Below are positions 1 to 64,000 of a stretch of 64,000 bases of DNA, in pieces. A program made the position numbers and the translations under genes. Below the pieces are notes generated by a model. It was not told the DNA's origin. It ran no database searches and saw nothing but the letters and a program-made list of their open reading frames with translations. The stretch's first letter is position 1; each line of letters begins with the position of its first letter. This DNA comes from Verrucomicrobium sp. BvORR106 (lineage in GTDB: Bacteria > Verrucomicrobiota > Verrucomicrobiia > Verrucomicrobiales > Verrucomicrobiaceae), in contig NZ_BATR01000031.1 in the NCBI RefSeq assembly GCF_000739655.1, positions 62,001-126,000 on the forward strand. Direction: 5' to 3'.

Positions 1-29
1 CCCGAGGCATCTCACGACGGTCACATGAA

Positions 30-1478
30 TCACTTCCGCGCCACGGTCACGATCGTGATGTCATCCGCCTGGGGCTCACCGCCTTTGAACCGGTTCACGG
101 CATCACAGAGACGATCAACCACGGCTTGGGCTCCATGCGGGGCGGCTTCTGCCAGTGTTTCCTTGATGCGCTCCACCCCGAACAGGAGGCCTTTGTGATC
201 CGTGGCCTCATCGACCCCGTCCGTATAGAGGAGCAGAATGTCTCCGCTCTCCATCGAGATGGAAACATCCCGGGTGATGCGGTCAAACACTTCTCCCTTG
301 TCCACTCCCACGGCGAGGCCGGGTGCTTTGATCTCATCCACATCGCCCGTGGCCTTGCGCCAGACGAGCGGATTGGTATGGCCAGCCCGGGCGAAGCTTA
401 CACTCGCGCCATCCTTTTGCAGGATCAGGTAGCCCACCGTGATGAACATGTCCTCGCGGATGTCCGGGAACAGGTTCCGGTTCACGGCGGAGAGCACCGC
501 CGTGGGGCTGAAAGCTTCGCGCGCGTTGGACCGCAGGACACTGCGGCACATGGCGGTGATGAGTGATGCCGGAATCCCCTTGCCACAGACGTCAGCGATG
601 GCCACGCCCAAGTGCGTCTGGCTCACTGGCACATAGTCAAAGTAGTCCCCACTCACCATCCGGGCGGGAACGTTCCGCGCGGCAATGGCGAAGCCTGGCA
701 TCTCAGGCGCCTTCTCCGGAAGAAGGATGCTTTGAATCTCCCGCGCATTGCTGAGTTCCGCTTCCAGCTGTCGTTTTGCGCCCGCCTCATGGTGGGCCTG
801 CGCATTGCCCAAGGTGAAACCCACCTGCTCAGCCAGCGCGATGAACATCTCCAGTTGGTGCTGGGAGAAAGGCTTGGTGCGATCAGAAGCGACTGCGAGC
901 ACACCCAGCGGACGACCGCCATGTCTCAGCGGTGCCATGAGCGCCGCCACATGCTGCTGAAAGGGGTTGGGCTCCCCGTCAAACTTCTCGTGATGCCGCA
1001 GATCCGGAACATTCTCCGCCTTCTGGGAAAGCACGACATTGCCCAGCGCTCCCTCACCCGGAGCGACACTGTGCAGCCGAAGATAACTGGGCAGCGTTCC
1101 CGCGTTGGTCTTGGCCTGAGTCACGATGCGCTCAGGAAGCGCGATCAGAGGTGGGCACTCCTTCGTGTAATGGCGGGGCACCAGAGAGAGTCCCTTTTCA
1201 TCCAGCAAGTAGAGCGCCGCGCCCTCGGATTCCACCACCTTGACCGCCCCTTCGGCGATCTGGCGATGCAGCGTGGTATCGGGCTGCCCCTGAAGAATGG
1301 AGTCCCCCAAGATGTGCAGGACCTCGAACACCCGACGGCGTCGGGAAGCACGCTCCCGGTCGCCTTGAAGGAACTGCATCCTCAGCCGTCGCTCCCGCTG
1401 CCAGGAACGGAAGAGGGCGTAGCTCCCTGCCGCTCCAGCCAAGAAGAAGATGACAGCGGCGATCCAACCGGAACTCAT
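30..1478 (-). CDS. GAF-domain SpoIIE-type PP2C serine phosphatase, membrane-anchored
   Basis: Probable signalling phosphatase that dephosphorylates a serine on an anti-sigma-factor antagonist (STAS) protein. The 482-residue protein has one N-terminal membrane segment (about residues 5-22), a basic stretch, a GAF-like sensor domain (about 55-225), a short helical linker and a SpoIIE/PP2C domain (about 255-480). Metal-binding and family motifs are visible: SGDYFDY (276-282), ADVCGKG (295-301), AGHTNP (365-370), YTDGVDEA (418-425) and DDITIV (472-477). All key acidic residues are present, so it should be active. It lies 78 bp downstream of a STAS gene on the same strand, which supports a partner-switching pair. 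No RsbW-type kinase is seen nearby. The GAF ligand cannot be told from the sequence. Confidence 0.9.
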   Translation of the reverse strand: MSSGWIAAVIFFLAGAAGSYALFRSWQRERRLRMQFLQGDRERASRRRRVFEVLHILGDSILQGQPDTTLHRQIAEGAVKVVESEGAALYLLDEKGLSLVPRHYTKECPPLIALPERIVTQAKTNAGTLPSYLRLHSVAPGEGALGNVVLSQKAENVPDLRHHEKFDGEPNPFQQHVAALMAPLRHGGRPLGVLAVASDRTKPFSQHQLEMFIALAEQVGFTLGNAQAHHEAGAKRQLEAELSNAREIQSILLPEKAPEMPGFAIAARNVPARMVSGDYFDYVPVSQTHLGVAIADVCGKGIPASLITAMCRSVLRSNAREAFSPTAVLSAVNRNLFPDIREDMFITVGYLILQKDGASVSFARAGHTNPLVWRKATGDVDEIKAPGLAVGVDKGEVFDRITRDVSISMESGDILLLYTDGVDEATDHKGLLFGVERIKETLAEAAPHGAQAVVDRLCDAVNRFKGGEPQADDITIVTVARK

Positions 1479-1556
1479 GCTGGGAGGCAGGCTAGCGCAG
1501 GAACGCCGCCTGGGAAAGTAACTTTAGAAAATGTTCCCTCGGGTACGAAGGGCGGA

Positions 1557-2090
1557 TCAGGCCACCGCCACAGCGCGGGACCGGACTTCCTTTTCAAGGA
1601 ACTCGATCACGTCCTTGAACCGGCTGGCATTGGCTTCATTGGCCTTGGTAAGGGCCTCATGAGCCTCGAGCACGTGCTCGGCCTGTTCCACCTTGTCAGG
1701 TGAGGCATTTTCATTGCACTTGCCCAGCTCGTCACACACTTGCTTCCGCTCCACTTGGTGGCGGGAGCCGTCGTTGTCGACGTCGAGGATGTGATCAAGT
1801 CCGAGGCTGCTAAGCAACTGCCGGTTGCGGGCGTTGGCGTTGAGGATGCACACTTCACCATCTCCGATTTCACGGAGGTTGAGTGCGGCACCGGTAAGGG
1901 TCCCCAGAAAGGTGCTGTCCATGATGGGGCAGCGCTCCAAGTCCACAACGAAATGGCGGGTGCCTTTTTCGATCATGGTCTGGAAGCAACGCTTCACCTG
2001 CACGCTGTTCTGGAATGAGCCCTTTCCATCCACGCGCATCCAAAAGAGGTTGCCAATGTTTCCAACAAGAATGGGGGCGGGCGATGTCAT
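1557..2090 (-). CDS. STAS-domain anti-sigma factor antagonist with helical C-terminal extension
   Basis: Likely substrate of the neighbouring SpoIIE phosphatase. I chose the ATG at 2090. A longer reading from a GTG at 2147 adds a low-complexity leader outside the STAS domain. No good ribosome-binding site helps decide. In the 177-residue form the STAS fold covers about residues 7-105, with the typical phosphorylatable Ser59 in the sequence IMDSTFLG. Residues about 125-177 form a charged, probably helical extension not found in minimal SpoIIAA/RsbV proteins. It may serve for dimerisation or partner binding, which is inference. It is transcribed just before the phosphatase gene. Confidence 0.85.
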   Translation of the reverse strand: MTSPAPILVGNIGNLFWMRVDGKGSFQNSVQVKRCFQTMIEKGTRHFVVDLERCPIMDSTFLGTLTGAALNLREIGDGEVCILNANARNRQLLSSLGLDHILDVDNDGSRHQVERKQVCDELGKCNENASPDKVEQAEHVLEAHEALTKANEANASRFKDVIEFLEKEVRSRAVAVA

Positions 2091-2296
2091 GACGACGGAG
2101 AGGAGTCTGGAAGATAAAAACGACGACCTCCAACTACGAGCGTCCACGGGCTATGACAACATGCTCCACCCGTTTCAGGCGAAGGGAGACATGACATCGG
2201 AGGGTGGACACGGGCACGAGGGGGTTTAGAAGTCCAAAAAGTGTTATCGAATCTAATCTATGTTACGCGTCTGTCACGCAGTCGGGTGATAAACGC

Positions 2297-2326
2297 AAAA
2301 AAGCGCGTGCTCATTCCAGCACGCGC
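2297..2326 (-). terminator. Rho-independent terminator of the lipoprotein gene
   Basis: On the minus strand a perfect 9-bp GC-rich stem (2303-2311 pairing with 2318-2326, six-base loop) is followed at once by six T residues (A run at 2297-2302 on the plus strand). It lies 14 bp after the lipoprotein stop codon. Confidence 0.9.
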
Positions 2327-2340
2327 CATCAGGGGGAGCC

Positions 2341-2838
2341 TTACTCCCAGAGATAGGAATTGTAACTCGTCAGCACTTGGGAACCACGAACGATGCTGGC
2401 CCGCCACGCGGTAACCGGTCCGTTGCTCACATAGTCATCACCGATAAAGGAGAACTTGGTGACGTTGTTACGGCCGATCTCAGCCACATCCTGTTCCACC
2501 TTCTTGATGGTCAGGCCGGAGGCCTTCTGGCGGTACTCAAGACGCACCACCACAGGCTGGCTGCGGTCTTCCACCGTCCAGAAGATGGTGAAGTAGTCAC
2601 CCTGACGGGCGATGCGCTCCGCCTGGGAGATGGCACCGTGAAGGATGGCGTCCTTCTCAAAGTTGATCGAAGGATCCGCCGCCACCACGCGGGCGTTGAC
2701 GTCCTTCAAGTGATAGGGGTTTACCTTGGTAATGGTGGCCCCATTGCCCACCGACTTGGTGCTGCACGAAGCAAGAAGCAAACCGAGGCCTGCCGCAAGA
2801 ATAATGCGGGAGTGGGAGATGAGGCTGGGCAAACTCAT
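2341..2838 (-). CDS. Small exported lipoprotein of unknown function
   Basis: The 165-residue protein begins with a type II signal peptide: hydrophobic core AAGLGLLL and lipobox LASC, with Cys25 as the predicted lipidation site. The mature part is about 140 residues, rich in beta strand, with no motif I recognise. It should be anchored in a membrane facing the periplasm. It stands alone, with its own strong terminator downstream and the divergent nuclease-ligase gene about 210 bp upstream. The upstream gap contains only an AT-rich TTCAAAATTCAAA-type motif at 2895-2911. Confidence 0.75.
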   Translation of the reverse strand: MSLPSLISHSRIILAAGLGLLLASCSTKSVGNGATITKVNPYHLKDVNARVVAADPSINFEKDAILHGAISQAERIARQGDYFTIFWTVEDRSQPVVVRLEYRQKASGLTIKKVEQDVAEIGRNNVTKFSFIGDDYVSNGPVTAWRASIVRGSQVLTSYNSYLWE

Positions 2839-3048
2839 AAACGCGGGACGATAGGTAGCGCCATGGGATATGTCAACGACGTGCGAGGGAAAAGAACTTC
2901 AAAATTCAAACGTCACCAGCGCTCGTGAATCTAAGGGCTCCAACCCTCTGGGACACGGTCGATTGGCAGCGTTGAGGCAGCCTCAACTGTCTTTTTGAAC
3001 ATTATATCTGGCCGACCCACGAAGTTTGCGCGATGAGAGGGCACCAAG

Positions 3049-5835
3049 TTGTCGAACGAACTCGTGTCGCCCTCCTCTCCCAGACCCATTGCCCTGCAAC
3101 ACACTGGTGGCATCTACCTGCCGGAGCTGGACCTCTGGCTGGACCCTCACCGGCCGGTCGGGAGGGCGTTTGTCTCGCATGCGCACAGTGACCACTTCGC
3201 CCGTCATGAGTTCACGCTCTGCTCTCCGGTCACCCATGCCATCATCGACAAACGATACGGCGCGATTGCTGAGGGAGCCAGTCTGGTACCTGGCTATGGA
3301 GAGGCTGTGATCGAACGCGGCTACGAGCTCCGTCTGCTGCCCGCCGGCCATATTCTGGGCTCGGCCATGCTGCATGTCACCCGTCAGGAAGACGGTGCCA
3401 CGCTGCTCTACACCGGAGACTTCAAGCTGCGTCACGGACGGACGGCAGAGCCTGCGGAACTCCGACCTGCCCACACCCTGATCATGGAAACCACCTTCGG
3501 CCTGCCGATGTATGCCTTCCCTCCGCAGGAGCAGGTGCTGGCAGACATCATCCAATGGGCACGGGAGACCCTGGAGGACCAGGGCATTCCCGTGCTGCTG
3601 GGCTACTCGCTCGGCAAGGCCCAAGAAGTCCTCTCCGCCTTCCATGGGGCGAGTCTGCCAGTGATGCTGCATGCATCCATCGTGAAGATGACCCAGGCTT
3701 GTGCCCCCTATTTCCCGGACTTCCCGCGGTATGAAAAGTTCGATCCGGCAACCGCAGCCGGGCATGTGCTCATCATGCCGCCCAGTGCCGCGCGCTCCCA
3801 GGCCATTCGCAAGCTACGGGTCTGCCGTACAGCCATGCTGAGCGGCTGGGCACTCACGCCCGGGGCCAAGTACCGCTATCAGGTGGATGAAGTCTTCCCC
3901 TTGAGTGATCACGCCGACTACCCGGAGCTGATTCAGACGGTGGAGCAAGTGCAGCCCCGTCAGGTGTACACCGTGCATGGGTACACCAGTGAGTTCGCCC
4001 GTGATCTGCGTGAGCGGGGATGGGAGGCCTGGTCCCTCGTGAGCGAAGACCAGCTCGAACTCACGCTTCCTGGTACTGCGACCACGACGGAGGTTGTTTC
4101 TACCAATGAGAATGCTGAAGACGCCACGGAGGCCATCGCGCCCCCTCCAGACTCCTTTGCTGCCTGGGTGCAGACCTGTGAGCGGGTCGCCGCAGATGGC
4201 TCCCGGCTGAAGAAGCGCGCCCATCTGGCGGAGTACCTGCAACAGCAGTCTGACGGAGATCTGTCGAGAGCGGTACGCTGGTTCTCCGCGATGCTGGAAG
4301 ACCCCGTGCTCCAGCTTCCCCCTTTGCAAACAGGGTGGTCGGTCATTCGGCGAACCCTGCTTGAGCTGAGCGGCCTGCGGGAGGCCGAGTACCGGGTGAT
4401 TTCCCGCTCTCAGGCGGACACCGGCCGGACGGCCCGTCTGGTGCTGGACCGGGCGCTGGCCGCGGGCAAGTTGTTTCCCACGTCCCACACGCCCGCCACT
4501 GAGGTCGCCGGCCTCTTCGACCGGCTCCGCAGCGCCCATGGCCCGGTGGAAAAGACAACGGTGCTCAAGGAGGGCCTGGCCAAGCTGCCTCCCCTGGAGG
4601 GCAGCTATGTGGTGCGCCTGCTGACCGGTGAACTCCGGGTGGGCTCCCGGGAAGGACTGGTGGAGGAGGCCATCGCCACCGCCTTTGACGAACAACCAGA
4701 CCAGGTGAGGGAGGCGGCCATGCTCTGCGGAGATCTGGGAAGAGCGGCGGACCTGGCCGCCCGCCATGAGCTGGACTCTGCCCAGCCGGAGCTCTTCATC
4801 CCCGTGAAGGTGATGCTGGCGAGCCCAGAGGAGACCGCTGGTGACATCTGGAACCGGCTCACCGCCCCGGACGAGGCGGATGAACCGAGCCGAGCCACCG
4901 CCACCGCCCCCACCACGGTGTGGCTGGAGGACAAGTTCGACGGCATCCGGGCCCAGCTGCACCGCTCCGCCGGACGTGTGGAGATCTACTCCCGCGACCT
5001 CAAACGGATCACCGACCAGTTCCCGGAGATCGCCACGGCCGCGAGCCAGCTTGGCGATGAGGTGATGCTGGATGGCGAGATCGTGGCGTACGCCGAGGAT
5101 CGCAAGCTGTCCTTCTTCGATCTCCAGAAGCGTCTGGGCCGCCGCGATCAGGGGGACCTGTTTATTTCCTCAAGCATCACCGTGCGTTATGTGGTCTTTG
5201 ACCTCATCTGGCAGAACGGGGCCGGGCTCCTGCATGAACCGCTGGAGGAGAGGAGGGAGAAGCTGGAGAAGCTCGCACTCCCGCCCCTTCTGAAACGCAT
5301 CGCCGTGGCAGAAGCTGCCTCTGAGACGGAGGTGGAGGCGGCCTTTCATGCCGCACGGCGCAACGGCAACGAGGGCCTCATCGCCAAAGACCGGCACAGC
5401 ACCTACTCGCCCGGCAGGCGGGGCAAGTCCTGGCTGAAGCTGAAGAAGGCCTTCTCCACTCTGGACGTGGTGGTGGTGAAGGCGGAGCAGGGCCACGGCA
5501 AACGCAGCCACGTGCTGAGCGACTACACTTTCGCGGTGCGGGATGAGCACAGCGGAGCCCTCAAGGTCATCGGCAAGGCCTATTCCGGCCTCTCGGACGT
5601 GGAGATCGAGGAATTAACCGAGCACTTCACCGAGCACACCCTGAGCCAGCGCGGCAGCGTGCGCACCGTCACGCCGAACATCGTGCTGGAGATCGCCTTT
5701 GACTCCATCCAGGCCAGCCAGCGCCACGACAGCGGCCTGGCCCTGCGCTTCCCCCGCATCAAGGCCATCCGCCGCGACAAGGGGGTGGATGAGATCGACA
5801 CCCTGACCTACGCACGGAAGCTGGCGGGGAAGTAG
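3049..5835 (+). CDS. Fusion of ligase-associated metallo-beta-lactamase exonuclease and ATP-dependent DNA ligase
   Basis: A 928-residue two-enzyme protein. Residues 1 to about 340 are an MBL-fold nuclease of the kind called ligase-associated DNA exonuclease: metal motif HAHSDH (44-49), the GHILGSAM segment and TGDFKLR. After an Ala/Pro/Thr-rich linker (about 342-367) come the DNA-binding domain (about 368-580), the adenylation domain with EDKFDGIR (nucleotidyl Lys629), the RYVVFDLIW and EGLIAK motifs, and a C-terminal OB domain ending near residue 925. In many bacteria these are two adjacent genes, often with an Lhr-like helicase and a PdeM-type phosphoesterase. Neither partner is nearby here. 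The TTG start at 3049 has GAGAGG 8 bases upstream. The reading frame runs unbroken through the linker. Role: probably DNA end processing and sealing in repair. Confidence 0.93.
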   Translation: MSNELVSPSSPRPIALQHTGGIYLPELDLWLDPHRPVGRAFVSHAHSDHFARHEFTLCSPVTHAIIDKRYGAIAEGASLVPGYGEAVIERGYELRLLPAGHILGSAMLHVTRQEDGATLLYTGDFKLRHGRTAEPAELRPAHTLIMETTFGLPMYAFPPQEQVLADIIQWARETLEDQGIPVLLGYSLGKAQEVLSAFHGASLPVMLHASIVKMTQACAPYFPDFPRYEKFDPATAAGHVLIMPPSAARSQAIRKLRVCRTAMLSGWALTPGAKYRYQVDEVFPLSDHADYPELIQTVEQVQPRQVYTVHGYTSEFARDLRERGWEAWSLVSEDQLELTLPGTATTTEVVSTNENAEDATEAIAPPPDSFAAWVQTCERVAADGSRLKKRAHLAEYLQQQSDGDLSRAVRWFSAMLEDPVLQLPPLQTGWSVIRRTLLELSGLREAEYRVISRSQADTGRTARLVLDRALAAGKLFPTSHTPATEVAGLFDRLRSAHGPVEKTTVLKEGLAKLPPLEGSYVVRLLTGELRVGSREGLVEEAIATAFDEQPDQVREAAMLCGDLGRAADLAARHELDSAQPELFIPVKVMLASPEETAGDIWNRLTAPDEADEPSRATATAPTTVWLEDKFDGIRAQLHRSAGRVEIYSRDLKRITDQFPEIATAASQLGDEVMLDGEIVAYAEDRKLSFFDLQKRLGRRDQGDLFISSSITVRYVVFDLIWQNGAGLLHEPLEERREKLEKLALPPLLKRIAVAEAASETEVEAAFHAARRNGNEGLIAKDRHSTYSPGRRGKSWLKLKKAFSTLDVVVVKAEQGHGKRSHVLSDYTFAVRDEHSGALKVIGKAYSGLSDVEIEELTEHFTEHTLSQRGSVRTVTPNIVLEIAFDSIQASQRHDSGLALRFPRIKAIRRDKGVDEIDTLTYARKLAGK

Positions 5836-5924
5836 GGTCGGATGGTGGATGGTGCGCCCTGATGAAATCATCGGGGTTGGGGAAGGAGCCTCCCCGGGGT
5901 TTGTCATTGACAGAGTCTAGATAT

Positions 5925-5950
5925 GCACAAAGGGGCATGCCTCCTTGTGC
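5925..5950 (+). promoter_or_regulatory. Hairpin directly before the sugar dehydrogenase start codon
   Basis: GCACAA(A)GG at 5925-5933 can pair with CCTTGTGC at 5943-5950, with a GC-rich loop. The ATG follows at 5954. It would cover the translation start region and could modulate initiation. The pairing is visible; the function is a guess. Confidence 0.25.
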
Positions 5951-5953
5951 CCC

Positions 5954-7282
5954 ATGATGTTGCGCTCCCTCTTGATTTCAAAAAGCTGCTCCCTGGCGAT
6001 CTCTGCGCTGTCGGTTCTGAGCGCAACTTGGGCTTCCGGGCAGGCACCTGCTCCGGCTCCGGCTCCGAGCGCCTACACCCTGGAGGATGTGCTGCCGAGC
6101 CTGACGTTTGACCTGCCCGTGGCCGTGACGACCGCCCCCGGTGACACCGAACGACTTTATGTCATGGAGAAGTCGGGTCGGGTACAACGCATCGACGGAT
6201 GGCGGGGACCAAACCCCACCAAGAAGACCTTCCTGGACCTGACACTGCCCAAGGATGGCAAGCTGCAAAACAATGCGAGTGAGTGTGGCCTGCTGGGATT
6301 CACGTTCGCCCCTGACTTTGCCAAAAGCGGTCGCTGTTTCGTTTACTATAGCCTGCGCTTCTCCCGGAAGTTGCATCAACGCCTCTCGAGATTCCAGGTC
6401 CTGCCGGGCGATCCGACCAAGGCGGACCCCGCCTCCGAGCAACCGCTGATTACCCAGGAAGATGCCGCCAACAATCACAACGGTGGAGATCTGCACTTCG
6501 GTCAAGACGGCTACCTCTATGTGAGCGTGGGAGATGGCGGCGGCGGCAACGACCAGTTCGACCAGGCCCGTTTCATTGATCGCGGTTTCCATGCAGGTCT
6601 CCTGCGCCTGGATGTGGATCAGCGCCGCGGAAACCCGCCGCCCAACCCGCACCCAGGAATCGCCCGAGCAGCGAATGGTCGGGCCTTCTACAGCGTCCCC
6701 GCCGACAATCCTTTTGTGGGCGCGACCTCTTACCATGGCAGCGCGGTGGATCCCGCGACGGTGCGGACGGAGTTCTGGGCCACGGGGCTGCGCAATCCCT
6801 GGCGGTTCTCGTTTGATGCACCGACGGGCCGCCTCTTTGTGGGGGATGTGGGCCAGAACGCCTATGAGGAAGTCAATGTGGTGACCCGCGGAGGTGACTA
6901 TGGCTGGAGCTTGCGGGAGGCGCAGCACCCCTTCCCCCTTGGGCCTAGCGGGGAAACCCTCCCGCCGGACTTTCATCCCATCGATCCCGTCTTCGAGTAC
7001 CCGCACAACGTGGGGCTGTCCGTCACAGGCGGGGTGGTGAGCCATGCAGCGGGCCTGCCAGAACTGGAAGGGGCCTACATTTTTGCCGACTTTGCGACCG
7101 GCATGGTCGTCGCGCTGCGGGAAGCCAGCCCGCTCTGGAAGGACGAGATGTTGATGCGCGAACCCGGCATCTCCGCCATCGGGGTCGATCCGCAAAACGG
7201 TGACCTTCTCTTCGCTAATCTGGCCCAGGGCAAGATCAAGCGCCTGACCCGGGCTCCTGCGGTGCCAGTCTCAGCGCAATGA
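5954..7282 (+). CDS. Exported PQQ-dependent sugar dehydrogenase (glucose/sorbosone dehydrogenase family)
   Basis: Six-bladed beta-propeller oxidoreductase of the soluble aldose sugar dehydrogenase (Asd/YliI, GSDH) family, which oxidises aldoses in the periplasm using PQQ. The 442-residue protein has a signal peptide (about residues 1-29, ending SATWASG) and a short Ala-Pro spacer. The active-site motif HNGGD (175-179) precedes FGQDGYLYVSVGDGG (182-196); RNPWRFSFD and GDVGQNAYEEV (297-307) are also family hallmarks. There are tandem ATGs at 5954 and 5957, and a TTG at 5945 in frame is less likely. It is a single gene with no PQQ biosynthesis genes in view. The actual substrate cannot be assigned. 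Confidence 0.88.
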   Translation: MMLRSLLISKSCSLAISALSVLSATWASGQAPAPAPAPSAYTLEDVLPSLTFDLPVAVTTAPGDTERLYVMEKSGRVQRIDGWRGPNPTKKTFLDLTLPKDGKLQNNASECGLLGFTFAPDFAKSGRCFVYYSLRFSRKLHQRLSRFQVLPGDPTKADPASEQPLITQEDAANNHNGGDLHFGQDGYLYVSVGDGGGGNDQFDQARFIDRGFHAGLLRLDVDQRRGNPPPNPHPGIARAANGRAFYSVPADNPFVGATSYHGSAVDPATVRTEFWATGLRNPWRFSFDAPTGRLFVGDVGQNAYEEVNVVTRGGDYGWSLREAQHPFPLGPSGETLPPDFHPIDPVFEYPHNVGLSVTGGVVSHAAGLPELEGAYIFADFATGMVVALREASPLWKDEMLMREPGISAIGVDPQNGDLLFANLAQGKIKRLTRAPAVPVSAQ

Positions 7283-7390
7283 CCGTCCAGGGCGACGGAT
7301 GGCCTCTAGGTGTGAAATGTGCGAATTGTGGCATTTAAGGAGGCCGTTCCAGGCGTAGTGGATAGCACGCTCATCGCAAGGTGCCTCGAC

Positions 7391-8668
7391 ATGTCCCACT
7401 CTTCATCTCCCGCCCGCCCCGTTGACTCCTCTGCCGGGGATGCCGCCTCCGTATCGCCAGCCCGTCTGGGAACCCTGGCGGCCTGGGGCAATGTGGTCCT
7501 CGCCGCCCTGCTGATGCTGGCCACGCTGCCGGGGCGCACCCAGGGGCTCGGACTGATCACGGAGCCGCTGCTCAAGGATCTGGCGCTGGACCGGGTGGCG
7601 TACGCGAACATCAACCTCTGGGCCACGCTGCTGGGCTCCGCCTTCTGCCTTCCAGCGGGCTGGCTCATTGACCGATGCGGTCTGCGCTGGACCACCGCGG
7701 CCATTCTTCTGCTCCTGGCGGGTGTGGTGTGGCAGATGAGCGTGCTGGCCGGTGGTATCACGGTCTTGTTCATCCTCGTCCTGCTGACCCGGGCCCTTGG
7801 TCAGAGCGCGTTGTCCGTCGCCAGCATCAGCACCGTGGGCAAGAGCTTTGGGCTCAAAGCGGAGTGGGCCATGGCGGTGTACTCGGTGCTGCTGAGCATC
7901 TTCTTCATCGCCGCCTTCGTCTGGGTGGGAGGCGTGGTGGAGTCCCGCGGCTGGCGGGTGGCGTGGGGTCAGTTGATTCCCGGACTGCTGGTGGCGGCAG
8001 GCGCGGTGGTGTTCCTGCTGCGCGAACCCGGCGCAGGTGGTGGCAAGACGGAGGCGGCCTCCCCTGCCGAAGGATTCACGCTGGGACAAGCGTCGCGCAC
8101 CCAGACCTTCTGGGTCTTCGCCGGAGCCACGGCAATGTTCGGGTTGGTGTCGTCCGGCTTCGGTCTCTTCAATGAGTCGATCCTGGCCGAGCGGGGGTTC
8201 GATCAAAAAACCTTCCACGACACGCTCGCCATCACGACCCTGTTTGCCCTGCTGGGGCAGATGCTCTGCGGATGGCTCTCTCTGCGGAGAAGGCTGGCCC
8301 GGCTGCTGGCGGTGGCGCTGCTTCTCTATGCAGGCGGTCTGGGTGCCCTGCCCCTCATGACCACGCTGAACCAGCTCTGGGCCTTCGCCGCCATCTTTGG
8401 CGTGACGGCCGGTTTCATCACCGTCATCTTCTTTGCCATCTGGGGTCGTGCTTTCGGACGGGCCCATCTCGGTCGCATTCAGGGGGCCGCACAGATGCTC
8501 ACCGTCTTTGCCTCCGCCATCGGCCCCCTTGTCTTTGCCCGGAGTCACGCCGCTGTTGGCTCCTATGGCCCGCTCCTCTTTTCTCTCGCGCCGCTGCTCC
8601 TGCTCGTCGCCGGGATCGCCTGGTTCACCCGGCTGCCAGGCGAAGCGCCAACGTCTTCTCCAGCATGA
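7391..8668 (+). CDS. Major facilitator superfamily transporter
   Basis: The 425-residue protein has about 12 hydrophobic segments in two halves, separated near residue 210 by a charged loop (REPGAGGGKTEAAS). The first half contains GWLIDRCGLRW and the second LCGWLSLRRRLARLL, which match the loop 2-3 and 8-9 signatures of MFS carriers. The ATG at 7391 gives a short polar N-terminus; a longer reading from 7319 adds nothing conserved. It lies 108 bp after the sugar dehydrogenase gene and converges on the FAD oxidoreductase gene. The substrate is unknown. Confidence 0.85.
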   Translation: MSHSSSPARPVDSSAGDAASVSPARLGTLAAWGNVVLAALLMLATLPGRTQGLGLITEPLLKDLALDRVAYANINLWATLLGSAFCLPAGWLIDRCGLRWTTAAILLLLAGVVWQMSVLAGGITVLFILVLLTRALGQSALSVASISTVGKSFGLKAEWAMAVYSVLLSIFFIAAFVWVGGVVESRGWRVAWGQLIPGLLVAAGAVVFLLREPGAGGGKTEAASPAEGFTLGQASRTQTFWVFAGATAMFGLVSSGFGLFNESILAERGFDQKTFHDTLAITTLFALLGQMLCGWLSLRRRLARLLAVALLLYAGGLGALPLMTTLNQLWAFAAIFGVTAGFITVIFFAIWGRAFGRAHLGRIQGAAQMLTVFASAIGPLVFARSHAAVGSYGPLLFSLAPLLLLVAGIAWFTRLPGEAPTSSPA

Positions 8669-8731
8669 ACTGGTTCCAACGGAAGCGTTGAACTCTGGCG
8701 CGCCGCATGTGTCCAGCAGAGGTCGTGAGGG

Positions 8732-10186
8732 CTAAGCCGCCTGACCAGCGCGGATCTTCTCCAGCAGCGACGAGGCTTCCTTCCAGTCCACGTTGTGGGG
8801 GAGAACCTTTGTCCGGGCGGCGAGGGCGGCCACCACGCCTGCAGCCTCGCCCATGGCCACGGAGTTGCCCGTGACCCGGTAGCTGGCGTGGGCGATGAAA
8901 TCACCACTGATGCAGCGACCCGCCATCATGAGACCGTCCACATCCTTGGCAATGAGCGCCCGCAAGGGGATGTCATACGGCGTGGTTTTGACCCCGGCAC
9001 TGTGATAGGCGGCTTTTTCATTGGCCTCCTTGCTCACCGCGTGGATGTCCACATTGAAGGACGCCCGCATGACGCCGTCCTCCTGTTTCCGGCCCTCGAT
9101 GAGATCTTCCTTGGTCAGGACATAGCGCCCGGTGATGCGCCGACCATCGCGCACCCCGATCTGCTCGGCGGTGGCGACGAGTTGCAACCCATCCCAGGGG
9201 CCGCCCAGCTTGCGCAACCCACGCACCACCCGGTGAATCTCCGCCCGTGCCCGGAAGGTGGCCTCTGTCACAGCCGCCGCGTCATACGCCAGGATGCCGT
9301 ACTCGTGATTGATCATCAGATTGAAGAGCCGGTCCCTCACCTGAAAGAGCGAGGGCGTGCCGTAAGTGGCTTTCAAGCCAGCCTGGGCGAGGGCCTCACG
9401 GAAATTCGCCACCGGCTCCTTCCTCCAGGAGGCCTGCCCGCCGAAGTGGGAGGCAAAGGGGCGCATGGCCTGCGGATCCACGGCCATGACCATGGCCATC
9501 ATCGTCAGCGGCTGGCAGGGGCACTGCTTGCTCTCGCCCACTTCCCAGGAGCATCCGGCGAGGGCCCCCAGATCGCCATCCCCAGTGGTGTCGATGAAGA
9601 CCCGGGCTCGCCACGCCTGGCGGCCGGCCTTGGACTCCGTGATCACGGTGGTGACCCGGTTGTCCCCGTCCTTCTGCGCAGCCACCACGCGGGTGAAGAG
9701 CTGCACCTTGACGCCGGCGGTGAGGCACAGTTCCTCCAGCAGGAGTTTCATCTCCTCCGGATCATAGAAATAACTTGAGGCGTTGTTGGGCAGGTGGGAG
9801 CCGCGCTCAGCCAGGCGGGTCACGAGTTCGCGATTGAACCCCGGTTTGTCCGCATCCAGCACATAGCTGAGCAGCCCTGCGGTCCAGACTCCCCCCAGAC
9901 ACCCGTGCACCTCCAACAGCCGCACCCGGGCTCCAGCACGGGCGGCGGTAAGGGCGGCAGTGACCCCGGCAGGCCCGCCCCCACAGACAATCACATCCAC
10001 GTCATCCACCAGCGGAACGGTCCGCCCCGTTTCCTGCACCAGGCCTGCAGCAGGCTGAGGCGCAGGGGATTCTGCCGCGCCTACCACGCCGGTGACCGCA
10101 GCCGCGACGGTGCCCAAGGCGCCGCGCAGCAGCGAGCGGCGGTTCACGTCTCCGGCTGGATGCATGGAAGAGGAAGAATCGGTCAT
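8732..10186 (-). CDS. Tat-exported FAD-dependent oxidoreductase
   Basis: A 484-residue flavoprotein with a twin-arginine signal (Arg16-Arg17 in VNRRSLLRG, then an Ala/Val-rich core), so it should be folded in the cytoplasm and exported with its cofactor. The Rossmann FAD motif GGGPAG is at 69-74, followed by an acidic residue in LLEVHG. FIDTTGDGDLGALAG and the C-terminal GRCISGDFIAHASYRVTGN are typical of the FAD-dependent family often found with polysaccharide or glycan use in Planctomycetes and Verrucomicrobia. The start at 10186 is preferred because it puts the Tat motif near the N-terminus. A longer frame to 10285 overlaps the divergent NYN gene. The substrate is unknown. Confidence 0.88.
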   Translation of the reverse strand: MTDSSSSMHPAGDVNRRSLLRGALGTVAAAVTGVVGAAESPAPQPAAGLVQETGRTVPLVDDVDVIVCGGGPAGVTAALTAARAGARVRLLEVHGCLGGVWTAGLLSYVLDADKPGFNRELVTRLAERGSHLPNNASSYFYDPEEMKLLLEELCLTAGVKVQLFTRVVAAQKDGDNRVTTVITESKAGRQAWRARVFIDTTGDGDLGALAGCSWEVGESKQCPCQPLTMMAMVMAVDPQAMRPFASHFGGQASWRKEPVANFREALAQAGLKATYGTPSLFQVRDRLFNLMINHEYGILAYDAAAVTEATFRARAEIHRVVRGLRKLGGPWDGLQLVATAEQIGVRDGRRITGRYVLTKEDLIEGRKQEDGVMRASFNVDIHAVSKEANEKAAYHSAGVKTTPYDIPLRALIAKDVDGLMMAGRCISGDFIAHASYRVTGNSVAMGEAAGVVAALAARTKVLPHNVDWKEASSLLEKIRAGQAA

Positions 10187-10276
10187 GCGGACCCTACGCG
10201 CCTGCCTGCGGACTTCTCGCAAGGACCTCCCCCAGTCCGATTCCCCCTGCATCCCGTCTAATCCTGTGTTAACCTG

Positions 10277-11101
10277 ATGAAACACATCCTCATGAGCCCT
10301 TCAAACAACAACGCCACGATGGCGGTTTACCTCGATCTCGAGAACATCGTCCTCGGCGCCCAGGAGGCGCGTTACCCCAAGGTGGACATCCAGAAAATCA
10401 TGGAGCGTCTCCTGCTGAAGGGCCACATCGTGACCAAAAAAGCCTACTGCGACTGGGAGCGGTACAAGGATTTCAAACGGCCCCTGCATGAGGCCGCCTA
10501 CGAGCTCATCGAGATCCCACACGTGCGCCAGTCCGGCAAAAACTCCGCCGACATCCGCATGGTGGTGGACGCGCTCGACCTCTGCTACACCAAGGGGCAT
10601 GTGGACACCTTCGTGATCATCAGCGGTGACTCCGACTTCTCCCCGCTGGTGAGCAAGCTGCGGGAAAATGCCAAAACCGTGATCGGCATGGGGGTGAAGA
10701 ACTCCACCTCGAACCTCTTCATCACGAACTGCGACGAGTTCATCTACTATGATGACCTGGTGCGCAAAGAGCAGAGTCGTGTCTCCCGCAGCACGAAAGA
10801 CAAGGACGCGAAGGATCCCGCCAAAGAGAAGGCCCCGGTGGTCAAGAAGCTGGATCCCGCCGATGCGATCCGCCGGGTGGCTGAGACCCTGGAAGCCCTG
10901 ACTGAGGACCGGGACGCCGACGATCCGGTCTGGGGATCGATGATCAAACAGGCTTTGAAACGCCGCGATCCGGGCTTCAACGAGCGGGCGTTCGGGTTCA
11001 AATCATTCAATGCCTTGCTCGAAGACGGACAAAAGCGCGGGGTGCTTACGCTGGAGGCGCATGAGAAATCAGGGGGTTACCTGGTGAAAGCAAAGGGTTG
11101 A
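10277..11101 (+). CDS. NYN (PIN-like) nuclease-fold protein with C-terminal OST-HTH/LOTUS domain
   Basis: A 274-residue protein related to LabA/YaiI-type NYN proteins. The NYN domain (about 15-165) has the acidic residues expected of a metal-dependent RNase: Asp20 (YLDLEN), Asp92 in KNSADIRM, Asp98, and Asp118/Asp120 in GDSDFSPL. A charged Lys/Asp-rich linker (about 166-190) leads to a C-terminal OST-HTH/LOTUS-like domain (about 192-272), usually an RNA or G-quadruplex binding module. A role in RNA processing or decay is inferred from the family. Three ATGs are possible (10277, 10292, 10319). Its promoter region is shared with the divergent FAD gene. The next gene, a symporter, follows 43 bp later. 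Confidence 0.85.
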   Translation: MKHILMSPSNNNATMAVYLDLENIVLGAQEARYPKVDIQKIMERLLLKGHIVTKKAYCDWERYKDFKRPLHEAAYELIEIPHVRQSGKNSADIRMVVDALDLCYTKGHVDTFVIISGDSDFSPLVSKLRENAKTVIGMGVKNSTSNLFITNCDEFIYYDDLVRKEQSRVSRSTKDKDAKDPAKEKAPVVKKLDPADAIRRVAETLEALTEDRDADDPVWGSMIKQALKRRDPGFNERAFGFKSFNALLEDGQKRGVLTLEAHEKSGGYLVKAKG

Positions 11102-11144
11102 ACCCCGGGGGCCGGGCCTTCAGATTGCCCGTCCCCGCCCGCCC

Positions 11145-12167
11145 ATGTCCCACGACGCCGCATCCCCGTCCCCGCCGCCAAAGCCCACGATCGCCTGGTG
11201 GCGCACGCATGGCTTCCTGCTGGGCCTGGGAGTGGCCGTCTTGCTGGGATTCATCCTTCCTACCCCGGGGGCCCGGGGCGGCGTGCTGCATGCCGAGCTG
11301 GTGACCAACTTTGGCATCGCCCTGATTCTCTTTCTACAGGGCCTTTCCCTGGCGCTGGAGCAGATCCGCAGCGGAGCAGCCAACTGGCGGCTCCACCTGG
11401 TCATTCAGGGATTCACGTTCGTAGTGTTCCCCATTGTCGGCGTGTTGATGAACTGGGCCAGCCCCTGGTTCTGGCCAGACTGCCCACCGGCCATCCGAGA
11501 TGGTTTCCTCTATCTCTGCGTCCTGCCTTCCACCATCTCCTCATCCGTGGTGCTTACGGCCGTCGCGGGAGGAAACACGCCGGGGGCTTTGTTCAATGCG
11601 GCCTTCTCCAACATTCTGGGCGTGATGGTGACCCCGGTGCTGGTGCATTTCCTCATGCAGAAGACGGGTCAGTCAGCGCCCTTCCTGCCGCTGCTGATGA
11701 AGATCATGCTGCTGACGCTGCTGCCCTTCGGCCTGGGCATGGCGCTTCGCCCGTTCCTAAAAAGATGGGTGGACGCGCACAAGGTGTGGGTGGCGCGCAT
11801 CAGCAACTTTGTGATCCTGTTCATCGTCTATGCCGCGTTCTGTGACTCTGTGGTGGATCGCGTCTGGGAACGCCACGGCTGGGGCCTGACGGTGGGCGCG
11901 TGTCTGGAGACGACAGCCCTGTTCACGATCGTATCGATATTGACCTGGATGAGCTGCAAAGCCCTCCGTCTCACGCGCCCCGACCTGATCGCCGCCTACT
12001 TCTGCTCCGTGAAGAAGACCCTCGCGATGGGGGTGCCGCTGGCGATTCTGATCTTCGGCGAGCGCGACGATCTGCCGCTGATTCTGCTGCCGGTCATGCT
12101 GTACCATCCGCTGCAGTTGCTGGCCAACGGCGTGCTGGCGAGCTATTGGGCGAAGGAGGCAGCGTAG
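11145..12167 (+). CDS. Bile acid:sodium symporter family (SBF-like) transporter
   Basis: A 340-residue integral membrane protein with about nine or ten hydrophobic segments, of the SBF-like group (YfeH/P7-type) within the bile acid/sodium symporter superfamily. Recognisable stretches are LPSTISSSVVLTAVAGGN and AAFSNILGVMVTPVL in the first half, and the inverted-repeat counterpart CSVKKTLAMGVPLAI in the second half; these correspond to the crossed helices that bind sodium. The transported organic anion is not known. The C-terminus is complete. Downstream is a block of REP-like palindromes before the convergent hydrolase gene. Confidence 0.85.
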   Translation: MSHDAASPSPPPKPTIAWWRTHGFLLGLGVAVLLGFILPTPGARGGVLHAELVTNFGIALILFLQGLSLALEQIRSGAANWRLHLVIQGFTFVVFPIVGVLMNWASPWFWPDCPPAIRDGFLYLCVLPSTISSSVVLTAVAGGNTPGALFNAAFSNILGVMVTPVLVHFLMQKTGQSAPFLPLLMKIMLLTLLPFGLGMALRPFLKRWVDAHKVWVARISNFVILFIVYAAFCDSVVDRVWERHGWGLTVGACLETTALFTIVSILTWMSCKALRLTRPDLIAAYFCSVKKTLAMGVPLAILIFGERDDLPLILLPVMLYHPLQLLANGVLASYWAKEAA

Positions 12168-12181
12168 GAACCGGCGGTCCG

Positions 12182-12419
12182 GCGTCCCTCCGGGACGCAG
12201 GGTAATTCCATGAACCGCAACCGGTGGTTGGCACCACCGGCTAATGTCCATGGTCCTTCCAGGACCCAAATTCCCTCCTTTGGGAGGAAAATGAGCCCGG
12301 CCACGCCCGGCGTCTTTGTCCCGGAGGGACGGCGGAATGTAGCCGGTGGTGAAGGCCTGTAATCAGGCCGGGAACCACCGGATCAACGTCTCCCCAACCG
12401 TTGCGTCCCGGAGGGACGC
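12182..12419. repeat. REP-like palindrome cluster between convergent genes
   Basis: Three palindromes of one kind (GTCCC-3 bases-GGGAC core) lie at 12182-12198, 12318-12330 and 12403-12419. Two CCGGTGGT...ACCACCGG hairpins lie at 12221-12240 and 12343-12380, the second enclosing an inner GGCCT/AGGCC stem. The layout alternates these two palindrome types. This resembles REP/BIME-like elements scattered in many bacterial genomes. It may also end transcription of both flanking genes, which is inference. Confidence 0.75.
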
Positions 12420-12439
12420 CGGAACGGGCGCATTCCCCC

Positions 12440-13948
12440 TCACAACCCCTTCAACACCTGCAATGCCTTTTCCTCGAACTTCTGCTGCCACTCGGGGGCC
12501 ACGAGAACATCGCAATCCTCCTGCGCATACCCGGGATTGTTTCGCTGCTCCGCGGTGGCGGCATAGTAGATGTAGCCGTTCGTGTACCCTGCCACAAACG
12601 CCCTCGAATCCCCGGCCGCCTTCTTGATGTTGAGCCCGACCTCCACGGTCAGCTCCCCTGGAAACGTGACGAGCTTGAAATCCCCCACCCTGAGCCCGGC
12701 CACCTCCACGTCCAGCGTCGGTGAACCCGCCGCCTGGTTCTGGGCCAGGTGTTTCTTCAAGAGCGCCAGATTGGCAGAAAGCCGCGTGAGCTGCTCCATG
12801 ATCTGGATGTTGGCGAGATACGCCTCGACCTGAGCCTTGTTGTCGGCATCCAGCCTCTCAAGATCCGTCCGCCCCTGTGCACGGTCATGGAAATAACTCT
12901 GTGAATAGTGTGAAGGAAACTCCGGCGAGAGCTTCTGCCCGATGAGCAGCGGCACGAACGTCTTGAAGTTGATGTTGGTGGGCTTCAACGAACGCAGCAA
13001 CGTGGCCTGGAGAGCCTCGATCCGGGCGATGCGTTGTTCAAAATCCGCGCCCCGGGGTAGCGAGAGGGTCTGGTTGCCCACCTTGAGAACACCGTCGGCC
13101 GCAGGTTGGATCTCCCGAAGCGCCTCGACCACGCTGCCCCCCAGCATCGTGCCCAAGGGTGCGGCATCCGGCGGACGGTTGATTTCCTTGTACCGAACCG
13201 GATTGATGTCGCCACCGCAGCCCTGCACAAAGAACGCCAGCGCCCCGCTCCCCAGGCTGTCCTCGATCACCTTGGAAGCAAAAGCCGGATAGTCCGCCGA
13301 GTTGCCCTTGCCGGGCGGGTTCATGATGGGGTGGCAGGCGAAGTTATAGAGCACCGCCAGCGGCTTCCCATCCAGGCGGTCAAGACGCAGCAGGCCGATC
13401 TGGGGATCGATAGGTCCCACACCGGCCACGTGTTCATCCCGCGGCATCGAATACGCACGGCGCATGTCCACCGTGGTGCCGTCCTTCAGTTTCAAACGCC
13501 GGTTCTCGCTGACCCGATCTTCGTGGCCGGATCCGGCACCCGCCAGCACTGGCACCAGCTTGGCGTAGGCCTCCTTTACAGCTTGCACCACCAGCTGAGC
13601 CGTGTCTGCACGGACGATCCCGTGGCAATGGCTGGCGTTGACGAGCACGCCTTCCGGCGCAATGCCCAGCTCCTTCTGCAGCTGACCCCGCACAGTTCCC
13701 AAAAAGCCATTTCCAATCCGGCCGATCTCCCCGATCGCGACCGCATCCACCGTGATCAACACGGCTGTGGTGCCGCCGTTCTTCAACACCAGCGCCTTGG
13801 CGTAGAGGGGGTCGTTGACCGGGCCAGCATTGACGTCGGTGATGTCCACCTTGGCGACGCCTGCTCTGAGGTCTGATGCCAAAAGGGGACGAGTACCCAG
13901 CAGAAGGAACGCACCAATCAAGACCGCGGTGGAGAGAGAAGGCATCAC
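12440..13948 (-). CDS. Exported neutral/alkaline ceramidase-like hydrolase
   Basis: A 502-residue protein with a signal peptide (about 1-24) followed at once by the ceramidase-family opening RAGVAKVDIT. The likely zinc and active-site segments are visible: NASHCHG (104-110), ACHP (204-207), DYP (219-221) and QGCGGDINP (242-250). These match the N-terminal domain of neutral/alkaline non-lysosomal ceramidases (PF04734). Verrucomicrobia and Planctomycetes carry many paralogues annotated this way, and sphingolipid cleavage should not be assumed. The C-terminal third is helical, without a clear second domain. It is a single gene on its strand. Confidence 0.82.
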   Translation of the reverse strand: MMPSLSTAVLIGAFLLLGTRPLLASDLRAGVAKVDITDVNAGPVNDPLYAKALVLKNGGTTAVLITVDAVAIGEIGRIGNGFLGTVRGQLQKELGIAPEGVLVNASHCHGIVRADTAQLVVQAVKEAYAKLVPVLAGAGSGHEDRVSENRRLKLKDGTTVDMRRAYSMPRDEHVAGVGPIDPQIGLLRLDRLDGKPLAVLYNFACHPIMNPPGKGNSADYPAFASKVIEDSLGSGALAFFVQGCGGDINPVRYKEINRPPDAAPLGTMLGGSVVEALREIQPAADGVLKVGNQTLSLPRGADFEQRIARIEALQATLLRSLKPTNINFKTFVPLLIGQKLSPEFPSHYSQSYFHDRAQGRTDLERLDADNKAQVEAYLANIQIMEQLTRLSANLALLKKHLAQNQAAGSPTLDVEVAGLRVGDFKLVTFPGELTVEVGLNIKKAAGDSRAFVAGYTNGYIYYAATAEQRNNPGYAQEDCDVLVAPEWQQKFEEKALQVLKGL

Positions 13949-14036
13949 GCCGAATCTACGTCCCGCGGGTGGAGATCACTCATCGAACCGGGGAAGTGAT
14001 GGCAAAACCACCGGAAACCGTCATGGAAGTACCTGG

Positions 14037-14073
14037 CCCCGCTGCGCAGGAGACACAAGACTTGAGCTCACGC
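14037..14073 (+). repeat. Copy 1 of a short dispersed repeat (CCCGCTGCGC... type)
   Basis: The 22 bases CCCGCTGCGC-A/G-GGAGACACAAGA recur at 40461-40501, followed in both places by a TGAGCT sequence. The second copy has eight extra bases before that point. Both are intergenic and in the same orientation. Confidence 0.55.
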
Positions 14074-14236
14074 ACAGAAGTACGCGCACAGCGAAGCGGT
14101 CAGTAAATGGAGGAAGGGACATTCTTGTCCCGGTCCGTGACAAGCGTCCCATGACATCGCTCCCCACCGCACACTCCCACCACCTCGTGGCATCCCTCCT
14201 GCTGACTCGGTCTGTCATCCCCATCAGGCCGCCACG

Positions 14237-15286
14237 ATGCTCGACGCCCGGATACGCATGGAAGATGTCGCCCGGGCGGCCGGCGTGTCTGTCGCCACCG
14301 TCTCCCGGGCGCTGAAGGATGACAGCCGCATTTCCCCGGCCGTGCGGGAGGGCGTGAAGGCCGTGGCGGTACGGCTGGGCTATGTGCCCAATCCACTGGT
14401 GCAGAGCCTCATGAGCCAGCGACGCACTGGCCGGGAGGGACAGGCGGCGGAGACCATCGCACTGGTGACGAATTATCCCCATGATGCCTGGCCGCAGAAG
14501 GACGTGTGCCGCTGGTATTTCAAGGGGATCGAAGAACGCGCCCTCCAGCTCGGCTACCGGGTGGAAGTGTTTTCCCTGGAGGCGCTGCATCATGATCCCG
14601 ACCGGCTGGGCCGGGTGCTGCGGGCGCGGGGCATTCGTGCTGCGCTGCTGGGCTTCTCCCGGGATGAGGAGCACCCGGTGATGCTGGATGTGAGCGGCCT
14701 CACCGTGGTGGGCCTGAGCACTTATTTCCGCGATCTGCCGGTGGACCGGGTGCACCTGAACGGGTTCTACAACATCAAGCTGGCCTGCCGGCATCTCCGC
14801 AGCCTGGGCTACCGCCGGCCGGGACTGGTGGTGCCGGTGGCAAACAACCAGATCGTGGGCGGGCAGTGGTCCGCCGCGGCGCTGGATGAACAGTGGCAGC
14901 GGCCGGCAGCGGAGCGTTGCCCGCCCTTCCTCGTGGAAGGGCCGAACGTCAACATGCAGGCCTTTCGCAACTGGTTCGAGGAACATCAACCGGACGCCCT
15001 TATCGCCTACAAGGTGCCCGTGGTGGAGCTGCTGGACCGCCTGCGGTTACGCGTTCCCCAGGACGTGGGGGTGGCCGCCCTCTATGGCACCGAGCAGGAC
15101 CGCCGCAACATGGCGGGGATCGACGGCAACCTGGAACAGGTGGGCGCCGCGGCCGTGGACCTGCTGGTGCAGAAGCTGCAGGTCAACGAACGTGGCCTGC
15201 CCGGCCAGCTGCGCGAGGTGTTGATCGCGGGAAGCTGGCAGGACGGGCCCAGTGTAGACAGGATTAACAAGATTCTGAAAGATTAA
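14237..15286 (+). CDS. LacI-family transcriptional regulator
   Basis: A 349-residue regulator. The N-terminal helix-turn-helix is canonical (residues 8-28, MEDVARAAGVSVATVSRAL), followed by the hinge region and LGYVPNPLVQ. The rest is a periplasmic-binding-protein-like effector domain, though its sequence is more divergent than in sugar-responsive LacI proteins. It stands alone; the next gene is a convergent TIM-barrel isomerase, so its target is not obvious. Substrates of LacI proteins are often sugars; here no ligand can be inferred. Confidence 0.88.
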   Translation: MLDARIRMEDVARAAGVSVATVSRALKDDSRISPAVREGVKAVAVRLGYVPNPLVQSLMSQRRTGREGQAAETIALVTNYPHDAWPQKDVCRWYFKGIEERALQLGYRVEVFSLEALHHDPDRLGRVLRARGIRAALLGFSRDEEHPVMLDVSGLTVVGLSTYFRDLPVDRVHLNGFYNIKLACRHLRSLGYRRPGLVVPVANNQIVGGQWSAAALDEQWQRPAAERCPPFLVEGPNVNMQAFRNWFEEHQPDALIAYKVPVVELLDRLRLRVPQDVGVAALYGTEQDRRNMAGIDGNLEQVGAAAVDLLVQKLQVNERGLPGQLREVLIAGSWQDGPSVDRINKILKD

Positions 15287-15324
15287 CAGGATGGAATGCA
15301 AAGGATGCCATTACCTCGAACCCA

Positions 15325-15389
15325 TTGAAGTTTGGATTTTGAAGTTTGAACTTTTGTATTCCTCTGTGCTCCCTGTGCCTCTGTGGTTA
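15325..15389 (+). repeat. AT-rich TTGAAGTTT repeat followed by a CTCTGTG-type repeat
   Basis: Two intergenic repeat motifs sit side by side. At 15325-15347 a 23-mer (TTGAAGTTTGGATTTTGAAG plus TTT) matches 30104-30126 at 22 of 23 positions. At 15361-15389 a 29-mer built of CCTCTGTG-like units matches 27142-27170 at 26 of 29 positions. They separate two convergent genes. No coding sense was found here. Confidence 0.6.
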
Positions 15390-15405
15390 ATCCTCACACA
15401 CTCCC

Positions 15406-16305
15406 TTAGACATCACAGATCCCTACCGCCTGGCGCAGTGAGCCCAGCGCATCCGGACGGGCGGGAATGAACTCCTGGGCCACGTGGCCTTTGTAGCCGG
15501 TGTCCACGATGGCCTTCATGATGGCGGGATAATAGAGCTCCTGCGTCTCATCGATCTCATGGCGTCCGGGCACACCGCCGGTGTGATAGTGGGCGAAGTA
15601 CTTGTTGTCCCGCTTGATGGTGGCGATGACGTCCCCTTCCATGATCTGCATGTGGTAGATGTCATAGAGCAGCTTGAAGTTGTCTGAACCCGTGCGTTTG
15701 CACAGCTCCACACCCCAGGCGCTCTTGTCACACATGTAGTCCTTGTGGTTCACCTTGCTGTTGAGCAGCTCCATCACCAGGGTGATGCCGTGTTTCTCGG
15801 CAATGGGCAGCACCTTTTTCAGGCCTTCTGCGCAGTTTTTGAGACCCGTTTCCTCATCCATGCCGCGGCGGTTCCCGGAGAAACAGATGACATGTTTCGC
15901 CCCGAACTCGGCGCTGGCCTTGATGTGGGGTTCATAGATCTGCACGAGCAGGTCGTGGTACTCCGGGTTGTTGAAGGCATGCTCGATGCTGCCCACCTTC
16001 ACGTCGCCCGGCCCCTTGATGGAAGGGAAGCTGATCATGGCGCTCGTCAGGCCGTGCGCCTTGAGCGCGGGGAAATCCGCCGGATCCACCAGGTCGATGG
16101 AGGTCAGGCCCATCTCCTTGCCCGCGCGGCAGAGCTCGTCCAGGGGCACCTTGGGGTAGCACCACTTGCAGGCGGAGTGGTTGATCCGGCCCTTCAGCCC
16201 GGTGGCCTGGTCGGCGGCTTCGAGGCGGTGCTGGAGGGAGGCGGCAACGGTGGCAAAGGTGCCTGCCTCCAGAAAACGGCGACGTGAGAAAGAAGATTGC
16301 GACAT
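15406..16305 (-). CDS. Tat-exported TIM-barrel sugar isomerase/epimerase (hydroxypyruvate isomerase-like)
   Basis: A 299-residue protein of the AP endonuclease 2/xylose isomerase-like superfamily, closest in feel to hydroxypyruvate isomerase family proteins. The N-terminus carries a Tat signal with SRRRFLEAG shortly after the chosen ATG (16305; another ATG at 16314 is equally usable). Barrel landmarks are HSACKWCYP, HVICFSGNR, LVMELLNSK and LLYDIYHMQ, with the metal-binding Glu in the third and Asp in the last, and HVAQEFIP near the C-terminus. Export of such isomerases with Tat signals is common in Planctomycetes/Verrucomicrobia. The substrate is unknown. It is divergent from the MarR gene across 136 bp. 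Confidence 0.82.
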   Translation of the reverse strand: MSQSSFSRRRFLEAGTFATVAASLQHRLEAADQATGLKGRINHSACKWCYPKVPLDELCRAGKEMGLTSIDLVDPADFPALKAHGLTSAMISFPSIKGPGDVKVGSIEHAFNNPEYHDLLVQIYEPHIKASAEFGAKHVICFSGNRRGMDEETGLKNCAEGLKKVLPIAEKHGITLVMELLNSKVNHKDYMCDKSAWGVELCKRTGSDNFKLLYDIYHMQIMEGDVIATIKRDNKYFAHYHTGGVPGRHEIDETQELYYPAIMKAIVDTGYKGHVAQEFIPARPDALGSLRQAVGICDV

Positions 16306-16408
16306 GCCAATCATGCTACGTGGCCCTTCCGAGTTTGCCAAGTTTTGCCCAATTCTCGCACCGCTGTCGAAAATTATCCAAAGCCGCCCGGGTGGTCAGC
16401 TCCGATCT

Positions 16409-16423
16409 GTTGTCATAGGCAAC
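16409..16423. promoter_or_regulatory. Possible MarR operator
   Basis: An imperfect dyad GTTG-TCATAGG-CAAC lies 18 bp before the marR start codon, inside the divergent promoter region. MarR proteins usually bind such TTG...CAA dyads near their own start. This is a single weak candidate. Confidence 0.25.
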
Positions 16424-16441
16424 TATCCCTTTCGCAATATC

Positions 16442-16909
16442 ATGGACTCCTCGCCCCAGGACTGTGCGGCAGACCTCCTCGAAGTCGTTCCCCTTATCAT
16501 GAGGGGTGTTCGAGCTGAGGTCCGTCGCGACCGAACCCCCGAACTGTCGATGCCCCAGTTTCGGGCCTTGTCCTTCGTGGGTCGACACGAAGGCAGCACC
16601 CTTACTGAAGTGTCGCAGTTTCTCGGTCTGACACTACCCACCGCCTCCAAGATGATGGACGGCCTGGTGGACTCCGGTTATGTGCAACGCGCTCCGGACC
16701 GCCGTGACCGGCGAAAGATCAAACTGCACCTGAGCACCGAGGGTCAACAGATTCACGAGGCCATTCTGCAACAAGCGCGGGAGTTCCTCTCCAGCCGTCT
16801 CCAGCACCTCGATCCCAACGTCCTGACCGACATCCGCACCGCACTGCGGGTGCTCCGCACGGTTTTCGAGCCCCTCTCCGTGCCTGGTGAAGCGGTCGGC
16901 GCGGCTTAA
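16442..16909 (+). CDS. MarR-family transcriptional regulator
   Basis: A 155-residue winged-helix regulator starting at MDSSPQD. The frame is open further upstream into the divergent isomerase gene, but nothing there is conserved. The recognition-helix region LTEVSQFLGLTLPTASKMMD and the wing segment RAPDRRDRRKIKLHLS are typical of MarR, as is the C-terminal dimerisation helix. It lacks any visible cysteine redox pair of the OhrR type. It is divergent from the TIM-barrel isomerase, which is therefore a candidate target together with the marR gene itself. Confidence 0.88.
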   Translation: MDSSPQDCAADLLEVVPLIMRGVRAEVRRDRTPELSMPQFRALSFVGRHEGSTLTEVSQFLGLTLPTASKMMDGLVDSGYVQRAPDRRDRRKIKLHLSTEGQQIHEAILQQAREFLSSRLQHLDPNVLTDIRTALRVLRTVFEPLSVPGEAVGAA

Positions 16910-16987
16910 AGCTCCCTGTGAGGAAGGCCGGTTTCGGCATGGGATTGCTGATTGATCCGGCTCCGCCTCGCCGTTAGGGTCCGGCGC

Positions 16988-17797
16988 ATGCTCGTGCCCC
17001 ATGGCCACACTCCCCGACGCTGCCAGTATTGTGGGCAGGCGCTGCACCCGGGCTTCTACTTCTGCACGGCATGTGCCATGCCCCATGCGGATGTGGAAGA
17101 GGTGCTGCCCGAGGTCCGTCCGGCCCAGTGGGACGATGAAACTCGGGTGCGGAAGCTGGCGCCGGAGGTGTGGCGGTTGTTCCTCACCTACGTCGGCGCG
17201 CTGTTGGCGGCCACCGTCCTGGGTTTTGCCATCCACCCCGCCGATGACGGGGGCGTACCGGGACTGATCATCGGCGTGCTGTCGGTCGCGGTTGTTTCCA
17301 CGGTCTTCGGCTGGCTTCATCGCGACGTCCTCCGTCCCCAGTTCGCCGGCCTGGGGCTCCTCTCTCCGACCATGATCAAAGGGCTGCTGGGGCTGGCCGC
17401 CATGCTGCTGGTCAATCTGCTGTGGCATGGCGCCCTCTGGAATCTCGCCTCGGAGGAGATGCGCAAAGACTCGCTGAAGGATGTGACCAGCCTGGTGCCA
17501 ACCACCGCCGCCCGGGTCTTCCTTATCTGCGTGATGCCAGCCTTCTTTGAAGAGATCGGCTTCCGGGGACTGGTGCAGACGTGGTTGATGCGGGTGATCG
17601 CCCCTTGGAAGGCCGTAGTTGTTTCGGCGGTCCTCTTCAGCGCCATTCACTTTTCGGTACTGAGCTCGCCCTATCTGTTTTTGGTCGGAGCCTTGCTGGC
17701 CTGGACCCGGTGGAAAAGTGGTCTTCTTTTTCCAGGGATTCTCCTGCATTTCTTGCACAACCTCGCCGTGCTGTGGTATGGGGGACTGCTCCGATAA
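16988..17797 (+). CDS. CPBP-family intramembrane protease with N-terminal zinc ribbon
   Basis: A 269-residue membrane protein. Residues 12-29 form a CX2C...CX2C zinc ribbon (Cys12, Cys15, Cys26, Cys29). Several membrane segments follow, with the CPBP/Rce1-type catalytic motifs: EEIGFR (Glu188, Glu189, Arg193), His221 in AIHFS, and HFLHN (254-258). The enzyme should cleave within the membrane; CPBP proteins handle CAAX-like or bacteriocin-related substrates in other organisms, but here no substrate is evident. The ATG at 16988 is preferred over a TTG at 16952. It is followed 21 bp later by a GYF_2 membrane protein and then a third membrane protein, forming a likely operon. Confidence 0.85.
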   Translation: MLVPHGHTPRRCQYCGQALHPGFYFCTACAMPHADVEEVLPEVRPAQWDDETRVRKLAPEVWRLFLTYVGALLAATVLGFAIHPADDGGVPGLIIGVLSVAVVSTVFGWLHRDVLRPQFAGLGLLSPTMIKGLLGLAAMLLVNLLWHGALWNLASEEMRKDSLKDVTSLVPTTAARVFLICVMPAFFEEIGFRGLVQTWLMRVIAPWKAVVVSAVLFSAIHFSVLSSPYLFLVGALLAWTRWKSGLLFPGILLHFLHNLAVLWYGGLLR

Positions 17798-17818
17798 CCA
17801 TTCCATCAAACAAACCCT

Positions 17819-18412
17819 ATGGACGGCGAGGCAATCATCTTTGGACTTGTGATTCGATGCATCTTTGGCGGCATCTGCGCAGCTATCGCAAGTTCCAAGG
17901 GGCGAAACCCTGTAGGGTGGTTCTTTATTGGTTTCTTTATCGCCTGCATCGGTCTGGTGATCGTGCTCTGCCTCCCCAACCTCCACGAGCAGCAGGAAGC
18001 CTCGCGGATTCAGGAGGACATGAACCGGCGGCTTCGGGAGCAACTCCGTCAGGAGCAGATGAAAGTGGACGCTCTGCGGGCGCACACCGCCGCCCGGCTG
18101 GATGCTCATGATGCTGCCCTGAAGATGGATACCCGCGCCACGGCTCCAGCACTGCTGGCATCGTCCCCACCCCGCCCCAGCTTGGGAGGCCCGCCTCAAT
18201 ATCGTCCCACCGCATTGGAGAACAACCGGCCCGTCTGGTTCTATCTGGACCAGAGCTCCTCCCAGCAGGGCCCGGTGACGCTGGCCCGGATCAAGGAGGA
18301 AGCTTCCATTGGAGCGGTTCATCAGGAGACCCTGGTCTGGCGGGAAGGCATGCCCGACTGGGCGCCCGCCCAGCAGACCCCTGAGTTGCAACCGCTCTTC
18401 CAAGTCTCCTGA
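17819..18412 (+). CDS. Membrane protein with C-terminal GYF_2 (DUF4339) domain
   Basis: A 197-residue protein with two N-terminal membrane segments (about 5-24 and 31-53), separated by a SSKGRNP turn. A charged coiled-coil stretch follows (about 55-95), then a Pro-rich linker. The C-terminal GYF_2 domain (about 138-190) has WFYLDQ, QQGPVTLARI, ETLVWREGMPDW and a final APAQQTPEL. GYF_2 domains are thought to bind partners or Pro-rich peptides. It sits between the CPBP protease gene and another membrane-protein gene, with the latter starting one base after its stop, so the three are very probably co-transcribed. Confidence 0.8.
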   Translation: MDGEAIIFGLVIRCIFGGICAAIASSKGRNPVGWFFIGFFIACIGLVIVLCLPNLHEQQEASRIQEDMNRRLREQLRQEQMKVDALRAHTAARLDAHDAALKMDTRATAPALLASSPPRPSLGGPPQYRPTALENNRPVWFYLDQSSSQQGPVTLARIKEEASIGAVHQETLVWREGMPDWAPAQQTPELQPLFQVS

Positions 18413-18413
18413 T

Positions 18414-19316
18414 ATGGCAGTGAGCGGCACCTACACTCTCGACGGTCTGCTCCAGGGTCCCAACCCTGGAGATGAGGCAGTGGAACACTGGGTCCAGCAG
18501 GCGGCCAAGTCCGGCCTGGACTTCAGCCTGGAACTGGATGGCGGGCAGTTCTCCCTGCTGGCCAGCAATGCGGAAAAGAAGTCATCCCGCCTCGTGGGGG
18601 GCGATCTTCAATCCGTGATGACCGCCGCGCTGGAGGCGTTCTCAGCCCTCTATGGTGGCTCGCCCGCCCCCCTCTACTCCACTCTCAGATCGCGAGAGAT
18701 GCGCGGCGGGGCAGAAATCCAGACCCTTTATTTCATCCAGCCCGACGGCAAGGTTTCGGTGCAGTCACGAAAAATCGGCACGGAAGCCCCCCCTCCTCCA
18801 CCGGGAGCGGCGGCGGCCAAACCCCGGCGTCACCTCCTGCTGCAAAGCTGTGGTCTCCTGGTGCTGCTGACCCTGCTCGGGATCGTTTCCCTTTTTCTGG
18901 TGGACTGGAAGGAGCTCTTTCATCGCACCAAGATGATCGTGCAGCCTTCCCAGGGGGTGGAGCTGGTATCCACCGCCACGGCGGACTACGTCAGCGTCAG
19001 CATCAAGTCTGTGAAGCAAATGGACGGCTACGTGGAGTTGGAGATCAAACGGGGACCCCGCTGGGCGGAAGCTCGGGCTCTCGACCTCAACGAGCCCATT
19101 CCCCATGGCGGAACTGCGATCCCGTGGCGGGACTTCCTGGCCCTCCAGGCCGTGAAACGCGGTTATATGTACTGCTGTTTCTACGACGAGCGCGGCGTGT
19201 ACACCGGTGAATCCATGATCCCCCTGGACCAGCTCAACACCCAGGAGTCCTTCCTGGGCCAGACCGCCATTCCCCGCACCCGCGCCATGTTGAAGAAGCT
19301 CGTGGTGAAACCGTGA
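18414..19316 (+). CDS. Single-pass membrane protein of unknown function
   Basis: A 300-residue protein beginning at the ATG one base after the GYF_2 gene stop. Residues 1-120 are a soluble, probably cytosolic domain without recognised motifs, followed by a PPPPP linker, one membrane segment (about 141-163) and an extracytoplasmic part of about 135 residues. I do not recognise the family. The tight spacing with the GYF_2 protein and the CPBP protease suggests a shared role, perhaps as a partner or substrate. A longer upstream reading that overlaps the GYF_2 gene was not accepted. Confidence 0.7.
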   Translation: MAVSGTYTLDGLLQGPNPGDEAVEHWVQQAAKSGLDFSLELDGGQFSLLASNAEKKSSRLVGGDLQSVMTAALEAFSALYGGSPAPLYSTLRSREMRGGAEIQTLYFIQPDGKVSVQSRKIGTEAPPPPPGAAAAKPRRHLLLQSCGLLVLLTLLGIVSLFLVDWKELFHRTKMIVQPSQGVELVSTATADYVSVSIKSVKQMDGYVELEIKRGPRWAEARALDLNEPIPHGGTAIPWRDFLALQAVKRGYMYCCFYDERGVYTGESMIPLDQLNTQESFLGQTAIPRTRAMLKKLVVKP

Positions 19317-19366
19317 GGGGATTCGCTGAGACTGCCTGGAGTGCGAGATTTTAGGGGTTCCTTCGT

Positions 19367-20314
19367 TTGCTTGTGAACCCTCGTATCAAAGGGCTGTCCG
19401 ATATCCACCGAACTTCCCCCGCCTTGCCCAAGCCTACCGCCTCCTCATCCTTCACCCTCTTTCCCGTCACTCATTTCGACCTCGCCGCCACGTTGAACAG
19501 CGGGCAGGTGTTCCACTGGCATGAGCAGGATGGGGTCTTCTTGGGATTGATCGGTGGGGAACTGGTCAGGGTCTCTCAACCAGAGCCGGGAATGCTGCAG
19601 ATTTCCCCTGGGCACGAGGAACTGGTCAGCCGCTACCTGGCGCTGGATCATGATCTGGCGAAGATGCAGCGCACGCTGCCCAAGCGAGATGCCCACCTCA
19701 AGCGGGCGCTCAAGTACTCGCCCGGTCTGCGGATCCTGCGTCAGCCGAGATGGGAGTGCCTCGCGACTTTCATCACCTCATCCCTGAAACAGGTGGCCCA
19801 CATCCGCCAGATCTCCCTGACGCTGCGGGAGCGTTTTGGGCACCCTGTGGCCACGGTAAACGGGGTGGTCCTGCACGCCTACCCCACCCCAGAAGCGCTC
19901 GCACAGGCGGGTGAAGCGGCCCTGCGTGCCTGCGGATTGGGGTACCGGGCGAAGTTTCTGCATCAGACGGCCTCCCGCATCGCCGAAGGAAACTTTGACC
20001 TGGAAGCGCCAGCCGCACTGGACGACGAGGCCGCGTGCGAGCTCCTCTGCACCCTGCCTGGGGTGGGGCCCAAGATCGCACAATGCACCCTGCTTTTCGC
20101 CTACGAGCGGCTGGGCGTCTTCCCCATCGACGTGTGGATCGAGCGCGCTCTGAGGGAGTTGTACTTCGCCGGAGCGGCGGAAAATGTGTCCGCGCGGGAA
20201 CTCCGGGAATTTGCCGTGACGCACTTCGGACCCTTTCGGGGCTACGCCCAACAGTGGCTTTTCCACCATGCGCGTACGAGCGGGACGTTTTCGCGGTTGC
20301 GTAAAGTGGTTTGA
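19367..20314 (+). CDS. 8-oxoguanine DNA glycosylase (OGG1 family, HhH-GPD)
   Basis: A 315-residue bifunctional DNA glycosylase that should remove 8-oxoguanine opposite C. The N-terminal OGG domain has FDLAATLNSGQVFHW. The helix-hairpin-helix and GPD segment reads LPGVGPKIAQC, with catalytic Lys236, and ends in PIDVWIERAL with Asp255. The Lys-Asp spacing of 19 is the same as in human OGG1 (Lys249, Asp268). The preceding SSLKQVAHI segment corresponds to the start of the HhH-GPD domain. The start is uncertain: TTG at 19367 or GTG at 19373, both ahead of the conserved domain. Confidence 0.88.
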   Translation: MLVNPRIKGLSDIHRTSPALPKPTASSSFTLFPVTHFDLAATLNSGQVFHWHEQDGVFLGLIGGELVRVSQPEPGMLQISPGHEELVSRYLALDHDLAKMQRTLPKRDAHLKRALKYSPGLRILRQPRWECLATFITSSLKQVAHIRQISLTLRERFGHPVATVNGVVLHAYPTPEALAQAGEAALRACGLGYRAKFLHQTASRIAEGNFDLEAPAALDDEAACELLCTLPGVGPKIAQCTLLFAYERLGVFPIDVWIERALRELYFAGAAENVSARELREFAVTHFGPFRGYAQQWLFHHARTSGTFSRLRKVV

Positions 20315-20344
20315 TTCTTGCAGAAGCGCTGTCAATAATCTGTC

Positions 20345-21673
20345 GTGGTCTACCAGGAAACCAAAGCCGTCAGGATTGGCATTGTCGGTTCGCTGACGAT
20401 GCATCTCCTGCTATTTCTTTTTGCGGCGCTATGGCTGAGCATGGCACCCGCCCGTGAAGCACCGTCGGCAAACCATGCCCAGACGCCGGTGGAGGAGGAG
20501 ACGCTGATTTTTCCGGATGATGTCCCAACGGAGATCGCAGCGGAGCCTGAACCTGAACCTGAGCCCACCCCTGAGCTGGAAAAAACGCCGCTCCAGACGA
20601 AGCCCAAGGAACAGTACGTGCGGACCACGCAGAACGCGGAGAGCCCCGAGGCCCCGAAGAATGCCGCCTTCGTCTCCGACCGCAATACTGTCGCCAGCTC
20701 CAAACTGCTCCCGGAAAAAAACGGGGAGCCTGGCCGCCCCACGACAAGAGGCTCAGATGAGCCCACGCAGGAACTGGCCAACCGGGAGTACAAAGACGGC
20801 GAAATCAAGAACGATGCCAGTTCCCCCTCCATGAGCGGGATCCCCACCCTGCCTCCGGTGACACTTGTCCCTCCGCCAACGCCCAAGGCCCCTGCCCCGG
20901 TCGTGGCGGCAGCCACCCCGCCTCCAGTACCGGTCCAGGCCGTGCCTGAGGTGAAGCCGGCACCCGCGCCCGCCCCTGCGCCACCGGCCCGCCAGGAACC
21001 GCCCATGACCTCTCCCACGCTGGATGAGCCCAAGCTTTCCCTGCCAGACCTCGCCATGAAGGTGGAGTCCCGCTCCGAGCAGATGGTGCGTGAGCTGGAG
21101 GCCCAGCTTCGCAAAGCGGATGCTGTGGACACCCCGCCAGCCACGCCCCGCACTCCCACTACCGCCTTGGAAATGCGTACACCGCTGGACGGCGCCCAGC
21201 CGGGTATCCCCCAGCCTCCCCTCCCGCAAGGCGGGACCCAGAGTGATCGCTCCCCGCTGGTCCCACCGGTGCCCAAGTCCCAGCAGAGTGCCTTCACCCC
21301 CCATACCCGCACTAGCGAGACCAAGGGCACCATCAGCAACATCGGCTCAGAAGACTCCGTGGCTGCCGCCGTCACTCCCGTGGGCCGCTACATGCGCCAG
21401 GTGACCAGCGCCGTGGAAAAGAAGTGGCACTACTATCGCAGCCGTGAGTCCGACGCAGTGGAGCCCGGCCGCCTCAGCCTGAAGTTCTACGTGAACAAAT
21501 ATGGCAAGGTGGAAGACTTGAAATTCACCATGAAAGATGCCAATCCCTTGATGGAAGACTTCACCATCGAGGCCATCCTCAAGGCTGAGATTCCCCCCAT
21601 TCCCTTGGACCTGGTTCCCATCCTGGACAAAGAGCGCCTGGAGATCAACTACGACATCGTCATCCATCCCTAA
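20345..21673 (+). CDS. TonB-family energy transducer with long Pro/Glu-rich linker
   Basis: A 442-residue protein: a single N-terminal membrane segment (about 10-33), a very long Pro/Ala/Glu-rich periplasmic region (about 35-330) that includes one helical stretch, and a TonB/TolA-like C-terminal domain (about 345-442) with VGRYMRQVTSAVEKKWHYY and a final NYDIVIHP. It starts with GTG at 20345. The linker is long for TonB, which suggests it must span a wide periplasm or bind peptidoglycan. exbB and exbD follow at 10 and 57 bp, so this is a TonB-ExbB-ExbD or Tol-type operon. No TonB-dependent receptor gene is nearby, and whether it serves uptake or envelope stability is open. Confidence 0.8.
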   Translation: MVYQETKAVRIGIVGSLTMHLLLFLFAALWLSMAPAREAPSANHAQTPVEEETLIFPDDVPTEIAAEPEPEPEPTPELEKTPLQTKPKEQYVRTTQNAESPEAPKNAAFVSDRNTVASSKLLPEKNGEPGRPTTRGSDEPTQELANREYKDGEIKNDASSPSMSGIPTLPPVTLVPPPTPKAPAPVVAAATPPPVPVQAVPEVKPAPAPAPAPPARQEPPMTSPTLDEPKLSLPDLAMKVESRSEQMVRELEAQLRKADAVDTPPATPRTPTTALEMRTPLDGAQPGIPQPPLPQGGTQSDRSPLVPPVPKSQQSAFTPHTRTSETKGTISNIGSEDSVAAAVTPVGRYMRQVTSAVEKKWHYYRSRESDAVEPGRLSLKFYVNKYGKVEDLKFTMKDANPLMEDFTIEAILKAEIPPIPLDLVPILDKERLEINYDIVIHP

Positions 21674-21683
21674 TCACCTGCCC

Positions 21684-22388
21684 ATGTTCGAACCTGTCTG
21701 CCTCGCCGTCCTCAATAATGGATTAACGCATATCTGGAACTTCCTCGTGGGAGGAGGGCAGGTCATGATCCTGATCGTGCTCTGCTCGATCATCTCCGCG
21801 ACGGTGATCATCATGAAGGCACTCCAGCTCCGGGACAGCATCCTGTTCCCCGCGCACATTGAGGAGGAGATCCGCAAGATCGAGCGCTATGCCACCACTG
21901 GGGACATCACCCCGCTCCAGAACATGCTGGAGGAAGATGGCAGCGTGGCCGCCCAGCTCGGCATCATCGCCATTTCCGGCAAGCACGAAACGCGTGAGGA
22001 AAACAACGAGGCGTGCGAAACCGCCGCTCACGTGATCCTGCACAGACTGGAAACGGGTGTGCCGCTCCTGGAGGTCATCGTCACCGTCTCCCCGCTGCTC
22101 GGCCTTCTGGGCGCGGTGGTGGGTCTTGTGACCGTCTTCTCCACCTTCGGCACCGGCGGAGCCGTGCCGGATGCGGACAGCCAGCAGGTGGCCAAGGGGA
22201 TTGCCGAGGCGCTCCACAGCACCATCGCCGGCCTCTTGGTGGCCATCCCGACCGTTATTGCCCACGGCTACTTCAGCCGCAAGCTGGACGCCATCTCGGT
22301 GCGTATGGAGCTCATCCTCCGCCGCGCCATTCACGACTTCCACCGCCACTTCGAAGTGCGTCGCTCCCCGCTGGCTGGCCGCTATTGA
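21684..22388 (+). CDS. exbB: ExbB/TolQ/MotA-family proton channel protein
   Basis: A 234-residue inner-membrane protein with three membrane segments in the ExbB pattern: one near residues 12-38, and two in the C-terminal half (LLEVIVTVSPLLGLLGAVVG and the segment around STIAGLLVAIPTVI). The latter two contain the conserved small and polar residues lining the ExbB pore. It should form the proton-driven motor with the ExbD protein encoded next, moving the TonB-like protein encoded before it. TolQ is an equally valid name for the family. Confidence 0.88.
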   Translation: MFEPVCLAVLNNGLTHIWNFLVGGGQVMILIVLCSIISATVIIMKALQLRDSILFPAHIEEEIRKIERYATTGDITPLQNMLEEDGSVAAQLGIIAISGKHETREENNEACETAAHVILHRLETGVPLLEVIVTVSPLLGLLGAVVGLVTVFSTFGTGGAVPDADSQQVAKGIAEALHSTIAGLLVAIPTVIAHGYFSRKLDAISVRMELILRRAIHDFHRHFEVRRSPLAGRY

Positions 22389-22445
22389 GCCCTTCGCCCT
22401 CCCTGCAGAGAAAGAGATGAGAAGCGCTGAAGCCGCCCTGCCCGC

Positions 22446-22901
22446 ATGAACATCCGCCGCAAAAAACGCACCACGCCCCAGATCCCCATCGTGGCTCTGG
22501 TAGACATCCTTGTGATCGTGCTGCTCTTCATCGTGGCGACCACGACGTTCCGTCAGCAGAAGACGCAGATGAAGATCAACCTCCCCACCTCCAAGGCGCT
22601 GGGAGTCAACTCCCCGTCGAACGAGAAGCGGACCACTCTGGCCATCACGCCGGAGCGCAAGATCCTGCTTGATGGCACCGAGGTTACCGCTGACAAGCTC
22701 GCCGAAGCGCTCGCCGCCTTCCGTGAGCGGGATCCGAAAGCGAAGTTGGAACTTCAGGCCGACAAGGAAACTCCGCTTGGACTCCTCGTCCGAGTGTGGG
22801 ATTCTCTGAAATCGGCTGGCATTCCGATCAACGACGTGCCGGCCCGCATCCAGCGTGGCATGGTCGCTCCCGCAGCCTCCGCCGCCGCCACGGCCCCGTA
22901 A
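22446..22901 (+). CDS. exbD: ExbD/TolR-family motor protein
   Basis: A 151-residue protein with a basic N-terminus (RRKKR), one membrane segment (about 13-34) and a periplasmic domain. The segment PIVALVDILVIVLLFIV carries the single conserved aspartate that takes the proton in ExbD/TolR. The periplasmic part ends in an Ala-rich tail. It is the last gene of the tonB-exbB-exbD run. A hairpin-rich stretch of 135 bp separates it from peptide deformylase. Confidence 0.88.
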   Translation: MNIRRKKRTTPQIPIVALVDILVIVLLFIVATTTFRQQKTQMKINLPTSKALGVNSPSNEKRTTLAITPERKILLDGTEVTADKLAEALAAFRERDPKAKLELQADKETPLGLLVRVWDSLKSAGIPINDVPARIQRGMVAPAASAAATAP

Positions 22902-22960
22902 TTCAGTTCACTTCAGACCTGACACCCCGCTTTGGCGGGGTCCAGCTCCTGATTTTTGCC

Positions 22961-22987
22961 TGCGGATCGCCCTTCCGGCGGTCCGCA
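22961..22987 (+). promoter_or_regulatory. Stable hairpin between exbD and def
   Basis: TGCGGATCGCC at 22961-22971 pairs with GGCGGTCCGCA at 22977-22987 (11 bp with one G-U pair, five-base loop). A smaller ACCCCGC/GCGGGGT hairpin lies just before it (22923-22941). Neither is followed by a proper T run, so they are more likely mRNA structure or weak terminators than a strong terminator. Confidence 0.4.
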
Positions 22988-23036
22988 AGCGTTTCCAAAA
23001 TAGACCCCAGTCAAATCTTCATACCCGTCATCATTC

Positions 23037-23615
23037 ATGATCCTGCCCATTGTCATCTACGGCGACCCCGTTCTTCGCGTGAAGTGCAAGCCCATCACCG
23101 AAGTAACTGAGGAAATCCGGAAGCTGTCGCAGGACATGATTGAGACCATGCACAACGCCCGCGGCGTGGGCCTGGCTGCACCGCAGGTGGGGATTGCCCT
23201 GCAACTCGCCGTGATCGAAGTGCCGCCGGACGATGAGTCCGTGACTTATGTCCGTATCAACGGTGAAGACACCCCGCTGGCCGAGGCCATGCCCCTGATC
23301 TTCCTCAATCCCAAACTCGACCACGGCAAAGAAAAGGCCATGGGCGAAGAGGGTTGCCTGAGCATGCCCGATCTGCGCAGCGAAGTCCGCCGCTCCGCCG
23401 GGGTGAAGGTGGAATACCAGACGCTCGACGGGGAGACCCGGACCATCGAGGCCGACGGCCTGCTCGCCCGTGCCCTGCAACACGAGATCGACCACCTCAA
23501 CGGCATCCTCTTCATCGACCGCCTCTCCGCCGCCGCCAAGCTGGGTGTGCGCCGCAAGCTCAAGCGCCTCATGCTGGAATGGGAAGAAGATGGTCTGATC
23601 CCGTCGAAGCGATAG
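23037..23615 (+). CDS. def: Peptide deformylase
   Basis: A 192-residue metalloenzyme that removes the formyl group from nascent proteins in the cytoplasm. All three signature motifs are intact: GVGLAAPQ (43-50), EGCLS with metal ligand Cys107, and HEIDH (149-153). Length and domain order are normal. The gene lies downstream of exbD and converges on the last gene of the Nit1C cluster. No fmt gene is adjacent. Confidence 0.96.
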   Translation: MILPIVIYGDPVLRVKCKPITEVTEEIRKLSQDMIETMHNARGVGLAAPQVGIALQLAVIEVPPDDESVTYVRINGEDTPLAEAMPLIFLNPKLDHGKEKAMGEEGCLSMPDLRSEVRRSAGVKVEYQTLDGETRTIEADGLLARALQHEIDHLNGILFIDRLSAAAKLGVRRKLKRLMLEWEEDGLIPSKR

Positions 23616-23706
23616 TTCGATGATTCAGTAATACGGTAGGACCGTAAACCAGGGGGTCCGGGAGGGAGTAGAAGGCAGGGTGGGCGCCGATAGGCACAGC
23701 CCTGCC

Positions 23707-24681
23707 TTACAACGCAACGGCGGCGATGGACGGCGATGATTCGATCTCGGCAAAGGTCACCTTTTGGTCCTGCCAGGCCAGTTCGAGGAGCTTGCTGTCC
23801 GTGATGCTGCCGACCGGGGCGCAGGCGATGCCGCTTCCCGCGAACACGCGGCAGACTTCATCCACATGCTCCGTTGCGGCCGTGAGCAGATATCCATAGC
23901 TGGGGAAGGAGAGCAGCCAGCGGCTCAGATCCACGTCCGGAGGCTGGGGAAGCTGATCCAGCTGCACCACCGCCCCTGCGGCAGAAGTGGCCAGCAACAT
24001 CGCCAGCGTGCCCAGCAAGCCGCCATTACTGAGATCCTTGCCGGCCGTAAGCAGTCCGGCCTCTGCCAGTTGGGGCAACAGCTTGAGATCGGCCTGCAGC
24101 CTCTCCGGTGGCGAGCCCACACTGGCATTCCAGAAAACGGTGCCCTCTCCGCGATAAGCCCCGCGCAAGTCCACTGCCATCAGCAGGGTGTCACCCGGTT
24201 TGGCGTCGAAGCTCGTGATCAATTTCTTCGCGCGTCCCACCACGGCCACAGCCAGCAGGGGAGTGCGTCCCTTGCCAAAGCGCGTGGTATGTCCGCCGAC
24301 AATCGGCACGCCATACGCAGCCGAGGCCGCCTGCATGCCGGCCCACAATTCTGCCGTCACGGGAGAACCTTCTTCCGTCCAGACCACATCCACCAGAGCC
24401 GTGGGTGAGCCTCCCATCGCGGCGATGTCACTGAGATTCACCATCACCGCACTGTACCCGGCAAACCAGGGGTCGAGTTCGATGAAACCTTCGATCATGC
24501 CCTCGGCGGCAAAGAGGAGGAACCCGTCGCTGTCTGGGATGGCAGCCGTGTCATCGCCGATCGCGATCTTCTGCGCCGTCCCCAGAGCAGGGGAGTAGGC
24601 GGAGGCGATCTTGAGCTTCTCCACCACATTGGGGTGCTCAAGCAGGCTCAGGGCCAGGGATTCAAGCTGGTCGGGGGTCAT
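23707..24681 (-). CDS. nitF: Nit1C cluster AIR-synthase-like protein (sll0787 family)
   Basis: A 324-residue protein of the AIR synthase/ThiL/SelD superfamily, matching the Nit1C-associated sll0787 group. The ATP-grasp-like N-terminal part has IGDDTAAI (41-48) and VNLSDIAAMGG (81-91), and the linker region has VGGHT (128-132); these carry the metal and nucleotide-binding acidic residues of the superfamily. It should perform an ATP-dependent phosphorylation or amidine-forming step on an unknown small substrate. It is the last gene of the cluster, 99 bp after the acetyltransferase gene. The letter assignment follows the Pseudomonas nitBCDEFGH scheme as I recall it. Confidence 0.85.
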   Translation of the reverse strand: MTPDQLESLALSLLEHPNVVEKLKIASAYSPALGTAQKIAIGDDTAAIPDSDGFLLFAAEGMIEGFIELDPWFAGYSAVMVNLSDIAAMGGSPTALVDVVWTEEGSPVTAELWAGMQAASAAYGVPIVGGHTTRFGKGRTPLLAVAVVGRAKKLITSFDAKPGDTLLMAVDLRGAYRGEGTVFWNASVGSPPERLQADLKLLPQLAEAGLLTAGKDLSNGGLLGTLAMLLATSAAGAVVQLDQLPQPPDVDLSRWLLSFPSYGYLLTAATEHVDEVCRVFAGSGIACAPVGSITDSKLLELAWQDQKVTFAEIESSPSIAAVAL

Positions 24682-24780
24682 GGGAAAGGCAGGAGGAAGG
24701 ACGACACGCTCAAAAAGGAAACGGAGCTGAGGCCGCGGCCCAGCGTGTCATTCATCCAGTCTCACATCGGCACCTGCGGC

Positions 24781-25347
24781 TCACGCCACCAACTCTGCCG
24801 GAGGATAGTGCCCGAGTTCCGCCTCCATGTGGGCATGCACCCGCCCATGCAGCACCTTCTCCTCCAGCTTGAGCCAGTGCAGGCGCTGAAAGAATCGCGC
24901 ATTCTGCTCCTGCACATTGGCCAGGAAACGGTCGCAGCCGATGGCGTTGGCCGTGGAGACCGCCTTGTAGATGAGACCCGCCCCGAGAGCTCCAAAACCC
25001 CGGTGCACCGGCTGATGATTCCGCACGCTCACCCCTGGACTCATCTCCGTGAGCCGCCGGTGCGCCTTGTGCACACACAACCGACTCCCATACCAGAGGC
25101 GGGGCTGGCGTTCATCGATCCGCACCGTGCCCACCACCTCATCCACCATGCCAGCCACCAGGGTGGCACAGATGATGGGGATGGCATGGTCATCCACTTC
25201 ATCGCGATCATGCTCCACAAAGACGCCCTGTTCTTCGCAGAAAACGTCCCGCCTCAGATTCCAGTAGCCCTGCAGCTCCTGGGGAGTCCGGGCGATCTTG
25301 AACACAAAGTCCCGGGGCTTGTACTCTGGAAAGGGGTCAAAGAGCAT
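24781..25347 (-). CDS. nitE: Nit1C cluster GNAT acetyltransferase (MSMEG_0567/sll0786 family)
   Basis: A 188-residue acyltransferase of the GNAT fold: the N-terminal half has RRDVFCEEQGVF and a Val/Thr-rich central strand (VVGTVRIDE), and the acetyl-CoA loop is in HRGFGALGAGL, with CDRFLANVQEQNARFFQRLHW at the end, as in autoinducer-synthase-like GNATs. I use the ATG at 25347, which begins MLFDPFPEY. A longer reading to 25398 adds an unconserved leader. The substrate is unknown, though the cluster suggests a nitrogen-containing small molecule. It is 63 bp from the flavoprotein gene upstream. Confidence 0.82.
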   Translation of the reverse strand: MLFDPFPEYKPRDFVFKIARTPQELQGYWNLRRDVFCEEQGVFVEHDRDEVDDHAIPIICATLVAGMVDEVVGTVRIDERQPRLWYGSRLCVHKAHRRLTEMSPGVSVRNHQPVHRGFGALGAGLIYKAVSTANAIGCDRFLANVQEQNARFFQRLHWLKLEEKVLHGRVHAHMEAELGHYPPAELVA

Positions 25348-25410
25348 GGTGGGAAGGGATGAGAGGACCGTTAATCCGTCTTGCAAAGGTTGTGCCAAGC
25401 GGGCGGCTCA

Positions 25411-26703
25411 TCATGAGCCAAGGGCCAGTTCGTTGAGCTTGCGCCCCGCCAGAGACTTGGTGGTATTGTGCCGGGCCTCGACACAGTCAGCGAGGAACCG
25501 GGCATCATCCGCCACGCCGGAGAACCGGCCGGAGCCCCAGGTGTGCTGCCAGGGGAGACCTAGGAAATAAACACCTTGCACATTGGTGACGCCCCGCTGG
25601 TGGCTGGGGTAGCCTTTGCCGTCGAACACCGGGATCTCCAGCCAGCGGTAGTCTGTCTGGAAGCCCATGCTCCAGATGATGGAACGGATGCCGGCGGCGG
25701 CGAAGTCGAGATCCGGCGATTCTGCGGGCGGTTCCCACACGGGCACATAGCGCTCCTCCTGCGGAACATCGATGCCACGTGAAGCGATGTACTTGTCGAT
25801 CGTGTTCTTGATGCTGTCCGCCACGTTGTCTGCGTTGTCGAGGTTCTGCTTCAAGTCGGTCCCAAACTTGAGCTGCCCCTGGCGCATCTCCAGCAGGCGG
25901 CCGTGCAGCTGCATGCCCTCCAGGGCGAACTTGCGCAGATCGATGTCGCGCCCGCCATCACGCCCGGTCACATAGTGGTTGGCCTTGGCCCGCACACGCT
26001 CTTTCAGCGGGTGCTCGTGCACGGGCAGGTTGTAGTAGCCCATCTCGTGCAGCCAATCCACGACGTCCTTCCCGCGATAACGGCGAGCGGTGCGGGGAGC
26101 ACCACCCACACAGAGATGCACCTTCCTTCCTTCGAGGTGCAGATCCTCTGCGATCTGGCAGCCGGACTGACCGGTGCCAACCACCAGCACCGCCCCCTCC
26201 GGCAGCGCGGCGGAACTCTTGTAGTCGGAGGAATGCATCTGCACGATGTCCTCGGGAAACTTCTCCGCCATGCGCGGCACGGTGGCCGTATGGTAGCCGC
26301 CCGTGGCAATCACCACCTGCCCGGCGGTGAACTCGCCTTCACTGGTGCTTATTTCATAAATCCCCGACTCATGGCGGCGGACCCGATGTACGGTCACGCC
26401 CTCGCGCAGCGGGGGATTGAAGAGCTTCACGTAGTCTTCGATGTACTTGACGATCTCATCCTTCTTCATGAAGCCATTGGGGTCGTCGCCGGAGTACTTG
26501 AACCCCGGCAGGGAGCACTGCCAGTTGGGCGTGACGAGACAGAAGTTGTCCCAGCGCTTGGAGCGCCAAGCCTCGGCAAAGCGGTGCTTTTCAAAGATGA
26601 GGTGGTCGATGCCCCGTTCCTTGAGGCAGTAGCTCATGGAGAGGCCGGCCTGGCCTCCGCCGATGATGATGACAGGGTAGTGATGGGTGGGCATGACGGA
26701 CAT
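25411..26703 (-). CDS. nitH: Nit1C cluster flavin-dependent oxidoreductase (MSMEG_0569 family)
   Basis: A 430-residue flavoprotein monooxygenase-like enzyme. The first Rossmann motif GGGQAG (15-20) is for FAD and the second, GTGQSG (176-181), for NAD(P)H. WRSKRWDNFCLVTPNW is a conserved family stretch, and the C-terminus contains GLPWQHTWGSGRFSG. It resembles the YUCCA/CzcO-like branch, and the cluster context identifies it as the Nit1C member. Oxidation of an amine or nitrile-related metabolite is a reasonable inference. The actual reaction is unknown. Confidence 0.87.
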   Translation of the reverse strand: MSVMPTHHYPVIIIGGGQAGLSMSYCLKERGIDHLIFEKHRFAEAWRSKRWDNFCLVTPNWQCSLPGFKYSGDDPNGFMKKDEIVKYIEDYVKLFNPPLREGVTVHRVRRHESGIYEISTSEGEFTAGQVVIATGGYHTATVPRMAEKFPEDIVQMHSSDYKSSAALPEGAVLVVGTGQSGCQIAEDLHLEGRKVHLCVGGAPRTARRYRGKDVVDWLHEMGYYNLPVHEHPLKERVRAKANHYVTGRDGGRDIDLRKFALEGMQLHGRLLEMRQGQLKFGTDLKQNLDNADNVADSIKNTIDKYIASRGIDVPQEERYVPVWEPPAESPDLDFAAAGIRSIIWSMGFQTDYRWLEIPVFDGKGYPSHQRGVTNVQGVYFLGLPWQHTWGSGRFSGVADDARFLADCVEARHNTTKSLAGRKLNELALGS

Positions 26704-26757
26704 GGCAGAAGGTTGGGGTGCTCGAACTCTGGTTTCAGGGGCGGGAAAGGGGTCGCG

Positions 26758-27033
26758 TCAGATGGAGAGAATGCGCACGGTTCCCTCTGGAGGCTGGTTC
26801 CTGGAGAAGTGCTCGATGTCGCTGATCTGGGCGGAGGCGGAGGTGCAGTAGAAGCCGAATTTGGCCCGCACCCGCTCCGATGCCTCCGTGAGCGCCTCGC
26901 GGCTCCGGGAGACAAACTCCGTCACCGTCATTTCCTCGCCCTTCTGGAAATAGGTGCGCACGACCGTGGAAGGGGAGTAGCACTCCCGCGTGACGCCGTC
27001 GGGAAGCTGGATGGTGAAGTTGATGGAGGGCAT
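26758..27033 (-). CDS. nitG: Nit1C cluster small protein (MSMEG_0570 family)
   Basis: A 91-residue protein beginning MPSINFTIQLPDG. It is the small conserved nitrogen-starvation-response member of Nit1C clusters. It has a strand-rich first half, PSTVVRTYF, then a helix with conserved Arg residues. No catalytic motif is visible, so it may be a structural partner or carrier. It lies 54 bp before the flavoprotein gene; 157 bp separate it from the radical SAM gene upstream, and that gap carries a dispersed CTCTGTG-type repeat. Confidence 0.8.
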   Translation of the reverse strand: MPSINFTIQLPDGVTRECYSPSTVVRTYFQKGEEMTVTEFVSRSREALTEASERVRAKFGFYCTSASAQISDIEHFSRNQPPEGTVRILSI

Positions 27034-27141
27034 GGTGGGGGAAGTAAAAAGTAGCTAGTAAAAAGTGAAAAGTGTCGAGTTACTTCAGGCTGTTTGATAG
27101 GCTCATAGAACCAGAGCCACAGAGACTCGATCCCTTTAAAA

Positions 27142-27170
27142 CCTCTGTGTTCTCTGTGCCCCTGTGGTTA
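27142..27170 (+). repeat. CTCTGTG-type dispersed repeat inside the nit operon
   Basis: A 29-bp run that matches 15361-15389 at 26 of 29 positions. It sits in the 157-bp gap between the radical SAM and MSMEG_0570 genes, in the antisense direction relative to the operon. Confidence 0.55.
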
Positions 27171-27190
27171 TATCATCAGTACCGCATCAC

Positions 27191-28366
27191 TCACCCCAGA
27201 CACATGTTCTGGCCGTTGTTGTCCTGGTTCTCAAACGTGGAGAGGGAAGAACACGCGCCGCATTTGGCGCAGCCGGCTTTCACGGTTTCCGAGGTCATGC
27301 CGGCGGCGGAGAGCATTTCGCCGAGAGGCTGGAGGATGCTGCGCATGAACTCCGCGCTGGGCGGCTGGCGGTGTTGCAACGGGGTACCGCCAATGGGGAC
27401 GAAGGGCACGACGAAGGGGTACACGCCCAGGGCGATGAGCTGGCGGCAGCCGTCCAGGAGGCCTTCTGCGGTGTCGCCCAGACCGCCCAGGAGGTAGGTG
27501 CTGACCTGGCCGCGGCCAAAGACGGCCACGGCAGCCTCGAAGGCTTTCAGGTAATAACTCACGGGCACCTGAGCCTTGCCCGGCATGATGCGGGCGCGCA
27601 CCGTATCATCCCAGGCCTCCAGGTGCATGCCCAGGGTGTCAACCCCCGCGTCCTTCAGCCGGTGGAACCAGCTGAAGTCCGCCGGGGGTTCACACTGGGC
27701 CTGGATGCCCAACCCGGTGCGGGACTTGATGGCACGAGCCACGTCCACCAGAACGGCGGCTCCGCGGTCCTCCGTAGGAGGGGTGCCGGTGGTGAGCACC
27801 ACCTGCTCGACCCCGTCAAACTTCTGCGCTGCGGCCGCCACCTCGGCAAGTTGCTCCGGCGTCTTCCGCGCAATCGTGCGGCCCGCTTTGAGCGATTCGC
27901 CGATGGCACAGAACTGGCACTTGGTTTCCGCATTGCCGTACCGGATGCAGGTCTGCAGCACGGTGGTGGCCAGGACGTTGTGGGAGTGGAGCTGGGCGAG
28001 CTTCCAGTACGGGATGCCGTCCTCTGTGGTTAGATCATAGAACCTGGGCTGCCGGGGGAAGCGGATGGGGGCCTCGGGGCGGCCGTCCCGGTAGAGCATG
28101 GAGCGCCCGTCAAGCGCCGGCGGGTCAGCCGTAAAAGGGGACTGGCGCGCCGGGTGGGTGTGGATGGGCACCATGACCGTGGTGCCCATGATGTGGAGGG
28201 CCTTGTGGTCACTGGGTCCAGCGCCTCCACGCCGGCTGGAGGCGGAGGCCGCCTCGTCCACCATGCGCAGACCGAGGGACTGCAACTCAGACACCAGCCA
28301 TTGCTTGCGGGTGAGCAAGGCGGTCTCGAAGGCCGTTGGATTCATGGGAAGGGGAGCTGAGGTCAT
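27191..28366 (-). CDS. nitD: Nit1C cluster radical SAM protein (MSMEG_0568 family)
   Basis: A 391-residue radical SAM enzyme with non-standard cluster spacing: Cys140, Cys150 and Cys153 (CX9CX2C) instead of CX3CX2C, in a segment ending CQFCAIGES. That is the MSMEG_0568-type arrangement. A second cysteine group near the C-terminus, Cys366, Cys369 and Cys372 (plus Cys389), may hold an auxiliary iron-sulfur cluster. It should generate a 5'-deoxyadenosyl radical; the substrate is not known. The start at 28366 or 28345 lies inside the end of the nitrilase gene, so the two genes overlap by about 60-80 bp and are probably translationally coupled. Confidence 0.87.
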
Positions 28367-29345
28367 GGTTGCGGGAGGTACCGTTGATCAGGGGTTCAGG
28401 GCTCGCCGACAACGGCGAGGGGCACGACGTGTATTGCTGAAGCGGCTGCTGATGCATCACCAGGGAGAGCAGGTCCGGCCGCGAGTAGTGGCCCACGCTG
28501 TCCATCATGCGCTTGCGTTTGGTGATGAGCGTGAAGTCCAGGTCCGCCACCACCATGCCTTCGCCAGCCGTGAGGGGCTCGCCCAGGAGCGTGCCCTCCG
28601 GTGAGACGATGGCGGTGAAGCAGCCGCCGCGGAGTGCCTTCTGCATCTTGATGTCAGGCGTGATGGCGGTGATCTGCTCGTCGGTGAGCCAGCCGGTGGA
28701 GTTCACCACGAAGCAACCGGATTCCAGTGCGTGATGCCGGATGGTCACCTCGATCTGGTCCCGGAAGATTGGTCCCACCATGGACCCCGGGAACTGGGCG
28801 CAGTGGATCTGCTCGTGTTGGGCCATGAGGGAGAACCGGGCGAGGGGGTTGTAGTGTTCCCAGCAGGCCAATGCGCCCAGGCGGCCCACCTTGGTTTCCA
28901 CCACCTTCAGTCCGGACCCATCGCCCTGGCCCCAAATCATGCGCTCATGATAGGTGGGGGTGATCTTGCGCCGCTTCAGCACCAGGGTGCCATCCGCATC
29001 GAAGACCAGCTGCGTGTTGTAGAGGGAGCCGTGATCCCGTTCGTTCACGCCCACCACCAGCACCATGCCGTGACGCCGGGCCTGCTGGGAAAGGATGTCC
29101 GGGATCCAGCCAGGGACTTCCACCGCATTTTCGTAGAGCCGCAGGTGCTCGCGGCCAGCGCTCACCGGCGGCTCTACAAAGGAGAAATAGGGGTAGTAGG
29201 GCACGAAGGTCTCTGGGAAGACCGCCAGTTCCACCCCTCCGGCGGCGGCCTCAGCCACCGCCCGGCAGACACGGTCCACCGTGCCTTCCACACTGGTCAG
29301 ATCAGGTGCGATCTGCACCGCTGCCGCTCGAATCATCGTCGCCAT
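28287..29345 (-). CDS. nitC: Nitrilase of the Nit6803/sll0784 family (Nit1C)
   Basis: A 352-residue carbon-nitrogen hydrolase converting nitriles to carboxylic acids and ammonia. The Glu-Lys-Cys triad is intact: Glu45 in [12 protein letters not shown], Lys127 in [10 protein letters not shown] and Cys161 in ALACWEHYN. Each is shifted by eight residues from the published Synechocystis Nit6803 positions (53, 135, 169 as I recall them), which shows colinearity over the whole core. The last 45 residues form a Ser/Pro-rich tail that runs into the radical SAM gene start. Nitrilases of this family probably assemble into spirals or oligomers. The natural substrate in the Nit1C context is unresolved. 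Confidence 0.93.
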
Positions 29346-29393
29346 ACGCCCCTGGGGGTTGTGGTTGTCTGCGGGTGTTGCCTCCTGCGCAGA

Positions 29394-29876
29394 TTACAGG
29401 TTCCAGGAGTGGATCTGGACCGCATTGGCCCGGCCATGGAGGAGGACAATGTCCAGCACATCCAGGGGGTTGATGGGGATGATGCCCGGGATAAAAGCCT
29501 TCTCCGTCTGGCCGTACAGCGCCTGGGTGGAGAAGCGGCAGGCATAGATCTTGCCGCCCTCGGCCATGAACTGGGCCAGGCGCTTGTTCACCAAAAGATG
29601 CCCCGGGAAGGCCTCGTCGCCCAGAGTGGGGAAACCTCGCTGGAATCCGAGCGTCACGCCCGGGCCATACAGGAGGATGGAGGTCTCATAGCCTTTGCGC
29701 AGGAGGCGCGTGGCCACCAGCGTGTTCACCAGGCCGATGGATCCTTCAAAGGCGATGCCATGGAAGGTGACCAGCGCCTTCTCGCCGGGAAGGGCCTTCA
29801 CATCCTCGAAGACCTTCTCTTCATAATCCACGAGAAAGTCGCCGTCCTTGTTCATGTCTCTGTTTACCGCGGGCAT
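29394..29876 (-). CDS. nitB: Nit1C cluster leading protein (MSMEG_0572/sll0783 family)
   Basis: A 160-residue cytosolic protein, first gene of the cluster. sll0783-type proteins are induced by nitrogen starvation in Synechocystis, where loss of sll0783 was reported to impair PHB accumulation. It has an alpha/beta pattern that suggests a DsrE-like fold, with [22 protein letters not shown] in the middle (a DsrE-like strand-helix), but no active-site cysteine is obvious; Cys115 or so lies in KIYACRFS. Two ATGs are possible (29876 and 29855). The 300 bp upstream hold candidate regulatory repeats. Confidence 0.85.
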
Positions 29877-30175
29877 AGTCGTCAGGGAGTTGATGGTTTT
29901 CCGTTTTCCTTGGAGGCCCTGAGTGGGTCCTCACACGCCGCAGAGATTCAGCAGCCGCGGTGCCACCATGCCAGGTGGTCTGCCCCGTCTGGCCGGACAT
30001 TCATGCAAATCGTTGCACGGCTGCCGGGGCGGCAGAAATTTCAAAATTCAAATGCCAAACTTCAAAGGGAAGCCGAAAACCACCCAGGAAGCCCGGTTGA
30101 ATTTTGAAGTTTGGTTTTTGAAGTTTCCACCCGCAGGCCTTTCTGCCAAAACAGGGGCCTTACTCCACCGCCCCC
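29877..30175. promoter_or_regulatory. Shared upstream region of the nit cluster and the M1 peptidase, with inverted repeats
   Basis: This 299-bp divergent space contains TGCAA-ATCG-TTGCA at 30004-30017, a perfect 5-bp dyad with a 4-bp spacer and a candidate operator about 130 bp ahead of the first nit gene. It also contains an AT-rich block at 30038-30126 whose CCAAACTTCAAA and TTTGAAGTTTGG parts form inverted repeats. No convincing sigma-54 (GG...GC) promoter or NtrC site was found. What controls the cluster cannot be read directly. Confidence 0.4.
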
Positions 30176-32782
30176 ATGCTCCGCGCCCTCCTTTTCACCC
30201 TCCTTGCGAGCCAGGCAGTCATGGCCAGCCAGGACTCCATCTGTGCCTGTGGCAAGCATCTCCTGCCCAAGATCACCAACGAGAAACCCGGGCGCAAGTA
30301 TGCCCGGGACCGGCTGGTGGACATCCTGCATCTGAAGCTGGACGTCACCCCGGACTTCGACAAGCGGACGGTCAAAGGGACCTCCTCGCTCACCTTCAAG
30401 CCCATCGCCCAACCCCTCACCAAGCTGGAGCTGGATGCCGTGGGCCTGGTGATTGAGGACGTGCAAACCCGCAACGCCGTGCTGGCCGAGTATGGTGTGA
30501 CGGATGAGAAGCTGGTGCTGGTGTTCAAGGAGCCCGTGCCAGCCGACACCGAGGCCGGCGTGGTGATCCGCTACCGGGCCCAGCCCGAGCGGGGCCTATA
30601 TTTCCGCACACCCGAGACCGGTGCCAAACCCGGCGACACCCAGGTGTGGACGCAGGGAGAGGCGGAGCTGCACCGCTACTGGTTCCCGTGCTACGACTAC
30701 CCCAACGAACGCTTCACCAGCGAGGTGGTCTGCCACATTCCCGGGGACATGAAAGCCATCTCCAATGGCGTGTTAGTTTCCAATAACCAAAAGGATCTCG
30801 GTGGCCTCACCCTGTGGCACTGGCGGCAGAACCAGCCGCATGTGAACTACCTCGTGGCCCTGGCCGCAGGTTATTTCCACACCCTGGAAGGCAAGGCCGG
30901 CACCCTCCCCCTGGCGCTGCACGTGCCACCGTCCGAGACGGCGCAGGCGGCCAATGCCTTCCGCGACACCGCGAAGATCATCCCTTTCCTGGAACGTGAA
31001 ACCGGCACGCCCTTCCCGTGGGACAAGTACCACCAGGTGTACTGTCTGGACTTCATCGCCGGCGGCATGGAGAACACGAGCTGCACCTTCCAGGCCGCGG
31101 GCCTCCTTTTCCAGGATGATACCGAGACACTCTCCAGTCTGCACTGGCTGGATGCGCACGAGGCGACGCACCAGTGGTTTGGGGATCTGGTCACGTGCCG
31201 CGACTGGTCGCACCTCTGGCTCAACGAAGGATTCGCCTCGTACTACACCGTCCTCTATGAAGGCGAGCGCAACGGTCCGGAGGCGTTCCAGTTCGGTCTG
31301 CTCCGGGAGGCCAACAAGGTCTTCGAGCGCCTGGACTCGCGCCCGATCGTCTGGCGGGACTACAAGGACCCCATGGAGCAATTTGACTACCGCTCCTATC
31401 CCAAGGGTGCCTGGGTGCTGCACATGATCCGCAGCCGCCTGGGCGAGGATCTTTTCCGCAAGGCAGTGAAGACGTATCTGGACCGGCACCGCAACACGGT
31501 GGTGGGCACGGATGATCTGCAGGATGTGCTGGAGGAAGTGTCCGGCCTGTCCTTTGACCGATTCTTTGACCAGTGGCTCTACCACGGCGGCGTGCCCGAA
31601 TTGAAGGCGGACTACTCCTGGGACGCAGCGACCAAGCTGGCCAAAGTGACCATGCGCCAGACCCAGAAGGTGACCGACCAGGTGCTGCTGTTCCAGTTTG
31701 ACCTGCCAGTGCGGTTCTGGCTGAAAGGGGCGGAAAAGCCGGTGGACTTCAAGGTCACCGTCACCAGGGCGGAGGAGGACTTTTATTTCCCAGTACCTTC
31801 TTCTCCCGAACTCATCCGCCTGGATCCCGACACGACGCTGCTGGCGAAGTGGGACTTCACCCCGCCTCCAGACATGCTGAAGCGGCAGCTGCAAGGGGAT
31901 GTGCTGGGGCGCATCTGTGCGGTGCAGGCCCTGGGCAAGCAGAAGGACGACGACAGCGTGAAACAGATCGCGGAAGTGCTGAACAAGGATGTCTTTCACG
32001 GGGTGCGCAGTGAGGCCGCCAAGGCTCTGAAGCAGGTCATGACCCCGGCGGCCCGCGATGCCCTGGTTGCAGTCTTGAACCAACCCGACGCCCGCGCCCG
32101 CAAGGCCGTGGTGGAGGCGCTGGGAGCGTATCCTCATCCTGTCGCCCACGCCGCTCTGCTGCAGCAGGCCCAGCGGGAGAAGAACCCGGAGATCCTGGCG
32201 CAGATCATCACCACTTGGGGGGCCCGGCCCGCCGAGCCGGCCATCACTGCGGAACTGACACGTCTGATCGCCACGCCCTCCTATCACAACGGACTGGCCG
32301 CCGCCGTCATCAGTGCCTTCCGGGCCCAGAGCGACGCCACCGCTGTGCCGCTGATCCTGGCCAAGCTGAACTCCAAGGCGGATGCGTTGGAGTTCGACAC
32401 CGGAGACTTTGCCGCTGGCATGGACGCGTTGGCCTTTCTCGCGCGAGACCTGAAGGCCGAGGAGCGGGAACCGGTGCGGGTGTTCCTGACCAGCCATCTC
32501 AACCATCCCAAAGAAGACCTTCGCGTCGCGGCCGCTCAGGGTCTGGGCACGCTGCGGGATGCCAGATCTCTGGCGGTGCTCAAGCCTCTGACTGCGGTGA
32601 GCAAACCCTTCAAGGATCCCGTGCGGGACGCTGCTGAAAAGGCGATTGTGACGCTGGGAGCTGAACAGCCCCGGCCGCTGGAGCTGAAGGATGTCTGGAC
32701 CCAGATGCAGGACCTGCAACGCAAGGCGCAGGAGATGGAGAAACAACTGGAGACGATGAAGAAGAAGGCCGAGGCGAAGTGA
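30176..32782 (+). CDS. Exported M1-family zinc aminopeptidase with C-terminal HEAT repeats
   Basis: An 868-residue gluzincin metallopeptidase. After a signal peptide (about 1-17) come the N-terminal beta domain, the exopeptidase motif GGMEN (296-300, in place of GAMEN), and the zinc site HEATH (328-332) with the third ligand Glu351 in LWLNEGFASYY. The downstream catalytic Tyr lies in FDYRSYPKGAWVLH. From about residue 565 the sequence becomes a series of HEAT-like helical pairs, such as ARDALVAVLNQPDARARKAVV, ending in a Lys/Glu/Met-rich helix at the C-terminus. It should remove N-terminal residues from peptides in the periplasm. The gene converges on the TPR/coiled-coil gene across an inverted-repeat element. 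Confidence 0.9.
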   Translation: MLRALLFTLLASQAVMASQDSICACGKHLLPKITNEKPGRKYARDRLVDILHLKLDVTPDFDKRTVKGTSSLTFKPIAQPLTKLELDAVGLVIEDVQTRNAVLAEYGVTDEKLVLVFKEPVPADTEAGVVIRYRAQPERGLYFRTPETGAKPGDTQVWTQGEAELHRYWFPCYDYPNERFTSEVVCHIPGDMKAISNGVLVSNNQKDLGGLTLWHWRQNQPHVNYLVALAAGYFHTLEGKAGTLPLALHVPPSETAQAANAFRDTAKIIPFLERETGTPFPWDKYHQVYCLDFIAGGMENTSCTFQAAGLLFQDDTETLSSLHWLDAHEATHQWFGDLVTCRDWSHLWLNEGFASYYTVLYEGERNGPEAFQFGLLREANKVFERLDSRPIVWRDYKDPMEQFDYRSYPKGAWVLHMIRSRLGEDLFRKAVKTYLDRHRNTVVGTDDLQDVLEEVSGLSFDRFFDQWLYHGGVPELKADYSWDAATKLAKVTMRQTQKVTDQVLLFQFDLPVRFWLKGAEKPVDFKVTVTRAEEDFYFPVPSSPELIRLDPDTTLLAKWDFTPPPDMLKRQLQGDVLGRICAVQALGKQKDDDSVKQIAEVLNKDVFHGVRSEAAKALKQVMTPAARDALVAVLNQPDARARKAVVEALGAYPHPVAHAALLQQAQREKNPEILAQIITTWGARPAEPAITAELTRLIATPSYHNGLAAAVISAFRAQSDATAVPLILAKLNSKADALEFDTGDFAAGMDALAFLARDLKAEEREPVRVFLTSHLNHPKEDLRVAAAQGLGTLRDARSLAVLKPLTAVSKPFKDPVRDAAEKAIVTLGAEQPRPLELKDVWTQMQDLQRKAQEMEKQLETMKKKAEAK

Positions 32783-32854
32783 GAGGGGGAGGCGATGGAA
32801 TGGAGTGTCGTGGGACGTCTCAGGCTCTCTCACCTCCAAACCACCGCATCACAT

Positions 32855-33057
32855 CCAACACCTGAGCGCGCAGCGCTTTTGGGACTGCGGTGAGCATCAC
32901 CGCTTTCGCACCCCTTGTGATGGGATTGAACCCTTCGCCGTCCGCCAGAGCCCACATCCTCCGGTCGCACCCCAAAGCATCCAGTCCGACACAGGACTCC
33001 CAAAAGCGGTGATGCTCACCGCAGTCCCAAAATCCCGCAAGCGGGATCAGGTGTTGG
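32855..33057. repeat. 203-bp palindromic element with 30-bp perfect inverted repeats
   Basis: The 30 bp at 32877-32906 are exactly repeated in inverse at 33003-33032 (core GCGGTGAGCATCACCGC). Outer 11-bp arms at 32855-32865 and 33047-33057 also match in inverse. Between them are about 96 bp of unrelated sequence without an ORF that I could support. It lies between two convergent genes and could act as a bidirectional terminator or be a non-autonomous mobile element (MITE-like). No target-site duplication was clear. Confidence 0.8.
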
Positions 33058-33124
33058 TCGATCTATCGGCCTTGTTTTTCCTAGATCCTCCCACCTCTCA
33101 AGGCCATTCCAACCACCACATCCA

Positions 33125-35245
33125 TCACGGCTTCTCTTCCTTGCCGTTCCCGCCTCTATCACCATCGCCCGAATCCGACTTCTTGCGGTTGAACAGCTTC
33201 TTCACCGTACCCGTTACCGCGCCGGACACCGCATCCGTTGCTCCTGAAACCGCACCCGTCACAGCTCCGGAAACAGCCCCAGTCACGCCCGTGACGGACT
33301 TGGTGACTCTTGCAGCTACGCCGGGGCCTTTTTCCTTCTCTTTCTCCTTTTCCTCAACCGGCTCAGCCATCACCACCGGCTTGGGCGGCGCTGCGGGAGC
33401 AACCTCCGGCTTGGGTTTCGGTTTGGGCTGGGGCTTCAAGGAAGCAACGGTCTTCTTGTTCTTCTCGCTGGTGCCCTTGCTGGATTTCGAGGCCGTGGCC
33501 TTCTTGGGGGCAGGGGCGGCGGCTTCCTCCTTTTCTTTCTCCGCTTCTGCAGCAGCCATGCGGGCCTTTTGTTCGGCAGCCACTTTGGCCTTCTCCTCCG
33601 CGGCGACCCGAGCCTTCTCCTCCTTCAGAGCCTTTTCTTCAGCCGCTTTGGCGGCAGCGGCTTCCGCCATCTTCGCCTCTTCCGCCGCCTTCTTGGCCTT
33701 GGCTTCTTCCATCCTGGTCTTCTCCTCGGCCGCAAGCCGGGCTTTCTCCTCTGCTGCAGCCTTGGCCTGGGCGGCCTTCATGGCCTTCTCCTCTTCGAGC
33801 TTGGCTTTTTCCGCCGCCGCCTTCGCAGCCGCCGCTTCTGCCAGCATGGCTTTTTCCTCAGCGGCTTTGCGCACTTTCTCTTCAGCCTCTTGCTTTGCCT
33901 TCATGGCCAGCTGCGCCTTCTCTTCTTCGATCCGGGCTTTCTCGGCCGCGGCCACCCGGGCTTTCTCCTCGGCTTCCATACGGACCTTTTCAGCGGCGTC
34001 CGCTTTGGCTTTCTCTTCCGCAGCGATACGAGCCTTCTGTTCGGCGACGACCATGGCCTTCTCCTTCATGGCCTGCTCGCGTTCTGCGATGAGCTGGGTC
34101 TCCGCCTTGACGACAATGGCGTGGGTCTCCGCAGTGAGGGGATGGTCCTTGCCCAGATGGGCCTCGAAGATGGCCAACGCTTTGGCATAGAGACCCGCGG
34201 CATCCTCGCTCATCTCCATGGCAGTGAAGTTGTCCGCGAGCTGACGGTAGCAGCGGCCGGTCTCGGGGTGATCGGAGGGAAAGTGCATCCGGCAGATGCG
34301 CCAGGCCTCGCCGGCGTGCTTCTGGCAGAGGTCAAACTCGCCCTGGCGCGAAGCCAGTCGGGCCAGACTGAGCTCCACCAACAGCAACTCCACCGCATCA
34401 CGCGTCTGCTTCTTCAGCAGGTTCTCACGCGACTTCTCCAGCAACGACTTTGCACCCGCGTCGTCCTCTCCCGCGAGCACCATGAGGGCCCCGACACGGC
34501 TCTGGTAGAGGCCCACATCCCGGGATTCATCGGGAAAGTTCTGCTCAGCCAAGGCCAGGGCCTCATGAGCCAGAGGCAGGGCTTTGGCATAACGGAGCTG
34601 GCCGTGGTAAATCTGCGCCAGCATGGTCAGATCGCGAGCCAGCGCCGGCGGCTCGTTGGCGTGGGCCTTGCGGGCGGCTGCCAGGGCACGGGCCACCGCC
34701 TTGTCTGCCTCCTCTTCCCGCTGCAGGAGCAGCAGGGTGTCCGCCAGCAGCCCCGCCGGGGCGATCAGGTCGCCAGCAGGCCGGCCCGTGCGCTCGGCGT
34801 CTGAGAGATTGGTCTCAAAGGCCATCACAGCGTCGTCATAGCGGCCCGAGGCCTGACAGGCGCGGCCCAGTTTCTCCGCGAACCCAAAAGCCAGGTCGCC
34901 CTCTTTGCCGTTCCAGCGATGGTTCGTTTCGGCATCGTACCGGGAGCGACGCCAGGCGTAGTCCAGTTGCTCCACGGCCTCCTTCCAGCGACCCACGGCG
35001 CGGTAGGCCTCGCCCAGCTCGCCACGCCGGATCACGATCTCGATGTCATTTTCGTCAAAGAGCTTCGTGGCTGAACTCAGCGCCAACTCGAAGTTGACCA
35101 CCGCCTTCTCGTTCTCACCCTTCAGGGCGGCCTCCTTGGCGATGTCGCGGTACGACTGCGCGAAGGCTGTCGGCAGAGGCGTCAGCGCCTGGAGCGCAAG
35201 CAGCAGCGCGAATGAGTAGCGAAGGCGTGAGGACGGGCCGGACAT
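33125..35245 (-). CDS. Exported TPR protein with long TolA-like coiled coil
   Basis: A 706-residue protein. A signal peptide (about 1-30, cleaved near TAFAQ) is followed by a helical repeat domain of TPR type (about 31-380), recognisable by repeating patterns such as YRAVGRWKEAVEQLDYAW and LYAKALAIFEAHLGKDHP. Residues about 380-575 are a near-continuous Ala/Glu/Lys coiled coil made of AAEEKAR-like units. Then come a PKPKPKP segment (600-630) and a tail with VSGAVTG-type repeats (651-680). It is probably periplasmic and elongated. I do not recognise a named family. The ATG at 35245 is favoured because it starts the signal peptide; the frame extends upstream to 35326. Confidence 0.8.
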   Translation of the reverse strand: MSGPSSRLRYSFALLLALQALTPLPTAFAQSYRDIAKEAALKGENEKAVVNFELALSSATKLFDENDIEIVIRRGELGEAYRAVGRWKEAVEQLDYAWRRSRYDAETNHRWNGKEGDLAFGFAEKLGRACQASGRYDDAVMAFETNLSDAERTGRPAGDLIAPAGLLADTLLLLQREEEADKAVARALAAARKAHANEPPALARDLTMLAQIYHGQLRYAKALPLAHEALALAEQNFPDESRDVGLYQSRVGALMVLAGEDDAGAKSLLEKSRENLLKKQTRDAVELLLVELSLARLASRQGEFDLCQKHAGEAWRICRMHFPSDHPETGRCYRQLADNFTAMEMSEDAAGLYAKALAIFEAHLGKDHPLTAETHAIVVKAETQLIAEREQAMKEKAMVVAEQKARIAAEEKAKADAAEKVRMEAEEKARVAAAEKARIEEEKAQLAMKAKQEAEEKVRKAAEEKAMLAEAAAAKAAAEKAKLEEEKAMKAAQAKAAAEEKARLAAEEKTRMEEAKAKKAAEEAKMAEAAAAKAAEEKALKEEKARVAAEEKAKVAAEQKARMAAAEAEKEKEEAAAPAPKKATASKSSKGTSEKNKKTVASLKPQPKPKPKPEVAPAAPPKPVVMAEPVEEKEKEKEKGPGVAARVTKSVTGVTGAVSGAVTGAVSGATDAVSGAVTGTVKKLFNRKKSDSGDGDRGGNGKEEKP

Positions 35246-35398
35246 GACGGAAAGTCTTCCCTCCACTGTGCAGGCAGGCAAGGCAAAGTTGGTTCCCGCC
35301 CGGCCGCGTGCAACATTCGGGGCCAAAGGGGTGTTTCAATTGCGCGGCCCGCATCGTAATCTGTGGGTCGTTTTTGCCCCCGAGATCCGCTGCCGCCC

Positions 35399-36658
35399 AT
35401 GATCCGCCAAGTCCTGCCCCGCCTGCTCGTGAGCACCCTTCTGCTGGGGGGAGTGACGGCGTCCCTGCCAGCGGCGGAGGCCCCCAATGCCTTCACCATG
35501 CCCCCGCACAGCTACTGGGAGCGGGAGCCGCAGGATCGGTTCACCCGGTTCAAGACGGACTTTGAGGCTGGAAAAGCTCCGCTGGACTTCAGCAGCGACA
35601 AAGCCTTCCTCACGAGCCTGCTCAAGGCCCTGGACATCCCGGCATCGACCCAGATGTGGGTGTTTTCCACCACGAGCCTGCAGCTCCGGTTCATCTCTCC
35701 CAGGAATCCGCGCTCGGTGTACTTCAACGACGAAGTTTCCATCGGTTACATCCCGGGAGGCCGCATCGAGGTGGCCTCGCTCGACCCCGATCTCGGCGCG
35801 ATTTTCTACATCTTCGACATCCCTCAGCCGGGCCAGGCCCCAGTGATCGAGCGCTCCAATCGCTGCATGAACTGCCATGCGGGCTCGGAAACAGGCCGGG
35901 TGCCGAACTGGGTGGTGGAATCCTCCCTGCCTGGGCCCACCGGGGGCAGCGTGAAGTCTTTCCGCCAGGAAACCACGGGCCATGGCATCCCGTTCAACGA
36001 ACGCTTCGCCGGCTGGCATGTGACGGGCAAGCACGCCATCACCGGCCACTGGGGCAACCTCATCGGCCGCCTGTCCCCGCAGGGCGTGCAGACGGAGTCC
36101 GTGGTGCCAGGAGAGCGGTTCGACGTGAACAAGTACCCGGTGGCCACCAGCGACATCCTGACCCACCTGGTATTTGAGCATCAGCTCGGGTTTGTGACCC
36201 GGCTCGTAGAGGCCACCTACCGCACCCGCGCTCTCCTGGAGGAGGACAAGGGACGCCTCACGCCTGCCCACAGCGCGGAGCTGGAAAAGATCGCCGACGC
36301 CTTTGTCCGGTACATCCTCTTTGCCGATGAGGTGAAGCTGCCCGCCGGGGGAGTGGAGGGCGATCCCGCCTTCGTGGCCGACTTCCTCAAGCCGCGCAAG
36401 ACCACCAGCGGAGGGGCCTCCCTGCGCGACTTCGACCTGCGCACCCGCGTCTTCAAGTACCGCTGCAGCTACATGATCCACTCGCCCGTGTTTCAGAAAA
36501 TGCCCGCCGAGATGAAGCAGCGCGTCTATCGGCGTCTCGGCCAGGCCCTGAGCGAGGGCAAACCGGACCCTGCCTACAGCTACCTGCCGGTAGAGGAGAA
36601 GCGGGCCATTGTGCAGATCCTCAAGGAGACCGTCCCGGACATCACCCGGCGGCCGTGA
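35399..36658 (+). CDS. Exported protein with a single CXXCH heme-binding motif
   Basis: A 419-residue protein with a signal peptide (about 1-26) and one CMNCH motif (Cys156, Cys159, His160) in the middle of the chain, so it can bind one covalent heme c. The ATG at 35399 begins MIRQVLPRLL; an upstream start at 35363 adds only polar residues. The surrounding sequence (about 30-150 and 165-419) does not match a cytochrome family I know. A Cys-poor C-terminal half with FKYRCSYMIHSPVFQKMP has one further Cys. It lies divergent from the TPR protein gene and upstream of a ribokinase. Function is unknown; electron transfer is only a guess. Confidence 0.72.
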   Translation: MIRQVLPRLLVSTLLLGGVTASLPAAEAPNAFTMPPHSYWEREPQDRFTRFKTDFEAGKAPLDFSSDKAFLTSLLKALDIPASTQMWVFSTTSLQLRFISPRNPRSVYFNDEVSIGYIPGGRIEVASLDPDLGAIFYIFDIPQPGQAPVIERSNRCMNCHAGSETGRVPNWVVESSLPGPTGGSVKSFRQETTGHGIPFNERFAGWHVTGKHAITGHWGNLIGRLSPQGVQTESVVPGERFDVNKYPVATSDILTHLVFEHQLGFVTRLVEATYRTRALLEEDKGRLTPAHSAELEKIADAFVRYILFADEVKLPAGGVEGDPAFVADFLKPRKTTSGGASLRDFDLRTRVFKYRCSYMIHSPVFQKMPAEMKQRVYRRLGQALSEGKPDPAYSYLPVEEKRAIVQILKETVPDITRRP

Positions 36659-36795
36659 GAGGAACAGGGCAGTTCCCGCACAAAGATTTTGCTGGGAACT
36701 TGCCAAAATACGCTGACAGAATGGGTGATTCACGGTGTTAATTGCACCTGAAAAAAGTAAGCCCGGCGTCTCCCCACGCCCCTCCACGTCCGCAC

Positions 36796-37914
36796 ATGTC
36801 TGATACTGTTCCGAACCCCGCCATTGCCGTTGTTGGCTCGCTGAACATTGATACTCAACTCTCGGTGCCGCAGTTGCCGGAATCGGGGACCACGGTGTCA
36901 GCCAGCAACATGAGCAGTTGTTATGGAGGCAAGGGGGCCAATCAAGCCGTCGCCGCGTGCCGTCAGGGAGCCTCGGTCAGCCTGATCGGCTCGGTGGGCA
37001 CAGACGCGGGTGGCAGCGCTTACCTTGAGTACCTCGTGGCCCAAGGGATCGATGTCTCGGCCGTGCAGCCGTATGAAGACACGCCAACTGGCCGCGCCTA
37101 CATCTGCGTCAATCCGGCGGGACAGAACTCAATTGTCACGCTGCCAGGTGCCAACGCCTACCTCATGGCGGAGCGGGTGGCTGAGAACATTGCTTTGATC
37201 GAAGGGGCCGACGTCGTGTTGTGCCAGCTGGAAGTGCCGGTGGAGTCCGTCGTCTACGCCCTCCAGACCGCCAACGAGTACGGCAAGACCACGATTCTGA
37301 ATCCCTCACCGCTGAACCCTGAGTTTCCGTGGGGTCAGGTACCGATCGACTTCCTGATCGTGAACGAGAAGGAAGCGGCTTCGTTGCTGGGCTACTTCGT
37401 GGAGAGCACCGCAGAGGCCCCCACGATTCGCTCCCAGATGGCCGACCTCGGGATCGGCACGCTCATCATCACCCGGGGCTCTGAGCACACTTTTGCCTTC
37501 AGCAGCAACCAGGCGCTCAAGGTGCCGCCTCCGCAGGTGTCGGTGGTGGACACCGTCGGCGCCGGGGATGCCTTCGCCGGGACTTTTGCCGTGCATTGGG
37601 CTCAGACTCGCAACCTGCTGGGCAGCCTGCGCAAGGCGAACATCGCCGGTGCTCTGGCCACCCAGCGCGAAGGGGCTCAGGATGCCATCCCGACCCGTGA
37701 AGAGGTGGATGACTATGGCAAGGCCCCCGCGCCGGAGCCGGAACCCGAGCCTGCTCCTGAAGAATCCAGCGAGGAATATTCGGAGTACCCTGCGGAAGGG
37801 GAGGGAGAAGCCCCTCAAGAAGAGCAGATCTGGGATGAGCAGCCAGCAGAGGAGGGAAGCGACCTGCCGACCTCTGAATCTGAGGACGAAGCGGAACCCA
37901 AACCGCAAGGTTGA
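36796..37914 (+). CDS. rbsK: Ribokinase-family (PfkB) sugar kinase with acidic C-terminal tail
   Basis: A 372-residue PfkB kinase. The N-terminal sugar-binding motif GGKGANQAVA and the ATP/catalytic motif DTVGAGDAFAG (catalytic Asp in GAGD) are intact, and the length of the kinase core (about 305 residues) is normal for ribokinase. After EEVDDYGK it carries an unusual 63-residue tail, Pro/Glu/Ser-rich and strongly acidic. The ATG at 36796 begins MSDTVPNPAI; upstream sequence is not conserved. Ribose is the default substrate but other sugars are possible. The aldo/keto reductase gene follows 113 bp later. Confidence 0.85.
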   Translation: MSDTVPNPAIAVVGSLNIDTQLSVPQLPESGTTVSASNMSSCYGGKGANQAVAACRQGASVSLIGSVGTDAGGSAYLEYLVAQGIDVSAVQPYEDTPTGRAYICVNPAGQNSIVTLPGANAYLMAERVAENIALIEGADVVLCQLEVPVESVVYALQTANEYGKTTILNPSPLNPEFPWGQVPIDFLIVNEKEAASLLGYFVESTAEAPTIRSQMADLGIGTLIITRGSEHTFAFSSNQALKVPPPQVSVVDTVGAGDAFAGTFAVHWAQTRNLLGSLRKANIAGALATQREGAQDAIPTREEVDDYGKAPAPEPEPEPAPEESSEEYSEYPAEGEGEAPQEEQIWDEQPAEEGSDLPTSESEDEAEPKPQG

Positions 37915-38027
37915 GCTCACCAGAGCCCGCCCAGACACCCCCTTCAGCAATCTGCGGCCATGGATTCGCAAGCCCCGCCTACGGGTTGGGCTTTGACCCC
38001 GCACCTTTTCACCGTATTACCTGTATT

Positions 38028-39152
38028 ATGGATCTCACACGCACCGCATTTGGCAGTTGGAGCGGCGGCCGCTTCATGCACTTTGGCGAAGCCCTCACAG
38101 ACGAGCGCTACGTTCAGCTCGTCCAGCGCTCCTATGAGAAGGGCACCCGCACATTCGTCACCGCTGATGTGTACGGCGGCGGCCGGGCCGACACCCTCTT
38201 GGGTGAGGCGCTCAAGGGCATCGACCGCAGCACCTACTCCTTGGTGGGCATCGTAGGCCATGACTTCTACGGCGGGCTGCGGGCGGGAGCCAAGGGCTAC
38301 CCCCGGTTTACCGAACCCGGCCTCCATGCTCCTGAGGAGTATGCCAGCTACGTCCAGATGGCCACGGAGAAGTCCCTGGAGCGCTGTGGAACGCAGAAGT
38401 TTGACCTCCTCATGCTGCACAATCCCGACACGACCGGCTACAGCAGCCCGGTGGTGTGGGACGCCCTGCGCGCGGTGAAGTCCAAGGGCCTGACGGACCA
38501 GCTGGGCATCGCCCCCGGGCCCGCCAACGGCTTCACTCTGGACATCATCGACTGCTTCGAGCGCTACGGCGCCGACATCGACTGGGCCATGATCATCCTC
38601 AACCCCTTCGAGCCGTGGCCGGGCCAGCACGTGCTGAGCGCCGCCCGCAAGCATGACGTGAAGCTGCTCGCCCGCGTCGTGGATTTCGGCGGCATCTTCC
38701 ATGATGACGTCAAGCCAGGGCACAAGTTCCGCGACGGTGATCACCGGAGCTACCGCCCCAAGGGCTGGGTGGAAGAAGGCAACGAGAAGCTCGAGAAGGT
38801 GCGCCCGATCGCCGAGAAATACGGCCTGACCATGCTGCAGCTCTCGGCGATCTGGGATCTGTCACAGGAGCCCGTGCGGAGCGTGGTGCCAACCCTCATC
38901 CAGGAAGCCGGTGAGGGTGCCAAGACCATCGAGTCCAAAGCCGATGAACTCGCGGCCCTGCCGGACATCACCTTCACCGCCGAAGAAGTGAAGGAAATCG
39001 CCGCCATCGGCGACAACACCGGCTGCATGAAGCTCAAGGGCGCCAGCGAGCGCCATGAAGGCCAGGAGGCCCGTCCGGACGAGTGGCCCATGCGCGGTGA
39101 GCTGCTTGAGGTGGCCAAGCGTTGGGAGCTCGGCAGCACTTGGGCATGGTGA
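38028..39152 (+). CDS. Aldo/keto reductase-fold protein with altered catalytic tetrad
   Basis: A 374-residue AKR-fold protein. The first barrel strand ends FVTADVYGGGRADTLLG, in which the position of the tetrad Asp is Val44 while the Tyr is kept (Tyr49). The strand expected to carry the Lys reads YSLVGIVGHDFYG, with no Lys. The His in LLMLHNPD is kept. The C-terminal part has the usual PTLIQEAGEGAKTIESKADELAAL segment. Loss of two tetrad residues suggests that it is either not an NADPH reductase or uses a different mechanism. I place the start at the ATG at 38028. It is preceded by a sugar kinase and followed by a repeat region. Confidence 0.75.
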   Translation: MDLTRTAFGSWSGGRFMHFGEALTDERYVQLVQRSYEKGTRTFVTADVYGGGRADTLLGEALKGIDRSTYSLVGIVGHDFYGGLRAGAKGYPRFTEPGLHAPEEYASYVQMATEKSLERCGTQKFDLLMLHNPDTTGYSSPVVWDALRAVKSKGLTDQLGIAPGPANGFTLDIIDCFERYGADIDWAMIILNPFEPWPGQHVLSAARKHDVKLLARVVDFGGIFHDDVKPGHKFRDGDHRSYRPKGWVEEGNEKLEKVRPIAEKYGLTMLQLSAIWDLSQEPVRSVVPTLIQEAGEGAKTIESKADELAALPDITFTAEEVKEIAAIGDNTGCMKLKGASERHEGQEARPDEWPMRGELLEVAKRWELGSTWAW

Positions 39153-39165
39153 TGTAGAACGGGAT

Positions 39166-39300
39166 GGGTTATGGGAGAGGGGTTATGGGTTAGAAGTTAA
39201 GAGTTGTGGGTTGGACGAGGTCAAGTTTCGTGGGAGCTGCCTTCTGCCGGTTCGGCCCATCAACGAATTCCTCATAACCCTTAACTCATAACATCTAACC
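39166..39300. repeat. Inverted AT-rich simple repeats between the AKR gene and the GHL10 gene
   Basis: GGGTTATGGGTTAGAAGTTAAGAGTTGTGGG-like sequence at 39180-39212 is matched in inverse by ATAACCCTTAACTCATAACATCTAAC at 39273-39298 with several mismatches. Similar TTAACTCATAAC-like units occur in other gaps of this window. No gene is seen. Confidence 0.45.
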
Positions 39301-39309
39301 CCCTTACTC

Positions 39310-40458
39310 ATGCCCCGCCTTGCTGCCAGCCTGCTGCTGTTCTTTGCCGTCCTCTTCTCCCTGGCCGTTCCAGCCTCCGCCGAGATGCGGGGAGCCTGGG
39401 TGGCCTCGGTGCACAATCTGAACTTCCCGTCCCGCACGGGACTTTCCGCCGACCAGCAGAGAGCGGAGATCCGACGCATCATCAGCATCGCGGCGGCGTG
39501 CCGTCTGAATACCCTGATGGTGCAGGTGCGTCCGGAGGGGGATGCATTGTATCGGTCGCGTCTCGAACCCTGGAGCCGATTCCTCACCGGCACGCAGGGG
39601 GTGGATCCGGGTTATGACCCGCTGGCCACATTCATTGCTGAAGGGAAGAGCCAGGGCATTGCCATCCACGCCTGGATCAACCCGTATCGCGCCTCCACCA
39701 GCAAGGCTGGCAAGGCGGAAAATCACATCTCCCGCACCATGCCCGGAGCCGTGCGCAGGGTTGGGTCCATGCTCTGGATGGATCCCGGCGATCCAGCAGT
39801 GCGCCAGCATGTGGTGCGCGTCGTGGAGGACATCGTCCGACGCTATGCCGTGCGCGGGGTCATTCTGGATGACTACTTCTATCCGTACCCCGGCACCGGT
39901 CTGCCACGTGGCACATTCCCAGATGACACCACCTATGGCCGCTACCAGGCCGGTGGTGGTCAGCTCAACCGTGCCGACTGGCGGCGTGAGAACGTGAACA
40001 CGCTGATTCGCGAACTGCACACGGTGGTGCATGCGAACCGCCAGGGAGCCTGGTTTGGCGTGAGCCCATTTGGCATCTACCGGCCCAACGTCCCACGCGG
40101 GGTGGAAGCCCAGTTGGACCAGTTGACCGAGCTCTACTCAGATCCCGTGGCCTGGCTCCGCGAGGGGACAGTGGACTACCTTTCCCCGCAGCTCTACTGG
40201 ACCGACGCCGGTCCCCAGAGTTTTTCCTCGCTCCTCGGCTGGTGGCGCAGCTCCAGCGTGAATCCGCGCGGCATCCTGGTCTTCCCAAGCCTCGCCGTGG
40301 ACCGTCTGGGTGGCAGCCACAACTGGCCGGTTCAGGAAATCAGCCGTCAGCTCGACATCGAGTCTTCGATCCGGCCCAAGGGCGGGTTCATCATCTGGAG
40401 CATGGCGCCGTTGATGCGGAATACCAAGGGGGTGAACGGGGTGCTGCAGGGGACGTAA
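39310..40458 (+). CDS. Exported family-10-like glycosyl hydrolase (GHL10, DUF187-type)
   Basis: A 382-residue protein with a signal peptide (about 1-24, ending VPASAE) followed immediately by MRGAWVASVHNLNFPS, the start of the GHL10 domain (PF02638). Further family stretches are MVQVRPEGDALY, GIAIHAWINPYR, GVILDDYFYPYPG and WFGVSPFGIYRP; the conserved Asp pair in ILDDYFYP and the acidic LYWTDAG stretch are plausible catalytic residues. GHL10 enzymes are poorly characterised, and some act on peptidoglycan-related glycans (denuded glycan hydrolases in E. coli DigH). It is a single gene, with a repeat cluster following. Confidence 0.85.
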   Translation: MPRLAASLLLFFAVLFSLAVPASAEMRGAWVASVHNLNFPSRTGLSADQQRAEIRRIISIAAACRLNTLMVQVRPEGDALYRSRLEPWSRFLTGTQGVDPGYDPLATFIAEGKSQGIAIHAWINPYRASTSKAGKAENHISRTMPGAVRRVGSMLWMDPGDPAVRQHVVRVVEDIVRRYAVRGVILDDYFYPYPGTGLPRGTFPDDTTYGRYQAGGGQLNRADWRRENVNTLIRELHTVVHANRQGAWFGVSPFGIYRPNVPRGVEAQLDQLTELYSDPVAWLREGTVDYLSPQLYWTDAGPQSFSSLLGWWRSSSVNPRGILVFPSLAVDRLGGSHNWPVQEISRQLDIESSIRPKGGFIIWSMAPLMRNTKGVNGVLQGT

Positions 40459-40460
40459 GG

Positions 40461-40501
40461 CCCGCTGCGCGGGAGACACAAGACGGCAAGACCTGAGCTG
40501 A
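40461..40501 (+). repeat. Copy 2 of the CCCGCTGCGC-type repeat
   Basis: Same motif as 14037-14073, with an eight-base insertion before the TGAGCTGA end. It begins 3 bp after the GHL10 stop codon. Confidence 0.5.
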
Positions 40502-40584
40502 CCCTTGATGAAGTGTCGCGTTCCTACAGCCAAACACTTTGAGTTGTAGGGCGACCGCCTCGGTTGCCGGATCAGGGGTGGCAC

Positions 40585-40714
40585 GCTCTGACCGCGTAAA
40601 CGCGGAACTCCAACCCTGACGGCGAACAGGAGGTGGTCCGTAGGCTATCAGGGACCGGTGTGATACTGCCGGGAACGTGCGACTGAGCGGGGCTGGGAAC
40701 CCCCGCCTCCTTTA
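40585..40714 (+). repeat. 130-bp dispersed repeat, copy A
   Basis: Inverted copy of 51717-51846. The first 42 bp match at 41 of 42 positions and the last 34 bp match perfectly; the middle 54 bp align without gaps at about 35 of 54. It contains the hairpin CCGCG-TAAA-CGCGG and a GGGG...CCCC hairpin near its end. No ORF. The constant length with a diverged centre suggests a structured element, not a decayed gene. Confidence 0.85.
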
Positions 40715-40890
40715 CCCGCAAACAAGCTGCAAGATCATGTGGCCGCAGAGTACAGGAGGCGGGATCTCCGGTCCCGCTGGTGAGCGAAGGGAAAGAACCT
40801 CACAACCGACGCTGACGCACCAAGCCCTCCACTCGTCATTTCCTGAACCCGGAGGGTTTGATGATTAGCCATGGCGTCGGCCGAGCGGAA

Positions 40891-42057
40891 CTACGCCACC
40901 ACCACCCGCGCCACCCGGGCGGTGATGCCGGTAAACACGTGCCACGAGATTGTGCCGGCCTTGTCGGCGACTTCCTCTGCGGAGATCTTTGACTCACCCT
41001 GGGTGCCGAGGAGTACCACTTCATCGCCAGGCATCACCGGCTGATCGGCGGGGAGGTCGGTCACATCCACCATGATCTGGTCCATGGTCACACGACCCAG
41101 CAGGGGGCAGCGCCGCCCATGGAGGAGGACAAAGGCATTTTTTCCTGAAACCTGCCGGGGGTAGCCATCGGCATAGCCGCAGGCCAGGGTGGCCACCCTG
41201 GTGGGCCGGCGGGTCACATGACTGCGGCCGTAGCTGATGCCGTGTCCCTCCGGGAGCTCACGCGCCAGAATGACCCGGGTCTTCCAGGTCAGCACGGGCT
41301 GGAGCTTTTCCTGGTAAGGATCACCCAGCCCGGTGCCAGAGAGGGGGTCCACGCCATAGAGCATGAGACCGGGCCGCACCAGGTTGCAAAATTCGTGACC
41401 AGAGGGATAGCCCAGCAATCCAGCACTGCTGGCCAGGTCCACCCAGCGCGGCTGGAGGCCGGACACCTGCGCGAGCCGGACGCTTTGATGAAACAACTCG
41501 ATCTGGCGGCGGGTGAAGCCGGCGTCTTCGTCCGGGGAGGGGAGATGGGTGGCGAGCCCCTCCCAGGAGATGTGGGGCAGCGCGACCAGCGCTCTCACCG
41601 TGTCCTCAGTCCACTCGGGTTCTATGAAACCCATGCGACCCATGCCGGTGTCCAGCACCACATGGCCGCGGGCGGTGGCGCCCAGGCGACCGGCCAGTTC
41701 GCTCCAGGCGCGCGCTTCGGCCAGAGAGTTCACACAGACGTGAAAACCGGCCCGCAGCGCGGGTTCCTGTTCCTCCGCCAGGCAGGTGCCCAGCAGCAGG
41801 ATGGGGGTCTCCAGACCGGCCGAGCGCAGTTCCAGGGCCTCCTGCAAGTTGGCCACGCCAGAGACCGCCACGTGATCCTGCAAGGCCCGCGCGACGGCAA
41901 CGGCCCCATGACCGTAGGCATTGGCCTTGACCACCGCCATGAGATCGAGCCCGCTCTGGGTGCGGGCCACGCCGGCGTTGTGGCGCAGGGCGGAGAGAGA
42001 GATTTCAACCCAGCAACGATGCACGACGGCAACAGCGGCAGAAGACGGAGAGGACAT
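40891..42057 (-). CDS. alr: Alanine racemase
   Basis: A 388-residue PLP enzyme making D-alanine for peptidoglycan. The PLP lysine is Lys44 in AVVKANAYGHG. The C-terminal domain has SYGRSHVTRRPTRVATLACGY-type residues (shared as SYG and ACGYADGYPR) and a metal/acid region GRVTMDQIMVDVTDLP. Length is normal. It lies 26 bp downstream of a DUF1802 gene on the same strand, with which it may be co-transcribed. Confidence 0.95.
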   Translation of the reverse strand: MSSPSSAAVAVVHRCWVEISLSALRHNAGVARTQSGLDLMAVVKANAYGHGAVAVARALQDHVAVSGVANLQEALELRSAGLETPILLLGTCLAEEQEPALRAGFHVCVNSLAEARAWSELAGRLGATARGHVVLDTGMGRMGFIEPEWTEDTVRALVALPHISWEGLATHLPSPDEDAGFTRRQIELFHQSVRLAQVSGLQPRWVDLASSAGLLGYPSGHEFCNLVRPGLMLYGVDPLSGTGLGDPYQEKLQPVLTWKTRVILARELPEGHGISYGRSHVTRRPTRVATLACGYADGYPRQVSGKNAFVLLHGRRCPLLGRVTMDQIMVDVTDLPADQPVMPGDEVVLLGTQGESKISAEEVADKAGTISWHVFTGITARVARVVVA

Positions 42058-42083
42058 GGACAGCCTGGATCAGCAAAACAAAC

Positions 42084-42686
42084 TCAACCCAGCACAGCCT
42101 TGATCTTTTCAGCCGTCTCGTTCCAAACCTCATCCGCCAGCACCGGGGTGACGATGGGTTCAAAGTCCTTGCCTTCCGGGGGCAGTTTCACCCAGGAACG
42201 GCAACCACCGTAACCTTTCAAGTACGGGAAAGACCACGTGATGGGCAGCTTGTGCACCCGCACCAGGGCAATGTGCAGACAGCTCTCCTCATTCCAGGCG
42301 AAGCGCTCGCGGACGACCTCCTCCTTCCACACGTGAAAGGGAGCGAGCGCGGCCAGTTTGTCCCAGTCCGTGATGCGCCAGATCTGCAGCGTCTTGGCGA
42401 AGTACTTCACATCCACCAGTTCGCGCTCTTCATCCTGGGGGACAGCGACCTTGTCCGCATCCTCCGGCAGCCAGAGGAGCTGATCACCCTGGGCGTGGAA
42501 GCCGGTGGGGAACAGCCAGAAATCCTCATGCTCAAAATGGAAACCCTTCTTGCCCTCATGGATCCCGCCTTTACGCAGGATCAGAGTCTGCACCCCCTGG
42601 CCGAGGGCTTCACAGACGAACGCCCATTCTTTGAATCCGACAGGCGCTGCGGTTGAGGTCGAAGTTTCAGGTGTGAGGTCGGACAT
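42084..42686 (-). CDS. DUF1802 family protein
   Basis: A 200-residue cytosolic protein. The N-terminal EWAFVCEALGQGVQTLILRK, GGIHEG and DFWLFPTGFHAQGDQLLW match the DUF1802 family (PF08819), which has no known function. The C-terminal half contains VKYFAKTLQIWRITDWDKLAAL and ends in KAVLG. The gene is upstream of alr on the same strand with a 26-bp gap. A link to cell-wall precursor supply is only suggested by this neighbour. Confidence 0.8.
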   Translation of the reverse strand: MSDLTPETSTSTAAPVGFKEWAFVCEALGQGVQTLILRKGGIHEGKKGFHFEHEDFWLFPTGFHAQGDQLLWLPEDADKVAVPQDEERELVDVKYFAKTLQIWRITDWDKLAALAPFHVWKEEVVRERFAWNEESCLHIALVRVHKLPITWSFPYLKGYGGCRSWVKLPPEGKDFEPIVTPVLADEVWNETAEKIKAVLG

Positions 42687-42893
42687 GCGAGGGATCCAGT
42701 GAGGCGGGCTTGCGGTGATCGTTGCGTTAATTTAGCTACGCATTCCAAGGGGGGATTGCGAGCAGAGATACGAAATTGTGTGGAACTGTGCTGGTACCTC
42801 CTCACTCACCCCACCGGCACAATTCCGACTCATCACGAGTTTTCAGTTGCCAGCCATGGATTTCTCAATACAGTTTGCCTCCGCTGTTAAAAT

Positions 42894-42969
42894 GGTGGCC
42901 GTAGCTCAACGGTGGAGTCCCAGATTGTGATTCTGGTTGTTGCGGGTTCGAGTCCCGTCGGTCACCCCA
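42894..42969 (+). tRNA. tRNA-His (anticodon GUG)
   Basis: The cloverleaf is complete: acceptor stem GTGGCCG (42895-42901) with CGGTCAC; D arm with GCTC/GAGT; anticodon stem CCAGA/TCTGG with loop TTGTGAT (anticodon GTG at 42927-42929); T arm with GGGTTCGAGTCCC. A G lies at position -1 (42894) facing C73, the tRNA-His hallmark, and the CCA end is encoded (42967-42969). It precedes rnc by 36 bp. Confidence 0.97.
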
Positions 42970-43005
42970 ACAGCGTCTTTTCGTGGCAATCGCCACACCC
43001 CGTAA

Positions 43006-43722
43006 ATGGATTCGCTGGAGTCGCGCATCGCCTATCAGTTCAAGCAGCCCGAACTGCTGCAAGAGGCACTGACGCACCCAAGTCTGCCCTACGAGAGCAA
43101 GAACCCGCAGCGGCACAATCAACGCCTGGAGTACCTGGGTGATGCCGTGCTGCAGCTGGTGCTCTCTGAGGCGATCTACCACCAGTTTCCGCTCGACGAC
43201 GAAGGGCTGCTCACCAAGCTGCGCACGCGGCTGGTCCAGACCCGCACACTTGCCCTCATCGCCCGGCACCTCAATTTGGGCCGGGACCTCCTGCTGGGCA
43301 AAGGAGAGGAATCCAACGGGGGACGCTCCCGCGAGTCCACCCTGGCAGATGTAATGGAAGCGGTCATCGGGGCCGTGTACTTGGATGGAGGTATCGAAGC
43401 GGTGCGCCCCTTTGTCCTGCAACACTGGAGCCACGATCTGGCAGCGCTCCAGCATTCACCCGTCGAGCTGAATCCCAAAGGACAGCTTCAGGAGCTCCTT
43501 CAAGGTGAGGGAGGCAACACGCCCACCTACCGAATCATTGCTGCCGAGGGTCCAGATCACGAAAAGGTCTTTCAGGCCGTCGTTGTCTGGCAGGATCGGG
43601 ATCTCGCAGCCGGAACGGGACGCAGCAAGAAAGAGGCCCAAACCGCGGCCGCCCAAGCAGCCCTGGCGCTGCCAGAAATCGTGGCCCTGGCAGAGAAGGC
43701 CAGCGGCACCAACGTGGGCTGA
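43006..43722 (+). CDS. rnc: Ribonuclease III
   Basis: A 238-residue double-stranded RNA endonuclease for rRNA and mRNA processing. The catalytic signature RLEYLGDAV (40-48) has Glu42 and Asp46, with the second acidic pair in ADVMEAVIGAVYLDGG. The C-terminal dsRNA-binding domain (about 155-228) starts at NPKGQLQELLQ and ends around KKEAQTAAAQAAL. It follows the tRNA-His gene by 36 bp. era is not adjacent. Confidence 0.96.
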   Translation: MDSLESRIAYQFKQPELLQEALTHPSLPYESKNPQRHNQRLEYLGDAVLQLVLSEAIYHQFPLDDEGLLTKLRTRLVQTRTLALIARHLNLGRDLLLGKGEESNGGRSRESTLADVMEAVIGAVYLDGGIEAVRPFVLQHWSHDLAALQHSPVELNPKGQLQELLQGEGGNTPTYRIIAAEGPDHEKVFQAVVVWQDRDLAAGTGRSKKEAQTAAAQAALALPEIVALAEKASGTNVG

Positions 43723-44359
43723 GCGATCAGGCAAGCTAGCTAGCTCATGGGCCAGCTGGGGCACCAGTTGAAGCCAGCACCCATCCTATGATGGAAATTA
43801 TAGCGTCCCCTTCTCCTTGTCAGAAGCGAACCCAGATTTGCGAAGCCGTGCTTAGCCGCGTTGCGAAGGCGCTAGCTGTTTATGGTTTCTCAACAAATTC
43901 GGTGTCACAGAGCTCAATCCATCGAATCTTAATAGTTTATACTGCTTAAATACTAAGATACATTTATCATTAATGAGGACGTGATCAATTCTTGTGAACA
44001 AAATTGCGAAGAACCAAGCCAACAATCTCAATCTTGTTCTCAAACGAGACGAGGAGGGCACTTGGCTCCCATCCTGTACCCAGATTCTTCACGTGCCCAT
44101 TCGCTGTGGAACGGTTTTGTCACCGATGAAGAACACGGTTGTTAACATGCCCACAGCCTATACGGATATGAAGTGTTGGGGTTCAAAATTTAATGAATCA
44201 TAACGCTGGGAAGAACTTCGGGCCGGAACCGGACCAGCGAAGTGCCCTTGAAGGGAAAAGCAGACAGTCAAGAGCGGGACGTGCTCATTCTTGCGTTCAA
44301 CGGGAAATCGCGCCAAGGTGACGGTTCACGTTTCACTTCCTGCGCCTCCCCTTTTTTCC
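43723..44359. other. AT-rich intergenic region before aroC
   Basis: About 640 bp without a gene that I can support. The middle part (about 43860-44200) is clearly AT-richer than neighbours, with stretches such as CTTAATAGTTTATACTGC. Two short antiparallel ORFs (69 codons each, at 43852-44061 on the minus and 43994-44203 on the plus strand) show no family resemblance. AGCTAGCTAGCT at 43735-43746 is a perfect 12-bp palindrome. The base composition suggests acquired or decayed DNA. Confidence 0.5.
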
Positions 44360-45445
44360 ATGTCCAGCAGCTTTGGCACTCTCTTCCGCGTCAGCACCTA
44401 TGGCGAATCGCATGGCCTGGCAGTGGGATGCATCGTGGATGGCTGCCCACCGCAGGTTGCGCTGACAGAGGCTGATATCCAGGTGGAACTGGATCGTCGT
44501 CGCCCTGGGCAGAGCAAGATCGTGACGCAGCGCAAGGAGGGCGACCGATGCCAGATTTTGTCCGGCGTGTTGAACGGCCAGACACTGGGCACTCCCATCA
44601 GCATCATGGTGCCCAATGAGGACCAGCGCTCAGACGCTTACAAGGAGATGGAGACGGCCTACCGCCCCTCTCACGCTGACTTCACCTATGACGCCAAGTA
44701 TGGCGTGCGTGCGGTGGCTGGTGGCGGGCGCTCCAGTGCCCGTGAGACGATTGGGAGGGTGGCGGCAGGTGCCATCGCCCGCAAGGTCATCGAGGCCTCC
44801 TGTGCTGGCTACGAGTGCCTGGCGTATGTGAAGACGGTGCGCGATATCGAGGCCCATCCGACGCCGGAGCAAATCACCCGCGAGTCCATTGAATCCAACA
44901 TGGTGCGCACGGCGGACCCCGTGGCCGCAGAGAAGATGGTGGATCTGATCGATGAGACCCGGAAGCAGGGCAACTCCGTGGGTGGCGTGGTGGAGTGTGT
45001 GGTGCGTGGTGTTCCTGCGGGCCTGGGTGAACCGGTGTTCGACAAGCTGGAAGCAGATCTGGCCAAGGCCATGCTGAGCCTGCCTGCGACCAAGGGTTTT
45101 GAGATTGGCAGCGGCTTTGCCGGCACGCTGCTGACCGGCATGGAGCACAACGACGAGTTTTACATGGAAGGTGACCGCGTGCGCACCCGGACCAACCGCA
45201 GCGGTGGGATTCAGGGCGGCATCAGCAACGGCGAGGAGATTGTCTTCCGCGTGGCGTTCAAGCCCACGGCGACCTTGCTGCGTGAGCAGAACACCGTGAC
45301 CAAGGACGGCGAGGCGACCACGCTGAAGGCGCGCGGGCGTCACGATGCCTGCGTGCTGCCGCGTGCTGTTCCTATTGTCGAGGCCATGGTGCATCTGGTA
45401 CTCTGCGACCACCTGCTGCGTCAGCGGGCGCAGTGCAGCCGGTAA
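44360..45445 (+). CDS. aroC: Chorismate synthase
   Basis: A 361-residue FMN-dependent enzyme for the last step of the shikimate pathway. Recognisable motifs: [11 protein letters not shown] at the N-terminus, [34 protein letters not shown] in the centre and [10 protein letters not shown] with [18 protein letters not shown] at the C-terminus. The flavin and substrate contact regions are intact. The ATG at 44360 begins [10 protein letters not shown]; a longer frame to 44291 is not conserved. Confidence 0.97.
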
Positions 45446-45530
45446 GACGGATTACGACCCATGAGGTCGTGTCCGGACCAGCTGGCTCCCCTCCCCTGCC
45501 CCAGCGACTTAACCTCCATTGCAGTTTCCC

Positions 45531-46163
45531 ATGATCAGTCCTGTGGATTCGAAGTCGCGTATGAACCAGGTGGACCTTGAGCCCGGATTGGTGGCCTACC
45601 GTTGCCCTGTGTCCGGCGGCCATTGGCTGCCTTATCAAAACTACTGGCGGTGGTTGAGCCAGCAGCCTGGGCGACTCCCCCACCTCCCTCCCGGAGAGGG
45701 CATGAGCCATCGCGTGGAGTCTGAGAGCTCGCACAAGGTGCGGATCTGCCCGGAGACCGGTACCCTGATGACCCGGTACAAGGTGGGCCACGGCTTTGAA
45801 TTTTCCGTGGATCGCTCGGCAGCTGGCATCTGGTTTGACGTCAACGAATGGGAAGCGCTGCGGAGCCGGAACTTTCACGATGAGGTGCATCTCATCATGA
45901 CGGCTCCCTGGCAGGCCAAGGTGCGACGGGAAGCGCTGGAGCAGGTGATCCACGAGAAGCAGGCTGAGCATCAGGCTCCGGAAAAGGCTCCTGTTGCGCT
46001 TGCCCATGATGAACTCAGCGGGCTGGAGGCAGCCTTTCGCGCCCGGTTCGCAGGGATGCTAGGCCCTGAGGTGATGGAACGTGCGGAGGAGATCAAGAGC
46101 TGGCTGGACCAGCAGCCGGCCAGGCGCGAGATCCTGACCTATCTGTCGCACGACCCCACTTGA
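45531..46163 (+). CDS. Zinc-ribbon (zf-TFIIB-like) protein of unknown function
   Basis: A 210-residue protein with two short ribbon-like segments: YRCPVSGGHWLPYQNYW and RICPETGTLMTRYKVGHG, the second followed by IWFDVNEWEAL, a stretch common in zf-TFIIB family proteins. Only one Cys per segment is visible (with His and others nearby), so zinc binding is uncertain. The C-terminal half is helical and charged. I chose the ATG at 45531 over a TTG at 45519. It lies between aroC and gatB without a clear operon link. Confidence 0.6.
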   Translation: MISPVDSKSRMNQVDLEPGLVAYRCPVSGGHWLPYQNYWRWLSQQPGRLPHLPPGEGMSHRVESESSHKVRICPETGTLMTRYKVGHGFEFSVDRSAAGIWFDVNEWEALRSRNFHDEVHLIMTAPWQAKVRREALEQVIHEKQAEHQAPEKAPVALAHDELSGLEAAFRARFAGMLGPEVMERAEEIKSWLDQQPARREILTYLSHDPT

Positions 46164-46256
46164 TGCGGCGGGACGCGCTGGCGTTTCGGTTCTGCTTGAA
46201 TTCAGCCGCATTGTGCCGTTGTTACGGGCTCCCGAGACGTTCCGTCCGTTCCGCTC

Positions 46257-47717
46257 ATGCCCAAGTACATCACCACCATCGGCCTCGAAGTTCATGCGCA
46301 GCTCAACACGCGCAGCAAGATGTTCTGCCCCTGCCCGGCGGAATACGGAGCCGAGCCGAATACGCACACCTGCCCCACCTGTCTGGGACTGCCAGGAGCG
46401 CTGCCGGTGCTGAACCTGGAGGCGATCGAAAAGACGCTGCTCACTGGCCTGATGCTGAATTGCGGCACGCCGGAGATCTCCAAGTGGGACCGGAAGAACT
46501 ACTTTTACCCGGACATGCCCAAGAACTACCAGCTGAGCCAGTTCGACCTGCCGCTCTGCATCGGTGGCGGGGTGCCGCTGTATGATCTGGCCTATCCCAA
46601 GGACGCGCAGAAGAACATCAAGAACCCCGGCAAGGTGGTAAAGCTGACCCGCATCCACCTGGAGGAAGACGTGGGCAAGAGCACGCACACTGGGGCGGGC
46701 ACGATGCTGGACTTCAACCGTGCCGGGACGCCGCTCATGGAGATCGTGAGCGACCCGGATATCGACAGCGCGGAGGAGGCCTTTGCCTACCTCACGAGCC
46801 TGCGCCAGATCCTGATCTATGGCGGGGTGAGCGATGCCGACATGGAGAAGGGCAACCTGCGCTGTGACGTGAACATCAGCCTCCGCCCGGAAGGGCAGAC
46901 GGAGCTGGGTGCGAAGATCGAGCTCAAGAACCTGAACTCCATGAGTGCGATCCGTCGCGCCATCCACGCTGAGGTGGAGCGTCAAAGGGAGGCCCTGGAC
47001 AAGGGTGAGAAGCTCATCCAGAGCACGCGCCGCTGGGATGATGACCGCGGCGAAACCGTCCTCATGCGCACCAAGGAGGACGCGCACGACTACCGTTATT
47101 TCCCCTGCCCCGACCTGCTGCCGATCCGCACCGCCCCCCTGCTGGAGGCCGCACGCACGCGATTGCCAGAGCTGCCGCATGAGAAGCGGGCCCGCTTTGA
47201 GGCGGACTATGGCATCAGTGCTTATGACGCCGGGGTGCTGGCGAGCGACAAGGGCCTGGCCACCTGGTTCGAGGAAGCAGCGGGAGTCGATTCCGGGGTG
47301 CCGGCCAAGAAGGTGGCCAACTGGGTGATCAATGAACTGCTGGGTCGCCTGAATGAAGCGGGCACGCCGCTGGACGAGAGCCTCGTCAAGCCAGCCTCCC
47401 TGGCGGAGCTGGTGTCCATCGTCGAGGCGGGCAAAGTCTCCAACAATCAGGCCAAGGAGGTCTTTGCCGAGATGTTTGCCACAGGTGAAACGGCGACGCC
47501 GATCATCAAGGCCAAGGGCTTTGAGCAGGTCAGCGACACCGGTGCGCTGGAGGCGCTGTGCGATGAAGTTATTTCCGCCAATCCCGCCAAGGTGGAGGAA
47601 TTCAAGGCTGGCAATGACAAGGTCATCAATTGGATGACCGGCCAGATCATGAAGTCCAGCGGTGGCAAGGCCAACCCCAAGGTGGTCGGCGAGATCCTCC
47701 GCGGGAAGATGAGTTAA
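46257..47717 (+). CDS. gatB: Aspartyl/glutamyl-tRNA amidotransferase subunit B
   Basis: A 486-residue subunit of the GatCAB complex that amidates misacylated Glu-tRNA(Gln)/Asp-tRNA(Asn). Hallmarks: IGLEVHAQLNTRSKMFC, the CX2C zinc-site pairs CPCP and CPTCLGLPGALP, GTPLMEIVSDPD, MEKGNLRCDVNISLR and the ELKNLNS segment. The C-terminal YqeY-like tail domain starts after KKVANWVINELL. Presence of gatB shows that this organism makes Gln-tRNA or Asn-tRNA by the indirect route. gatA and gatC are not adjacent. Confidence 0.97.
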   Translation: MPKYITTIGLEVHAQLNTRSKMFCPCPAEYGAEPNTHTCPTCLGLPGALPVLNLEAIEKTLLTGLMLNCGTPEISKWDRKNYFYPDMPKNYQLSQFDLPLCIGGGVPLYDLAYPKDAQKNIKNPGKVVKLTRIHLEEDVGKSTHTGAGTMLDFNRAGTPLMEIVSDPDIDSAEEAFAYLTSLRQILIYGGVSDADMEKGNLRCDVNISLRPEGQTELGAKIELKNLNSMSAIRRAIHAEVERQREALDKGEKLIQSTRRWDDDRGETVLMRTKEDAHDYRYFPCPDLLPIRTAPLLEAARTRLPELPHEKRARFEADYGISAYDAGVLASDKGLATWFEEAAGVDSGVPAKKVANWVINELLGRLNEAGTPLDESLVKPASLAELVSIVEAGKVSNNQAKEVFAEMFATGETATPIIKAKGFEQVSDTGALEALCDEVISANPAKVEEFKAGNDKVINWMTGQIMKSSGGKANPKVVGEILRGKMS

Positions 47718-47734
47718 AGAAGTTCGTGGTTCGT

Positions 47735-47843
47735 AGTGCTTGGTCGGCGTCCATTGGGGCTCCAACTGGCCAAGCACTGCGTCGCGTCAAAGCGCTGTTC
47801 TGGACTACTGAATTACCGGTTTACTGAGTTACCGAATTACCGG
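47735..47843. repeat. Long-loop hairpin and ACCGAATTACC simple repeats
   Basis: AGTGCTTGG (47735-47743) pairs perfectly with CCAAGCACT (47770-47778). At 47806-47843 units of the type TACTGAATTACCGG / TTACCGAATTACCGG follow one another. They fill the space between gatB and the convergent small gene. Confidence 0.5.
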
Positions 47844-47846
47844 ACC

Positions 47847-48065
47847 TCACCAATCATCGGTGTCGGCGAGACTGCGTTTTTTCCAGACGCCGGTTGCAGG
47901 TGGGTCGGGCAGAGTGGGCACCAGTTTGGCGGCGACCTCCTCAGTGATGCTCAGCAGCTTCTTTTGCTGAGCCTCCAGCAGGGACTGGACGAAGTTTGCC
48001 GTGATCTCGAGATCCTCCGGAGTGAGGCGCTCAAGATTTTCGACGATCTGGGGGATCGTGGCCAT
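47847..48065 (-). CDS. Small hypothetical protein, antitoxin-like in character
   Basis: A 72-residue protein beginning MATIPQIVENLERL. The first half is a predicted helix (ERLTPEDLEITANFVQSLLE, like small DUF2281/antitoxin proteins), then a Lys/Glu helix, and it ends in RSLADTDDW. The acidic tail is reminiscent of VapB- or PhdYefM-type C-termini, but no toxin gene lies next to it. It sits alone between gatB and pyrE, on the pyrE strand. I do not assign a function. Confidence 0.5.
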   Translation of the reverse strand: MATIPQIVENLERLTPEDLEITANFVQSLLEAQQKKLLSITEEVAAKLVPTLPDPPATGVWKKRSLADTDDW

Positions 48066-48106
48066 GCGCGGATGGTAGGCGATCCCGCCAGAATTGTCGA
48101 ACCTCT

Positions 48107-48130
48107 AAAAGCTTCCTCTTGATGGAGGAA
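48107..48130 (-). terminator. Probable terminator after pyrE
   Basis: On the minus strand TTCCTC-6 bases-GAGGAA (48125-48130 with 48113-48118) is followed by GCTTTT. It lies 26 bp after the pyrE stop. The stem is short, so strength is uncertain. Confidence 0.45.
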
Positions 48131-48155
48131 ATGACCTTCCTCCAGGGGAGGAGGC

Positions 48156-48731
48156 TTACTTCTTGATGAGCATGCTGCGGGTCAGGGCGGGATAGACCTT
48201 GTAGCCCTTGGCCTCGATGTTGGCCTTGCCGCCTTCTTCGCGGTCGAGGAGAACCAGCACAAAAGCCACCTTGCCACCCTCGGCCTCGATGGCCTCGATG
48301 GCCTTGAGGGTGGATCCGCCGGTGGTGATCACATCATCCACCACCACGACGCTGTCTCCAGCCTTGAAGTTGCCTTCCACCAGCTTCTGGCGGCCGTGTT
48401 TCTTTGCCTCTTTGCGCACGCTGTAGGCATTGAGAGGAGATTCCGGCTCAGCCAGGTGGGAGGCGATCGAGATGGCGAGCGCGACTGGATCCGCCCCCAT
48501 GGTGAGACCACCCACGCCGTCAGCCTTGATGCCCAACTCCTTCTCCGCCTGACGTACGATGGGGAACATGACCTGGCCAACGAGATAGGCACCCTTCGCA
48601 TCCAGTGTGGTCAACCGGCAGTCCACATAGAGGTCGCTCTTGGCGCCGGAGGCCAGGGTGAAGTCGCCGAACATGACGGACTTTTTGAGGAGGGTCTCGA
48701 GGAGGGCTTCTTGAGCGGTGGCGTTGGACAT
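48156..48731 (-). CDS. pyrE: Orotate phosphoribosyltransferase
   Basis: A 191-residue enzyme of de novo pyrimidine synthesis. The PRPP-binding motif VVVVDDVITTGGS is intact, and the FTLASGAKSDLYVDCRLTT opening and GADPVALAIS segment are typical. I use the ATG at 48731 (MSNATAQEAL); a longer frame to 48797 would run over the divergent start of the cytochrome gene. It is divergent from that gene with a 64-bp gap. Confidence 0.93.
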   Translation of the reverse strand: MSNATAQEALLETLLKKSVMFGDFTLASGAKSDLYVDCRLTTLDAKGAYLVGQVMFPIVRQAEKELGIKADGVGGLTMGADPVALAISIASHLAEPESPLNAYSVRKEAKKHGRQKLVEGNFKAGDSVVVVDDVITTGGSTLKAIEAIEAEGGKVAFVLVLLDREEGGKANIEAKGYKVYPALTRSMLIKK

Positions 48732-48795
48732 GTCGAGTGGGATAGGAAGGATAAGATGGGGTCGGCAGAGTCGTACTGTGCCGGTGGCAAGAAGC

Positions 48796-50202
48796 ATGAA
48801 ATCGGCAGATTTGAAACCGCAAACTTCACAGCCCGGGTACCGATCAGGTGCTTGGGTGCTGGTCGTAGCGGGTCTGCTGGCACCGTGGTCGCAGGGGGCG
48901 GAAGCACCGGTTTCGTTTCAAAAGGACATCGCTCCCATCCTGGCGGACAAGTGCCTGACCTGCCATCAGGAGAAGAAAGCCAAGGGCGGCTACCGGGTGG
49001 ACACATTTGAGCACTTGGGCAAGGCCGGCGACAGCGAGCTCGCACCACTGACCGGCAGCAAGCCAGATGCGAGCACCCTCTTTACCCGGTTGGTGACGAC
49101 CGATGAGGATGAGCGCATGCCTGCCAACGATGATCCCCTGCCCCCTGAGCAAGTCGCTCTTGTGAAGCGATGGATCGAGCAGGGCGGGAAGTTCGATGGC
49201 CGCGACGCTAAGCTGGCGCTGAACGAAATCATTTCTGCCTCCGCAGGCCCAACCACTGCCAAAGCCCCGGAGAAGTACCCTCGCCCGCTGCCGATTACGG
49301 CTGCGGTGATGGCTGGGGACGGGCAGACGGCCTTTACCAGTGGCTACCATGAGGTGCTGGAATGGTCTGTACCAGAGGGGCGTTTACAGCGGAGGTTTGG
49401 CGGACTGCCAGAGCGGGTGCTCGGGCTGGCCCTGCAGCGGAGCGGGCGATCGCTGGCGGTGGCGGGTGGTTCCCCTGGTCGTGGTGGCGAGCTGCTTGTG
49501 GTGGAAAGGGCGTCCGGAAAGGTGGTCAAGAGACTGCCAGGTAGCAAAGACACCGTGCTGGCGGTGGCCTTTTCACCGGACGGGAACCTCTTGGCGGCGG
49601 GCGGTACCGACAACACGGTGCGGGTGTACCGCACAAGTGACTGGAAGCCCGCCTGGAAAGCGGAAGCTCACGCAGACTGGGTGACTTCTTTGACGTTTGC
49701 CCCCGACGGCAAGCATGTGGTGAGCACGAGCCGGGACCGGACGGCCAAGGTGTTGGCGAGTGAAGATGGCAGTCCGGGGCTGACCTTTGCCAACCACGGC
49801 AGCGCGGTAACCAGCGCCGTTTTTGATGACGACGGGGTGACCGTGACGACCTCGGCGACCGATGGCGAGGTGCGCCGATGGAGGTGGGACGAGAGTGTGG
49901 ACGGGAGCGGCCGGGTCAAGGACAAGGTCCTGAAGGGAGGTCGTCAGGAGGTGACCCGAGTGGTTCTGGGGGGTGGGAAACTCATTGCTGCCTCGGTGGA
50001 CGGGCGGCTCCGGCAGTACGATCTGGGGAAGCTGGACGCGCCCGCCGTGGAACTGACGCCGCTGGGGGTCCGGGTGGACGCCCTTGCGCTGGATGACAGC
50101 GGCTGGAGGCTGCTCGCAGCGGGGCAGGACGGACGGTTGCAGGTTCTCGATCTAGGGGCTGGCCAACGCCTCCTGAGCGCGATCGCGGCACCGGGCTGGT
50201 GA
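48796..50202 (+). CDS. Planctomycete-type cytochrome c (PSCyt1) domain fused to WD40 repeats
   Basis: A 468-residue exported protein. A signal-like hydrophobic segment (about 18-35) precedes a one-heme domain with CLTCH (Cys53, Cys56, His57) and the probable axial Met in ERMPANDD, plus WIEQGGKFDG at the end. This is the PSCyt1-like domain common in Planctomycetes and Verrucomicrobia. A proline-rich joint leads to a WD40-type propeller (about 170-465) with repeats such as VLAVAFSPDGNLLAAGGTD and VTSLTFAPDGKHVVSTSRD. Probably periplasmic, binding partner proteins; function not known. Usually such domains go with PSD1 proteins, none of which is seen here. The ATG at 48796 is the first that gives a signal peptide. 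Confidence 0.85.
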   Translation: MKSADLKPQTSQPGYRSGAWVLVVAGLLAPWSQGAEAPVSFQKDIAPILADKCLTCHQEKKAKGGYRVDTFEHLGKAGDSELAPLTGSKPDASTLFTRLVTTDEDERMPANDDPLPPEQVALVKRWIEQGGKFDGRDAKLALNEIISASAGPTTAKAPEKYPRPLPITAAVMAGDGQTAFTSGYHEVLEWSVPEGRLQRRFGGLPERVLGLALQRSGRSLAVAGGSPGRGGELLVVERASGKVVKRLPGSKDTVLAVAFSPDGNLLAAGGTDNTVRVYRTSDWKPAWKAEAHADWVTSLTFAPDGKHVVSTSRDRTAKVLASEDGSPGLTFANHGSAVTSAVFDDDGVTVTTSATDGEVRRWRWDESVDGSGRVKDKVLKGGRQEVTRVVLGGGKLIAASVDGRLRQYDLGKLDAPAVELTPLGVRVDALALDDSGWRLLAAGQDGRLQVLDLGAGQRLLSAIAAPGW

Positions 50203-50333
50203 GGTCTGGAAAGAACTTTTCCGCAGGTCGGAAGCAGGTGCGCCGTCTTTCTAGACAAAGCGCGTATCATCCCTATGGTGGCACGGCCGCGGCACTTTTA
50301 CAGCCCGTCACCTACCACAACCGATTTCCCGTC

Positions 50334-51635
50334 ATGCCGAAACTCATCAAGATGCCCAAGCTCAGTGACACGATGACCGAGGGGACCCTCGCCAAGTGGC
50401 ACATCAAAGAAGGCGACAGCGTGGAGATGGGCAAGGTGATCGCCGATGTGGAGACGGACAAGGCGACGATGGAGATGCAGGCCTTCGAAGAAGGCAAGGT
50501 GTTCAAGCTGGTCTCCCAGGCTGGCAACAAGGTGCCGCTCGGCGGGACCATGGTGGTGCTGCTCGCGGAAGGCGAAGAAGCTCCCGCTGATCTGGACGCT
50601 TTGATCGCTGGCAGCGATGCTCCAGCACCCGCCAAAAAGGAAGAGGGCGGCAGCAAGTCTGAGAAGCCCGCAGGCAAAGCCTTCGCCGGTAACCTCCCCC
50701 CCACTGCTCCCGGGCAGAAACGCCGCCCAGTGGCGGCAACGGCCAATGGCGTGCGCGTCAAAGCCTCCCCGCTCGCCCGCAAGGTGGCTGAGGAGAAGGG
50801 CGTGGACCTCACCAAGATTCAGGGCTCCGGCCCCGGTGGACGCATTGTGCGTGCTGACGTGGAAAGCGCCCCGCAAGGCGGTGCCAGCGCCGCCGCTGCT
50901 CCTGCCAAGGCCGTGCAGACGATCCGCCCTGTCGCTGGCCCGGATGACCAGCGCATCCCCCTCACGGGCATGCGCAACATCATTGCTGAACGCCTCTTGG
51001 CCAGCAAGACGCAGATCCCCCACTTCTACCTCCAGATGGAAGTGGATGCGGCTCCGCTCATGACCTTCCGCGCTCATATCAACGCGCAGTCGGAAAAGAC
51101 CAGCGGCAACAAATACACGGTCAACGACTTCATCCTCAAGGCTGTGGTTCGCGCCGCCGCCACCGTGCCTGCGGTGAACGCCTCCTTCGACGGCGACGCC
51201 ATCGTGCAGTTCAAGCACGTGAACCTGAGCGTGGCCATCGCCATCCCTGAAGGTCTGGTGACCCCGGTGATCAAGGCTGCAGAGACCAAGACGCTGTTGG
51301 AGATCAGCGGTGCGGTGAAGGATCTGGCCGGCAAGGCGAAGAACAAGAAACTGAGCCCCGATGAGTTCGCCGGCGGCACGATCACCGTCAGTAACCTGGG
51401 GGCCTATGGCATTGACCAGTTCGCTGCCATCATCAACCCGCCCCAGGCGGCCATCGTCAGCATCGGCAGCATTCGCAATGCCCCGGTGGTGGATGACAAA
51501 GGCCAGATCGTGGTGGGTCAGCGCATGTGGGTGGGCCTGAGTGGTGACCACCGCGTGGTGGACGGAGCTGTAGCGGCCACTTTCCTCGCTGAGATGCGCA
51601 AGCTCATCGAGAACCCGGCCCTCATGCTGGTATAA
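50334..51635 (+). CDS. pdhC: Pyruvate dehydrogenase E2, dihydrolipoamide acetyltransferase
   Basis: A 433-residue E2 enzyme of the pyruvate dehydrogenase complex. One lipoyl domain (1-80, lipoyl Lys43 in ETDKATM), an Ala/Pro/Lys-rich linker, the E1/E3-binding domain (about 140-180, VKASPLARKVAEEKG), and the catalytic domain (about 205-433) with the active-site sequence SGDHRVVDGA near the C-terminus. Start at ATG 50334. It is not followed by other pdh genes and ends with a strong terminator; pdhA starts 12 kb further on. Whether it serves pyruvate or another 2-oxo acid is settled in favour of pyruvate by pdhA in the same window, though this is inference. Confidence 0.94.
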   Translation: MPKLIKMPKLSDTMTEGTLAKWHIKEGDSVEMGKVIADVETDKATMEMQAFEEGKVFKLVSQAGNKVPLGGTMVVLLAEGEEAPADLDALIAGSDAPAPAKKEEGGSKSEKPAGKAFAGNLPPTAPGQKRRPVAATANGVRVKASPLARKVAEEKGVDLTKIQGSGPGGRIVRADVESAPQGGASAAAAPAKAVQTIRPVAGPDDQRIPLTGMRNIIAERLLASKTQIPHFYLQMEVDAAPLMTFRAHINAQSEKTSGNKYTVNDFILKAVVRAAATVPAVNASFDGDAIVQFKHVNLSVAIAIPEGLVTPVIKAAETKTLLEISGAVKDLAGKAKNKKLSPDEFAGGTITVSNLGAYGIDQFAAIINPPQAAIVSIGSIRNAPVVDDKGQIVVGQRMWVGLSGDHRVVDGAVAATFLAEMRKLIENPALMLV

Positions 51636-51662
51636 GCGGAGCTCGCCAAGCAAGATCTTCTC

Positions 51663-51695
51663 AAGCGGCGCATGTGATCCATGCGCCGCTTTTTT
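51663..51695 (+). terminator. Rho-independent terminator of pdhC
   Basis: A perfect 12-bp stem AAGCGGCGCATG (51663-51674) with CATGCGCCGCTT (51680-51691), five-base loop, running into a run of T residues up to 51695. It is 28 bp after the stop codon. Confidence 0.93.
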
Positions 51696-51716
51696 GTGGG
51701 CACGGGTCGCCGCAGT

Positions 51717-51846
51717 TAAAGGAGGCGGGGGTTCCCAGCCCCGCTCAGTCGAGCGTCGCCAACAGCCTCATACCGGTTCCAGACATCCTACCTCCCCCCT
51801 CCCCTTCGCCGTCAGGGTTGGAGTTCCGCGTTTACGCGGTCAGGGC
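51717..51846 (-). repeat. 130-bp dispersed repeat, copy B
   Basis: Inverted copy of 40585-40714 with the same total length. 51717-51750 is the exact inverse of the last 34 bp of copy A, and 51805-51846 the inverse of the first 42 bp with one mismatch. A second GCTCTGACCGC-like end follows at 51872-51882. It lies between the pdhC terminator and the rsmE gene. Confidence 0.85.
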
Positions 51847-52003
51847 GCGATATCCCTGACGTCACATGCGGTCAGAGCGCTAAGTTGGCTCATCAAACCC
51901 ACGCCTCAGTTTCCGAACGGGGTTGGAAACCCCTACTCCTTTTCTCTGCGGCCGGGTGATCGGTTTATTTGTTGCCCAAAGTGGAGAAACCAAGCACCAA
52001 TCA

Positions 52004-52765
52004 CTAAGAACCCCGCAACTCATGCCCCAGCACACTCAACCCGTACATCGTCGCGGTTTCCACCCGCAAGATGATGGGCCCTAGACTCATCGGCACACAG
52101 CCGTGGTCCCGTGCTACCAAATACTCTGCAGGAGTGAAGTCCCCTTCCGGACCGATGCAAAGCAGAGTCGATGAAACAACGCCACCCTGCTCCGCCCTGT
52201 CCTTCAAGATCGCCTTGAGGTGTCGCGAATCATCCTCGATGGCGGCGATGATGCGCAGGTCATGTGGCGGCAGTCCGGCCATCACCTCCTGAAAAGAGGC
52301 GGGTGCATGAATGACGGGCAGCCAGTTCTGGCCACACTGTTTGCAGGCCTCCAGCGCCAGGCGCTGCCATTTCTCCTGCTTTTTGGCGGCCTCCTTCTTG
52401 TCGAGCTTGACCACGGTTCTAGCTGTTAACACGGGATGCACCGCGTTCACGCCGAGCTCTACGGCCTTCTCGACAATCCACTCCATGTTGCTGCCCTTGG
52501 GCACGGACTGTACGAGAGAGAGGGACACGGCCGGAGCGGGCGTGAAAGCGGTCTCCAGGACCTCAAGCTCCGCGGTCTTGCCGGTGGTGGCGACAATCCG
52601 GCAGCGGGCGGAAACCCCGGCTCCATCGAACGCGGTTATTTCATCTCCCACCGTGTGCCGCATCACGGAGGTGCAGTGGCGGGCCTCATCACCGTCCAGC
52701 ACCAGGCTGCCACCGGCCGGCTGCCAGTGGGATGGAGGAATGTGGAATCGGGCGAGGGCTCCCAT
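52004..52765 (-). CDS. rsmE: 16S rRNA (uracil-1498-N3)-methyltransferase
   Basis: A 253-residue SPOUT-class methyltransferase. An N-terminal PUA-like domain (DGDEARHCTSVMRHTVGDEI) precedes the knotted SAM-binding domain, where the family motifs CIGPEGDFT and LGPIILRVETA are near the C-terminus. It should methylate U1498 of 16S rRNA. It is the last gene of a seven-gene minus-strand run (rmlB, tmk, DUF2007, rmlA, membrane protein, LOG, rsmE) with gaps from 21 to about 105 bp. Confidence 0.94.
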   Translation of the reverse strand: MGALARFHIPPSHWQPAGGSLVLDGDEARHCTSVMRHTVGDEITAFDGAGVSARCRIVATTGKTAELEVLETAFTPAPAVSLSLVQSVPKGSNMEWIVEKAVELGVNAVHPVLTARTVVKLDKKEAAKKQEKWQRLALEACKQCGQNWLPVIHAPASFQEVMAGLPPHDLRIIAAIEDDSRHLKAILKDRAEQGGVVSSTLLCIGPEGDFTPAEYLVARDHGCVPMSLGPIILRVETATMYGLSVLGHELRGS

Positions 52766-52788
52766 GATGACAGGTGACGGCTGGGACG

Positions 52789-53919
52789 TTAGAGCTTGGC
52801 GGGGATGACCTGGGCCATGTTGATGGCGTCAATCAGCTGGCGCCAGCGGCCGTACTCGCCGTGTTTCATCGTACCGACGAGCCGCGGCAGGTGGGAAATG
52901 CCCTCTTCATTCTGCTCCTCCGGCAGGGCGATGGCCTGCTCCAGAGGGGCCTTCAAGATGTCTGCGAAATCAGTGTTCAGCCGGGCCACGGCCGCAGGAG
53001 TGAGCTTGCGCTTGATACGGAAGACGGTGCGCTCCTTCACGTGCCGGTAGGAGTGGAACACCTTGTAGAAGGTGGTGATGACGCGCACGGCTTCATCGAC
53101 GTTGTCCGTGATGTGGATGAGGCTCATGTCCTCCTGAGAGATGAGCCCGTGCCCGTAGAGGTGCTCACGCACGAAGGCGAAGAAGGTGGACCAATAGGTG
53201 CCGCCTGGCTCATCCACCAGCACCACCGGCAGGATGGTGGCCTTGCCGGTCTGCATGAGCGTGATGCTCTCAAACATCTCGTCCATGGTGCCGAATCCAC
53301 CGGGAAACAGCGCCACGGCATCAGCCTCCTTCACAAAGGAGAGTTTCCGGGTGAAGAAGTAGTTGAAGGTGACCAGCTTCTCATCGCCCACGATGGTGTC
53401 ATTGGCGCTCTGCTCGAAGGGAAGCCGGATGTTGAGGCCGAAGCTCTGCTCCCGCCCCGCGCCGCGCTGGGCGGCACCCATGATGCCATCCCCTGCCCCA
53501 GTGATGACCATGAACCCTTCATCCACCATGCGCTGGGAGAATGCTTCCGCTGAATCATAGGCGGGCATGCCGGGGCGAGTGCGGGCCGAACCGAAGACGG
53601 AGACCTTGCGCACGTGGCGGTAGGCCTGGAAGACTTTGTTCGCGTGCCGCATCTCCCGCATGGCGCGGTGCAGCATCTTCAGGTCTCCCATGCCGGTGTT
53701 GTCCCGGCCGATCTTGAGGCTGGTCATGAGCAGGCCCGCGACGAGATCGCGCTTGCGCTCATCATCCACCCAGGTGGACGCCAGGTCTTTGAGCCGGTCA
53801 TCCAGGTCGTGATCGCCCGTGGTGCCCTTGGGCCTTTCCGCCAGGTCAAAGATGCCACCGGCGGTGAAGTCCTTTTCCGGGGGCCGGGAGGTGGGCTTCG
53901 GAGGCAGGCTGTTATTCAT
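52789..53919 (-). CDS. LOG-family (TIGR00730-type) Rossmann-fold nucleotide-processing protein
   Basis: A 376-residue protein with a LOG/lysine-decarboxylase-like domain in the middle. The signature PGGFGTMDE is intact, and VSVFGSARTRPG and GAGDGIMGAAQRGA form the nucleotide-binding part. Family members hydrolyse nucleoside 5'-monophosphates to a base and ribose-5-phosphate; cytokinin activation is one variant. Both the N-terminal 90 residues and the C-terminal 110 are longer than in minimal LOG proteins. I use the ATG at 53919; a longer frame reaches 53958. It lies 23 bp upstream of rsmE. Confidence 0.85.
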   Translation of the reverse strand: MNNSLPPKPTSRPPEKDFTAGGIFDLAERPKGTTGDHDLDDRLKDLASTWVDDERKRDLVAGLLMTSLKIGRDNTGMGDLKMLHRAMREMRHANKVFQAYRHVRKVSVFGSARTRPGMPAYDSAEAFSQRMVDEGFMVITGAGDGIMGAAQRGAGREQSFGLNIRLPFEQSANDTIVGDEKLVTFNYFFTRKLSFVKEADAVALFPGGFGTMDEMFESITLMQTGKATILPVVLVDEPGGTYWSTFFAFVREHLYGHGLISQEDMSLIHITDNVDEAVRVITTFYKVFHSYRHVKERTVFRIKRKLTPAAVARLNTDFADILKAPLEQAIALPEEQNEEGISHLPRLVGTMKHGEYGRWRQLIDAINMAQVIPAKL

Positions 53920-53961
53920 GGAAAGAGGAGTCAGAAAAGGTTTTCTTGCTGAAGGCACGCC

Positions 53962-54411
53962 TCAGCGGGCGTTCGACGGGGTCGGAGCCCCGGTCGATGC
54001 AGGTGCCGGCGGTGTTTTCGCCAGCTCAGACCTGCTGGTCTCGGGACCCGTGACGGCGAAGAGGATGGCGACGACCACCACGCCAAGGAGAACAGCGGTG
54101 TTGTACGCCACCGCGATCATGGCTGCGCCCAGGCTTCGCACCCGTTTGGAGGGTTTTACAATCCATTCCAGCAACAGAATGAGTACGATCAGAGCAGGGA
54201 GGACAGACGCGGCATTACCCAGGACAAGATGCACGGCGCGGTGCAGGGTGTGCAGCTCCGGGTTCTGCAGGGAGGCAGCGGCGACCTCGTAGAACTTGTC
54301 CAGCTTCGGCAGCAGGATGATCCGGGTGAACTCCTGCACCACCAGGGTGGGCAGGAGTGCGGTGGCAGCCACGAGCCATGTCACGCCCGGGCGGTGGTTT
54401 CCATCGTCCAT
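53962..54411 (-). CDS. Small membrane protein of unknown function
   Basis: A 149-residue protein with three likely membrane segments: VTWLVAATALLPTLVV, VLPALIVLILLLEWIV and AVAYNTAVLLGVVVVAIL. It ends in a Pro/Ala/Thr-rich tail. No family is recognised. It lies 21 bp after rmlA and 42 bp before the LOG gene on the same strand. Confidence 0.65.
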   Translation of the reverse strand: MDDGNHRPGVTWLVAATALLPTLVVQEFTRIILLPKLDKFYEVAAASLQNPELHTLHRAVHLVLGNAASVLPALIVLILLLEWIVKPSKRVRSLGAAMIAVAYNTAVLLGVVVVAILFAVTGPETSRSELAKTPPAPASTGAPTPSNAR

Positions 54412-54432
54412 GGGCTTGTGAGGCGCTTCGAC

Positions 54433-55341
54433 TTAGGCGATGGGGCCGTGCGAAGCCGTGGTGTGATCGTACTGCGCGAGCTTGCGAAGGTAGTCGCCAT
54501 ACTCCGTCTTGCCGAACTTGTCGGCCGAAGCCAGAAGCTGGCTCTTGGAGATCCACTGCTTGTTGTAGGAGATCTCTTCGAGGCAGGAGATCTTGAGACC
54601 CTGACGGTGCTGGATGACCTGCACGAACTCGGCGGCTTCGAGGAGGGAGTCGGGTGAGCCGGTGTCCAGCCAGGCCACTCCGCGGCCCAGCACTTCCACC
54701 TGGAGCTCACCAGCCTCGAGGTAGAGGCGGTTGAGATCGGTGATTTCCAGTTCGCCACGCGCGCTGGGTTTGATGGAGCGGGCCAGCTCGCAGACGCGTT
54801 GGTCGTAGAAGTACACGCCTGGCACTGCGTAGTTCGACTTGGGCTGCTTGGGTTTCTCCTCCAGAGAGATGGCCTTGCCAGCCTTGTCGAACTCGACGAC
54901 GCCGTAGATCTCAGGCGTGGCGGTGTAGTAGCCGAAGATGGTGGCACCCGAGGTCTGGGCACCAGCGCGCTCCACGGCCTTGCGGAACTGCGTGCCGTAG
55001 AAAAGGTTGTCCCCCAGCACGAGGGCGGCGGGGCTGCCGTCAAGGAACTTCTCCCCGATCAGGAAGGCTTGCGCGAGGCCTTCGGGCTTGGGCTGCTCGG
55101 CGTACTCAAAGTTCAAACCAAACTGGGAACCGTCTCCAAGGAGCTTCTGGAAACCAGGAAGATCATGAGGAGTGGAGATAATGAGGATGTCCCGGATGTC
55201 TGCCAGCATGAGGGCGGACAGCGGGTAGTAGATCATTGGCTTGTCATACACCGGCATGAGTTGCTTGCTCACGGCGATGGTGAGGGGGAATAGCCGGGTG
55301 CCGGATCCACCGGCGAGTACAATGCCTTTGCGTGCGCTCAT
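54433..55341 (-). CDS. rmlA: Glucose-1-phosphate thymidylyltransferase
   Basis: A 302-residue nucleotidyltransferase making dTDP-glucose. The pyrophosphorylase motif GGSGTRL (11-17), followed by [19 protein letters not shown] with the catalytic Lys, and the C-terminal substrate region are intact. Sequence and length match RmlA. The ATG at 55341 is used; the frame is open upstream to 55533 without conservation. With tmk and rmlB in the same run, it provides the dTDP-sugar route. Confidence 0.95.
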
Positions 55342-55448
55342 GCGCTGAGTGTGCGCGGGAGTGCGGGTGGTGCAACTGCTAAGCGGCGTGCTGAGGGCTG
55401 CCACGCCAAAAGTTGTCGCCACGCCTCCCCTGCCCCTTGTTTCTGAGG

Positions 55449-55766
55449 CTACTTGAGCGGGCGACCCGCCTCGCAGTTCCAACAGATGTCGAAGCCCGGA
55501 GGCACGCTCTCCCCGCAGGTGGGGCACTGCCATTCGTTGCCCTCGGGTTCAGCAAGGTTCTGGGTGGATTCCACAATCGAAAGGGCGGCGTGGAGATCCG
55601 AGTCGTTGTGAATGCAGAGGGCCGGATAAAACAGAGGCACCGGGATGCCGGTAAAGGCGTTGCTGGTATGCTCGTTGCGGATGAAGCAGGCAATACCCGC
55701 CTCTTCCAGCAGGGATTTGCAGAAGCCGACGCGGGCGGAATCGGGATGGACGAACACCTCTTTCAT
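55449..55766 (-). CDS. DUF2007-like protein with C-terminal zinc ribbon
   Basis: A 105-residue protein. The N-terminal DUF2007-like (putative signal-transducing) domain reads [19 protein letters not shown] to about residue 75, and the C-terminal [19 protein letters not shown] segment has CX2C and CX2C pairs forming a zinc ribbon. The ATG at 55766 is used; 55796 is an alternative. It lies between tmk (76 bp) and rmlA (107 bp) on the same strand. Function is unknown. Confidence 0.75.
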
Positions 55767-55842
55767 GGCGGTGCGGTTGATGCTCCACATTACCATGATT
55801 CACGGGAGTTGGCGACCGCTGCAGCGAGGCGGCGATCAAGTT

Positions 55843-56523
55843 TTACTCCCCAAAAAGGGCAAGCGCTTCCGTGCTCAGTGAGCGCGGGCTGGCGGTCTTC
55901 CAGAGCTTCTGCTGGGCGGCCTGTTTGAACAGGGCCAGACACTCTTTGGAAACCTCCCGCCAGGGACGGGAAGCATCGACAATGACACAGCGGGCCTGAC
56001 TGCGGCTGGGGAGTTGGAGGAAGATTTCCCGGCAGCGGGTCAGGGCGTCCACATCCTCAAAGGAGTTGGGCTGATCTCCCCGCACTCGGATCCGGTCCTG
56101 ACCTGCCGCGACCGGCAGGTCGAGCAGGAGCACAAGGTCCGGCAGCGGGAAGTTGGTCTCGTTGAAGGCCAGCACATCATCCACATTGGCCCCGCGGGCA
56201 CCTTGATAGGCAGCGGTGCTCCAGTAGTAGCGGTCCAGGACCATGATGGCGTCTTCATCCAGGGCTGGCTGGATGGAGCCCTCACTGTGCTGCTCGCGAT
56301 CCTTGTGAAAGAGGTCGAGCTCCTGGGCCAGGGTGAGGCGTCCGCTGGCGGCGGACTCACGCAATTTCCGGCCCCATTCCAGGCTGGTCGGTTCCTTGGA
56401 AAGGGCGCACAGCAGCCCGCGCTCACCGCACCACTGGGCCAGCGTGGCGGAGACCGTGGTCTTGCCCGCCCCGTCGATGCCCTCGATGGCGATGAGCAAT
56501 CCGCCTGGAATCGGTCGTCTCAT
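55843..56523 (-). CDS. tmk: Thymidylate kinase
   Basis: A 226-residue P-loop kinase converting dTMP to dTDP. The P-loop GIDGAGKT is at 15-22, and LDRYYWSTAAYQGARG corresponds to the DRYxxSxxAYQ motif for thymidylate binding. SIQPALDEDAIMV precedes it. Length and order are normal. Its place between rmlA and rmlB is notable, since the dTTP it helps to form is the cosubstrate of RmlA; holB, the common neighbour elsewhere, is absent. Confidence 0.92.
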   Translation of the reverse strand: MRRPIPGGLLIAIEGIDGAGKTTVSATLAQWCGERGLLCALSKEPTSLEWGRKLRESAASGRLTLAQELDLFHKDREQHSEGSIQPALDEDAIMVLDRYYWSTAAYQGARGANVDDVLAFNETNFPLPDLVLLLDLPVAAGQDRIRVRGDQPNSFEDVDALTRCREIFLQLPSRSQARCVIVDASRPWREVSKECLALFKQAAQQKLWKTASPRSLSTEALALFGE

Positions 56524-56547
56524 GAATCGATGGGGATAAAGGAAATA

Positions 56548-57627
56548 TCAGGCCTGGCCGAGACGCTGGAGCTGGTACTTGCGCTCAATTTCCTCGATCC
56601 AATTCGCATGGTCGAGGTACCAGCGGACGGTCTTGCGCATGCCGCTGTCGAAGGTCTCCTGGGGCTGCCAGCCGAGTTCGCGGCCGATCTTGGAGCAGTC
56701 GATGGCGTAGCGGCGGTCGTGGCCGGGGCGGTCCTTGACGAAGGTGATGAGCTCGGCGGGATCGCGATTGAGATCAGGGCGCTCGGCGTTCACGGCGGCG
56801 ATGAGCGCGTGCACGACCTCAATGTTCTTCATCTCACACTTGCCACCGATGTTGTAGGTCTCGCCGATCTCCCCTTTCAGCATGGCCAGGGTGAGGCCAC
56901 GGCAGTGGTCTTCCACATAGAGCCAGTCACGCACATTGGAGCCGTCGCCATACACGGGCAGCTTCTCCCCGCGGATGACCTTCTGGATCATCAGGGGCAT
57001 GAGTTTTTCCGGGAACTGGAAGGGGCCGTAGTTGTTGGAGCAGTTCGTGGTAACAACGGGCAGGTGGAAGGTGTGCACATACGACCGGGCCAGGTGGTCA
57101 CTGCCTGCCTTGCTGGCGGAGTACGGGCTGTTCGGCGCGTACGGGGTGGTCTCGGAGAATGCAGGATCGCTCGGGCCCAGGGAGCCGAAGACCTCATCCG
57201 TGCTGACGTGGAGGAACCGGAAGTCGCTCTGTCCGGCCGCCTGGCGCTCCTTGTGGTACACGCGGGCGGTGTCCAGCAGCTTGAAGGTGCCCACGAAGTT
57301 CGTCATGATGAACTCTTCCGGGGAATCAATGGAGCGGTCCACATGCGACTCGGCGGCGAGGTGCATGATGGCGTTGAGATTGTACTTCCGGAGGAGGAAC
57401 GCGACGAGCTCGCTGTTCTGAATGTCGCCTTCCACCAGGACGTGGCGGGGATCGTCGGCCAGGGACGCGAGGCTGGAGCGGTTGCCCGCGTAGGTCAGCT
57501 TGTCGAGGTTGACCACCTTGGAAACAGTGATGCCATGCTCCTGTTCGGCCTTGCCGAGAAGGTAGTGAACAAGGTTCGAGCCGATGAAGCCCGCGCCGCC
57601 GGTTACAAGAATACGCCGTTCTGCCAT
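56548..57627 (-). CDS. rmlB: dTDP-glucose 4,6-dehydratase
   Basis: A 359-residue SDR-type dehydratase. The NAD motif GGAGFIG (10-16), the catalytic STDEVFG (142-148, Asp144-Glu145) and Tyr169-x3-Lys173 are all present. It makes dTDP-4-keto-6-deoxyglucose. I use the ATG at 57627; upstream sequence is not conserved. First gene of the rmlB-tmk-DUF2007-rmlA run. rmlC and rmlD are not in the window, so the end sugar is unknown. Confidence 0.95.
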   Translation of the reverse strand: MAERRILVTGGAGFIGSNLVHYLLGKAEQEHGITVSKVVNLDKLTYAGNRSSLASLADDPRHVLVEGDIQNSELVAFLLRKYNLNAIMHLAAESHVDRSIDSPEEFIMTNFVGTFKLLDTARVYHKERQAAGQSDFRFLHVSTDEVFGSLGPSDPAFSETTPYAPNSPYSASKAGSDHLARSYVHTFHLPVVTTNCSNNYGPFQFPEKLMPLMIQKVIRGEKLPVYGDGSNVRDWLYVEDHCRGLTLAMLKGEIGETYNIGGKCEMKNIEVVHALIAAVNAERPDLNRDPAELITFVKDRPGHDRRYAIDCSKIGRELGWQPQETFDSGMRKTVRWYLDHANWIEEIERKYQLQRLGQA

Positions 57628-58405
57628 AGGAGTGAGGGGGCGCAGCCTAGACTCGGCTGCGCCCGTGGGCAAGAAGAGAGTGCGAGTGGTAGCTCACGCT
57701 CCTCTGTTGAGGGTCAAGTTCTTGCTGCGATGACATTGTATAATTCATTCATTATGAGTATGTTACGTATATATTAGATATGTGGTTGAGCTCCCTGATG
57801 TGAATCGGGATGTGACTGTCAGAGTGGAGTGGATGTCGTTGGAGTTGGTTCCACCGGGAGGCGTGAAAATGCCCAGATATCGGGGAATCGTCCCGTCAGG
57901 GGCTGAGTGTCGGTGTTTGAGCTGGAGACCTGAAGGCTACCGCTGGGGCAATGGTTGAACTTCGTTCCGGAAGAGCGGATCCCCAGAATCAGGTACCTGC
58001 CGTTCAAACTGAAACCGAAGCAGCATGGTCACTCCGTCCCGTCATGGACCGGACCGGCCTTCTGCGAGGTCGGGCAGCAGGTGATAGTTTCCTATACGCT
58101 TCGTTTGACGGATGTTTGGTTCTAGCCCTAAACAGATCTGCTAGAACCGGTTCTCCGCCCCGATGGTGGGCTTGTAGATGTGTATGTTGGCTCCTATATC
58201 CACATCTGCTTGGAGAAGCCTGGCTGTACTATGGACGGGTTTTTTAGCACGTTGCGGGATTGGTCGTTGAAGAGGCGGAAGCCCGGTCCGATGGCCGTAG
58301 CGAGCTTCCGCCCCCGCTCAGCTAGGTTGTCAGCTCTCAGGGCATTTTTGCGGCGTTTCAGGGTCGCGATTGACCGCTTGAACGTCCCCGTTCATGGTTT
58401 TGGCC
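57628..58405. other. Long intergenic region between rmlB and GDP-fucose synthase
   Basis: About 780 bp upstream of two divergent genes. The first part has an AT-rich stretch (57728-57790, with ATAATTCATTCATTATGAG, a short inverted repeat) that may hold the rmlB promoter. A 62-codon minus-strand frame at 57819-58007 reads smoothly but has no recognised family and no intact start context. The remainder shows stop codons in all frames. It could contain a decayed gene. Confidence 0.4.
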
Positions 58406-59362
58406 ATGACTTCCCTTCTCTCCTCGTCGATTTTTGTAGCTGGCCACCGCGGTATGGTAGGAGGGGCTCTGGTGCGTGCGCTCCAGGCGGGAGGCCATCA
58501 ACAGGTGCTGACCGCTGCTCGCGAGGAGTTGGATCTGGTCCGGCAGTCGAGCGTGGAAGCCTGGTTCGAAAAGCACAGACCTGAGGTGGTGATCGTCGCC
58601 GCCGCCAAGGTGGGAGGGATTCATGCCAATCACACCTACCCTGCCGATTTCCTGTACGACAATCTTATGATTGCCTCGAACTGTGTGCATGCGGCCTACA
58701 AGGTGGGCGTGCGCCGTCTGTTGTTTTTAGGGAGTTCCTGCATCTATCCTCGCCTGGCTCCTCAACCGATGCCGGAAGACTCCCTCCTTACCGGACCCCT
58801 GGAGGTGACCAACGAAGCCTATGCGGTGGCGAAGATCGCCGGCCTCAAACTCTGCCAGCACTACCGGGCTCAGCACGGCGTGCTCTTCCACTCCGCCATG
58901 CCGACGAACCTCTATGGTCCGGGAGACAACTATCACCCGCAGAATTCACATGTGATTCCGGCGCTGCTCCGCCGGTTTCATGAAGCGAAGCGACAACAGC
59001 TTCCCCAAGTGGTGGTCTGGGGCACAGGCACTCCCCGCCGGGAGTTTCTGCACGTGGACGATCTCGCCCAAGGAATTGTGCATCTGCTCGAAGCGCCCAA
59101 TCCGCCTGACTGGGTCAACCTCGGGTACGGCGATGATATCACGATCCGCGAGTTGGCGGAAACGGTGAAGTCCGTCGTGGGGTATGAAGGGGAGCTGGCG
59201 TTTGATGCGACAAAGCCGGATGGCACTCCGCGGAAGCTCATGGATGTGTCCCGCATGACGGCACTCGGTTGGAAACCGCGAATCGATATCCGGACCGGAT
59301 TGGAAGAGGCCTATGCCGATTTTCGGAAGGCGAACGAAGCGCACACGGTCCGCGAAGGGTGA
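58406..59362 (+). CDS. fcl: GDP-L-fucose synthase (GDP-4-keto-6-deoxymannose epimerase/reductase)
   Basis: A 318-residue SDR enzyme. The NADP motif GHRGMVG (13-19), the catalytic Ser110/111 with Cys112 (SSCIYP), and Tyr139-x3-Lys143 (YAVAK) fit GDP-fucose synthase, as do [20 protein letters not shown]-type residues later on (given here in part: [18 protein letters not shown]). It should use GDP-4-keto-6-deoxymannose to make GDP-L-fucose. The partner gmd gene is not in the window. ATG at 58406 is preferred to 58394. It is divergent from rmlB and may belong to a surface-glycan locus. Confidence 0.92.
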
Positions 59363-60976
59363 GACAGAGTTGGCGGCTGGCAATTGGGATGAAATGAGGA
59401 GGGTGAAGTTCCACCCTCCATCAGCCCGAGCAAAAGGGGCTGGAAAGGGGGTGGTGGGAATTTGCTTTCGAGACCCCTGCTCTGAATGCCTCAGAAATCG
59501 ATTCTGACGCGTCGACGTCGTCTGATGACTCAAGACATGGGTGGCGAGGCTGGAATTGCTCTGCGACCCGCTTCTGAAGGTCGATTTACACCTATTAATA
59601 GACAAACTTTGCGGGGAAAAATCTGCTCTGTGCGCAGAAATGAGTCGGCTACCCACAAGCATCGTTCCTTGGGCGCCCTGCTAAACTTGAGGGCCGGACA
59701 CGTCGGCGGTTTCAGTTTTTCGGCGGTGACGGAAGAAGTCGGTCATGGAGGGGTTCGAGGATTGTACGGCGACCGTCATTTGGGAACCGTCACGGTGCAG
59801 TCTTGCTGAGGCCGGGCTCTCAGCCTTCGATGTGTTGTTGGGTCCCTATTCCTCGGACGCTGCTACGCTGCTGGATTTTTGGTCCTTCTGGGTCATCACT
59901 CCTGCCAACTGCAAAAATTCATGGGCCATCGTGACGGCAAGTTCCACAGAGCTCTTCCACCACCCCACCCCTGAACGCGAACCTGAAAGTAGTGGCGGGC
60001 TTCAGCCTGCCTACCAGTCGGTGAGGCAATCACTACGGACTTGGACTTCCGGAGTCTCTTAAGACCCTGCTTGAACGAGCCGCTGAGGCTACTGACGTGC
60101 CCCCTGGCCCCTCTGGCCCCAATGCTTTTTTCTGCCCTTGGAGCTCCATTCCGAGATGTCGAGGTCTACAAGCTTGGCTGCAGACTGGATTCAATTCCTT
60201 CTCAGAGTCGCCTCAACGCCTCGCTTTTCAGGTGACCGGGATTGAGGCTCCGGCGTGAAACTCCAGCAGACCCTCCTTTGAAGCGGAGCACGGCGAGCAT
60301 GTCCAGGTGAGTCTAGCCCTGTGGTCTCCGTGTTTTGAGCTCCAGCCATCGTTGGAGCGCTGTCCAAATGATGGTTGAATCTGTGCTCTTGGCCCCCAGT
60401 TCAGCTTGTGTGCTGGGTACTCGAATCAGGGATTGGCGGGTTGGATCCGTGAGTTCACCTTCAGCAGACCCTGCCAGCGAGGTCGAGTCATCGCGGAATC
60501 CCGGCCTTGAGTAAGGAGGATTTGCCGGATCTTGGGTGTCGATCGGGTGACGATCTCCCAGGTCGAACTCGCCACGTCGGCGATCAATGCGCTAATCCTA
60601 CGAGCATCGACAGCCGAAAAGAACGCGGGTCGGTCAGGTCCAAAAGTGTCTTCGGGGTTGGATGGTGTGGAGTCTGACCGCTCGTCGAAGCGGTCCTTGC
60701 TCCTTACAGGCCTGCTTCTCGCCGAGTGATTACCCCCGCGTTTTGACTCTGGAGGACGCTTCGCATCCAGAGCCCGGCAAGGCATTGAGTGAGGACTTGG
60801 CCTCTCGGCATCCAACGGCAGCGGCCGACGCATGGGGTTTCTGTCCCTCTCCCAACTCCGACATGCGGCCTTCCGTTCGGGAACAGACCTACCGAATACC
60901 CCCCACTTCAGTTCCTCACCCGCCGGGATGTCCGCGTCGACGCGTCCCGGAGCTTCCCCAAAAAGGGGCTGCCGCG
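59363..60976. other. 1.6-kb region without recognisable genes downstream of fcl and mnmG
   Basis: This space between the convergent fcl and mnmG genes has only short frames (the longest about 135 codons on the minus strand at 60426-60833 and about 107 codons on the plus strand), none with a recognised domain or normal amino-acid make-up. One part of the minus-strand frame (AFFSAVDARRISALIADVAS and RQILLTQGRDSAMTRPRW) reads like a piece of a former protein. No repeats, terminators or DnaA boxes stood out. It could be decayed coding DNA or carry non-coding RNA. Confidence 0.4.
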
Positions 60977-62860
60977 CTATTCAGTTGTCGTTTCTTCCCC
61001 CACCCCACCCTTCTTCAGCACTACAGAAACCACTGCGAGATCGGCAGGAGTGACGCCTTGGATGCGGGCCGCCTGCCCGAAGGTGGCAGGGCGAATGGAC
61101 TGGAGTTTGAGCATGGCCTCCTTTTTCAACCCCTTCATGGCAGTGTAGTCCACCCAGTCTGGGATGGATTTGTCTTCCATGCGCGAAGTCTTGTCCACCA
61201 TGTCCTCCTGTCGGGTGATGTAGCCAGCATACTTGAGGTCATTCTCGGCCACGGTCCAGAGGTCGCTGGACCAGGCGCCGAGGAGGTCGGAGGGCAGGTT
61301 GGCGAAATTGTTTTCGGGGCGCTTGATCCACTGAGCCAGCCGGGTGCTCTCATAGGAGGTGCTGGCGACGAACTTCTTGAGCTCGACCAGTTGCTCGATC
61401 TTGGATTCCGTATGAGCTTTTCGGAACGCATCGACCATGCCCCGCTCCGCCGCTTTGGGGGTGAGTCGGAGGTCGGCGTTGTCTTGGCGGAGGAGAAGTC
61501 GGTACTCTGCCCGGCTCGTGAAGAGACGGTAGGGCTCGGTGGTACCCTTGGTGATGAGGTCATCCACCATCACCGCCATGTAGGCCTCGGAGCGCTTCAG
61601 GGTGAAGGGGGCTTCCCCTTTCACCTTGAGAGCGGCATTGGTTCCGGCCCAGAGGCCCTGGCCCGCCGCTTCTTCATAGCCGGAGGTGCCATTGATCTGA
61701 CCTGCAAAATAGAGTCCGGAAACCCGCTTGGTTTCGAGGGTGGACTGGAGCTGGGTGGGCGGGCAGTAGTCGTACTCCACGGCATAGCCGGGGCGAATGA
61801 TCTCGGCATTCTCCAGACCTTTGATGCTCCGGATGAACTCGTACTGCACCTCGAAGGGCAGGCTGGTTGAGACCCCATTCACGTAGTACTCCCGGGTGTG
61901 CCGTCCCTCTGGCTCGAGGAAGATCTGGTGGCGCTCCTTGTCGGCGAAGCGGACAACCTTGTCCTCGATGGAGGGACAGTAGCGGGGGCCAATGCCCTCA
62001 ATCACCCCACAGTACATGGGCGACTTGTCGAGATTGCCCCGGATAATGTCGTGTGTGCGGGGGTTTGTGTAGGTGATCCAGCACGGAGATTGTTCCACGT
62101 GGAACAATTCCGGGGTCCATTTGTTGAGGGTGAAGAGTTCGGAATCGTCCGGAAGCACCCCGCTGAGGTAGCTAAAACGTGGGGGCGGTGTGTCGCCTGG
62201 CTGCACCTCGCACTGGGAGAGGTCAATGCTCCGACCGTTGATCCGGCATGGGGTGCCCGTCTTGAAACGCTGCACTTCGAACCCCAGATGGCGCAGGCTG
62301 TCGCTCAGGGTGGAGAGTCCATCCCCCATCCTGCCGCCGGCTTGGTTCTGCAGGCCCACATGGAGGAGTCCCCGCATGAAGGTCCCCGCACTGATGACAA
62401 CGGCCTTGGTGCGATAGACCAGTCCCAGGCTGGTGCGTACTCCGACGATCTGGTCATTCTCTGCCAGGATCTCAGCAGCATTCCCTTGGTGAAGGTCCAG
62501 GTGCGGTTGGTTCTCTACCAGCCACTTCATCCGGAACTGGTAGGCCTTCTTGTCACACTGAGCACGGGGAGCCTGGACGCTGGGTCCCTTGGTGGCGTTC
62601 AGCATCCGGAACTGAATCCCCGTGGCGTCTGTATTCTGGCCCATCACCCCACCGAGGGCATCGATTTCCCGGACAAGGTGGCCTTTGGCCAGTCCGCCGA
62701 TGGCTGGGTTGCAGGACATCTGGGTGATGGTGTCCAGGTTCTGGGTTAGCATGGCGGTCTCGCACCCCAATCGGGCAGAGGCCATCGCGGCTTCCACGCC
62801 GGCGTGGCCAGCTCCGCAGACAATGACATCGTAAACTTTCGGGAAGGTGTAGAGGCTCAT
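60977..62860 (-). CDS. mnmG: tRNA uridine-5-carboxymethylaminomethyl modification enzyme MnmG
   Basis: A 627-residue FAD protein (GidA) that with MnmE modifies U34 of several tRNAs. The FAD motif GAGHAG is at 16-21; [38 protein letters not shown] and the C-terminal QGVTPADLA segment are hallmarks (given as separate parts). The length is normal. A perfect parS-like palindrome lies in its coding sequence (62091-62106), where it encodes FHVEQ. A second one is 88 bp before the start codon. In many bacteria mnmG is near the replication origin with rsmG and parAB; those are not seen here. Confidence 0.96.
62091..62106. promoter_or_regulatory. parS-like centromere site inside mnmG
   Basis: Perfect 16-bp palindrome TGTTCCACGTGGAACA, identical to the ParB-binding parS core found in many bacteria (the family consensus is TGTTNCACGTGNAACA). 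Flanking T and A extend it to 18 bp (62090-62107). Confidence 0.85.
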
Positions 62861-63763
62861 GGGTAGCCCTTAAGATAGCATGCCCCCCTATTATATAAAG
62901 GGAATGGCTTTTGAGCAGGTCTCAGAGTGGCTGAAGAGGGGCAGGATTGTTCCACGTGGAACAATTTCAGACGAGGAAACGAGGTCTTCGGCGCACGCGA
63001 GGTGGATACGAGCGGGAGAAGGGTGGCTGCCTCGCGGATGATAATGTCTTGGGTGCGGCAGGAACGGTTGCCGCATCTCCTGAGTGACCTCCCCTACCTG
63101 CGTGGCTTGGGGCAACAACCAGGTCCCGCGGGGGTATCCTATGTGATGTTGTCACTTTCGGAGGCATTGGAACGGTTTGTAGAACTCTTTTAGAGCTCCA
63201 ACATCCCTGCGGTTTACCCGGGGTGGCGACCGCTTCGCAGTCTGACCCTGAGCTGTTTTGTATCAGGCCGTTGGCGTGAAGCTTCCCTAAGGCCCTTCAT
63301 CAATCCAGGACACAGATGGACTGTGACTCAGCCTGCCTGGGGTTCATGTTCTTAAGGGGAAGTCGGAAGGTTGCAGACGTGCGACTGAACAGGTTGAAAC
63401 CTGTGACTACTTTTAGGCTCCCAAAGTGCGATGCGTCGTGCCTCGTGAATTGGTCGGCACTTGGTTAGTCGTTGAGTGACCTTCGAGAGAGGTTTCATCT
63501 CCTTGCCTTTGGATTGGGAGACCACCTATCTATTCAGACTTCAGGTCTGTAGGGAGATCTGACTACCGACTGACTCCACACTGAGTACCCGCACAGGGTT
63601 ACCAAATGCACAGCGGCCGGGTGTTGCTCCCCTTTCCTGAGTCCTTCACTCCTCACTTCTAACTCCTCACATCTTCCCCCCTCCTGTGTCTTTTTTGACT
63701 CCGAGAAGCGGGGCTTGCCTTGCCTCCCTTTCTCGGTACACTTCGCGCTCCCTCTTACCTACC
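62861..63763. other. Intergenic region between mnmG and pdhA
   Basis: About 900 bp upstream of two divergent genes. Apart from the parS site, I see no DnaA-box run (TTATCCACA-type) and no convincing gene. An 88-codon plus-strand frame (62927-63193) that ends in SEALERFVELF is possible but overlaps parS and matches no family. A CTCCTCACTTCTAACTCCTC simple repeat is at 63649-63668. This is where promoters for mnmG and pdhA should lie. Confidence 0.45.
62948..62963. promoter_or_regulatory. Second parS-like centromere site, upstream of mnmG
   Basis: The same perfect palindrome TGTTCCACGTGGAACA, again with TT...AA flanks (62947-62964). It lies 857 bp from the first, in the upstream gap of mnmG. 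Confidence 0.87.
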
Positions 63764-64000
63764 ATGGCAAAGACCGCTACAGCCCCTCTCAAATACGCGG
63801 ATGCTCCGATCAACACCTCGATGACGGCGGAGCAGAAGATCAAGCTTTACACCGACATCTGCCGCATCCGACGTTTCGAGCAAATTGCCTTGAAGTTTTA
63901 CAACGCGGGCAAGATGGGTGGTTTCCTCCACCTGTACATCGGTCAGGAATCCGTTGCTGCCGGTTGCGCCTCCCTCATGGGAGAGAACGACCACATGATC
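63764..64000 (+). CDS. pdhA: Pyruvate dehydrogenase E1 alpha subunit, partial (5' end)
   Basis: The first 79 codons of a gene that runs off the window. It begins MAKTATAPLKYADAPINTSM and continues with ICRIRRFEQIALKFYNAGKM and GGFLHLYIGQESVAAG, the start of the thiamin-diphosphate-binding E1 alpha domain. GGFLHLYIGQE is the usual PdhA/AcoA signature. The start ATG at 63764 is supported by the alignment start of the family. It should pair with the pdhC found at 50.3 kb; a pdhB gene probably follows outside. Confidence 0.9.
   Translation, partial: MAKTATAPLKYADAPINTSMTAEQKIKLYTDICRIRRFEQIALKFYNAGKMGGFLHLYIGQESVAAGCASLMGENDHMI

Follow-up and report, generated by a model that had tools for sequence, protein, structure and literature searches.

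Lhr-Core, MPE, LigB and an MBL exonuclease form a widespread bacterial repair gene set. Within it, Lhr-Core translocates 3'→5' on single-stranded DNA (PMC7437997), while the lesion targeted by the ligase operon is not known (PMC10140301). Nuclease-LigB fusions have been described before: OTER_RS15935 of Opitutus terrae (Ejaz and Shuman 2018, as cited in PMC10140301) and 13 proteins from Antarctic Dry Valley metagenomes, including DV-1-1-Nuc-Lig (PMC10140301). The ligase half of the latter, DV-1-1-Lig, is active and seals nicks with ATP, and its nuclease half proved insoluble on attempted production (PMC10140301).

A bacterial ATP-dependent ligase is likewise fused to a nuclease in LigD of bacterial NHEJ. 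LigD carries its nuclease, polymerase and ligase modules on one polypeptide and has Ku as its partner. The LigD nuclease is of an unrelated fold, whereas the protein described here joins an MBL/beta-CASP nuclease to a LigB ligase, and its weaker NCBIfam matches to LigD profiles are confined to the ligase core.

The stretch of DNA analysed (the window) covers 64,000 nt of the genome of Verrucomicrobium sp. BvORR106. It encodes a 928-aa protein in which an RMMBL/beta-CASP nuclease is followed by the domains DNA_ligase_A_N, A_M and A_C (NCBIfam, Pfam). The reading frame is bounded upstream by an in-frame TGA at 3034-3036, and its features are as follows.

3035-3041, forward strand: GAGAGGG, a Shine-Dalgarno-like element read from the sequence, 7 nt 5' of the TTG
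3049-5835, forward strand: nuclease-ligase fusion gene, TTG start, stop at 5833-5835, 928 aa, single frame
3088-4068, forward strand: MBL/beta-CASP nuclease domain, residues 14-340 (TIGR04122, Pfam RMMBL, fold superposition)
3178-3195, forward strand: HAHSDH metal-binding motif (H44, H46, D48, H49), invariant in 177 of 177 nuclease domains
3910-3912, forward strand: H288, beta-CASP motif B, aligned with CPSF-73 H396 (profile alignment to 2i7t; 177/177)
3976-3978, forward strand: H310, motif C, aligned with CPSF-73 H418 (profile alignment to 2i7t; 177/177)
4069-4152, forward strand: interdomain linker, residues 341-368 (about 28 aa), predicted disordered
4153-5832, forward strand: LigB-type ATP-dependent DNA ligase, residues 369-928, with DNA-binding, adenylyltransferase and OB-fold domains (profiles, superposition)
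4933-4935, forward strand: K629, the lysine of ligase motif I that becomes adenylated (EDKFDGIRAQ), unchanged across the 52 fusions of alignment A3

The protein is a genuine fusion of an already-known architecture and an ordinary member of a known family. As in the O. terrae and Dry Valley proteins, an RMMBL nuclease lies N-terminal to DNA_ligase_A_N/M/C in one chain, and the length is similar to that of DV-1-1 (959 aa), a likeness that is drawn from published descriptions. The Dry Valley fusions, like this one, lie outside an Lhr/MPE operon, whereas the O. terrae fusion is placed within an Lhr/MPE cluster by the citing source; here, lhr and mpe are elsewhere. The canonical Lhr-Core/MPE/Lig/Exo cluster shares with the fusion the TIGR04122 and TIGR04120 families, their order and the catalytic motifs, including the histidine of motif C. 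It differs in having separate genes, with a 4-nt overlap in several relatives, in being only about 30-38% identical to the fusion, and in that the fusion scores under the equivalog cut-offs of both families.

The first-pass annotation of this DNA had proposed a natural fusion within one 928-residue chain, and the proposal was borne out: about 125 relatives carry the same single frame, some of them on closed chromosomes. Same-genus genomes (G001 and the closed G003) encode the same chain at 93-94% identity without a stop. The fusion is present in 31 of 57 near relatives, with identities as low as about 50%; in one of them (G020) it is split over contigs, and in three (G024, G038, G039) two matches fall in one frame. 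A scan of the genome collection extended this to other Verrucomicrobia, where the annotation had suggested looking. The best 80 named loci consist almost entirely of full-length fusions, and their record titles place almost all of them in Verrucomicrobiota, including Verrucomicrobium, Brevifollis, Prosthecobacter, Chthoniobacter flavus, Udaeobacter, Akkermansiaceae, Pedosphaera and Opitutus. Two of the loci, from Opitutus sp. (L177) and Opitutaceae (L178), also encode this fusion and are 43-49% identical to the window protein. The fusion is an old, common and previously published feature of Verrucomicrobia, of which this gene is a further member. A literature search that fell short of most subscription journals returned nothing on its spread across Verrucomicrobiia, and nothing on Lhr-Core/MPE co-retention or on ligases that decayed or were repeatedly lost.

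A sequencing or assembly error that joined two genes is rejected. Nothing was found in its favour, and against it stand the independent genomes that share the frame, closed chromosomes G003 and G004 among them, and purifying selection on both sides of the junction, so that an artefact is practically out of the question. Measured against two same-genus relatives, the nuclease and ligase give dN/dS values of 0.037-0.064, and the linker gives 0.40-0.60. Relatives that have nuclease and ligase as separate genes divided by a stop, which the annotation had named as evidence against a natural fusion, were seen only in the distant canonical branch, and being confined there they do not undo the fusion. 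Among the relatives examined, the nuclease either continues in frame into the ligase or lacks one, and no split into two intact separate genes was found. Apparent frame breaks appear only in L121 and L146, both single draft MAGs.

For the nuclease half, the exonuclease profile TIGR04122 (NCBIfam) is the best match, covering residues 19-330 at 4.6e-72, and Pfam RMMBL covers residues 283-327. The TIGR04122 score of 242.6 bits lies below the curated equivalog cut-off of 325, and by this measure the domain is a diverged relative of TIGR04122 and not the NCBIfam equivalog. In addition to the HAHSDH motif, H101, D124 and E147 are invariant in all 177 nuclease domains compared. The modelled nuclease (residues 14-332) superposes on archaeal KH-CPSF 2xr1 with Z 31.0 (312 residues aligned, 2.7 Å), and the nuclease model superposes on CPSF-73 2i7v with Z 28.6 (318 residues, 3.6 Å); the best fold matches are the RNA-cutting KH-CPSF, CPSF-73 and TTHA0252. 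On sequence alone, a single-protein phmmer search ranks SNM1A, a DNA exonuclease, at the top.

The residue at motif C bears on the substrate of this domain. Among beta-CASP enzymes, histidine at this position marks RNA nucleases and valine marks DNA nucleases (PMC4770246), and the fusion carries His310 in place of the valine of the SNM1/Pso2/Artemis type. This histidine fits poorly with a pure DNA exonuclease and leaves RNA or RNA:DNA hybrids possible as substrates. The 3'-end trimming of DNA proposed in the first-pass annotation finds no support here: SNM1A, the best-studied DNA member of the beta-CASP group, proceeds 5'→3' (PMC7607226), and 3'-end trimming stays unproven because a motif-C histidine is the signature usual in RNA-cutting beta-CASP enzymes.

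The ligase half is matched by ATP-dependent ligase profiles of NCBIfam over about residues 371-926 (3.4e-95) and by the Pfam domains DNA_ligase_A_N (369-543), A_M (620-799) and A_C (820-911). The profile of the cisplatin damage response DNA ligase, TIGR04120, scores 295.4 bits, under its equivalog cut-off of 400, while that of the dnl1 ATP-dependent DNA ligase superfamily, TIGR00574, scores 243.3 bits, above its cut-off of 217.8. With TIGR04122 and TIGR04120 both below cut-off and TIGR00574 above it, the fusion represents a diverged branch of both families. The remaining nucleotidyltransferase motifs are also present and invariant among aligned fusions, and the 928-aa protein has both the metal ligands of the nuclease and the adenylated lysine of the ligase intact. 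The ligase model superposes on archaeal DNA ligases (3rr5, Z 38.2, 540 residues aligned) with an rmsd of 12.0, a high value because the ligase domains move.

An AlphaFold2 model of the chain, built from a 52-row alignment, has a mean pLDDT of 88.4 and a pTM of 0.55, with pLDDT below 50 at residues 338-361. The model shows two rigid, well-defined modules joined by a disordered linker, and gives the halves no fixed mutual position or contact. Across 125 relatives, linker length ranges from 18 to 69 aa (median 25), and its composition is 16% Ala, 13% Pro, 12% Ser, 9% Glu and 8% Thr. The earlier description of an Ala/Pro/Thr-rich linker is therefore roughly right.

The first-pass annotation also noted that the helicase and PdeM partners are missing from the locus, and took this to suggest a reduced version of the pathway. 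The local observation is correct for the flanking genes checked (30-10285), a region that holds no repair gene. The genome, however, encodes an Lhr-Core helicase of 886 aa with DEAD, Helicase_C, WH_Lhr and DEAD_assoc domains (contig C166; L093:3096-5756) and an MPE/PdeM phosphoesterase of the Metallophos family (contig C41; L094:1584-2453). The fusion, Lhr-Core and MPE lie on three different contigs of this assembly (G000) and not in one operon; the helper genes are scattered, not missing. Both partners are likewise encoded in the same-genus G001 and in the closed G003, where the fusion (at about 58 kb), Lhr-Core (7.70 Mb) and MPE (5.83 Mb) are all far apart. Closer linkage occurs elsewhere: in the closed G004 some 4 kb separate Lhr and the fusion, and the fusion, Lhr and MPE are adjacent in six genomes (G073, G137, G148, G192, G322, G065) and in the named loci L162, L174 and L177 (Opitutus sp.). 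A reduced pathway without helicase and PdeM is thus rejected for this genome and is very improbable as an account of the fusion; it does suit a few other genomes, among them G140 (closed), G095, G174 and G302, in which the fusion is retained and neither Lhr-Core nor MPE was found.

The retention of the partners was compared across 98 genomes with a fusion-type nuclease. Lhr-Core is present in 45 of the 53 genomes with an intact ligase half versus 3 of the 45 without one (Fisher 5e-16, kinship ignored). In phylogenetically independent pairs, about 6 of 9 point in the same direction and none in the opposite one (median sign-test p 0.03). MPE is present in all 48 genomes that have Lhr-Core. Lhr-Core was scored at E ≤ 1e-100, with G065 (1.1e-98, in pieces) counted too; G334, and also G384 (outside the table), match via frames of about 1,480 aa and were not counted. 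In eight genomes that keep the fusion, Lhr-Core was not detected (G006, G025, G068, G095, the closed G140, G174, G302 and G305), which indicates that the fusion can persist without Lhr-Core.

The ligase half itself is not always retained. In a tree of the 177 nuclease domains, 42 nuclease-only proteins are scattered within the fusion clade. This quick tree, with SH-aLRT support only, requires 14 label changes, at least 9 of them forced by well-supported (starred) branches, a root-free count that does not by itself distinguish gain from loss. All 42 nuclease-only rows have every MBL metal ligand intact, and this persistence without a ligase means that the nuclease must be of use by itself. Several intermediates of decay were identified. 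In L246 and L247 the motif-I lysine is gone (EDRYDG, EELHDG), DGT stands in place of DGE and there is no OB domain, although the nuclease motifs are intact; two genomes, G334 and G269, carry a fusion whose ligase lacks both its OB fold and its active-site lysine. L248 retains no more of the ligase than part of the DNA-binding domain, and the ligase of the G262 fusion is similarly reduced. In G016, the nuclease frame stops shortly past the domain, sharing 4 nt with the following gene, which is unrelated.

Three genes on the strand opposite to the fusion lie upstream of it and do not belong to the enzyme.

2341-2838, reverse strand: protein of 165 aa, lipoprotein-like signal, without a match in Pfam
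1557-2147, reverse strand: STAS-domain protein
30-1478, reverse strand: protein with GAF and SpoIIE-type phosphatase domains

Of 59 named loci, 18-19 have these divergent neighbours upstream of the fusion (18 have the 165-aa protein gene), some of them from Chthoniobacterales, and the same genes stand beside the nuclease-only genes of G007 and G016 (L088, L089). In the ligase tree, the fused ligases are set apart from seven canonical ligases. Nuclease and ligase distances among the fusions correlate at r = 0.87, a value reached in 0 of 500 permutations, so the two halves share one history. Repeated independent fusions are accordingly disfavoured, and loss is supported as the usual direction, given the separate position of the fused ligases, the correlated distances, the common divergent neighbours and the decayed ligases. 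A single origin of the fusion, among the ancestors of class Verrucomicrobiia, is probable, and within the class the ligase half has probably been lost repeatedly, leaving an intact nuclease. The fusion perhaps originated when a stop was lost between two genes of the canonical operon that have a 4-nt overlap, an arrangement seen for the exonuclease and ligase genes in the canonical relatives L240, L241, L242 and L244.

The chain is single, its catalytic residues are intact, both halves are under purifying selection, and the partner genes are present and co-retained. The best explanation, to which we assign a probability of about 0.6, is that the protein acts as a bifunctional nucleic-acid repair enzyme within the Lhr-Core/MPE/LigB/Exo pathway, its two activities distinct but tethered to each other. 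In such a pathway, Lhr-Core would open a damaged or hybrid duplex, and MPE and the MBL half would strip nucleotides off the exposed strand to give ligatable 3'-OH/5'-phosphate ends. MBL-fold nucleases leave ends of this kind, which a ligase can use directly. The ligase half, kept close by the flexible tether of about 28 aa, would then close the nick with ATP; the tether would raise local concentration and leave the geometry unfixed. In this scheme, we infer the polarity and substrate of the nuclease and the cooperation of the halves on one lesion. Against the explanation stands that the exonuclease part, the ligase part, Lhr-Core and MPE all score under their NCBIfam equivalog cut-offs, so the function is transferred from diverged relatives. 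Direct cooperation, for which the first-pass annotation took the fusion as strong evidence, is plausible in itself and weaker than claimed, since the ligase half is repeatedly discarded while the nuclease is kept and the model has no fixed contact.

The RNA-type features of the nuclease would also suit a role in RNA:DNA-hybrid or ribonucleotide processing, in which the MBL half removes RNA (a primer, an R-loop or a misincorporated ribonucleotide) after opening by Lhr, a member of an RNA:DNA helicase family, and the ligase closes the DNA nick. The motif-C histidine present in every nuclease domain, with its counterpart in CPSF-73, and the RNA-cutting enzymes among the top fold matches speak for it. 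The NCBIfam name, the ligase partner and the first rank of SNM1A in phmmer indicate DNA instead, and the motif-C residue does not decide the substrate because the RNA-type enzymes CPSF-73 and archaeal RNase J also cut single-stranded DNA (PMC4770246). On this balance, RNA processing is a possible but rather improbable account. It is unlikely, to a clearly greater degree, that the fusion is mainly a convenience of co-expression, with independent enzymes and a tether of no mechanistic role. The long, variable, disordered linker without a predicted interface would agree with that, as would the frequent loss of the ligase from a retained nuclease and the separate genes with which the canonical branch manages; yet no re-split into two intact genes was seen among the relatives examined, the breaks in L146 and L121 being those of the draft MAGs.

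If the tethered repair enzyme is the right reading, the fusion reveals which two of the four components act side by side. Repeatedly, the ligase has disappeared along with Lhr and MPE while the nuclease stayed, which divides the set into a trio of ligase, helicase and phosphoesterase and an independently useful nuclease. A bolder proposal, which we hold tentatively and at well under even odds, is that the nuclease is self-sufficient, a beta-CASP enzyme directed at RNA or hybrids and selected for a role of its own, and that the ligase is an add-on tied to Lhr-Core/MPE and dropped with that module on many independent occasions in Verrucomicrobiia. If true, Verrucomicrobiia would constitute a natural experiment and the name 'ligase-associated exonuclease' would be a misnomer.

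Two further observations concern the records searched. Plasmid records gave canonical matches only; these lie in joined pieces, and any annotation given shows separate genes. Locus L165, filed as a betaproteobacterium, nests inside Verrucomicrobiota and is probably a misbinned contig.

Ligase decay with retention of the nuclease is seen in three relatives of the fusion gene:

L246:426-2702, fusion with a dead ligase half
L247:1574-3844, fusion with a dead ligase half
L248:732-2510, truncated fusion, nuclease followed by a partial ligase DNA-binding domain only (genome G262)

In L246 and L247, the motif-I lysine of the ligase is substituted, DGE is changed to DGT and the OB domain is missing, while the nuclease motifs are intact; judged by sequence, these ligase halves are natural pseudo-ligases. 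The L248 host genome still carries Lhr-Core and MPE. Genomes G030 (locus L084) and G045 (L080) encode canonical, high-scoring Lhr-Core and MPE genes adjacent to each other, together with a fusion-type nuclease, but a search at E ≤ 1e-10 detected no ligase half in either.

On its upstream side, the fusion gene is flanked by a divergent block of three genes:

30-2838, minus strand, a 165-aa lipoprotein-like protein (no Pfam match), a STAS protein and a GAF-SpoIIE phosphatase

This block is kept upstream of the fusion in 18-19 of the 59 named loci, spanning orders of Verrucomicrobiota, and still adjoins the nuclease in G007 and G016, where the ligase is gone.

One further fusion (L165:1014-3743) lies on a contig filed under Betaproteobacteria, yet the nuclease tree places it among Verrucomicrobiota; the contig is probably misbinned.

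The window's own genome contains at least three additional matches resembling ATP-dependent ligases (34-39% identity to the catalytic core):

C98:207806, ligase-like match
C129:98049, ligase-like match
C110:40367, ligase-like match

The cell therefore probably possesses several ATP-dependent ligases beyond the fusion.
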